From: a virus
Virus record (IMG/VR): IMGVR_UViG_3300035698_010397
Location: 1-26,574 of that record
Strand: one strand, 5' to 3'
Length of the DNA: 26,574 nt
Shown: piece by piece, positions 1-26,574 of the stretch
How the letters are laid out: each line of letters begins with the position of its first letter
Numbering within the stretch: position 1 is the stretch's first letter
Position numbers and translations under genes: made by a program
Notes under the pieces: model-generated
What the model saw: the letters and a program-made list of their open reading frames with translations, nothing else
Database searches by the model: none
Told to the model about the DNA's origin: nothing

Positions 1-2
1 AT

Positions 3-215
3 TTGCAGGCAAAAAAAGTAGCTGCCGACAATACTGGAAATGTTTTCGTCGGCACGAGTGCAGTCAGTGTTGGCAATGCTGAACTGTTTGAAATGACACC
101 GGGTTCCACTATGGAAATTATAATGCCCGCAGGAACAAAACTTAATTTGGCCGACATATTTATTGACGTGGATACTACAGGCGATGGCGTTGTTGGCTGG
201 TATATTCCAGTTTAA
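3..215 (+). CDS. Virion structural protein, C-terminal fragment (5' end outside window)
   Basis: The frame is open from the window edge to a TAA at 213-215, so the gene is truncated and the TTG at position 3 is not evidence of a start. The 70 visible residues are Gly/Val/Thr-rich with alternating hydrophobics and no Cys, and end in an Asp/Gly-rich turn followed by GWYIPV. This looks like a beta-rich virion protein such as a decoration or fibre domain. The next gene follows after 8 nt and the region downstream is structural. I do not recognise the family; the role is inferred from composition and position. Confidence 0.6.
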   Translation: MQAKKVAADNTGNVFVGTSAVSVGNAELFEMTPGSTMEIIMPAGTKLNLADIFIDVDTTGDGVVGWYIPV

Positions 216-223
216 GGACTTGA

Positions 224-730
224 ATGTTTATAACACCTTCAAATAAAGCACAGGTGGCAGATTCCGCAAGGAATGTAACCGTCAACGACGTTATTGGAAA
301 CAGAGACGACAGCGAGCTTACATCTACGCTGGCCGGGAGGCTACACTCGATTTGTGATCACTTACATTCACAACAGTTGGTGTTTCCAGATTTAGCAAAT
401 GCAATCTCTGTAACTGCTGCCGAGGCTGCTTGGACATTAAGTGCTGGGTTTACAGAAATAATCGCAGCGAATGAAATTACTGATTCTTTTGATTTGCATT
501 ATGTCAGCATGGCTTTTGATGCAAATGATGAATATCAATTGAATATCTATGCTGGTGAGATATTAATTGCATCGGTTGACGGGGAGCGTAACACTAACCA
601 GACCCGGATTGGCGATTCACCAGTGCAGATGGATATCCAGCCAGCAAATACACAAATCCAGGTAAAACTGGCGTGTAAGTCTGTAGCTGCAAATTCTGCA
701 TCAGTCAAATTTAAAGGACACAGGTATTAA
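224..730 (+). CDS. Putative virion accessory (beta-sandwich) protein
   Basis: A 168-aa protein with ATG at 224, preceded by AAGGA at 214-218. Residues 1-55 are polar and mostly helical and include a His-rich stretch (CDHLHS). Residues about 60-168 alternate strands and turns. They contain a WTLSAGFTEII segment, a central NIYAGEILIASV strand pair, and a QIQVKLACKS strand near the C-terminus, ending in KFKGHRY. This pattern resembles beta-sandwich modules seen in phage tail or decoration proteins, but I cannot name a family. It lies between another structural fragment and the SGNH tail protein. There is no signal peptide or membrane segment. Confidence 0.6.
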   Translation: MFITPSNKAQVADSARNVTVNDVIGNRDDSELTSTLAGRLHSICDHLHSQQLVFPDLANAISVTAAEAAWTLSAGFTEIIAANEITDSFDLHYVSMAFDANDEYQLNIYAGEILIASVDGERNTNQTRIGDSPVQMDIQPANTQIQVKLACKSVAANSASVKFKGHRY

Positions 731-733
731 ATC

Positions 734-802
734 ATGGGAAACTTTATAGATATACAGACCCAGAAGTTTAATAAATACGAAAATGAAAATGAAAATGAAT
801 AG
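734..802 (+). CDS. 22-codon mini-ORF sharing the MGNFI start of the next gene
   Basis: ATG at 734 begins a 22-residue frame that starts MGNFI, as the SGNH gene at 811 does. It ends in an Asn/Glu run encoded by a GAAAAT repeat, then TAG at 800-802. The DNA around the two starts is nearly identical (ATGGGAAA, C or T, TTTATA). It may be a remnant of a duplicated tail-protein N-terminus, or a short translated leader coupling the two genes. The AGGA used by the downstream gene lies at its stop codon. Function unknown. Confidence 0.3.
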   Translation: MGNFIDIQTQKFNKYENENENE

Positions 803-810
803 GAAAAACT

Positions 811-2115
811 ATGGGAAATTTTATAATCAAACAACCTCCGTTTGACACAGTGGACATTGCTGACGATGCCATTAATATGGACAAAATAGATTCGACTATT
901 TTAGATGCTGCTAGTGGACTCTCCCAGATAGATTCTGATGGTAAAATAACGGGCTTAAAAATTACAAAGTGCCTGAGTTACAGACCTGTGTCGACAATGG
1001 GATGTTTGGGAGACAGTATTTCAGACAACGCAGGAACCACAAACTGGCATGCGAATGGATACCATTATTTGCCAAAACTTGAATTCTTAATAGAAGCAAA
1101 AATTCTTGTCTCCCCTACGGGTGTCTATGCTACAGCTGGCCTGACCGCCCCGGAAATAGTTACTACATGGCTTGCCAACGCGGCGGCTGGCCCCGAGGAC
1201 ATCATCGTTGTTCATGCAGGGGTAAATAGCACTGGCGTGACTACGGCAGAAAACAAAACTGCGATTACAACAATGGCCGAAACTTTAATTGCAGTTGGAA
1301 AAACTGTTATTATATCGACTCTCATGCCGAATGAAGGTGCTGACGCTGCTGGCGTTGTGGAATGGTTTGAATTCAATGAGTGGATCAGACGTTATTCGTC
1401 AACACTGCCGAATGTTTTCTGTGCTGATTTTGCAGCAGCGACTACAGCTCAAGTAACTGACCCGACGGCAAATCCTGCGTGGACATCTGGATTGAATCAC
1501 GACGACGCACACCCGAACGTTGCTGGCTATTGGGCAATGGCAGAGGTTCTTGCTACAATCGCGAATAGTTTCCCGAATTTAAATTCATCTCCACGCCCAT
1601 GCCAGAGCGATGATCGATATTTGCCAAATCCCCTGATGATTGGAACAGCAGGCACGAATCCAGTATCAGCAGGCAATGTTGCAGACAACTGGTCGGTTAC
1701 GGGCGGGGATGCTGGATCAACATATTCCAAAGTTGCTCGGGGATCTGGTATAAAAAGCGATGCACTTAATGGTGAATGGCAACAAGTAGACATAGCAACG
1801 GGCGATACTAATGGTGCTCTTTTAACAACAGTGACAGGAATCGTCGAAGGCCACACTTACGATGTATTTGCAGAAATGAGCGTCAAATCAGACGCAACTG
1901 TCCAGGTCAATTATTCTGCGTGCTTGCGAATAACGGGGGCGGCAACCGTTACGACCATGTTGCATATACTGTTTGACAATTCTGCGGCAGGCAAAACAGG
2001 TATCGCCCGTATTCGATTTACCGCTATCGCAACTGGCAATTTTTATCTAGTGCTCCTGCCGGGCGAGTGGGATGGCATAACGCAATTCGGAGCAGCTTGG
2101 GTAAAAGAAGTTTAA
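811..2115 (+). CDS. SGNH/GDSL-hydrolase tail protein
   Basis: A 434-aa protein with ATG at 811 and AGGA at 801-804. Residues 1-55 are a short adaptor-like region (FDTVDIADDAINMDKI, then DSDGKITGLK). Residues 62-250 carry the SGNH blocks: GDSIS at 67-71 with nucleophile Ser69, Gly110 as a possible block II, GVN at 137-139 (block III), and DDAHPN at 231-236 with catalytic Asp231/His234. Residues about 270-434 look like a carbohydrate-binding jelly roll. SGNH enzymes are esterases or deacetylases; on a virion this would trim acyl groups from surface polysaccharide during adsorption. The fold assignment is strong; the substrate and virion location are inferred from fusion and context. Confidence 0.8.
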   Translation: MGNFIIKQPPFDTVDIADDAINMDKIDSTILDAASGLSQIDSDGKITGLKITKCLSYRPVSTMGCLGDSISDNAGTTNWHANGYHYLPKLEFLIEAKILVSPTGVYATAGLTAPEIVTTWLANAAAGPEDIIVVHAGVNSTGVTTAENKTAITTMAETLIAVGKTVIISTLMPNEGADAAGVVEWFEFNEWIRRYSSTLPNVFCADFAAATTAQVTDPTANPAWTSGLNHDDAHPNVAGYWAMAEVLATIANSFPNLNSSPRPCQSDDRYLPNPLMIGTAGTNPVSAGNVADNWSVTGGDAGSTYSKVARGSGIKSDALNGEWQQVDIATGDTNGALLTTVTGIVEGHTYDVFAEMSVKSDATVQVNYSACLRITGAATVTTMLHILFDNSAAGKTGIARIRFTAIATGNFYLVLLPGEWDGITQFGAAWVKEV

Positions 2116-2157
2116 TAAAATATAACCAACAATAATTTAACATAGGAGAAAATAATC

Positions 2158-2307
2158 ATGGGCAAAAATCAAGCAGGCAAACGAGACGGAACTGGGCCGC
2201 ACAAGGACAGTGCACAGCGTAAAACCAGCAAGAAGGGTAAGAAACAATCAGCAGGACAGAAATGCCCGATCCCCAAAAAATATAATGAACCTTGGCTAGA
2301 CAATTAA
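2158..2307 (+). CDS. Small basic phage protein with a GTGP motif
   Basis: A 49-aa protein with ATG at 2158 and a strong ATAGGAG SD at 2143-2149. It is Lys/Arg/Gln-rich, with KRDGTGPHKDS near the N-terminus and a single Cys in QKCPIPKKYNEPW near the C-terminus. It has no membrane segment and is probably mostly disordered. It lies between the SGNH tail protein and the holin-like gene. The strong SD, clean stop and spacing support translation. I recognise the GTGP-type motif from small phage proteins but know no function. Confidence 0.7.
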   Translation: MGKNQAGKRDGTGPHKDSAQRKTSKKGKKQSAGQKCPIPKKYNEPWLDN

Positions 2308-2340
2308 ACAGGTAAATAGAATAAGAAAGCAGGTAGAACG

Positions 2341-2715
2341 ATGGAAACTTTAATGAGCATTTTATCGACAGTATGGGCATTGATGAACAGCCCGGCAGGA
2401 ATCACGATCATTGTTTCGGTCGTTGTCTGGATCGGTGCGAAGATTTATTCAGCAGCTCCATCATGGCAGAAATATGAAGGTGCGATCATCGAGGCAATAA
2501 AAATGGCAGAAAAGACCATCCCTGATGACACTGAGAATAAGGCCGTCAGGAAATTTGACACGGCACTTCGCTATGTTTTGAAAATTCACCGGGAAACTGA
2601 GAACAGAGCAGCAAAGCCAAAAGAAATGGCCGTGCTCGCCGAGGGCATAAGGCTTGTCCATAATGCACTCGAAATAGATGGGACGTTAAAGAAAGATGAT
2701 GTGGTATCGAAATGA
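2341..2715 (+). CDS. Holin-like protein (LL-H type)
   Basis: A 124-aa protein with one hydrophobic segment at residues 19-38 (GAGITIIVSVVVW core) followed by a soluble, charged helical domain (40-124). Single-TM holins of the LL-H family have this architecture and length. A holin permeabilises the inner membrane at the end of infection. Its stop overlaps the start of the next gene (2712), which also begins with a membrane helix and is followed by a lipoprotein, making a lysis-like cluster. An in-frame Met5 is an alternative start. No endolysin is adjacent. The assignment rests on topology and neighbours. Confidence 0.6.
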   Translation: METLMSILSTVWALMNSPAGITIIVSVVVWIGAKIYSAAPSWQKYEGAIIEAIKMAEKTIPDDTENKAVRKFDTALRYVLKIHRETENRAAKPKEMAVLAEGIRLVHNALEIDGTLKKDDVVSK

Positions 2716-2921
2716 GCTGGCTAGCAGCATTGGCGGCATTTCTTGGACAGTTGCTTGCAGCTTTAATACCGGCAATTGGAAAAGAAATGCGAAAAAATAA
2801 CCGCGTAGAAATGAAAGGCGGCAATCGTGAAACACGTAATTCTATCAGGAATCATATTACTGGCAATGCTAATCGTACCCGGCTGCGGGATGTTCACGCC
2901 AACGACGATAGCACACCCTGA
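2712..2921 (+). CDS. Small membrane protein, candidate inner-membrane spanin
   Basis: A 69-aa protein whose ATG overlaps the holin-like stop (ATGA). Residues 2-23 form an Ala/Leu-rich membrane helix (WLAALAAFLGQLLAALIPAI); the rest is basic and polar. Its last 95 nt overlap, in another frame, the start of the lipoprotein gene at 2827. This recalls the nested Rz/Rz1 arrangement, in which an inner-membrane and an outer-membrane subunit fuse the membranes during lysis. The tail is short for an i-spanin and I see no clear coiled coil. It could instead be an accessory holin. The N-terminal half is more credible than the part inside the overlap. Confidence 0.5.
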   Translation: MSWLAALAAFLGQLLAALIPAIGKEMRKNNRVEMKGGNRETRNSIRNHITGNANRTRLRDVHANDDSTP

Positions 2922-3168
2922 CGCTGACTTTGTTATTGTCGAAACGTTTGGCGGCTTTTGTAAAGTAGCGGTTTATGATTTTGAGCAAAATGCTTTAGTG
3001 CCCGTCGGCTGGAAGCATGTCGGAAATTGGAAAGGCCGGACGGTTTCAAAATATGCTTGGGATGAACTGATTGAAAAGAATCGGAAAGCGAACCAGCCAG
3101 ACCCGATGACAAATGAAGAATTGAAAGTGTTCATGGAACGCGAGAACGCCAAGGCTTCCCGTGATTAA
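2827..3168 (+). CDS. Lipoprotein, candidate outer-membrane spanin
   Basis: A 113-aa protein starting at GTG 2827, because this start gives a complete lipoprotein signal peptide: MKH, then a hydrophobic stretch, then lipobox IVPGC with the lipidated Cys near residue 20. The mature part (about 93 aa) starts GMFTPTTIAHPDADF and is mixed in composition, with charged C-terminal helices. It begins inside the preceding membrane-protein gene in a different frame, as Rz1-type genes do. It is less Pro-rich and longer than lambda Rz1, so spanin function is inference. The lipobox itself is clear. Confidence 0.6.
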   Translation: MKHVILSGIILLAMLIVPGCGMFTPTTIAHPDADFVIVETFGGFCKVAVYDFEQNALVPVGWKHVGNWKGRTVSKYAWDELIEKNRKANQPDPMTNEELKVFMERENAKASRD

Positions 3169-3607
3169 CATGAAATTGAAAGCATTTCAGGGCATGTTTT
3201 TTAACCCTGCAAAAGTGCAACCCGCAGCCGATAGGGCAAAGCGGTCGGTATTGAGCAAGTTTGGTGCATTTGTCAGACGCACCGCGAAAAGCTCGATCAG
3301 AAAAAGAAAGAAAACAGCAGCACCGGGCAGACCCCCGACGAATAGAACAGGACTCCTGAAAAAGTTTATCTTTTTTGGATATAACCCCCTGACGGAATCG
3401 GTTGTCATTGGGCCTGCGAAGCTGAATTCAAAAAAAGGCGATGTCCCCGAATCGTTGGAATTCGGCGGCAAAACAACCGTTGTTACAGGCAGAAAATTGA
3501 AACGAAAAAAAAGAAAAGTAAGCATTGAAGCAAGACCGTTTATGAAACCAGCCGAAGAAAAAGAGCTACCGAAGCTCCCGGATATGTGGAAAAATAGTAT
3601 CAAATAA
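3161..3607 (+). CDS. HK97-gp10-like head-tail/tail completion protein
   Basis: A basic 148-aa protein. GTG at 3161 overlaps the lipoprotein stop and has AAGG at 3151; ATG at 3170 is the alternative start. The region RTAKSSIRKRKKTAAPGRPP, then a turn and strand FFGYNPLTESVVIGPAKLN, and a C-terminal KVSIEARPFMKPAEEK matches HK97-gp10-like and phage morphogenesis proteins. These have a Gly-Arg-Pro-Pro segment, a strand with VIGP, and an RPFM motif near the end. They act at the neck or in tail completion. It lies directly before the tail tube gene, the expected order. Confidence 0.75.
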   Translation: MINMKLKAFQGMFFNPAKVQPAADRAKRSVLSKFGAFVRRTAKSSIRKRKKTAAPGRPPTNRTGLLKKFIFFGYNPLTESVVIGPAKLNSKKGDVPESLEFGGKTTVVTGRKLKRKKRKVSIEARPFMKPAEEKELPKLPDMWKNSIK

Positions 3608-3628
3608 AAAAAGAACAGGAGATTTACA

Positions 3629-4075
3629 ATGTCAGATTTTAGACTAGGAATGAACGCAAAAGTATTTATTGATGGAACAGCCGGGACTGCTCTGGCTTCA
3701 TTAACGGAATTGGACAACACAAAGGATGTCACGCTGTCGATGGAGGCCGGAGAAGCTGACACGACTACCAGAGCGAACTCTGGATGGCGTGGAACAGCGG
3801 CGACGCTCCGGGAAGGATCTGCCGAGTTTGATATGGTTTGGAAAACAGGCGATACAACTGGCTTGGATGTTATTCAAGCAGCTTTCCTCGCATCGACAAC
3901 CATATCGGCGGCGGTATTGACTGGTGCTTTGGCTACAGCTGATTCTGATGGCCCGTTTGGTGATTGGTCTGTAACCAATTTCACGCGTAGTGAAGCATTG
4001 GAAGATGTTATATTGGTATCCATTACATTGAAGATGGAAACCTTCGATGCGTGGATCACTGACGGAGCAGAATAG
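3629..4075 (+). CDS. Major tail tube protein
   Basis: A 148-aa acidic beta-rich protein with ATG at 3629 and AGGAG at 3617. It reads LGMNAKVFIDG, then a loop (SMEAGEADTTTRANSGWR) and GSAEFDMVWKTGDTTGLDVIQAAFL, then strands ending LEDVILVSITLKMETFDAW. This ordering is typical of siphovirus tail tube subunits (TP901-1/gpV-like), which stack as hexamers around the tape measure. The position, after a gp10-like gene and before the chaperones and tape measure, is canonical. Its strong SD fits high expression. Confidence 0.8.
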   Translation: MSDFRLGMNAKVFIDGTAGTALASLTELDNTKDVTLSMEAGEADTTTRANSGWRGTAATLREGSAEFDMVWKTGDTTGLDVIQAAFLASTTISAAVLTGALATADSDGPFGDWSVTNFTRSEALEDVILVSITLKMETFDAWITDGAE

Positions 4076-4120
4076 CAAACAAACCCTTTAGAAATTAACC
4101 ATTAGGCACGGAGAAAGACT

Positions 4121-4597
4121 ATGAAAAGTTTTATAGACAAAGACGGCAGAGTTTGGGAAATATCATTGACAATCGGATCGGCACTTCGGGTGAAGAACTC
4201 GCTCGAAGGTGTCGATCTTTTACAACCCGAGGCTGGCGATCCACCATTGATAACCAGGCTTGGAACTGATGAGATGTTTCTGGCCGAAGTGATTTTGGCA
4301 TTGCTCGGCGATCAATTCGAGAAGTATGGAGTGAGCGTTGAAGATGTGCAGATGTCAATGGATGGTGCGACAATCATGGCAGCACAGGAGGCTTTCTATG
4401 ACGAACTGATAAATTTTTACCAGAGCCGGGGAAGGCACGACCGAGCCAAGACGGTCGAGAAACAGAGGGATCTGATCCTGATGGCGACGGAGAAAGTGGC
4501 GAAAAAGATCGGGAGCGTGGATCTGGAAAAAGCCACAGCGAACATCGACGAGATCGACATAAATTTATCGATCCCTGGAAACACGTCTGGGAAATAG
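4121..4597 (+). CDS. Tail assembly chaperone, upstream (gpG-like) frame
   Basis: A 158-aa soluble, helical, acidic protein with ATG at 4121 and GGAGAAAG upstream. It begins FIDKDGRVWEISLTIGSALRVK, typical of tail assembly chaperones, which coat the tape measure and recruit tube subunits. It stops at TAG 4595-4597. A perfect slippery heptamer at 4561-4567, thirty bases before the stop, lets some ribosomes move into the -1 frame and make a longer product of about 245 aa ending at 4857. This is the G/GT arrangement of lambda-like phages. Family call from order and frameshift is strong; sequence similarity alone is modest. Confidence 0.8.
   Translation: MKSFIDKDGRVWEISLTIGSALRVKNSLEGVDLLQPEAGDPPLITRLGTDEMFLAEVILALLGDQFEKYGVSVEDVQMSMDGATIMAAQEAFYDELINFYQSRGRHDRAKTVEKQRDLILMATEKVAKKIGSVDLEKATANIDEIDINLSIPGNTSGK
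4561..4567 (+). promoter_or_regulatory. Programmed -1 ribosomal frameshift site (A AAT TTA)
   Basis: In the frame of the gene starting at 4121 the codons read ATA AAT TTA, giving the heptamer A AAT TTA, an exact X XXY YYZ match. After slipping back one base, the tRNAs re-pair on AAA TTT and reading continues ATC GAT CCC TGG, open to 4857. The -1 frame is open from 4402, so the site lies well inside the overlap. I could not confirm a downstream stimulatory hairpin by eye. Confidence 0.8.
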
Positions 4598-4857
4598 CCG
4601 GTGTTATTGGCATTGACCCCAGACCTTTTACTGTCCGCGAATTGTTTTGGATGGGTAAAGGAAAATCAAAAGATAATTGGAATCATACATCGGCAATTAT
4701 TGCGAAAGTTCACAACGTGAATTGCACAAAGAAAAGAGATTTGATAAAGCCTGATGAGATCAACCCGCATGTTGTTGCTGCAAGTGACAATACTATTTTT
4801 GTGAAAACCGAAGCAGATCGAAACAGGATGAGGCAAGAATTTGAAGGGCTTAAATAA
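4567..4857 (+). CDS. Tail assembly chaperone, -1 frameshift extension (gpT-like)
   Basis: About 96 residues made only by frameshifting from the upstream gene, with TAA at 4855-4857. It reads IDPWKHVWEIAGVIGIDP, then RPFTVRELFWMGKGK and a charged C-terminal part. The DPRPFTxRELxWM pattern is typical of tail chaperone C-terminal domains. An ATG at 4642 (FWMGK) would start a 71-aa protein, but it cuts the conserved motif in half and has no good SD, so a stand-alone gene there is unlikely. The stop overlaps the tape measure start (TAATG). Confidence 0.75.
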   Translation: MDPWKHVWEIAGVIGIDPRPFTVRELFWMGKGKSKDNWNHTSAIIAKVHNVNCTKKRDLIKPDEINPHVVAASDNTIFVKTEADRNRMRQEFEGLK

Positions 4858-6758
4858 TGGCAGGCGACAAAGGAATCAGAGCAGGCCGGGCATTTGTGGA
4901 AATCTTTGCAGAGGATAAAAAACTCGTGCGAGGCTTACGGGCGGCAAGTAAAAAGATCAAAGCATTTGGAGCAGGCATCAGAAATGCAGGTTTGAAACTT
5001 GCTGCTGCCTCAGCTGCGATGCTGGCCCCGATTGTTTTGGCAGTAAAGGGGTTTGCAGATTTCGGCGATCAAATTGCAAAGATGTCAAAGCGAACAGGCA
5101 TCGGCGTGGAAGCACTTTCGGCTTTGCGTTTTGTTGCGTCACAGACTGGGACTTCAATCGAGTCAATGGAGAAGGGCATCAGGAAAATGCAGCGAACGAT
5201 CTCCGATGCCGGGCGTGGCTTATCCACAGCGAAAGATGCTCTTGAAGCTCTCGGTTTGACCTTTGAGCAGATAAAAGATCTTTCCCCCGAAAAGCAATTC
5301 AGACTCATCGGGGGGCGATTAGGTGCGATGAAAAACCCGACGCAAAAAGCTGCACTTGCGATGGAACTCTTCGGCAGGGCCGGCACTGAAATGATTCCGA
5401 TGCTTAACCTGGGAGCGAAGGGCATGGATGCTTTGATTAAAAAAGCACATGAGCTTGGAATTGTCATCAGCAAAGAAGATGCCAAAGCAGCCGAAGATCT
5501 GACTGATGCTTTGGATGAATTGAAAACAACGATGAAAATCATCGCATTTAATGTCGGTGCGGCATTGGCAAAGGCCGTTACAAATGGAGCAAAATCTTTT
5601 ACTGAACTGACAGCAGCAATCGCAAAATGGGTGAAAGAAAATCGCGGCGTTATAATTGCGGTTACTCAGGCAATCTTAATTATCGGCGGTTTGGGCATAG
5701 CTCTTATTTCAATCGGGATATCGATCCAGATAGTTGGCTTTGCTATTGGCGGCTTGGCGAGCGTCTTTGTCCTTTTCGGTGTAGCACTCAAGGCATTACT
5801 GGCGACGATGCTTTTCATGGCATCCCCGCTGGGTGCATTATTAACGCTGATTGCTGGTTTTGGTATTGCGGTTGGCATTGCATCGGATAATGTTGGAAGC
5901 TCTTTGAAGTGGTTGCGTGATCGATTCAACGACTTGAAAAACGATGCGATCAAAACATTCGGAGCGATTAGCGATGCTCTTGCGGCTGGCAACTTTGCTC
6001 TTGCTGCAAAGATTCTTTGGCTGTCTGTCAAATTGCAATGGCAAAAAGGGCTTTCGGCACTTACGGATCTTTGGACTGAATTCACGCTCGGATTAAAGGC
6101 TGCGTTTTTTACACTGAAGTTTGATTTGATAGGCATTTGGAATGTACTAACAAAAGGGCTTAGAGACATATGGTTTACTTTTGAAAAATGGTACAAAGAC
6201 AAGACGGATGGATTGGCTTTTTGGGTAGCTAAGCGACATCTTGAACTCAGTGTTATTCTCGGTACAAAAACGCCAGAAGAAGCTGCTGCTGCATTCATTC
6301 GTATTTCTGAACGTAGAATAAATGTACTTGCCGACAATGCGGCTGAACTTGAAAAAACAAAAGCAAAAAATAAGCTAAAATTTGCCGCTGACATTGCAGC
6401 AAATGAGAAAGCTCGAATAAAAAAGATGGGGGAGCTTGTCGGTGCGAACAAATCCGCTCAAGGTAAGACTGCGAAGGATTTGCAAAATGCCCAGAAGGCA
6501 TTTAATGACGCTGTTGCAGAGGCGAAAGATGCCAAAGACGCTATTGCTGGCCCAGACGTAATTCGTCCGGGCGGCAAGAAACCCCCCCCAGGTGGTATTA
6601 TTTCTGCGGCGGCTGCAACCGTCATGGGTTCTTTTGGATCGACTCGTAATATTGGTTTTGGTGCTCAAGTAATTGAAAAAGAGCAGCTGGCGGTATTGAT
6701 AGACATTAAGAAGAACACAAAACCAAAAAAAGATGATGAACCAACATTTGGATCATAA
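4857..6758 (+). CDS. Tail tape measure protein
   Basis: A 633-aa protein starting in a TAATG overlap with the chaperone extension. Residues 1-60 hold a basic amphipathic helix and a hydrophobic helix (KLAAASAAMLAPIVLAVKGF). Residues 65-230 match the classic tape-measure N-terminal domain (KMSKRTGIGVEALSALRFVA, later AMELFGRAGTEMIPML). Residues 264-343 form hydrophobic segments. Residues about 470-540 are coiled coil (EKTKAKNKLKFAADIAANEK), and the C-terminus is Gly/Pro/Lys-rich. The tape measure fixes tail length and leaves the tail during DNA injection. At roughly 0.15 nm per residue the tail would be near 95 nm. Confidence 0.9.
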   Translation: MAGDKGIRAGRAFVEIFAEDKKLVRGLRAASKKIKAFGAGIRNAGLKLAAASAAMLAPIVLAVKGFADFGDQIAKMSKRTGIGVEALSALRFVASQTGTSIESMEKGIRKMQRTISDAGRGLSTAKDALEALGLTFEQIKDLSPEKQFRLIGGRLGAMKNPTQKAALAMELFGRAGTEMIPMLNLGAKGMDALIKKAHELGIVISKEDAKAAEDLTDALDELKTTMKIIAFNVGAALAKAVTNGAKSFTELTAAIAKWVKENRGVIIAVTQAILIIGGLGIALISIGISIQIVGFAIGGLASVFVLFGVALKALLATMLFMASPLGALLTLIAGFGIAVGIASDNVGSSLKWLRDRFNDLKNDAIKTFGAISDALAAGNFALAAKILWLSVKLQWQKGLSALTDLWTEFTLGLKAAFFTLKFDLIGIWNVLTKGLRDIWFTFEKWYKDKTDGLAFWVAKRHLELSVILGTKTPEEAAAAFIRISERRINVLADNAAELEKTKAKNKLKFAADIAANEKARIKKMGELVGANKSAQGKTAKDLQNAQKAFNDAVAEAKDAKDAIAGPDVIRPGGKKPPPGGIISAAAATVMGSFGSTRNIGFGAQVIEKEQLAVLIDIKKNTKPKKDDEPTFGS

Positions 6759-6770
6759 GGAATTTTCATA

Positions 6771-7655
6771 ATGTTTTTGACTGACAATGTAATAATAACT
6801 TTGACTGACAGCGTGGGCGGGGCAATAGGCACGGCCAGTGTTGGAGAAAAGCCGCTGACTATCACTTCGACAATCGACTCGTATGAATCCGAGTATAATA
6901 TAAAGATCCTGACTGGGGCAAATAACGAACAACAGGCAAGAAATGCTCTCGAGCAGGCGATACCGGAGAATTTTGACAACGATGCCAAAACTCTTTTCAG
7001 AGATTCGGTAACAGTTGAGGAAATTTCATTCAGCGATTGGAAGGGTGAAGCTACTTATTCCAATCGAATCATCGAAGTACCCGACGAAATCCCCGGTTCT
7101 TTTGCCTTTGACACTACAGGCGGCACGCAGCATATAACTGATTCAAACTATACTACAAAGTTCGCAAAAGCTGGCGAGAGAGCACCAGATTATAAAGGTG
7201 CGATTGGTGTTACTGACAACGCAGTCCAGGGCGTGGATATTGTCACACCTATTTTCAATTTCGCCAAAACTGTGAGAATGAATAATTCAGTTTTGACGCT
7301 GGCTTATTCTATTTCTTTATTCAATTTGACCGGCAAGATAAACAATGCCAAGTTTTTAGGTTTTGAAAATTATGAGGTTTTATTCCGTGGAGCATCAGGA
7401 TCAGTTGAGCAGATCAATGATGTGAATATAGATGGCAAGTCTGATATAACATTTCTATTTTCTGCGAGCAGGACAAGGAAAAATTATACAGTCGGAGGTA
7501 TTACAATTACTGAAAAATATGGTTGGGACTACCAGTGGGTGCGTTACGAGGCCGTTGATGATGCCGTTGCAAAAAAGAAAGTCCAAAGGCCGAAAGCGGT
7601 ATATATTGAGGAAGTTTATTTGCAAGGCAATTTCTCAATTCTACCATTCTCATAA
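6771..7655 (+). CDS. Distal tail / baseplate protein (unrecognised family)
   Basis: A 294-aa protein starting 13 nt after the tape measure, with AAGGA at 6758-6762. Residues 1-80 are beta-rich with a helical stretch (QQARNALEQAIP). Residues 105-290 include AFDTTGGTQHITDSNYTTKF, KGAIGVTDNAVQGVDIV, NNAKFLGFENYEVLF and GWDYQWVRYE. The repeated turn-strand pattern and Thr/Asp/Gly content fit a tail hub or distal-tail-like protein, and the position after the tape measure supports this. I know no characterised member. Confidence 0.65.
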   Translation: MFLTDNVIITLTDSVGGAIGTASVGEKPLTITSTIDSYESEYNIKILTGANNEQQARNALEQAIPENFDNDAKTLFRDSVTVEEISFSDWKGEATYSNRIIEVPDEIPGSFAFDTTGGTQHITDSNYTTKFAKAGERAPDYKGAIGVTDNAVQGVDIVTPIFNFAKTVRMNNSVLTLAYSISLFNLTGKINNAKFLGFENYEVLFRGASGSVEQINDVNIDGKSDITFLFSASRTRKNYTVGGITITEKYGWDYQWVRYEAVDDAVAKKKVQRPKAVYIEEVYLQGNFSILPFS

Positions 7656-7670
7656 GAGGCACATTTTATT

Positions 7671-8294
7671 ATGGCGATGATTAAAAAAGTCAATCCCGGC
7701 GATAAGTTGAAAATCCCAGCTGCTGCTTATAATGCTATGGCAAACGCAGCCGATGCTTTTTCTCAAAATGCTTTCCATATGGGGCCGGGCCAGGACGAAC
7801 CGGGGGATAACCTGGTATTGGTCAAGAACAATTCAGGTTCAGACGTGGCTACAGGCGAGCCATTGGGCGTTGACGGGCCTATCTTCTCGCCGACCGACGA
7901 TCTATCCGAATTCAAGTACAACTTCTCTATCAAGGGCGTAGCTGTGACTACAGCAGACTATGCTGGGAACTTTGTTATTGCAGCGGAGCCGATTGAAGCT
8001 GGCAAGCTCGGGCGGGGCTACCTATCTGGCGTTTTCCCTGCGTTGCTGACCATTGTCGATGCCGATGATTTATTTGCAGATATTGTAGACGATTCTTTGA
8101 AAACTGCCTCATCTGGTGGGCTGCAAATACTCTGGAAGGAAACCGGCACGGGTACGGGCAAATGGGCGTTGGTGAGGTTTGGGACGTCCAGCATACTTCC
8201 CGTTGGTGGAGATCAGTATCAGGTTTTGCAGAAAGATTCGACGACTGATGGGGATGCAAGCTGGGATTGGGTGCGAGCACATGGTGACAACTAA
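7671..8294 (+). CDS. Putative minor tail protein
   Basis: A 207-aa protein with ATG at 7671 and AAGAGGCAC upstream. The N-terminus (KKVNPGDKLKIPAAAYNAM) leads to LVLVKNNSGSDVATGEPLGV and PLLTIVDADD-like strands. The C-terminus ends in a Gly/Asp-rich QVLQKDSTTDGDASWDWVRA segment, reminiscent of the joints between fibre repeats. Its stop overlaps the next start (TAATG), so the two are translationally coupled. Likely a tip or fibre-base component; inferred from location and beta-rich composition only. Confidence 0.6.
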   Translation: MAMIKKVNPGDKLKIPAAAYNAMANAADAFSQNAFHMGPGQDEPGDNLVLVKNNSGSDVATGEPLGVDGPIFSPTDDLSEFKYNFSIKGVAVTTADYAGNFVIAAEPIEAGKLGRGYLSGVFPALLTIVDADDLFADIVDDSLKTASSGGLQILWKETGTGTGKWALVRFGTSSILPVGGDQYQVLQKDSTTDGDASWDWVRAHGDN

Positions 8295-10591
8295 TGGCTT
8301 CCGCTTGGCCCACACCAGCTGATTCGACAGACATCTTTCGGGCAGACATGCTCGAGGCTATATCGAAAGCACTTCTTGAAAGGGGAGCTTTAGGCTTCAC
8401 GCTTTCCGGTGAATCTGGAATCAGTGACGGAACTTATCTTGGCTGGTACATAAAGCATCATACATTGAGAGCAGATCCCCCCGACTATAATCTTGACTTC
8501 CGAGTTTTTGATACTGACAACGGCATGGAAGGCTGGGACTGTCAATATGCGGTTGAAGGATTCCGAGATAGCAAAGACGATGTGCCTTTGCCTTACGACA
8601 CCTATTCCCAATATACTCCATACCATTTTTTCAACTGGCGACTAGCCCAATTATATCTTGCTGCTCTTTGTCCTGAATATGTAAGAAAAGGTGCATCGAT
8701 GGGTACAGCGGACATGCTTAACAATTTTGATTATCCCCGGTTTTTTGATGCCGCTAACGGTGGGCTGCATTTTAGAAGAACAACAGTCCATCCTGACGAT
8801 CCTGCTTTTCCGGGATATGCTCACGGTTATGTTCGAACGAATAGAATCAGGGCAATGAATTACGTTACAGGAAATCAAAACTACGCACCGGCATCAGATA
8901 ACGCAGCACATCTGGAAGTAGTTTGTGCCCCGAAGATTTTGTTTGATGGCGATGACCAGCCATATTATGGAAACCATTGCGGAGGCGTTTATGAGACTGA
9001 TTCAGACACGGGAGGCTATAGAAGCGAAATCCCATACATGGAATGTCACGATCATTTGACTCTGGGATGGGTAATTAACGATGGAACAACAATTATTCCA
9101 GCCTCATCATTGTACTGGGCGAGGACGGGGGCAGGGACAGGGCCGGGCGGCACTTATTTGGTACAAAACGCAACAGTCAATCCCGGAGCCGCTGACGAAT
9201 ATGAAAGTGCGAATGATGCAACCGTAGTTTATTGGGACGAGCCGGGCGATGTGTACGTGCAGGCAGGAACAGCCGAGATCAATGTTATAGGCGATTATGT
9301 TGAAATGCACTATTATGACCCAGCAACATCTGGGGCTTATTTATTTAATGGGGAAAAAATTTATCATCGGCTTTATTATCATGGATTGAATACGATGATG
9401 ATCTTTTACAACGATGAGGCGGGAGACTTTGACGGACTCGGTTGGTATATTTCTGACGATACAAATCCTGCGACTTCTACAATGTGGTGGAAGTCTGCGA
9501 GTGGCAATCCAACTGGAACCTACGCTCCGGGCACAACATCTGCTGTTGGAACCGCCGGATCGGTAATCGTGGGGGCAGACCCAGTAGCCGAGGAACCAGC
9601 CCAGTATTCTTGCAGATCAACAGCTGAATTATCAGATGCGTCTTTTGCAGGATCATATTCTTATGCTGGCAGAGTTTCATCGACATCTGGTGAGGCTGAT
9701 ATTCCTTTTTATCATAAGAAAGAAAGGGATTCGCAAGCAGCTGGGTATGCAACGCATCGGATTTTCTTAGATGGTACGACTTGGAAAATTCAAAAGAATA
9801 CCAGCAGTTCAGGAACCCCTGTCTGGGTGACGTATTGGACAAAAACAGGATCGCTGGCTTATGATACAGGGCGAAGCACAGTGCAAGGCATCTGGACTGC
9901 CGATGTCACAAACAATAACGGCTGCACAGATATTCTTGTAACACGAAATCGGGAGCTGTCAGATATTCTCGGTGATTGGGTGATGAATGATATTGTGGAT
10001 GGAATAAATAATTTGGTTTGGAAAAGTCATTCTGGTGGCTGGGCAGGGCAGACCAGTCCTCCAAGCTCGCCTTTAGGTGTGACGCAGCGGTTTGGCCAAG
10101 CTCTTAATTTTACCAGTGCCGAACTAGCTTTTGAGCACGCAGACGATTTTGTTTCATCAGACACAGGAGATTATTTTCCTGGAACATCTTCGGTGATGAA
10201 TTATGTAGCAGCAGGCACGCCATATTGGATTTGTGCTCTACTTGCCGCGAGAGCATATGCTTATGGAATAGCCAGTGTTCCTATTGGAGTAACGGCAGAA
10301 ATTGATATCTGGGCATATGCTTATGCCCCCGACGCATACACTGGTTATTCGAGCGAGTTCAATGCCTTTGGTACTGGCTTCGGTAACCGGGTTTGGCGAT
10401 TGCTTGAAACTTTTACAGGCGTGAGCGATGACGATCCGCTGATAACAGCTATTCGATATGGAGGCATAACGCTGCCAGATACATACAATGATCCCGGAGT
10501 AGCTGATAGCGGAACTGCTTTTTTAGGATACATAGCCGCCGAGCCGCGACTAGTTATTAAATTTGACAAAGATGGATATGATTATTATTGA
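8294..10591 (+). CDS. Large tail-tip / fibre protein
   Basis: A 765-aa protein coupled to the preceding gene by TAATG. Residues 1-60 are helical (ADMLEAISKALLERGALG). The rest is rich in Tyr, Trp, Asp, Gly and Thr, as in receptor-binding fibres. Three loosely similar segments with a G(D)W-V/Y-I/M-(N/S)D...WWK/YW/VWK pattern lie near residues 253-300, 382-410 and 559-580, suggesting degenerate internal repeats. Residues 100-250 contain several His and Cys that could bind metal. It ends the virion gene block, where adsorption proteins usually lie. No enzymatic motif is evident. Confidence 0.6.
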   Translation: MASAWPTPADSTDIFRADMLEAISKALLERGALGFTLSGESGISDGTYLGWYIKHHTLRADPPDYNLDFRVFDTDNGMEGWDCQYAVEGFRDSKDDVPLPYDTYSQYTPYHFFNWRLAQLYLAALCPEYVRKGASMGTADMLNNFDYPRFFDAANGGLHFRRTTVHPDDPAFPGYAHGYVRTNRIRAMNYVTGNQNYAPASDNAAHLEVVCAPKILFDGDDQPYYGNHCGGVYETDSDTGGYRSEIPYMECHDHLTLGWVINDGTTIIPASSLYWARTGAGTGPGGTYLVQNATVNPGAADEYESANDATVVYWDEPGDVYVQAGTAEINVIGDYVEMHYYDPATSGAYLFNGEKIYHRLYYHGLNTMMIFYNDEAGDFDGLGWYISDDTNPATSTMWWKSASGNPTGTYAPGTTSAVGTAGSVIVGADPVAEEPAQYSCRSTAELSDASFAGSYSYAGRVSSTSGEADIPFYHKKERDSQAAGYATHRIFLDGTTWKIQKNTSSSGTPVWVTYWTKTGSLAYDTGRSTVQGIWTADVTNNNGCTDILVTRNRELSDILGDWVMNDIVDGINNLVWKSHSGGWAGQTSPPSSPLGVTQRFGQALNFTSAELAFEHADDFVSSDTGDYFPGTSSVMNYVAAGTPYWICALLAARAYAYGIASVPIGVTAEIDIWAYAYAPDAYTGYSSEFNAFGTGFGNRVWRLLETFTGVSDDDPLITAIRYGGITLPDTYNDPGVADSGTAFLGYIAAEPRLVIKFDKDGYDYY

Positions 10592-10631
10592 AAAATGATC
10601 TGTGAATCTCCCAGACTTTTCTATCGTGCCA

Positions 10632-10674
10632 AGCTCGGTATGATCGCTCGTGGCGGTTGTACCGGGCTGATTTT
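10632..10674 (+). terminator. Probable intrinsic terminator of the virion operon
   Basis: AGCTCGGTA at 10632-10640 pairs with TACCGGGCT at 10660-10668 (nine pairs, one G-U). A nested CGC/GCG pair sits in the loop, and the stem is followed by GATTTTA. It lies 40 nt after the last tail gene and before the next promoter candidate. The U-tract is short, so termination may be partial. Confidence 0.5.
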
Positions 10675-10761
10675 ATGCCATTCATTCCAGAAAAATAAAA
10701 AAATTTTACCCTGTTTTCTTCGCAGTTTATCGCCATTTATAAGAATCTGACAATTTTCCTG

Positions 10762-10789
10762 TTTACTTTTGGATAACCGCATGTATACT
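10762..10789 (+). promoter_or_regulatory. Sigma70-like promoter candidate for the boundary operon
   Basis: TTTACT at 10762-10767 and TATACT at 10784-10789 are separated by 16 nt, 26 nt before the ATG at 10816. The -10 matches consensus at 5 of 6 positions and the -35 at 4 of 6. Its place just after the terminator and before the first non-structural gene supports the call. Confidence 0.45.
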
Positions 10790-10815
10790 ATTCTCACATT
10801 AGCGGAAAGAAAACT

Positions 10816-10998
10816 ATGAACAGGAAAAATGCAACCATGATTCGATGCAGCAACAAAATCAAAAACACGCTGGGGAACTTACACCCTGACATGAAAAATC
10901 TGACTAAAGCCCAGCAGATCCACGCCTGCATGAATGCCTTTGGAAAACTACAGCCAACGCAACAATCGAAATGTATAGTTGACGCTTTGCTCAATTGA
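10816..10998 (+). CDS. Small basic hypothetical protein
   Basis: A 60-aa protein with ATG at 10816 and a moderate GCGGAAAG SD. It is basic and helical (IKNTLGNLHPDMKNL, then AQQIHACMNAFGKLQ) with three Cys, and has no membrane segment. It is the first gene after the virion operon terminator and the promoter candidate at 10762. A short helical protein at this position could be a regulator, but no DNA-binding motif can be recognised. Confidence 0.6.
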   Translation: MNRKNATMIRCSNKIKNTLGNLHPDMKNLTKAQQIHACMNAFGKLQPTQQSKCIVDALLN

Positions 10999-11024
10999 GG
11001 CCCGCAAGTTTTATGTAGTGGCCC

Positions 11025-11066
11025 GGCAAGGCACGGCCCGGCGGGGCTAGGCAAGGCACGGCAAGG
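11025..11066 (+). repeat. GC-rich direct repeats in the 10999-11173 gap
   Basis: GGCAAGGCACGGC occurs at 11025-11037 and 11050-11062 (25-nt period). A partial third copy, GGCAAGG, overlaps the end of the second at 11060-11066. This block is strikingly G/C-rich against an AT-rich background and is followed by an AT-rich stretch and a promoter-like sequence. It could bind a regulator. No ORF of note occurs here. Confidence 0.5.
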
Positions 11067-11112
11067 AATAAATTTTAAGTTGCTGGCATATATGAATGGA
11101 TTCACTGATGCT

Positions 11113-11140
11113 TTGCCATGCTACTTAAAAAGATTAAAGT
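11113..11140 (+). promoter_or_regulatory. Weak sigma70-like promoter candidate
   Basis: TTGCCA at 11113-11118 (5 of 6 to -35 consensus) and TAAAGT at 11135-11140 (4 of 6 to -10) are 16 nt apart. They lie upstream of the gene at 11174 and downstream of the GC-rich direct repeats. Confidence 0.3.
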
Positions 11141-11173
11141 AAAAATTCAAATATTGACGAAAGGAATACAACC

Positions 11174-11368
11174 ATGAGTTTAAAAAATGATTTTACTTTA
11201 GAAGTTTTCAACTACGGCAAAAAAGAATTCAGCATGAGAATCAGATCAGTCAATGGCCAGCCAATTTTTTCAGGCGAAGGCTACAGATCAAGAGTATACG
11301 CTCAGAAATACGGCGAGAAGATTGCCAAGCGTTTCAATGTTCAATTCAAAGACTTAACAACAAGATAA
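11174..11368 (+). CDS. DUF1508/YegP-like small protein
   Basis: A 64-aa protein with ATG at 11174 and GAAAGGA SD. The pattern FNYGKKEFSMRIRSVNGQPI, then FSGEGYRSRVYAQKYGEKIA, resembles the DUF1508 fold: a beta strand carrying the modified residue context (RxRxxNG), a short strand before GYxS, and an amphipathic helix. Family members are small, widely distributed and of unknown function. Match is by eye and partial. Confidence 0.5.
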   Translation: MSLKNDFTLEVFNYGKKEFSMRIRSVNGQPIFSGEGYRSRVYAQKYGEKIAKRFNVQFKDLTTR

Positions 11369-11409
11369 ATATTCACAACCCAAACCACGCGATGCGTAAA
11401 GGAAGAACA

Positions 11410-11742
11410 ATGAAAGAGAAAATTGAAATTGATGGCGTAATATATATGGCTGTTACCGAGGTATCAGGAACAGTGTTGATACGCACGTATTCAGCGGGCG
11501 TACATTTCGGAACTTTAGTAAAGCGGGAAGGTGGCGAGGTCGTCCTGAATCAAGCACGAAGGTTGCATAGATGGTCTGGTGCGTGCTCGTTAAATCAAGT
11601 CGCTATAGATGGAGTTGACTTGGCCAATTCTCGGATAAGTGTTTCTGTTCCAGAAATCACTATTCTAGGCGTGATAGAAATTATTCCCATGTCAACAAAA
11701 GCGTCAAAACAAATGCTAGAGGCAGAATCATGGAAGAGTTAA
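11410..11742 (+). CDS. DUF6948-like phage protein
   Basis: A 110-aa protein. ATG at 11410 is preferred because AAAGGAAG lies 5 nt upstream; the in-frame ATG at 11392 lies before that SD. The core RTYSAGVHFGTLVKREGGEV, then LNQARRLHRWSGACSLNQVA, and a C-terminal SVPEITILGVIEIIPMS closely follow the DUF6948 pattern from phage genomes. Function is unknown. Its last 13 nt overlap the Gly-rich gene, suggesting coupled translation. Confidence 0.65.
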   Translation: MKEKIEIDGVIYMAVTEVSGTVLIRTYSAGVHFGTLVKREGGEVVLNQARRLHRWSGACSLNQVAIDGVDLANSRISVSVPEITILGVIEIIPMSTKASKQMLEAESWKS

Positions 11743-11879
11743 AAACATACGATGGCTCTGGCGATGGCTCTGGCTATGGCGATGGCTCTGGCTATGGCTC
11801 TGGCTATGGCGATGGCTCTGGCTATGGCTCTGGCTATGGCGATGGCTCTGGCTATGGCTATGGCGATGGATCTGGCTGA
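11730..11879 (+). CDS. Gly-rich decapeptide-repeat protein
   Basis: A 49-aa protein starting at ATG 11730 (AGAGG 8 nt upstream): MEELKTY followed by alternating DG, SG and YG dipeptides. A ten-residue unit DGSGYGSGYG (30 nt) is repeated almost exactly from about 11782. It overlaps the DUF6948-like gene, which supports this frame over the Ala/Met-rich frame on the same strand or the Ser/His-rich frame on the other. It is likely disordered or fibrous, and the tract is prone to change in repeat number. Function unknown. Confidence 0.6.
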   Translation: MEELKTYDGSGDGSGYGDGSGYGSGYGDGSGYGSGYGDGSGYGYGDGSG

Positions 11880-11892
11880 CAACAAAATAAAT

Positions 11893-11989
11893 ATTAGTCA
11901 GCGTGCCCAAGAGCAGGGCAGACATCCTTTCGATTGAGGAATGATACCAGCTCGGCAGTGACTTGCCCGAACTGCCCACGCTGGCTAAT
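11893..11989 (+). ncRNA. Candidate structured RNA element
   Basis: ATTAGTCAGCGTG at 11893-11905 pairs with CACGCTGGCTAAT at 11977-11989, 13 pairs with one G-U. Inside, GGGCA at 11916-11920 can pair with TGCCC at 11964-11968, and TCCT/AGGA at 11925-11928/11937-11940 can cap it. It occupies most of a gap of about 155 nt and has no convincing ORF. There is no T-tract after it, so it is not a simple terminator. Could be a leader element for the gene at 12036. Confidence 0.5.
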
Positions 11990-12035
11990 CAGATCAATAT
12001 ACTTTAACCGGCCAGAAGGCCAAGGAGATTTACAG

Positions 12036-12251
12036 ATGATGGATAAAAAAAGTTACGAACCTGATTCAAAGGAACAAGATGCACCGGCACAGGAAGCCGC
12101 CCCGGTCGAAGATCCTGTAAATGAACAGGAACCGGCAGTAGAGACCCCGGAGGCTGATGCCCCAGCAGATGAAGCTGTACCGGAAACACCGGCAGGTGAG
12201 ACTACTGAAACGCCAGCAGATTCAGACGCAGACGACCCAGCAAGCGAATGA
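12036..12251 (+). CDS. Acidic Pro/Ala/Glu-rich low-complexity protein
   Basis: A 71-aa protein with a perfect AAGGAGAT SD at 12021-12028 before ATG 12036 (or ATG 12039). The frame is open further upstream, but that stretch overlaps the RNA element and is not needed. The sequence is acidic and rich in Pro, Ala and Glu, with many PA and ET pairs and no hydrophobic core, so it should be disordered. It may be a DNA mimic or scaffold-type protein; nothing specific can be said. A terminator follows. Confidence 0.65.
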   Translation: MMDKKSYEPDSKEQDAPAQEAAPVEDPVNEQEPAVETPEADAPADEAVPETPAGETTETPADSDADDPASE

Positions 12252-12287
12252 AAAAAGTATGAGTCACAAACCAAAATGCTGTCTCAG

Positions 12288-12341
12288 GAGGCCGGCAGAG
12301 ATCAGAATGACTCACTGATCTAACTGTCGGCCTCTTATTTT
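12288..12341 (+). terminator. Strong rho-independent terminator
   Basis: GAGGCCGGCAGAGATCAG at 12288-12305 pairs with the strand at 12315-12334, broken by a two-base bulge and one G-U, with a 9-nt loop. TTATTTT follows at 12335-12341. The loop bases TGACTCA (12308-12314) are exactly complementary to TGAGTCA at 12260-12266, so an alternative fold or a pseudoknot is possible. Confidence 0.75.
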
Positions 12342-12353
12342 AAAATCGAATAA

Positions 12354-12421
12354 GGCCCCGTAGTTTACGACGAACGCTCTTGCCGGAATGAGAAGATTGG
12401 GTTTGATTCCTGACGGGGTCA
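12354..12421 (+). ncRNA. tRNA-like cloverleaf (degenerate tRNA or leader structure)
   Basis: GGCCCCG at 12354-12360 pairs with CGGGGTC at 12414-12420 (7 bp, one G-U) and is followed by A. GTTT/GAAC at 12363-12366/12372-12375 forms a 4-bp D-like arm, but the loop is only 5 nt and lacks GG. TTGGG/CCTGA at 12397-12401/12409-12413 encloses a 7-nt TTTGATT loop, close to a T loop. The anticodon arm (CTCTT/ATGAG at 12377-12381/12388-12392) has a mismatch and a 6-nt loop, so no anticodon can be assigned. CCA is not encoded. Total 68 nt. It could be a decayed tRNA or a tRNA mimic in the operon leader. Confidence 0.4.
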
Positions 12422-12424
12422 TAA

Positions 12425-12448
12425 TTTTAGAAGAAAGGATTCTTAAAA
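12425..12448 (+). promoter_or_regulatory. SD-sequestering hairpin with an AGGA loop (CsrA-type site)
   Basis: AAGAA at 12431-12435 pairs with TTCTT at 12440-12444 around the loop AGGA (12436-12439), which is the SD of the gene at 12448. After a GA bulge, TTTT at 12425-12428 can pair with AAAA at 12445-12448, reaching the A of the start codon. A GGA in a short hairpin loop over an SD is the usual CsrA target geometry, and this phage encodes CsrA. The hairpin is AT-rich and may be weak alone. Confidence 0.45.
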
Positions 12449-12552
12449 TGCTTGACAAAATTCTAGCTTGGACATTTGCAATTTCATTCTGTTTGATTAT
12501 TAGTTGCATTTGGCTTTGGTTCAAAAAAGAAAACGACAAAATCAACCAATAA
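12448..12552 (+). CDS. Small single-TM membrane protein
   Basis: A 34-aa protein with ATG at 12448 and AAAGGA SD (within the hairpin described at 12425). It has a short N-terminus MLDKI, one hydrophobic helix (residues 6-24, containing two Cys and several Trp) and a basic-acidic tail KKENDKINQ. It opens the recombination operon, 28 nt before the ATPase gene. Topology is likely a single span. No family recognised. Confidence 0.6.
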   Translation: MLDKILAWTFAISFCLIISCIWLWFKKENDKINQ

Positions 12553-12580
12553 TTTCAACGGCACGAAAGAAGAAAAGAAA

Positions 12581-13918
12581 ATGAATGAAACACTCAAGAT
12601 TCTAAAACTAACGACAAAGAACATAATGGGCATCCAGGCCGTCGAGATCACGCCAGACAGCAATGTGATAACGGTAGGGGGTAAGAACGGACAGGGCAAA
12701 ACATCGCTGTTAGAATCAATCGTCATCGCTCTGGGCGGTAAAAAACACGCATGCAAAATGCCGTTGCGAGAAGGCGAAAAAAAGGGCGAAGTGTCAATCG
12801 ATCTGGGAAAGTATATTGTGGATCTGACAATTCCCAAAGTCGGCAGCTGGAAAATTCAGATAACCGATGCCAAAACGGGCACAGCCTATCCATCGCCGCA
12901 GACTTTGCTGGACAGCTTCAAAGGCGATTTGACTTTTGACCCGCTGGCATTTTCCAGGATGGATCTGAAAGAAAAACTGGTGACATTGCAAAAGCTGCTC
13001 GGGCTGGATTTTTCCCAGCTGAATCTTTCCCGCAAGAATCTGTTTGATACCCGGACGATTTCAAACCGTGAAGTCAAATCGCTGCAATCACAACTTGATT
13101 CGATGCCATACAAAAGCGGAGTCACAGAGGAAGTTGTGATTTCTGAACTGATCTCTACATTGCAAGAAGCGGATACACACAACAAGAATAATGAGACTGA
13201 ACGACAAAGATTTGAGGCATCTGCACGCGATATATTGACTGTCCAATATAATCATCAGGCATTGCTGCAACGGATAGAAGAGTTCAAAAAGGATGAACTC
13301 GCCCAGCGTGAAAATCTTCTGCTTATGAAAAGCCAGCTTGCCGAGGCACAAACACATATCGATGGACTTGTTGACATCGAGACTGATGATATAAAACACC
13401 AGTTTGAAAACGCAGAAAAAACGAATCAGTATTTCAGGGACAATCAAGCGTATGATAATGCCGAGGACAGACTGAAAACTGCAAACGCCGAGTCAGAATC
13501 ATTGACGGATAAGATCATAGCGATTGATGCAGACAAAATTGACCAGCTTGCAAAAGCAACATTCCCGATTGACGGAATGAGTTTCGATGAGGATGGAATA
13601 TATTTTAACGACTTGCCATTGGATCAGGCTTCAAGTGCTGAACAGCTTCGCATTGCAGTTGCGATGGCTATGGCGATGAATCCAGAATTGCGGATCATGC
13701 TTGTCAGGGACGGCAGTCTGCTTGATGAGAATTCTCTCAAGATGCTTTGCGATGCTGTACAGCGGAATGACTATCAGCTCTGGCTTGAGGTTGTCCGCGA
13801 GGACGAAACTTGCAGCGTGATTATTGAAGGTGGTCAGATAAAAGAGAAACACAGCCAGGCCGAAATTGATGAAGCAAATCACAATGACGAACTATTTAGA
13901 AAAGGACGAATGAAATAA
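12581..13918 (+). CDS. RecF/SMC-type AAA ATPase of the recombination module
   Basis: A 445-aa protein. Walker A GKNGQGKT is at 34-41 (Lys40). Residues 150-320 form long charged coiled coils. An ABC-signature-like SSAEQLR lies at 351-357, and a Walker B-like LRIMLVRDGSLLDE at 370-383, with Asp377 or Asp382/Glu383 as catalytic candidates. Head domains joined by a coil are the SbcC/RecN/RecF plan, and phages often place such an ATPase beside a YqaJ exonuclease and RecT. The likely role is DNA-end handling in recombination or repair. Its TAA overlaps the next ATG. Confidence 0.8.
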   Translation: MNETLKILKLTTKNIMGIQAVEITPDSNVITVGGKNGQGKTSLLESIVIALGGKKHACKMPLREGEKKGEVSIDLGKYIVDLTIPKVGSWKIQITDAKTGTAYPSPQTLLDSFKGDLTFDPLAFSRMDLKEKLVTLQKLLGLDFSQLNLSRKNLFDTRTISNREVKSLQSQLDSMPYKSGVTEEVVISELISTLQEADTHNKNNETERQRFEASARDILTVQYNHQALLQRIEEFKKDELAQRENLLLMKSQLAEAQTHIDGLVDIETDDIKHQFENAEKTNQYFRDNQAYDNAEDRLKTANAESESLTDKIIAIDADKIDQLAKATFPIDGMSFDEDGIYFNDLPLDQASSAEQLRIAVAMAMAMNPELRIMLVRDGSLLDENSLKMLCDAVQRNDYQLWLEVVREDETCSVIIEGGQIKEKHSQAEIDEANHNDELFRKGRMK

Positions 13919-14061
13919 TGTTCAAGAATAAAAAACTAAAAACATTGGAATGTGAATTGGTACAGGCAAACATCGAAAGCAAGAAAGCATTTGCAGAACT
14001 GCTGCGTGCTCAAACACGCAGGGAAAATGCAGAGGCAAGCCGTATCGAAAAGGACGAATGA
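13918..14061 (+). CDS. Small coiled-coil protein
   Basis: A 47-aa protein coupled to the ATPase by TAATG at 13916-13920. It is charged and helical (KTLECELVQANIESKKAFAE), with heptad-like Leu/Ala spacing and the C-terminus RIEKDE. The 21 nt spanning its start region (13900-13920) recur exactly at 14048-14068, over its stop and the next gene's start, so this gene sits between two copies of the same junction. It is probably expressed, given the overlaps. Function unknown. Confidence 0.55.
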   Translation: MFKNKKLKTLECELVQANIESKKAFAELLRAQTRRENAEASRIEKDE

Positions 14062-14065
14062 AATA

Positions 14066-14842
14066 ATGAGTGACATAAAATATTTGAAAAACGGGCAGGA
14101 AGTAACGGTCGAAAGAGATTTGGGTGATGACGGTTTTTTGGTCGATATTCATATGTGCTGTTTTTATGAAGGCGAAACGTTTATGGAGCCTTCTGGGAGG
14201 CTGATGATTGTTGATACTGTTTTTGATAATGCCCCCGTCGAAAAGATTCAAGAAGAATATGGAATCGTTCTTGCAAAAGTCAATGAATCAAAAATAGTGT
14301 TTTCAGAGTTGACTATGAAAATCAGAGTTGCAAAAAACGAACTTGAAAAAATCGAACGGCAAAAGACTGACTTGTCAAAACTCATAATCAATCGTGGGGA
14401 GTTGAAAAATGCCAAGCGGATAACCGTGTTTACAAAAGATAATATACTTCCTGTCGAGGGAAAACCAGAGAGGGATTTAAAAATCAATTTATCATTCAAA
14501 CTTATCAGCGGAGAGGAACGTTCTTGGGCCTATTCTTTCGACGGTGACCACTGGTCAAATGGTAATTATTTTGATAATGATTATGGGATTTTATACGACT
14601 TGACCGACAAGGAGGTTGACCGAATTACGTTTGAAAGAGCTGCAAGCAAGCCCAATGGTTTTTTCGGCGATCGTGAAATACTACGAACAGACTCTAGGTA
14701 TCTGCCTGCCGAGCTTATGATAAGAAAGAATGAATTGCTCGAAGCAAGTGTAAGGTCTGAAAAAAAATTACTTGAAAAAAAGATTTCAGAGACCAAAAAG
14801 GAACTGGATGAACTTAACGAAAAGGACGAGTCATGCCAATAA
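14066..14842 (+). CDS. Hypothetical protein with coiled coils
   Basis: A 258-aa protein. ATG at 14066 is preferred, 14 nt after AAGGA; the same frame runs upstream to 13952 but would overlap the preceding gene completely. Residues 1-60 look beta-rich (EVTVERDLGDDGFLVDIHMC). A coiled coil spans about 66-115, a central globular part includes FKLISGEERSWAYSFDGDHW, and a second coil closes the protein (RKNELLEASVRSEKKLLEKK onward). It lies between the ATPase and the exonuclease, so a role in recombination is possible, but no enzyme motif is visible. Confidence 0.6.
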   Translation: MSDIKYLKNGQEVTVERDLGDDGFLVDIHMCCFYEGETFMEPSGRLMIVDTVFDNAPVEKIQEEYGIVLAKVNESKIVFSELTMKIRVAKNELEKIERQKTDLSKLIINRGELKNAKRITVFTKDNILPVEGKPERDLKINLSFKLISGEERSWAYSFDGDHWSNGNYFDNDYGILYDLTDKEVDRITFERAASKPNGFFGDREILRTDSRYLPAELMIRKNELLEASVRSEKKLLEKKISETKKELDELNEKDESCQ

Positions 14843-15735
14843 CAGAAGAGCAATTAAAAGCACGGCAGAAATGTATCGGCGGTAGTGATCTTGCAGCAAT
14901 CATGGGCCTTGACCCTTGGCGTACCCCATATGATGTCTGGCTGGATAAGACGGGCCAGCTCAATTCATTCGAGCCGAACGATGCAATGAAGGCTGGCAAC
15001 TATCTTGAAGATGGCGTGCTGAACTTCGCAGAGGATATCCTAGGGCATCTTGACAGGAACATGCACAAGGCTATTCTAGGCACACCGATTGCGGTCAATA
15101 CCGATGCTGTTGTCACAGATGGCTTTGTACCAGTTGAGGCTAAAACAGTTGGCCTTGCTTTCCCAACGAAAGAAGAATGGGGCGATGAGGGAACAGATCA
15201 GATCCCTGACCGAGTAATTATCCAGAGCACTGCCCACATGATGGCATGGGACAAGGACATCTGTCACGTCCCCGCTTTGATCGGCGGTGCTGGGCTTCGG
15301 ATGTATAAAGTGCGTAGGGATAACAGGATCGTTCAGACAATACGAGAATCCGCTTTCAAATTTTGGGATTGTGTAACGACTAAAAAAGCCCCGGAGGATT
15401 CAACGGCATCACTGGAAGTCGTCAAGCGAGTCCGGCGGCAGGCTGAGAAGATTGCAGCTATTGACCCTGATCTGGTTGCGGCATGGCTACAGGCCAAAGA
15501 TGAATTCAAAGAAGCCGAAAAAACATCGAAAGAAATTCAGGCACGATTGCTGACTGCTCTTGGCGATGCGGAGGCAGGCACGGCGGGGAACTATGGGGCT
15601 GTGACGTTTTTCTCGCAATCCAGGTGTGGGCTTGATAGGGATTCACTAAAGGCCGACCATCCAGAAATATTCAAACAATACTACCGTGAAGGAAAATCCT
15701 TCCGGGTACTCAGGCACAAAAAGAAAGGGCTATGA
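14833..15735 (+). CDS. YqaJ-type phage exonuclease
   Basis: A 300-aa protein; ATG at 14833 has AAGGA upstream and overlaps the previous gene by 10 nt. The N-terminus KCIGGSDLAAIMGLDPWRTP, then YDVWLDKTG, is diagnostic of YqaJ/lambda-exonuclease nucleases. The PD-(D/E)XK core shows Glu59 in NYLEDG, an Asp at 91 or 96, Glu102-Ala-Lys104, and Gln131 in IQSTAHMMAW. Such enzymes chew 5' strands from double-strand ends to make 3' tails for the RecT protein encoded next. C-terminal helices (about 200-250) are charged. Confidence 0.88.
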   Translation: MPITEEQLKARQKCIGGSDLAAIMGLDPWRTPYDVWLDKTGQLNSFEPNDAMKAGNYLEDGVLNFAEDILGHLDRNMHKAILGTPIAVNTDAVVTDGFVPVEAKTVGLAFPTKEEWGDEGTDQIPDRVIIQSTAHMMAWDKDICHVPALIGGAGLRMYKVRRDNRIVQTIRESAFKFWDCVTTKKAPEDSTASLEVVKRVRRQAEKIAAIDPDLVAAWLQAKDEFKEAEKTSKEIQARLLTALGDAEAGTAGNYGAVTFFSQSRCGLDRDSLKADHPEIFKQYYREGKSFRVLRHKKKGL

Positions 15736-15739
15736 AATC

Positions 15740-16738
15740 ATGGCAAAGAAAACACCAGAAACACCAGAAACACCAGCAGAAAACGTTCCAAGTGAAAATC
15801 CAATTTCGACAACTACATTTTCATATCAGCCATTGATGCAGGTGGGGACAACCGCAGGATTAAAAGGGCTTGCGGAAGTGATGAAATCAAAGATCGAAAG
15901 TATGCTGCCGAAGCACATCACGCCAGAGCGAATGTTGAAAGCTCTGTTTGTTGCGGTATCGAAAACCCCCCAGCTGTTGGAATGTACGCAAGAATCAATC
16001 GTCAAAAGCCTGATGGACGCGAGCAGCCTCGGGCTGGATTGTAGCGGCACGCTCGGGAGTGCGTATTTGGTTCCATTCAGGGCCAAGAAAAAAGATACAA
16101 ACGGACGGGACATATCTGTTAGTGAATGTCAGTTGATCCCCGGTTATCGCGGCTTGATCGATCTGGCCCGGCGTGGTGGTGAAATAGCTGTCATCGAGGC
16201 CCACGTCGTTTATGCTCAGGACAAATTTGATATTGAATATGGAACTGTGAATAAGATTTTTCACAAGCCATATCTGGGAGCAGATCGGCTAGAAGAATAT
16301 ACAGGATTTTACGCTGTTGCAACTTTTCGGGATGGAATAAAACAGCCTGAATTTATGACGGTTGCAGACGTGAACAAAATCAAAGAGAAGAGCAAGGCCA
16401 AGTACGGGCCTTGGGTGGATCATTTTTCAGAAATGGCCCGAAAAACCGTTGTCAAGCGGCTTTGCAAATATTTGCCATTGTCACCAGAACTCGAACAAGC
16501 GATCCAGATCGACAATGAAACCAGCGGAGGCGAAGTGAGTTTTGCCACGGTATCAATCGGTGGGACTGAAAAGGCATTGAATCGTGTCGATTCGCTTGCG
16601 GGCAGATTGGAATCTGACAAACAAAATATCCCCGACGTAGCCGGTGAAACTTTCGTTAAGGAAACCGGCGAGGTTATCGAAAACGACAAACCAGCGGACG
16701 ACTCTGTTGCGGATGTGAAACCCGGTTCGCTTTTGTAG
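15740..16738 (+). CDS. recT: RecT single-strand annealing protein
   Basis: A 332-aa protein. ATG at 15740 is chosen because it follows AAAGGGC; the frame is open back to 15686, inside the exonuclease gene. Residues 1-25 are a Thr/Pro/Glu leader. The core matches RecT: MLKALFVAVSKTPQLLECTQ, then LDASSLGLDCSG-type and YLVPF segments, QLIPGYRGLIDLARRGGEI, GFYAVATFRDG, and a C-terminal MARKTVVKRLCKYLPLSPEL. RecT coats 3' single strands and anneals them to complementary DNA. Its pairing with YqaJ is the classic phage recombination pair. The last 60 residues are acidic and probably flexible. Confidence 0.9.
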   Translation: MAKKTPETPETPAENVPSENPISTTTFSYQPLMQVGTTAGLKGLAEVMKSKIESMLPKHITPERMLKALFVAVSKTPQLLECTQESIVKSLMDASSLGLDCSGTLGSAYLVPFRAKKKDTNGRDISVSECQLIPGYRGLIDLARRGGEIAVIEAHVVYAQDKFDIEYGTVNKIFHKPYLGADRLEEYTGFYAVATFRDGIKQPEFMTVADVNKIKEKSKAKYGPWVDHFSEMARKTVVKRLCKYLPLSPELEQAIQIDNETSGGEVSFATVSIGGTEKALNRVDSLAGRLESDKQNIPDVAGETFVKETGEVIENDKPADDSVADVKPGSLL

Positions 16739-16799
16739 AGCAACACAACCAAAAGTTGTATAGTTTTAATGGCCCTTTGGGCAGAAAGCAGATTTGAAA

Positions 16800-16994
16800 A
16801 TGGCAAACGATACGAAATGGAAAAAGGAAGTATTGGCCCAACAGAAGGTTGTTGATAAGGCTGAGAAAGAATGGCTGAAAGCAAAGAAAATCTTGGCTGA
16901 AAAGCATAAGGTTTTTGCAGCTGCGGGTACTGACCTTGGCAATATTATCCGGGGCGGCGATAATCCGTTGCTCGACCAGGCAGAAGAAAACTAG
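16800..16994 (+). CDS. Small coiled-coil hypothetical protein
   Basis: A 64-aa protein with ATG at 16800; an in-frame TTG at 16794 is less likely. Residues 5-40 form a Lys/Ala/Glu-rich amphipathic helix (KVVDKAEKEWLKAKKILAEK), followed by GTDLGNIIRGGDN. Two short hairpins precede it (ACAAC/GTTGT at 16745-16759 and GCCC/GGGC at 16772-16782). Its SD is weak. No family recognised. Confidence 0.5.
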   Translation: MANDTKWKKEVLAQQKVVDKAEKEWLKAKKILAEKHKVFAAAGTDLGNIIRGGDNPLLDQAEEN

Positions 16995-17004
16995 GTTGGA
17001 ATTG

Positions 17005-17124
17005 TAGAGGCTGTGACATGGTAGTCTGATAACTTTGCCAAACTTAAGCTAGCCCTGAAAGCATGGGATACACTGAGAAGGATTATTGCAGACCAACTGC
17101 CAGCCTCTATAACTTTTTACAACT
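17005..17124 (+). ncRNA. Structured intergenic element A
   Basis: TAGAGGCTG at 17005-17013 pairs perfectly with CAGCCTCTA at 17101-17109, enclosing about 87 nt in which GTCTG (17024-17028) can pair with CAGAC (17089-17093). It is followed by TAACTTTTT and then TTTTTACAACT (17114-17124), the same 11 nt that close element B. It contains two GGA motifs, one as AAGGAT at 17079-17084. It could be a large terminator-like structure, a leader RNA or a small RNA. It fills the 16995-17161 gap; no ORF of note is present. Confidence 0.5.
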
Positions 17125-17161
17125 AAAACGGAAACAATAAACTTGATTGAAAGGGTTTGAA

Positions 17162-17350
17162 ATGAGCATTTTATTTGGATTCATCGGCGTTGCTAGTATT
17201 GCTTTTGGTGTGTACGCAGTCAAAGTAGGCCCGACTGATATTCAGCTTGGCGTAGGAATCACATCGATACTTGGTGGGCTGTGTTTGCTTGGCATCGCTC
17301 ACATAACAGACCTGATAAAAAAGCAAACCAAAGCACAATACAAAAAGTAA
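17162..17350 (+). CDS. Small two-TM membrane protein
   Basis: A 62-aa protein; ATG at 17162 lies 7 nt after AAAGGG (a TTG at 17147 is in frame but would precede that SD). Two hydrophobic segments, residues 2-22 and about 33-52, are separated by KVGPTDIQLG, with a basic cytoplasmic-type tail KKQTKAQYKK. It resembles small phage inner-membrane proteins. It is flanked on both sides by structured RNA elements. Function unknown. Confidence 0.6.
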   Translation: MSILFGFIGVASIAFGVYAVKVGPTDIQLGVGITSILGGLCLLGIAHITDLIKKQTKAQYKK

Positions 17351-17361
17351 ATAACGAACCT

Positions 17362-17508
17362 GGGAGGTGGCATTGTTGAAGGCCAGCCATTACGACGATT
17401 GCAATCGTCAACGTGTGAACTATTGAGCCGGATGTCAATGTGTTACGTCGTTTTTCTATCCTGTGACGACAGGATTTATGACCTCCTCCCGTACATTTTT
17501 TTACAACT
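17362..17508 (+). ncRNA. Structured intergenic element B
   Basis: GGGAGG at 17362-17367 pairs with CCTCCC at 17485-17490. Inside lie a 16-nt perfect palindrome GACGATTGCAATCGTC (17394-17409) and a perfect hairpin ATCCTGT-GACG-ACAGGAT (17458-17475). A seven-T tract follows (17496-17502), and the element ends with the TTTTTACAACT shared with element A. Several GGA motifs occur, including CCGGATGT at 17429-17436. An upstream in-frame TTG (17399) would make part of it coding for the next gene, but the AUG at 17522 has its own SD. Confidence 0.5.
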
Positions 17509-17521
17509 GATTGGAGAAATC

Positions 17522-17881
17522 ATGACAAGCATACAAGAAGCATATTTGGCAATGCAGGGCGAGTATGGTATTAGAATTGGCGATACTGTTAAAGTATTGA
17601 GAGCATCTCTATCTTATGAAATGGGATGGGGAGCATCTTGGAATCCAGAGATGGATGCCTTTATTGGCTGGCAACTACCTGTGACAGGAGGCTGTATAGA
17701 CCGCATCGGAATACGTTGCACTCTCCCTGATGGGAGAGGAGTGGATTTTCCATTCTTTGTGCTTGGAACTCGCAAAGAAAAAGAAAAGCCGATTTCAGTT
17801 CAGATCAAAAATGAGGTTGTCGATTTGTCTTACTTAGAAGCCACGCACCTCCTCGCATCTTTAACAGTCAGGCTTAAATAG
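17522..17881 (+). CDS. Hypothetical phage protein
   Basis: A 119-aa protein; ATG at 17522 follows TTGGAGAAATC. The N-terminal helix (SIQEAYLAMQGEYGIRIGDT) leads to a beta-rich domain (VKVLRASLSYEMGWGASWNP, then GWQLPVTGGCIDRIGI and GVDFPFFVLG). GDTVKV and the later strands suggest a small beta-barrel such as a KOW/SH3-like fold, but I do not recognise the family. It precedes the resolvase gene by 14 nt, and its last codons lie in the region that folds near the resolvase SD. Confidence 0.6.
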   Translation: MTSIQEAYLAMQGEYGIRIGDTVKVLRASLSYEMGWGASWNPEMDAFIGWQLPVTGGCIDRIGIRCTLPDGRGVDFPFFVLGTRKEKEKPISVQIKNEVVDLSYLEATHLLASLTVRLK

Positions 17882-17895
17882 AAAGGATTCTTAAA

Positions 17896-18447
17896 ATGAT
17901 TATTCTCGGTATCGACCCAGGCAAGGATGGCTTTTTATGTTCAATCGATTCCAAGGGATTTCTCGAAGCATGGCCGACGCCAACGATTAAGCTTTCCACC
18001 AAGAGCGACAAGCGGAGTTATGATATTCCTTCAATGCGTCGAATAATTATCGAAGCTTTGCCCGATCTCGTAGTGATTGAAAAGCAGCAGGCAATGTCCG
18101 GCGTACCAAATATTTGTCCAGTCTGCAAAAGGAATAAGAATTCCCAAGGTGTAACATCGACATTTTCAACTGGTCAAGGCTTTGGACTTTGGGAAGGCCT
18201 TATCGCTGGCATCGGAATCAAATACATAATTGTTCCTGCTCGGACATGGCAAAGCGTTTGTACAAAAAACATGCCAGGGGAAACAGCGAAAATCCGTAGC
18301 ATATACGCAGCTAGTCACTACTTCCCCGATGTTGATCTCAGGAAAAATGATAGATGTAGAACTTACCACGATGGCAAGGCAGATGCTTTGAACCTTGCCT
18401 GGTATGGCCGATGGATCTCTTGGGGTAGCGAGGACGATGCGAAATGA
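17896..18447 (+). CDS. RuvC-like Holliday-junction resolvase
   Basis: A 183-aa protein with the RNase H-fold acidic residues of RuvC: Asp7 in GIDPGKDG, Glu62 in LVVIEKQQAM, and Asp159/Asp163 in HDGKADALNL. The ARTWQ segment at 115-119 is also typical. It would cut branched DNA made during replication and recombination before packaging. An insertion with NICPVCKRNK near 73-81 has only two Cys. Its leader (17880-17898) is identical over 19 nt to that of the gene at 12448, with AGGA again in a small hairpin loop (17884-17887). ATGA overlap with the next gene. Confidence 0.8.
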   Translation: MIILGIDPGKDGFLCSIDSKGFLEAWPTPTIKLSTKSDKRSYDIPSMRRIIIEALPDLVVIEKQQAMSGVPNICPVCKRNKNSQGVTSTFSTGQGFGLWEGLIAGIGIKYIIVPARTWQSVCTKNMPGETAKIRSIYAASHYFPDVDLRKNDRCRTYHDGKADALNLAWYGRWISWGSEDDAK

Positions 18448-19121
18448 AAGAGTTAATCTTATACCAAGGCCAGCCGGTTACCGGGCGAATGCCTATGTTC
18501 AAGCCTGAACTCAGGCGGGCGATCCGGGAAGGCCGAAAGACACAGACGCGGCGGGTGATAAAAACCAAAATGGACGACTGGGAATTATTGAAATATAAAG
18601 GGATGGATTCTGGGTTGCACACGTTTCTTGCCGATACTCTTTGCGGTCGAGAGGATGCTGGTATTGGATGCCCTTACGGCCAGGCCGGAGACATTCGCTG
18701 CATGCCAGAGCCGTTGATAAATATAGGAGGCTATACTTGCTTTGCTGGCGACACTTGTCACAGCGGGAGACCACTGCCAGCAACAAGCCTGATTACCGGG
18801 AAGTCGATTGAGTGGCGATGGAAACTTGATATACTTTCGTCGATCCACATGCCCACAGAGGCGGCAAGAACATTCACGCGGTACAAATCAATCAGGGCCG
18901 AACGGCTGCAGGACATAAGCGAAGAGGATGCTATTGCGGAGGGTAATGCTGGCGTTACAGGCTGCGGGTGCGGCAAGAAGGGTGAAAAGATAGCTTGGTG
19001 CAGAGATTGCGGACAAGGCTGTTTCTGGTCGTTGTGGGACACTATAAATATGGATCGTGGATATTCGTGGGAAAGCAATCCCTGGGTCTGGGTGATTGAA
19101 TTTGAAAAGATTGGAGAATGA
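18444..19121 (+). CDS. ASCH-domain-like phage protein
   Basis: A 225-aa protein starting in an ATGA overlap. It matches a common phage family: an N-terminal MFKPELRRAIREGRKTQTRR, a central SSIHMPTEAARTFTRYKSIR, then AERLQDISEEDAIAEGN, and a C-terminal FWSLWDTINMDRGYSW, then PWVWVIEFE. ASCH folds bind RNA or modified nucleotides, and some family members are labelled phage morphogenesis-related, but a precise role is unproven. A CGCGKKGEKIAWCRDCGQGC stretch near 174-193 holds five Cys and could bind zinc. Confidence 0.7.
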   Translation: MKELILYQGQPVTGRMPMFKPELRRAIREGRKTQTRRVIKTKMDDWELLKYKGMDSGLHTFLADTLCGREDAGIGCPYGQAGDIRCMPEPLINIGGYTCFAGDTCHSGRPLPATSLITGKSIEWRWKLDILSSIHMPTEAARTFTRYKSIRAERLQDISEEDAIAEGNAGVTGCGCGKKGEKIAWCRDCGQGCFWSLWDTINMDRGYSWESNPWVWVIEFEKIGE

Positions 19122-19123
19122 AA

Positions 19124-19717
19124 ATGAAAAATTTGATTATTATCTGCCTAGTTATCATATCATGCGTGTTCTTTGCATTATTCCTCAGAGCAAACAGGTT
19201 TGTAACCATAGCAATTACACGCCAGGATGCCCCTGAATCGATTGAAGTAGAAGAGTCGCCCCAAACTACCAAGGCACAGGGCAGCGGGCCTTGTAAGCCG
19301 AGGGAACAAATGAAACCAATAGGGGCGGCAGTTTCCGGCGACACTGCCGCCCTTTTATTACGGGTGGAAAGAGCCTGGCAGAATGACACAGGATTATTCT
19401 TGAAAGCGATCCTTGGACAAGAAAATACTCCTATGAGAAACCCCGATAACCCTTGGAATTTTCAGCCAGATTTTATTGAAGATGTAAGGATTTATTCTGG
19501 CAATACAAAAGAGGACTTCAAAAAATTGAATCTTGCAAATCCAGATGTAGCTGCGATGCTTATCGTAACATATGGAACGCGTCATCAAGCCAGAGACACG
19601 CACCATATGGCTGCGATGTTCCGCAAAGGGCCGACAGGCTACCGCCAGGCCGTTGCTCAATCTTATGCTGTCCGTGTATGCAATCTGATAGAATTTGATT
19701 TAAGGAAAGGTGAGTGA
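19124..19717 (+). CDS. Membrane-anchored protein with a possible lysozyme-like fold
   Basis: A 197-aa protein. ATG at 19124 is preferred (GGAG 7 nt upstream); ATG 19118 overlaps the previous stop. Residues 3-22 are an N-terminal membrane anchor or signal-anchor. Residues about 75-190 show, in order, a candidate catalytic Glu100 in AILGQENTP, NPDVAAMLIVTYGTRHQ, and FRKGPTGY at 166-173 followed by an AVAQSYAVRVCNLI helix. This order resembles lysozyme/transglycosylase folds ending in an NGGPxG-type segment. If so it could be the missing endolysin. Match is weak and unproven; it may be an unrelated phage protein. Confidence 0.45.
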   Translation: MKNLIIICLVIISCVFFALFLRANRFVTIAITRQDAPESIEVEESPQTTKAQGSGPCKPREQMKPIGAAVSGDTAALLLRVERAWQNDTGLFLKAILGQENTPMRNPDNPWNFQPDFIEDVRIYSGNTKEDFKKLNLANPDVAAMLIVTYGTRHQARDTHHMAAMFRKGPTGYRQAVAQSYAVRVCNLIEFDLRKGE

Positions 19718-19881
19718 TGCCACATATAAAATGCCCCGTATGCGATGGAACCGGAATCGTTAGCAGGCCGCCCGGCATGTCTGGAGATATTGAAGCATGG
19801 GCAGACACAGGAACAGGTGGCTACACATGTAATGCTTGTCAAGGTACAGGAATAATATACACAGAAAGCAAAGGTGAATGA
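19717..19881 (+). CDS. Small DnaJ-type zinc-finger protein
   Basis: A 54-aa protein starting in a TGATG overlap 5 nt after AAAGGTG. It has two CxxCxGTG motifs, CPVCDGTG and CNACQGTG, typical of the DnaJ central zinc finger, separated by a Gly/Asp/Thr-rich loop, and ends TESKGE. It is too short to contain a J domain and would bind one zinc ion through four Cys. It belongs to a run of small Cys-rich genes joined by the same junction sequence. Role unknown. Confidence 0.65.
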   Translation: MPHIKCPVCDGTGIVSRPPGMSGDIEAWADTGTGGYTCNACQGTGIIYTESKGE

Positions 19882-19883
19882 TT

Positions 19884-20132
19884 ATGGGTTCAATGAGATA
19901 TTTTTTAATAACATTTTTTTACGATAGCCGGTTACTCAAATGTGCATTAGGTGTTGAGGGCAAATTATTGTCTTACGACTGCAAGGCGTATCCAAACGAA
20001 ACTGAGAGCCGCGAGGAGCTTCGCAAATTTCTACCACAACACGTAAGAGAACTTGGGACTATTGCTGATGTGGAAGAGCTTTTCGATGTTTCTGTAGTTC
20101 CCGAAAGCAAGGAAGAAAGCAAAGGTGAATGA
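19884..20132 (+). CDS. Small hypothetical protein
   Basis: An 82-aa protein; ATG at 19884 has AAAGGTG 7 nt upstream, better spaced than the overlapping ATG at 19878. It reads MRYFLITFFYDSRLLKCALG, then an acidic, helical C-terminal half (NETESREELRKFLPQHVREL) ending ESKEESKGE. The N-terminal strands are hydrophobic but not a clear membrane span. No recognised family. Coupled to both neighbours by the recurring junction. Confidence 0.55.
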   Translation: MGSMRYFLITFFYDSRLLKCALGVEGKLLSYDCKAYPNETESREELRKFLPQHVRELGTIADVEELFDVSVVPESKEESKGE

Positions 20133-20133
20133 T

Positions 20134-20535
20134 ATGAGTGATAAATGCCCGAAATGTGGATGCGAGATTAAACTTATTCCAGCGATGGAACCAGATAATC
20201 CTGACGTGCCTACCAACTATGTAATGCAGGACGTAGCATCTTCTCTTCTCCACGAGGTTGATGACATGCAATACCTCCGCAACCAGCTTGCAACAGAGAA
20301 GACAGAGAACAAGCGGCTGAGGGAGATAAGTGATAAACTGCCGAAGACAGCGGACGGAGTACCTATTGTACCTGGCGATGTGGTGTGGACAAGGTATCGG
20401 ACAGTTGCAAAAAAGGACATTATAGAAGCCTTAGATATTGCAGTTAAAAAGCCTGCAATATGGATGGATGGGATGGCTGATGCCGAGAGATTGTACTCAA
20501 CCAAAGCTGCCGCAGAAGCGGAGAAAGGTGAATGA
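20134..20535 (+). CDS. Zinc-ribbon/coiled-coil modular phage protein
   Basis: A 133-aa protein; ATG at 20134 follows AAAGGTGA. The CPKCGC motif (Cys5, 8, 10) opens a short zinc-binding head. Residues 36-70 are a coiled coil (YLRNQLATEKTENKRLREIS). The C-terminal domain starts VPIVPGDVVWTRYRT and ends AEKGE. The same head/coil/GDxVW plan occurs in the gene at 22486, so the two may be distant paralogues. Likely a nucleic-acid or protein-binding adaptor; no function known. Confidence 0.55.
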   Translation: MSDKCPKCGCEIKLIPAMEPDNPDVPTNYVMQDVASSLLHEVDDMQYLRNQLATEKTENKRLREISDKLPKTADGVPIVPGDVVWTRYRTVAKKDIIEALDIAVKKPAIWMDGMADAERLYSTKAAAEAEKGE

Positions 20536-20759
20536 TGGATTGTGAAAACGGCAAAATTTACAGTGAAAAAGAAATAGAAGTAGTAAGAAAGCTATTCAAA
20601 AACCACGAGTTCAAACAAATCGAACCAACAGAAACACAAATGAAACGAAGGCCACCACGAGTAGGTAGAAATGATACCTGTCCATGTGGTTCAGAAAAGA
20701 AATTTAAAAGATGCTGCTACACGGGAAATTCTCGGCCTGTTTTGAAAGAAGGTGAATAA
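20535..20759 (+). CDS. SEC-C motif protein
   Basis: A 74-aa protein; ATG 20535 (or the overlapping ATG 20532) follows AAAGGTG. The C-terminal half has RNDTCPCGSEKKFKRCC, a clear SEC-C zinc motif as at the end of SecA, where it binds zinc and contacts SecB or ribosomes. Residues 1-40 are helical and charged. In phages, stand-alone SEC-C proteins are common but uncharacterised. It sits in the small-gene array with the KEGE C-terminus of the shared junction. Confidence 0.7.
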   Translation: MDCENGKIYSEKEIEVVRKLFKNHEFKQIEPTETQMKRRPPRVGRNDTCPCGSEKKFKRCCYTGNSRPVLKEGE

Positions 20760-20962
20760 TGAATGAACAAGAAAGAACAATTGCGTTAATAAATAAAATG
20801 TCCAGAGAAGAGATGTGCAGACTTTACCGCAACGCACCATCAGGACACCCGTATTTCGATCAGAGCTTGCCCTATTGGGCAGTATTCGAGAAGAGATTTA
20901 AGGAACTAGGAGGGTTTTCACCTGCTATTTCTAAAAAGATTGGTTGGGATGGTGGATCATGA
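20759..20962 (+). CDS. Small phage protein (APSGHPYF family)
   Basis: A 67-aa protein starting in a TAATG overlap after AAGGTG. It is helical, with REEMCRLYRNAPSGHPYFDQ near the middle and FKELGGFSPAISKKIGW at the end. I recognise this pattern from small phage accessory genes, with no known function. It has one Cys and no membrane segment. Confidence 0.55.
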   Translation: MNEQERTIALINKMSREEMCRLYRNAPSGHPYFDQSLPYWAVFEKRFKELGGFSPAISKKIGWDGGS

Positions 20963-21096
20963 GCAAATGCACATGGCAACCTGATGAGGAAGGCGGCTGG
21001 GTTACTGCCTGCGGAAATAGATTTGTGATTATTGAGGGAAGCCCAAAAGAAAACGGTATGAAATTTTGCCCGTATTGCGGCGATGAAATTGAATAA
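20959..21096 (+). CDS. Small zinc-ribbon protein
   Basis: A 45-aa protein with ATG at 20959, overlapping the previous stop. Cys4 and Cys18, then CPYCGDEIE with Cys37 and Cys40, can form one zinc ribbon. The pattern KCTWQPDEEGGWVTACG, then KFCPYCG, is common among short phage proteins. TAA at 21094-21096, then CsrA follows after 15 nt. Function unknown. Confidence 0.6.
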   Translation: MSKCTWQPDEEGGWVTACGNRFVIIEGSPKENGMKFCPYCGDEIE

Positions 21097-21111
21097 TAGA
21101 TAAGGTGAATG

Positions 21112-21288
21112 ATGCTGATACTATCCAGAGAAAAAGATGAAACCATTATGATTGGCGATGATATAGAAATCATGGTGGCAGACATTCGCGGAGATAAAGT
21201 CCGGGTGGCTATAACCGCCCCGGTGTATATTCCTGTTCACAGAAAAGAAATTTATGACGCAATAAAGCGGGATGGAAAAAAGAAATGA
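21112..21288 (+). CDS. csrA: CsrA-family post-transcriptional regulator
   Basis: A 58-aa protein; ATG at 21112 follows AAGGTGA. MLILSREKDE, then IMIGDDIEIMVADIRGDKVR, then ITAPVYIPVHRKEIYDAI is a full-length match to CsrA/RsmA, and the two RNA-contacting residues Leu4 and Arg44 are present at the usual positions. CsrA dimers bind GGA in hairpin loops, mostly over SDs, to block translation, or stabilise mRNAs. A phage copy could reprogramme host carbon, motility or biofilm genes, or tune phage mRNAs. It is coupled to the next gene by ATGA overlap. Confidence 0.93.
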   Translation: MLILSREKDETIMIGDDIEIMVADIRGDKVRVAITAPVYIPVHRKEIYDAIKRDGKKK

Positions 21289-21524
21289 ATCCCCGGACAA
21301 GCAAAGAAATCGAATCAGTCATTTCTGATGGTTGTAAGATGTTTTTGGAATTGACTGATGCCGATCTGGAAAAATATGCTGCTCATCTTGATCGGCTGCA
21401 CATCGAAGAGATCCCGGTTCAGATCAAAAGCAGATATCTGAACGCGGTTATTCTGTTCCGGGATAAAATAATGAAAATCGGCAAGGAAACAAAAAAGACT
21501 TTACATTCATCGCGTGGTTTGTAA
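21285..21524 (+). CDS. Hypothetical protein, paralogue of the gene at 24285
   Basis: A 79-aa helical protein starting in the ATGA overlap with csrA. It carries EIESVISDGC, DADLEKYAAHLDRL and a conserved YLNAVILFRDKI segment that matches YLNTVVLFKQKL in the gene at 24285, with equal spacing of DA, L and D residues before it. The pair probably arose by duplication. Co-translation with CsrA suggests a possible functional link, but none is known. Confidence 0.55.
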   Translation: MNPRTSKEIESVISDGCKMFLELTDADLEKYAAHLDRLHIEEIPVQIKSRYLNAVILFRDKIMKIGKETKKTLHSSRGL

Positions 21525-21571
21525 TAATGAAAGAGTGAAATGCGATTACTATCTAAAATATATACAAAACC

Positions 21572-21640
21572 AGCCTTGGCAAGAGTTCACACCTACTCAG
21601 TAGTTGCGTTTCACGCTCTTGACCAAGGCTTTTTATTTTT
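21572..21640 (+). terminator. Strong rho-independent terminator before the replication genes
   Basis: AGCCTTGGCAAGAG at 21572-21585 pairs with CTCTTGACCAAGGCT at 21616-21630, with a single A bulge. The loop carries its own CTAC/GTAG hairpin at 21593-21603. TTTTATTTTT follows at 21631-21640. It separates the csrA array from the replication operon, so either a promoter lies within the 21525-21654 gap (none clear to me) or readthrough is regulated. Confidence 0.8.
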
Positions 21641-21654
21641 AAGGATTCATCGAT

Positions 21655-22473
21655 ATGCAAGATGATAAAAAATCGGTTATTCTGTATCAAGTTATCGACT
21701 GGGAAAATAATTTTGAAGGTTCCCGGACGAAAACATACAACAACAAAACATCTTGCCAAATGCCGACCAAACACGGGCTGGGATACAATAAATTGATCCG
21801 GCAAAAAAACGGGGCGGCGATCTTTGGTGCTTGGTGTTCGATGATTCAAATCTTGAGCAGGCATCCAAAACCACGTCAGGGACACTGCACTGACACCGGA
21901 GGTGCTTCGGGGTGTCCGTACACTGACAGTGATTTGTCCATTTTGACAGGAATCCCGGCATCGATCTTTTTAGAGCTTTTCCAAGTGGCTAGTAGCCCAG
22001 AGGTTATGTGGCTGCGTACACTACACGTTCACCGTAGTGACACCGTAGTGACCCCGCAGTGTCCCCTTTACTCAGACTCAGACTCAGACTCAGACTCAGA
22101 CTCAGACTCAGACTCACAAAAAGCCCCGGAAGTGGATTCTGACGGAAAGAAAAAAACCAAGAAAAAAACAGCGGAGGTGATTTTTCCTGAAAACCTTCAA
22201 AATCCTGAATTCAAAGCCGCGTGGGATTTATGGGTGGATCATCGAAAAGAGATCAAGAAGCCGTTGACCCCGACATCGATCAAAATGCAAATGAAGAAAT
22301 TCTCAGCCGAGGGGCCGGAATCGTCCATCAGGCGAATCGAGTACACTATCGAAAAAAGCTGGCAGGGGCTGGCTACAGACGAAATGATGTCCGGGGGGAG
22401 AATAGCGTCGAAATCTCAGGCAATCCCGCAGGCAGGCAAGACAGAGACTTATCCAGAGAGCACACGCAGATAG
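21655..22473 (+). CDS. Phage replication initiator-like protein
   Basis: A 272-aa protein with ATG at 21655 and AAGGATTC upstream. The N-terminal part (DWENNFEGSRTKTYNNKTSC, then GLGYNKLIRQKNGAAIFGAW and TDSDLSILTGIP) looks like the winged-helix region of phage O/DnaT-like proteins. Residues 140-154 are a Ser-Asp repeat linker. Residues 178-245 hold PENLQNPEFKAAWDLWVDHR, then KPLTPTSIKMQMKKF, a C-terminal domain common in phage replication proteins. The gene contains tandem iterons, as lambda O does, and the helicase gene follows downstream. Confidence 0.7.
   Translation: MQDDKKSVILYQVIDWENNFEGSRTKTYNNKTSCQMPTKHGLGYNKLIRQKNGAAIFGAWCSMIQILSRHPKPRQGHCTDTGGASGCPYTDSDLSILTGIPASIFLELFQVASSPEVMWLRTLHVHRSDTVVTPQCPLYSDSDSDSDSDSDSDSQKAPEVDSDGKKKTKKKTAEVIFPENLQNPEFKAAWDLWVDHRKEIKKPLTPTSIKMQMKKFSAEGPESSIRRIEYTIEKSWQGLATDEMMSGGRIASKSQAIPQAGKTETYPESTRR
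22031..22063 (+). repeat. Tandem 11-bp iterons, putative replication origin core
   Basis: ACCGTAGTGAC at 22031-22041 and 22042-22052 are identical; CCCGCAGTGTC at 22053-22063 matches at 8 of 11. Eleven is not a multiple of three, so the copies encode different residues (RSDT, VVTP, QCP); the repeat is conserved as DNA. An A-rich stretch follows at 22148-22175. An inverted GACACTGC copy lies at 21881-21888. Confidence 0.6.
22070..22117 (+). repeat. Hexanucleotide tract encoding a Ser-Asp linker
   Basis: Seven perfect ACTCAG units followed by ACTCAC, read in frame as alternating Ser and Asp. It forms an acidic linker between the two domains of the initiator-like protein and directly follows the iterons. 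Such tracts expand and contract by slippage. Confidence 0.85.
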
Positions 22474-22485
22474 AAAGGTGACGAC

Positions 22486-22770
22486 ATGAGAAAAGGAAAA
22501 TGTCAAAAATGTGGTAGGGTAGCCGCGAGGGTAAGACCCGATAAAACAGAATATGATTGTGGATCTTATCAATTTTTGCACGGAGCATTTATAGAGTCCA
22601 AACAGTGCCTACGCAATCAGCTTGCCCAAAAAAATGACGAGTTGACATACGAGCGATCAATTCCTATTGGCGAGAGAGTATGGAGTTCTGGCATCGACGC
22701 TGACGGGCTTGTCGAGACAACTTCTGTGAACGAATATATCAACTGGATCAGAGAAAAGAAAAGCCTATGA
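22486..22770 (+). CDS. Cys-containing modular phage protein
   Basis: A 94-aa protein; ATG at 22486 follows AAAGGTGACG. Cys6, 9, 25 and 41 may bind zinc. The segment KQCLRNQLAQKNDELTYERS is a short coil, and the end reads SIPIGERVWSSG. This head/coil/VW plan repeats that of the gene at 20134. Its stop overlaps the helicase start (ATGA). Confidence 0.55.
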   Translation: MRKGKCQKCGRVAARVRPDKTEYDCGSYQFLHGAFIESKQCLRNQLAQKNDELTYERSIPIGERVWSSGIDADGLVETTSVNEYINWIREKKSL

Positions 22771-24113
22771 ATGAATTTGAAAACATCAGAATTGTACCCC
22801 AGTCAATCGAAGCCGAAATGTGCGTCCTGGGATCGATGATGCTTGATACGAACTCAATCCCAATCGCAATAGAGCGGTTATGCTTGGATGACTTTTTCAG
22901 GCCGGAACATCATATTATTTGGCAATATATAATCAAGCAAACCGGGCCTGCGGCAGATCTGGTTGTGCTCAAAGAACAGATGGAGAATGACAGCAATCTG
23001 GCAAAAATCGGGGGCATCGGTTATCTGGTCAATCTGATTGACGGCGTTCCATCCTCTGCGAATATCAATTATTACATCGACATCGTGCGTGAGAAATCCA
23101 AAGGCCGCAAGTTGATTTCAATTGCAAACAAAATGACAACAGAGGCATTTGATAATACCGCACCTGCCGAAATAGTAAAAAACGCCCAGACATCGATGCT
23201 CGATCTTGTATCTGGTGAACAAAACTTTTCAACTGTTGGTCAGGCTGTTTCTGTTTTTGTAAAAGATGCGGGCGAATTCATGGCAGGTGATTCAAATCAA
23301 AATCTGCCGTACTACATACCGGATCTGGATTTTGCAACCGGGGGATTGCAGGCGGGTGAAATGTGTATCATTGCAGGCAAACCAGGCACGGGAAAAACTT
23401 CGCTTGTTATGACAGTGGCGATGAATCTCTGCCGGGCCGGGTATAACGGAATCGTTATCAATGCCGAAATGAGCAGCAAACAGCTGGCTGGTCGATTGGC
23501 TACGGCGATCGCAAGCGTTGACGGAAATGAAGTCAGGCGTGGGAAAATAAACGGCGAGGAATTCCAAAGATTAAAAGAAGCACAAAATGAAGTGAAAGAT
23601 TTCAAGTTGATGATTATCGACCGGGCATGCACAGTAGAAGAAATTTCGTTACACGTCAGGAAATGGCGGCATACCTGGGGGAAGGTCGATTTCGTGATTG
23701 TCGATTATATTCAACAGATGAAAACGCCCGGCAACAAATCCAGATATGAAGCTGTGACCGACATGGCCCGAGGTCTAAAAGATATTGCACTAGTGAATAA
23801 TGTCGCAATGTACGCTCTCGCCGCACTTCGGAAAGTTGACGACCGCAGGCCGACAAATGAAGATCTGAAAGATTCAGGTGAAATCGAATACGCAGCGGAT
23901 CAAATTATTTTATTACATCAGCCCGAATCGGTTGTGCTGGTGCGACAAATGACCGATCCCCCGATTTTGAATATGTACCCTGTCTGGGCAAAAGTTTCCA
24001 AAGATCGGGAAGGATCTCAAACACCCTGGCCCGATCAGAGTAAAGGCCCGGAGTATGGAATCAAATTGAGATTTTGCAAGGCAAGCAAATTATTCTTGCC
24101 GGAACCAAGATAG
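22767..24113 (+). CDS. dnaB: DnaB-type replicative helicase
   Basis: A 448-aa protein with the DnaB N-terminal domain (VPQSIEAEMCVLGSMMLD, then FFRPEHHIIWQYI) and the RecA-like C-terminal domain. Walker A AGKPGTGKTS is at 203-212 (Lys210), Walker B FVIVDYIQQM has Asp313, and DLKDSGEIEYAADQIILLH near 365-382 is the DnaB motif H4 region. It unwinds DNA at the phage fork, loaded by the initiator-like protein encoded upstream. The usual QLSR before motif H4 is AALRK, a small divergence. Length is normal for the family. No phage primase is visible in the window. Confidence 0.92.
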   Translation: MNEFENIRIVPQSIEAEMCVLGSMMLDTNSIPIAIERLCLDDFFRPEHHIIWQYIIKQTGPAADLVVLKEQMENDSNLAKIGGIGYLVNLIDGVPSSANINYYIDIVREKSKGRKLISIANKMTTEAFDNTAPAEIVKNAQTSMLDLVSGEQNFSTVGQAVSVFVKDAGEFMAGDSNQNLPYYIPDLDFATGGLQAGEMCIIAGKPGTGKTSLVMTVAMNLCRAGYNGIVINAEMSSKQLAGRLATAIASVDGNEVRRGKINGEEFQRLKEAQNEVKDFKLMIIDRACTVEEISLHVRKWRHTWGKVDFVIVDYIQQMKTPGNKSRYEAVTDMARGLKDIALVNNVAMYALAALRKVDDRRPTNEDLKDSGEIEYAADQIILLHQPESVVLVRQMTDPPILNMYPVWAKVSKDREGSQTPWPDQSKGPEYGIKLRFCKASKLFLPEPR

Positions 24114-24129
24114 AAAAAGGTGACTAATT

Positions 24130-24288
24130 ATGAACGATGATTATTATTGTGCATGCAACGGATTGAAATGTGAAGGCAACTGCAAAGATTATCATTTATT
24201 CAGGCTTAAAATTGAAAGCGGCGTTATTACAACCTGCCCCCAAGCCAGCCAACAGCCAATCATCAATTTGGTAAAAAGAAAAAAATGA
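24130..24288 (+). CDS. Small Cys-rich protein
   Basis: A 52-aa protein; ATG at 24130 follows AAAAAGGTGACTAATT. Cys7, 9, 14, 18 and 36 are in the pattern YYCACNGLKCEGNCKDYH, suggesting a small zinc or metal knuckle. Ends in a basic VKRKK. Its stop overlaps the next ATG. No family recognised. Confidence 0.55.
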   Translation: MNDDYYCACNGLKCEGNCKDYHLFRLKIESGVITTCPQASQQPIINLVKRKK

Positions 24289-24566
24289 GATCAATAGATG
24301 AAATTCAGGAGCAACTGTTTTTTGTGAGACGGATTGCATTTAATATCAGTGACGCCGAAATTGATCGGTTGCAAAAATATTACGATAAGCAAATGGCGAA
24401 AAGCGGATGTAGTGAAGAGGACGTTTGCGTCGATACGGCTTATCTCAATACCGTTGTGCTATTCAAGCAAAAGCTGGTAGCACTTGACAGGAAAGATGAT
24501 CGAAATTATATTACAGAACACCGAAAGGACAAACCATGCCAGCAAAAAAAACAAAAAAAACTATAG
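24285..24566 (+). CDS. Hypothetical protein, paralogue of the gene at 21285
   Basis: A 93-aa protein starting in an ATGA overlap. It is helical, with DAEIDRLQKYYDKQ and YLNTVVLFKQKLVALDRK matching the gene at 21285 in order and spacing. The last 30 nt overlap the next gene in a different frame, giving a basic tail. Two similar genes flank the replication region; their function is unknown. Confidence 0.55.
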   Translation: MRSIDEIQEQLFFVRRIAFNISDAEIDRLQKYYDKQMAKSGCSEEDVCVDTAYLNTVVLFKQKLVALDRKDDRNYITEHRKDKPCQQKKQKKL

Positions 24567-25051
24567 GTTTTATTGTAGAGCCAAAACTAATCCAAATTAA
24601 AATCCCTGAATACGAAACCAGAAAGGGGTTTGAGGTTGCAGAATACATCGAAGGATACCCGAGAAAAGGTGACAACTATTGGGATGCCGATGTGAAAAAA
24701 TGGGTAAAAGCAAAAAACAAGCTAGTAAGCACAAAGCTTATTGCAATCGTTCGTGAATCCATTCCAGAAGTTGTCTTTGGAAAACTCGTCGTTACCCCAA
24801 ACCTAGATTATGCGGAAATGTCCGTACCGTATTATAAAATTCCTGGGCAGGATAAGCCAATACGCTATGACAAGCTCCACTCCATACCTAATTGGGGATT
24901 CAATGGATTTTGTTTTGATGGCGAATCCCAATTACACATAACGCCATTCTTGTTTGTTGTTAAAGAAGGATTGAGTTGTCAGATCGCCCTACCGTGTATT
25001 CAAATGACATACATACCGAAATATCTTGAAAGGATTAAAAATGCCAACTAA
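24536..25051 (+). CDS. Hypothetical phage protein
   Basis: A 171-aa protein; ATG at 24536 follows GAAAGGACAAACC. The Lys-rich N-terminus (MPAKKTKKT) precedes a mixed domain with EYIEGYPRKGDNYWDADVKK, then LVVTPNLDYAEMSVPYYKIP and a CFDGESQLHITPF segment. Four Trp and many Tyr suggest a compact globular protein. It directly precedes and overlaps the radical SAM gene, so the two may act together. No family recognised. Confidence 0.55.
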   Translation: MPAKKTKKTIGFIVEPKLIQIKIPEYETRKGFEVAEYIEGYPRKGDNYWDADVKKWVKAKNKLVSTKLIAIVRESIPEVVFGKLVVTPNLDYAEMSVPYYKIPGQDKPIRYDKLHSIPNWGFNGFCFDGESQLHITPFLFVVKEGLSCQIALPCIQMTYIPKYLERIKNAN

Positions 25052-25862
25052 AAAAGAAAAAAAAGCAAAAGTAAAAACCGGGGTACAGCAATGGGCAGAT
25101 GAAAGCGTGAATATTTGCACGGGCTGTAGCAACGCCTGTTTGTATTGCTACGGCAGAGATCAGATGCTTAACCGATACCACAAAATCCCAAATGGCCTTG
25201 ACTGGGAAAATGAAAAGGTCAGGCCGGCAGACGTTGCAAAGACTCGAACGAAAATCAACGGCGTTATCATGTTTCCAACAACGCACGACATCACACTGGG
25301 TAATCTCGAAGCCTGCACATCGGTTTTGAAAAAACTTCTGAAAGCTGGCAATCAAGTTTTGATTGTTACCAAGCCACGCAGGGAATGTATGAAAGCTCTC
25401 TTCACTGATCTTGTAAAATGGAAAGATCAAATTGAGTTCCGATTCTCAATAGGTACGCTGATGGAAAAGGTGCGGAAATTCTGGGAACCAAACGCACCAT
25501 CACTTGCGGAGCGATTCGACTGCCTTGGTGAAGCCAAATATTGCGGCTATAAATTATCAATTTCTTGCGAACCGTTGCTCAGCCCTTGGTCTGCTGCATT
25601 TCTGGTACATACGCTGGATTATACTTTTAAGCCGGACACGATCTGGATCGGCACGATGAATAATGTTGTCCGACGATGCCAGTGGATACTTCCACCAGAT
25701 CATCCAAAAATCGTCGAGCTTATGAAATGGCAAACGCCAGCAAAGATGCTGGAAATATATGAGAAGCTGAAAGACAACCCGAAAATTCTCTGGAAGGATT
25801 CTTATCAGAAAGTGATCGACGCAGCGTGTGAAAAGGACAAAGGAAATGCTAAGAAAATATGA
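25041..25862 (+). CDS. Radical SAM protein (phage, SPL-like)
   Basis: A 273-aa protein; ATG at 25041 follows AAAGGATTAAAA. The 4Fe-4S motif CxxxCxxC is Cys29, Cys33 and Cys36 in CTGCSNACLYCY. Later features fit the radical SAM barrel: TTHDITLGNLEACTSVLKKL, LKAGNQVLIVTKPRRE, RFSIGTLMEK, LSISCEPLLSP and TIWIGTMNN. It belongs with phage radical SAM proteins of the Gp37/Gp68 or DUF5131 type, related to spore photoproduct lyase. It probably modifies DNA, RNA or a nucleotide, but the substrate is unknown. Confidence 0.78.
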   Translation: MPTKKEKKAKVKTGVQQWADESVNICTGCSNACLYCYGRDQMLNRYHKIPNGLDWENEKVRPADVAKTRTKINGVIMFPTTHDITLGNLEACTSVLKKLLKAGNQVLIVTKPRRECMKALFTDLVKWKDQIEFRFSIGTLMEKVRKFWEPNAPSLAERFDCLGEAKYCGYKLSISCEPLLSPWSAAFLVHTLDYTFKPDTIWIGTMNNVVRRCQWILPPDHPKIVELMKWQTPAKMLEIYEKLKDNPKILWKDSYQKVIDAACEKDKGNAKKI

Positions 25863-26544
25863 AGCACATTTTGAGTATACAGATCACGGCATGTTCTTGA
25901 TTGAAACTGCAACTATCTTCGGGTGGAGGTATCGATACAGAACTAAACTAGTGCCGCCGGGGGCAGATTTGGTGTGCTCTGATTTCCCCTACAGGCCCAA
26001 GAACAATATAGATCTAAGAACAAAGAAAGAGAGCAATGACATGATTATACCCGAACACATAGCCGATGAAGGAATGAGAAATTATGTTGTCAAAATGAAA
26101 AGGCAATATGAAAAAGCCTCAGCAGAAAACAAACAGCTCTGGGCAATCATTGGAAAATTATTAGTGGAGGCGATGGATACAGAGGCCAAGGCCGAAGATA
26201 AGCCGAAGCAAGAGCCGCTGTGCAAAACGTGCAAGTATGCTGACGAAGAACTCGGCGAGTGTACATACCCAGCCCACAGCATTACGTTTCAAACCCAGCC
26301 CAATATCCAGGATTGCACTATGTACGTCAAGCGGGTAGATGAAAAGCCAGTCGATGATGTCAAGCCAGAAGAGATCCATCCCGGTCACGACTGCTTGACG
26401 TGTTGCTGGTCAGGAGGGAAATGCTTCCGTAATATCGGAGGCTATCCCAATGCAGAAAAATGCTATGGTCACTACGTAAGTTCATATCTGAGAATAGTGA
26501 TTCGGTCATATATTCATGATGAACGAAAGAAGGACATGCAATAG
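25846..26544 (+). CDS. Cys-cluster phage protein
   Basis: A 232-aa protein; ATG at 25846 lies shortly after AAAGG and overlaps the radical SAM gene. An in-frame ATG at 26041 with its own AAAGAAAGAG is a possible internal start. Residues about 75-105 are a coiled coil (YVVKMKRQYEKASAENKQLW). Two Cys-rich clusters follow: CKTCKYADEELGEC (Cys126, 129, 139) and CLTCCWSGGKC (Cys183, 186, 187), each with a further Cys downstream. These resemble small zinc or Fe-S binding repeats. Function unknown. The last 30 bases of the window hold no gene. Confidence 0.5.
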   Translation: MLRKYEAHFEYTDHGMFLIETATIFGWRYRYRTKLVPPGADLVCSDFPYRPKNNIDLRTKKESNDMIIPEHIADEGMRNYVVKMKRQYEKASAENKQLWAIIGKLLVEAMDTEAKAEDKPKQEPLCKTCKYADEELGECTYPAHSITFQTQPNIQDCTMYVKRVDEKPVDDVKPEEIHPGHDCLTCCWSGGKCFRNIGGYPNAEKCYGHYVSSYLRIVIRSYIHDERKKDMQ

Positions 26545-26574
26545 GTACTTCCCAGGCCTAAAAAGGCTGAAGAG

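Follow-up and report, generated by a model that had tools for sequence, protein, structure and literature searches.

A csrA gene among the accessory genes of a phage

A virus record of 26,574 bases, analysed here over its whole length and termed the window, carries a small csrA gene, which raises the question of what the product of such a gene does in a phage and which of the controls acting on its cellular counterparts it still obeys. The open reading frame (21112-21288, forward strand) encodes a complete protein of 58 residues, MLILSREKDETIMIGDDIEIMVADIRGDKVRVAITAPVYIPVHRKEIYDAIKRDGKKK followed by a stop codon, which is recovered by the Pfam CsrA model (PF02599) over positions 1-52 of 53 with an E-value of 1.2e-21 and a score of 76.8 bits against a cut-off of 27. 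Both NCBIfam equivalogs also score above their cut-offs (PRK01712, 78.4 bits against 73; TIGR00202 csrA, 73.2 against 70.1), the protein matches PHROG 9500, "CsrA-like regulator", and a sequence search of the PDB returned nine distinct sequences, every one of them a CsrA or RsmA. A single-chain AlphaFold2 model built from an alignment of 34 sequences (pLDDT 85) matches CsrA/RsmA structures (PDB: 2bti, 1vpz and others) with TM scores of up to 0.92, including that of CsrA bound to the flagellar assembly factor (PDB: 5dmb), and its predicted helix spans residues 45-57. Leu4, Arg6, Gly15, Val42, His43 and Arg44 are all present, and of these Leu4, Arg6, Val42 and Arg44 are invariant or nearly so between this protein and its relatives. 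The match is far beyond chance, and the open reading frame is a genuine CsrA, which shares with the family the whole domain, the key RNA-binding residues and the predicted fold, but differs in being short and in lacking the C-terminal extension. A few substitutions are seen at positions otherwise conserved in Phycisphaerae, for example Ala23 and Ala33, where the host copies have Val and Gly. The initial annotation had described a full-length CsrA with intact Leu4 and Arg44, and both statements agree with the above matches and translation; of the checks it proposed, the search with family models covered nearly the whole domain, and structure prediction gave the CsrA fold for the single chain.

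The probable ribosome-binding site of the gene, judged from sequence and fold, is AAGGTG (21102-21107, forward strand). An alternative in-frame ATG lies 3 bases upstream, at 21109, but the spacing of this site is better suited to the start at 21112. The site contains no GGA, and hence there is no sign of autoregulation there.

The placement of csrA in an accessory region between recombination and replication modules, as originally proposed, is confirmed by the gene order, in which all features lie on the forward strand. Upstream are the genes for a RecE-like (YqaJ) exonuclease (14833-15735) and a RecT annealing protein (15737-16738), and downstream that for a DnaB-like replicative helicase (22767-24113), all three matched in Pfam, PHROG and NCBIfam; together with the tail genes, these place csrA among phage genes of the same virus record. 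Between these modules lie small overlapping open reading frames, of which a run immediately upstream of csrA (20532-21096) encodes a SEC-C motif protein (20532-20759), a product of no assigned function (20759-20962) and a possible zinc-ribbon protein (frame open from 20944, ending at 21096). The stop codon of csrA overlaps the ATG of a 79-residue open reading frame (21285-21524) in the sequence ATGA, so that the two are probably translationally coupled; the product of the latter found no match in Pfam, PHROG or NCBIfam. The run ends, before an open reading frame at 21655, in a strong hairpin followed by a T-run (21572-21630; -28.3 kcal/mol over 121 nt, z -3.4, none of 200 shuffles as low), which is probably the terminator of the csrA gene run, although it could instead belong to the leader of the gene that follows. 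Searches for Rfam families and tRNAs across the window found none, and this hairpin too has no Rfam match. There are no fliW or flagellin genes near csrA in the window.

Elsewhere in the window, short tandem coding repeats (GSGYGDGSGYG, SDSDSD) occur within or beside open reading frames at 11742-11879 and about 22075-22115, and a protein beside the tail genes (811-2115) contains a GDSL-like lipase/acylhydrolase domain. A protein of 278 residues (25026-25862) weakly matches spore photoproduct lyase and PHROG 13321; it contains the cysteine-rich stretch CSNACLYCY and is possibly a radical-SAM protein.

CsrA in phages is not new as such, and the window csrA is a further example. Among GenBank phage proteins 81 records match it, mostly from Pseudomonas and Vibrio phages and all with less than 60% identity, and there are 197 matching plasmid records. 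Sobrero and Valverde (2020) catalogued 30 phages with csrA (PMC7366521), and Campa et al. (2021) reported many phage csrA genes in GenBank and IMG/VR and proposed an anti-CRISPR-Cas role for them (PMC8450108). In 2025 a knock-down of the phage csrA homologue PTXU04_00028 was reported to give smaller plaques, the role of csrA in the phage life cycle having until then been untried according to its authors (PMC11879866). The window gene resembles those of these three reports in lying in a phage accessory region. In the parts of the three reports drawn on here, phage CsrA is not discussed in relation to FliW; what is new here is the planctomycete host and the specific prediction of FliW insensitivity.

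A probable Phycisphaerae host

In a search of genome contigs, 79 of the best 80 loci belonged to Phycisphaerae or other Planctomycetota (the exception, L062, is titled otherwise). The window CsrA is 65-76% identical to chromosomal Phycisphaerae CsrA and, unlike the mostly Pseudomonas and Vibrio phage proteins from GenBank, all less than 60% identical to it, is of the type found in Phycisphaerae, where FliW is a common antagonist of CsrA. A search for other window proteins around the chromosomal csrA loci gave no matches, indicating that these loci are chromosomal genes. The tail module (3161-8294, forward strand; tape measure at 4857-6758 with its neighbours) is syntenic with Phycisphaerae prophage-like regions, in which up to 8 of its genes are co-located, as in the single-contig genome G061 (L260). 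The tape measure has homologues in 60 of the 198 Phycisphaerae genomes, and the best of them span about 90% of the query at roughly 40-45% identity; the top GenBank phage match covers 40% of it at 28% identity, and the leading matches there align over 25-40%. Homologues of the RecE-RecT pair and the adjacent ATPase occur together in a Phycisphaerae contig (L247) and a viral contig (L245). As a host marker RecT was set aside as weak, since gammaproteobacterial phages reach 47% identity. IMG/VR contained no close relatives of the window DnaB and RecE, and the two close relatives of RecT found there are in records that do not carry csrA.

The CsrA similarity, the tape measure and the syntenic tail genes, taken together, suggest that the host is very probably a Phycisphaerae bacterium (Planctomycetota), a likely affiliation that the initial annotation had missed. 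In several host genomes that carry a related tail module the only csrA is the chromosomal one, and the gene therefore looks like an accessory rather than a core component of this phage group. A FliW match (Pfam PF02623) is absent from 87 of the 198 sampled Phycisphaerae genomes, and FliW-positive as well as FliW-negative genomes are represented among those whose tail or RecT genes are closest to the window's.

FliW and Asn55 in the chromosomal CsrA proteins

In these bacteria csrA sits in the order flgL-fliW-csrA-fliC, with Planctomycetales bacterium ZRK34 (L032) showing flgK-flgL-fliW-csrA-fliC-fliC (gene names here were assigned by reading the proteins, with FliW confirmed at the genome level by Pfam). 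A fliW gene lies near csrA in 102 of 135 primary chromosomal loci, and Asn55 is present in 98 of these 102 as against 3 of the 33 loci not beside fliW. When FliW was scored independently at the genome level with PF02623, in the 109 genomes read for csrA, Asn55 was found in all 53 genomes whose FliW is ordinary, in none of the 13 whose FliW is degenerate (all have Arg55) and in 5 of the 43 that lack FliW (Fisher p ~1e-25, a statistic that ignores ancestry). This distribution can be set beside studies in other bacteria: alanine scanning in Campylobacter revealed that CsrA Val51 and Asn55 are needed for FliW binding, which is also abolished by removal of the last 20 residues (PMC7829508), Asn55 is needed for FliW binding in Geobacter CsrA (PMC13407953), and the N55D mutant of Bacillus subtilis CsrA is cited as abolishing the interaction (PMC13407953). 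Among 40 secondary chromosomal paralogues, mostly without fliW nearby, only 7 have Asn55, suggesting that Asn55 is as a rule lost where there is no FliW and that Gly55 by itself is no proof of escape.

The co-occurrence of a degenerate FliW with Arg55 in 13/13 genomes (G010, G029, G038, G045, G052, G066, G072, G084, G096, G113, G125, G148 and G166) suggests co-evolution of what would be the interaction interface. Among the secondary paralogues, three proteins (L189, L190 and L191) have the CsrA domain fused to a deaminase-like domain with the motifs HAE and PCYLC, and in a further protein (L207) it is fused to a response-regulator-like domain, these domain names being derived from reading the sequence alone.

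A predicted CsrA-binding hairpin in the flagellin leader

Ahead of the first flagellin gene that follows csrA lies a hairpin of the form RCAAUC-ANGGAG-GAUUGY, with the GGA of the Shine-Dalgarno sequence placed in its loop, about 11 bases from the start. Of 74 distinct leaders of this gene, 54 have a stem of five or more pairs enclosing the GGA loop. Covariation was evaluated on 71 of the 74, leaving out three without the loop core: pairing was observed in 84.5% of the stem cells versus 79.6% in shuffles, changes on both sides in 21 stem cells versus 9.4, and the covariation score was 0.168 versus 0.118, none of 500 shuffles scoring as high. The predicted element fits the typical shape of known CsrA targets, a hairpin at the ribosome-binding site with GGA in its loop. 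Action of the phage protein on host mRNAs, in line with the earlier proposal that it could redirect host metabolism, thus appears plausible, with indirect support from its Phycisphaerae-like sequence and from this conserved predicted hairpin.

Absence of the FliW determinant in the phage CsrA and its rarity in related viral proteins

The window CsrA has Gly55 and only 3 residues after it, whereas in the chromosomal primary copies position 55 is followed by a median of 37. It shares the CsrA core with the FliW-regulated proteins of Bacillus, Campylobacter and Geobacter, and its likely host lineage resembles those bacteria in its fliW-csrA-flagellin genes and in bearing a hairpin with GGA at the ribosome-binding site of flagellin; the phage copy, however, lacks Asn55, the C-terminal extension and neighbouring fliW or flagellin genes, and it accordingly falls outside the FliW-regulated subgroup. 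If the Campylobacter mapping can be transferred, both the FliW-binding residue and its context would be gone, and with Gly55 and a stop after residue 58 the protein is predicted not to respond to FliW. Hence, the initial view of an ordinary complete CsrA holds for the RNA-binding core, but not for the C-terminal part that serves the FliW switch.

When the window protein was aligned with those of Phycisphaerae and the alignment used as the query, 57 viral loci were recovered. Their CsrA proteins retain Arg44 in 57/57 cases but Asn55 in only 9/57, with a median of 11 residues after position 55; compared with 58/109 sampled chromosomal copies, the deficit of Asn55 has p ~2e-6, although the viral sequences are related and the counts are not independent of ancestry. 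A CsrA tree had too few columns and almost no resolved branches, and independent-pair tests were of low power. None of 64 viral csrA loci has fliW, flgL or flagellin nearby, which rules out that the viral set consists of misfiled host flagellar loci. It is conceivable, though in our estimation rather unlikely, that planctomycete phages repeatedly carry a host-type CsrA stripped of its FliW determinant (Asn55 and the extension) and thereby evade the FliW brake of the host.

Two viral contigs (L130, 224 kb, and L133, 104 kb; in each case from 6001) encode proteins in which two CsrA domains are joined, which may represent a CsrA dimer made from a single chain, and an IMG/VR contig of 201,946 bases (L122 and L134) encodes two separate CsrA proteins.

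A FliW-independent repressor and the alternatives

The explanation we favour, with a probability of roughly 0.55, is that the window encodes a host-derived, FliW-independent translational repressor of a Phycisphaerae phage, with flagellin mRNA as the best candidate target. The phage would have taken its gene from a host-type csrA, and the protein would most likely form the usual dimer, bind ANGGA hairpin loops at ribosome-binding sites and repress translation of host mRNAs, foremost perhaps that of flagellin. FliW would normally counteract the host CsrA by way of the C-terminal extension and the helix that surrounds Asn55, whereas the phage protein, with Gly55 and its end at residue 58, would keep repressing when the host protein is released. 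In a flagellated host it would thus hold flagellin translation down, presumably to the benefit of the phage. The prediction of FliW insensitivity rests on one residue and a short tail.

The same residue and tail could have another origin. The gene might come from a Phycisphaerae lineage without FliW whose CsrA had already lost Asn55, and might encode an ordinary metabolic or translational regulator, in which case the missing element would reflect ancestry rather than escape. Such lineages are common, 43 of the 109 sampled genomes read for csrA having no FliW and 38 of these 43 no Asn55, and some of their chromosomal proteins, such as L042 and L184, read IKREG where the phage protein has the similar IKRDG; L184 also belongs to the closest rows of the tree. 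However, the nearest rows in this poorly resolved tree, L013 and L010, are FliW-linked, and the CsrA proteins of FliW-less chromosomes are mostly longer-tailed, with a median of 27 residues after position 55. A naive log-odds comparison of residues 1-50 with the two lineages falls slightly on the FliW-linked side (+0.9), although the core does not discriminate between them. On the whole, we regard this origin as possible but somewhat doubtful.

Regulation mainly of the phage's own mRNAs, as an early/late switch or in the control of lysogeny, is less supported than repression of host mRNAs with FliW insensitivity, and we consider it improbable. A GGA lies within 20 bases upstream of the start in 24 of 46 gene leaders, but GGA also occurs in ordinary Shine-Dalgarno sequences; the start of the coupled open reading frame at 21285 is covered by a weak hairpin whose loop contains GGA, but this structure is no better than shuffled sequence (z -0.8). 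The host-type site is absent from the window at up to 3 mismatches, and its gene leaders lack a strong GGA hairpin. The suggestion in the initial annotation that the phage might switch its own mRNAs in this way, given also the csrA leader without GGA, consequently finds no backing. Least probable of all is suppression of host defences such as CRISPR-Cas, since nothing specific in the window points to it, even though RsmA is a repressor of cas mRNAs in Serratia and Campa et al. (2021; PMC8450108) put phage homologues of RsmA forward as potential anti-CRISPR factors.

Implications

The analysis links a phage genome to Phycisphaerae and indicates that a FliW-CsrA-flagellin circuit with a target hairpin exists in these bacteria. 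For the presence of CsrA in phages, FliW-using bacteria provide a concrete hypothesis, namely that RNA binding is kept while the switch is dropped. If planctomycete phages do repeatedly evade the FliW brake in this way, infection would keep flagellin and the other targets of CsrA repressed regardless of the flagellar status of the host.

Follow-up and report, generated by a model that had tools for sequence, protein, structure and literature searches.

The initiator gene and its surroundings

The window analysed here is a stretch of 26,574 nucleotides of viral DNA (IMG/VR record IMGVR_UViG_3300035698_010397, positions 1 to 26,574). At 21655-22473, its plus strand carries an open reading frame for an O-like replication initiation protein of 272 amino acids, and this gene holds the putative replication origin described below. 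The C-terminal part of the protein alone (amino acids 150-249) matches PHROG 678, "replication initiation O-like" (E 4e-11). No Pfam family was matched at E values up to 1, including Phage_rep_O (PF04492), which lambda O matches at E 5.7e-36 in the same test. In the proteins of PHROG 678 a lambda-O-like N-terminus (lambda O amino acids 1-172, E 1.7e-35) is joined to the C-terminal domain found in the window protein and, by homology of its C-terminal half to this group, the window gene is a replication initiator. One small open reading frame separates it from the gene of a DnaB-type replicative helicase (22767-24113, plus strand), recognised by the Pfam DnaB_C (E 1.4e-47) and DnaB N-terminal (E 1e-24) families and by a match to PHROG 19. 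A preliminary description of this DNA had placed an origin inside an initiator gene, and both the PHROG 678 match and the DnaB gene downstream agree with that placement of the repeats.

The N-terminal domain (amino acids 1-124; 21655-22026, plus strand) was delimited with the help of relatives, and its predicted model (mean pLDDT 82) has a helix-helix-strand end. A fold search of this domain against the PDB gave no significant match. Among viral folds the best match was an uncharacterised phage protein (probability 0.99, TM 0.60), and weaker matches included replisome organisers; judging from the model and these folds, the domain is probably a winged-helix DNA-binding domain. The C-terminal domain (22174-22440, plus strand), recognised from relatives and their alignment, carries the motif RKEIKKPLT and is common to many phage initiators. 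Its model is helical (pLDDT 78), a fold search against the PDB returned nothing significant for it, and the domain is presumed to contact the helicase or its loader. Just upstream of the initiator gene, at 21572-21635, a strong hairpin is followed by a U-rich run (z -3.8 versus shuffles), an arrangement that looks like a terminator. A search of Rfam gave no match. Beyond the helicase gene, the protein encoded at 25026-25862 weakly resembles radical SAM families; its best NCBIfam hit (E 2.1e-8) does not reach the curated cut-off.

Three repeat arrays in the initiator gene

Three repeat arrays, with units of 11 bp, 6 bp and 12 bp, all fall within the initiator gene. The first consists of three tandem 11-bp iterons, CACCGTAGTGA, CACCGTAGTGA and CCCCGCAGTGT, at 22030-22062 on the plus strand; the third departs from the others at 3 of 11 positions. 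Tandem Repeats Finder (TRF) reports the array with period 11, 2.9 copies and 90% match at 22030-22061, and a shifted register reaches 22066. The tandem iterons noticed earlier are thereby confirmed, with a start at 22030 instead of 22031, one base off. It had also been pointed out that 11 is not divisible by three, so that the encoded peptides differ, and the units are indeed translated in three different frames, as HRSD, TVVT and PQCP. As a null, we permuted the gene's synonymous codons, which leaves the encoded protein and the codon pool unchanged; with the hexamer array masked, a tandem score as high as that of the 11-bp units arose in 3 of 20,000 permutations. Iteron-like sites in the initiator gene outside the array numbered 2 versus 1.6 expected, which is not above chance. 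An array at a single locus could stem from a recent duplication, and relatives were therefore examined. The original statement that selection must act on the DNA is for the same reason too strong for one locus, but evidence from the family makes such selection likely.

The iterons are followed at 22070-22116 (plus strand) by an array of the hexamer ACTCAG, found by TRF with period 6, 7.8 copies and 100% match. It encodes alternating Ser-Asp, as expected of the acidic-linker repeat that had been described in this place. Within the array Ser is always encoded by TCA and Asp always by GAC, codons that are used elsewhere in 25% and 38% of cases; this codon use and a counterpart in a relative (see below) mark it as a putative second origin array. 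Next comes an A-rich stretch (22117-22169, plus strand), a candidate unwinding region, which contains the 12-bp repeat AAGAAAAAAACC at 22147-22169 (TRF: period 12, 1.9 copies, 100% match). The claim of an A-rich stretch after the repeats holds as far as A-richness and this repeat are concerned, but the A/T-richness is only moderate (approximately 64% over 22140-22200 versus 55% in the whole window) and the duplex stability of the stretch lies at about the 22nd to 50th percentile of the window. The purine bias of the second array was not beyond the codon null in the window (p 0.81) or in lambda (p 0.17), and near the putative origin there is no exact DnaA box. GC skew, suggested earlier as a check, showed no switch, a result that carries little weight because all genes point one way.

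Linker repeats among relatives

No relatives were returned when the whole initiator was searched directly against viral and genome contigs or DnaB against viral contigs, nor by a DNA-level search of phages, and separate profiles for each domain were therefore required. Profile scans for the C-terminal domain supplied the best 80 of 249 viral relatives and 30 loci in bacterial genomes, which were reduced to 43 non-redundant genes with dissimilar linkers; the N-terminal parts and the repeat sequences differ widely among these relatives. The loci were collected by protein domains and not by repeats, so that there was no selection for repeats. In 32 of the 43 genes, the 270 nt leading up to the C-terminal domain contain a tandem repeat with a score of at least 26; this score was reached in two of the 43 for the 270 nt preceding these, in one for the following stretch, and in 10 of 1,148 background windows taken from other parts of these loci. 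Linker and background scores differed at Mann-Whitney p 5e-28, a value to be read with the loci being related and not fully independent. The comparison with relatives, which the preliminary description had proposed for its iterons, thus places tandem repeats in the linker at a matching position in most of these genes.

Periods were surveyed in 58 genes, counting arrays beyond the codon null at p up to 0.05, a level at which 2.9 genes are expected. The commonest were 11 bp (22 genes) and 22 bp (21 genes), corresponding to one and two helical turns, and a second group comprised 5, 10 and 15 bp (15, 15 and 14 genes); period 4 occurred in 3 genes. None of the peak periods of 11, 22 and 5 bp is divisible by 3. 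The second arrays are located 3' of the iterons, with GGAAG, GGAAT, AGAAG and GAACA as typical units. The gene sets behind the period-11 and period-5 counts overlap and had already been inspected, and only six later relatives were fresh; among these six, examined after the pattern had been noted, a significant 5- or 10-bp array was present in five and a significant 11- or 21-bp array in three. Among the titles and abstracts listed from the open-licence literature, none described a two-array pattern running through the family, which is a weak absence.

The N-terminal domain led to a different set of relatives. It was matched in two of 392 genomes searched from the phylum of a Phycisphaerales MAG, and a profile including the proteins of those two genomes recovered a third genome and 29 viral loci. 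At the same threshold, the window protein had no match in 398 genomes from the phylum of a Methylococcales MAG. These sequence searches hint at a planctomycete-related host. The closest N-terminal relative, L133 (IMG/VR 3300009008_000192), is 56% identical in the N-terminal domain and likewise has 11-bp repeats and then ACTCAG/ACTTAG hexamers at the matching place. It differs from the window in having its own, unlike iteron sequence and an unrelated C-terminal domain, which is Phg_2220_C-like (E 1.2e-5, just below Pfam's cut-off). Between the hexamers of the window and of L133, 5 of 6 bases are kept while the encoded Ser is replaced by Leu. Furthermore, the window iteron has 9 of 11 bases in common with the iteron of some N-terminal relatives (p 0.003, uncorrected for the number compared). 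At locus L153 (3236-3298), also at L161 and perhaps at L154, a 21-bp repeat that resembles the linker iterons of relatives was seen within the part of the gene coding for the DNA-binding domain, where it apparently forms an inserted loop.

A putative origin embedded in the initiator gene

We put at roughly 80% the probability that 22030-22170 is a phage replication origin embedded in the initiator gene, made up of iterons and then an unwinding array. In lambda, the origin lies within gene O, where iterons after the DNA-binding domain are followed by A-rich short repeats and then by the C-terminal domain (PMC7466680). Identical analysis of lambda O, whose iterons are annotated in the lambda record, gave periods of 20 and 23 bp for the iterons and then A-rich 7- and 15-bp repeats. 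The window likewise has a DNA-binding part, iterons, a second array and a C-terminal domain, in that order; the lambda-like order of initiator gene, iterons and next array, drawn attention to from the start, was checked in this way on lambda O itself and recurs at the DNA level in dozens of relatives. The window differs from lambda in its N-terminus, which lacks the Phage_rep_O match, in its three contiguous 11-bp iterons as against four of 18 bp, in a hexamer array in place of a clearly A/T-rich tract, and in the recognised helicase gene downstream, which encodes DnaB and not a P-type loader. The putative origin has the sequence features of the lambda type with the exception of a clearly unstable A/T tract. 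In V. cholerae ori2 the 5-nt motif 5'-(G/A)ATCA is recognised by the initiator, and repeats are present in the unwinding elements of other replicons (PMC10797057). The window resembles ori2 and iteron plasmid origins in that iterons adjoin repeats in the DNA predicted to unwind, but its arrays sit in the coding linker of the initiator, and the short units are ACTCAG in the window and GGAAN-type pentamers in relatives.

According to this model, the N-terminal domains of initiator molecules would bind the 11-bp iterons and, since these are spaced one helical turn apart, the molecules would sit on one face of the helix. Binding would strain the adjoining DNA and allow the short-period array and the A-rich stretch (22070-22170) to open, and the C-terminal domain would assist in loading DnaB, the helicase whose gene lies downstream. 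We infer that initiator binding, DNA opening, helicase recruitment and the start of replication would all take place here.

Three other readings of the repeats were weighed. They might be operators through which the initiator regulates transcription of its own operon, the origin being elsewhere. It is likely that the initiator binds DNA close to where it is encoded, and operator and origin are indistinguishable by these sequence tests; however, the repeats lie in the middle of the gene, after the DNA-binding domain and not at a promoter, and in relatives they are accompanied by a second short-period array, as in lambda ori, and we regard operators as improbable. Slightly more improbable still, in our judgement, is that the repeats are a low-complexity protein linker or the product of recent slippage and have no role as DNA. 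The hexamer array does code for repeated Ser-Asp, and expansion is tolerated in disordered linkers, but periods of 11, 22 and 5 bp change the frame and, in many relatives, go beyond what synonymous-codon nulls give, the position of the repeats is conserved among them, and the hexamer is largely kept between the window and L133 in spite of the change from Ser to Leu. Very improbable is an origin at the 30-bp tandem array at 11750-11876, with the repeats of the initiator gene as a relic, as this array, although strong (4 copies, 96% match by TRF), has no initiator gene alongside and a unit unlike the iterons, and, when read as coding sequence, gives the dipeptide repeat MALAMALAMAM. The 11750-11876 array is composed of hexamer-like units and lies between two called genes.

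An origin inside the initiator gene is of a known kind, and the newer part is the common two-array layout. As a tentative generalisation, to which we give somewhat less than even odds, a two-array origin cassette (iterons in helical spacing, of 11 or 21-24 bp, then tandem units of 5-6 bp) may be present in the linker of many initiator families and may accompany the DNA-binding domain through exchanges of the C-terminal domain, its short array acting by sequence, in strand capture or helicase loading, and not by mere A/T-richness. To our knowledge, a known origin is the exception among environmental phages; should repeats in the linker be a mark of the origin, sequence would suffice to call it in phages of these families. 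The widespread array of 5-6 bp units also leads to a testable question on how initiators open and hold DNA, namely whether the array acts by its sequence or by softness only. Moreover, the coding linker would be a case of constraint on the DNA itself, with drift in the peptide that it encodes.

Elsewhere in the window, genes for an ATPase, a YqaJ-type nuclease and RecT (12581-16738) have the same order as in the 70.9-kb virus contig L004 (7109-11191). A perfect 9-bp repeat in three copies, AAACACCAG, is located at 15750-15776 near the start of the RecT gene, and the RecT proteins of the window and of L004 are 53% identical.
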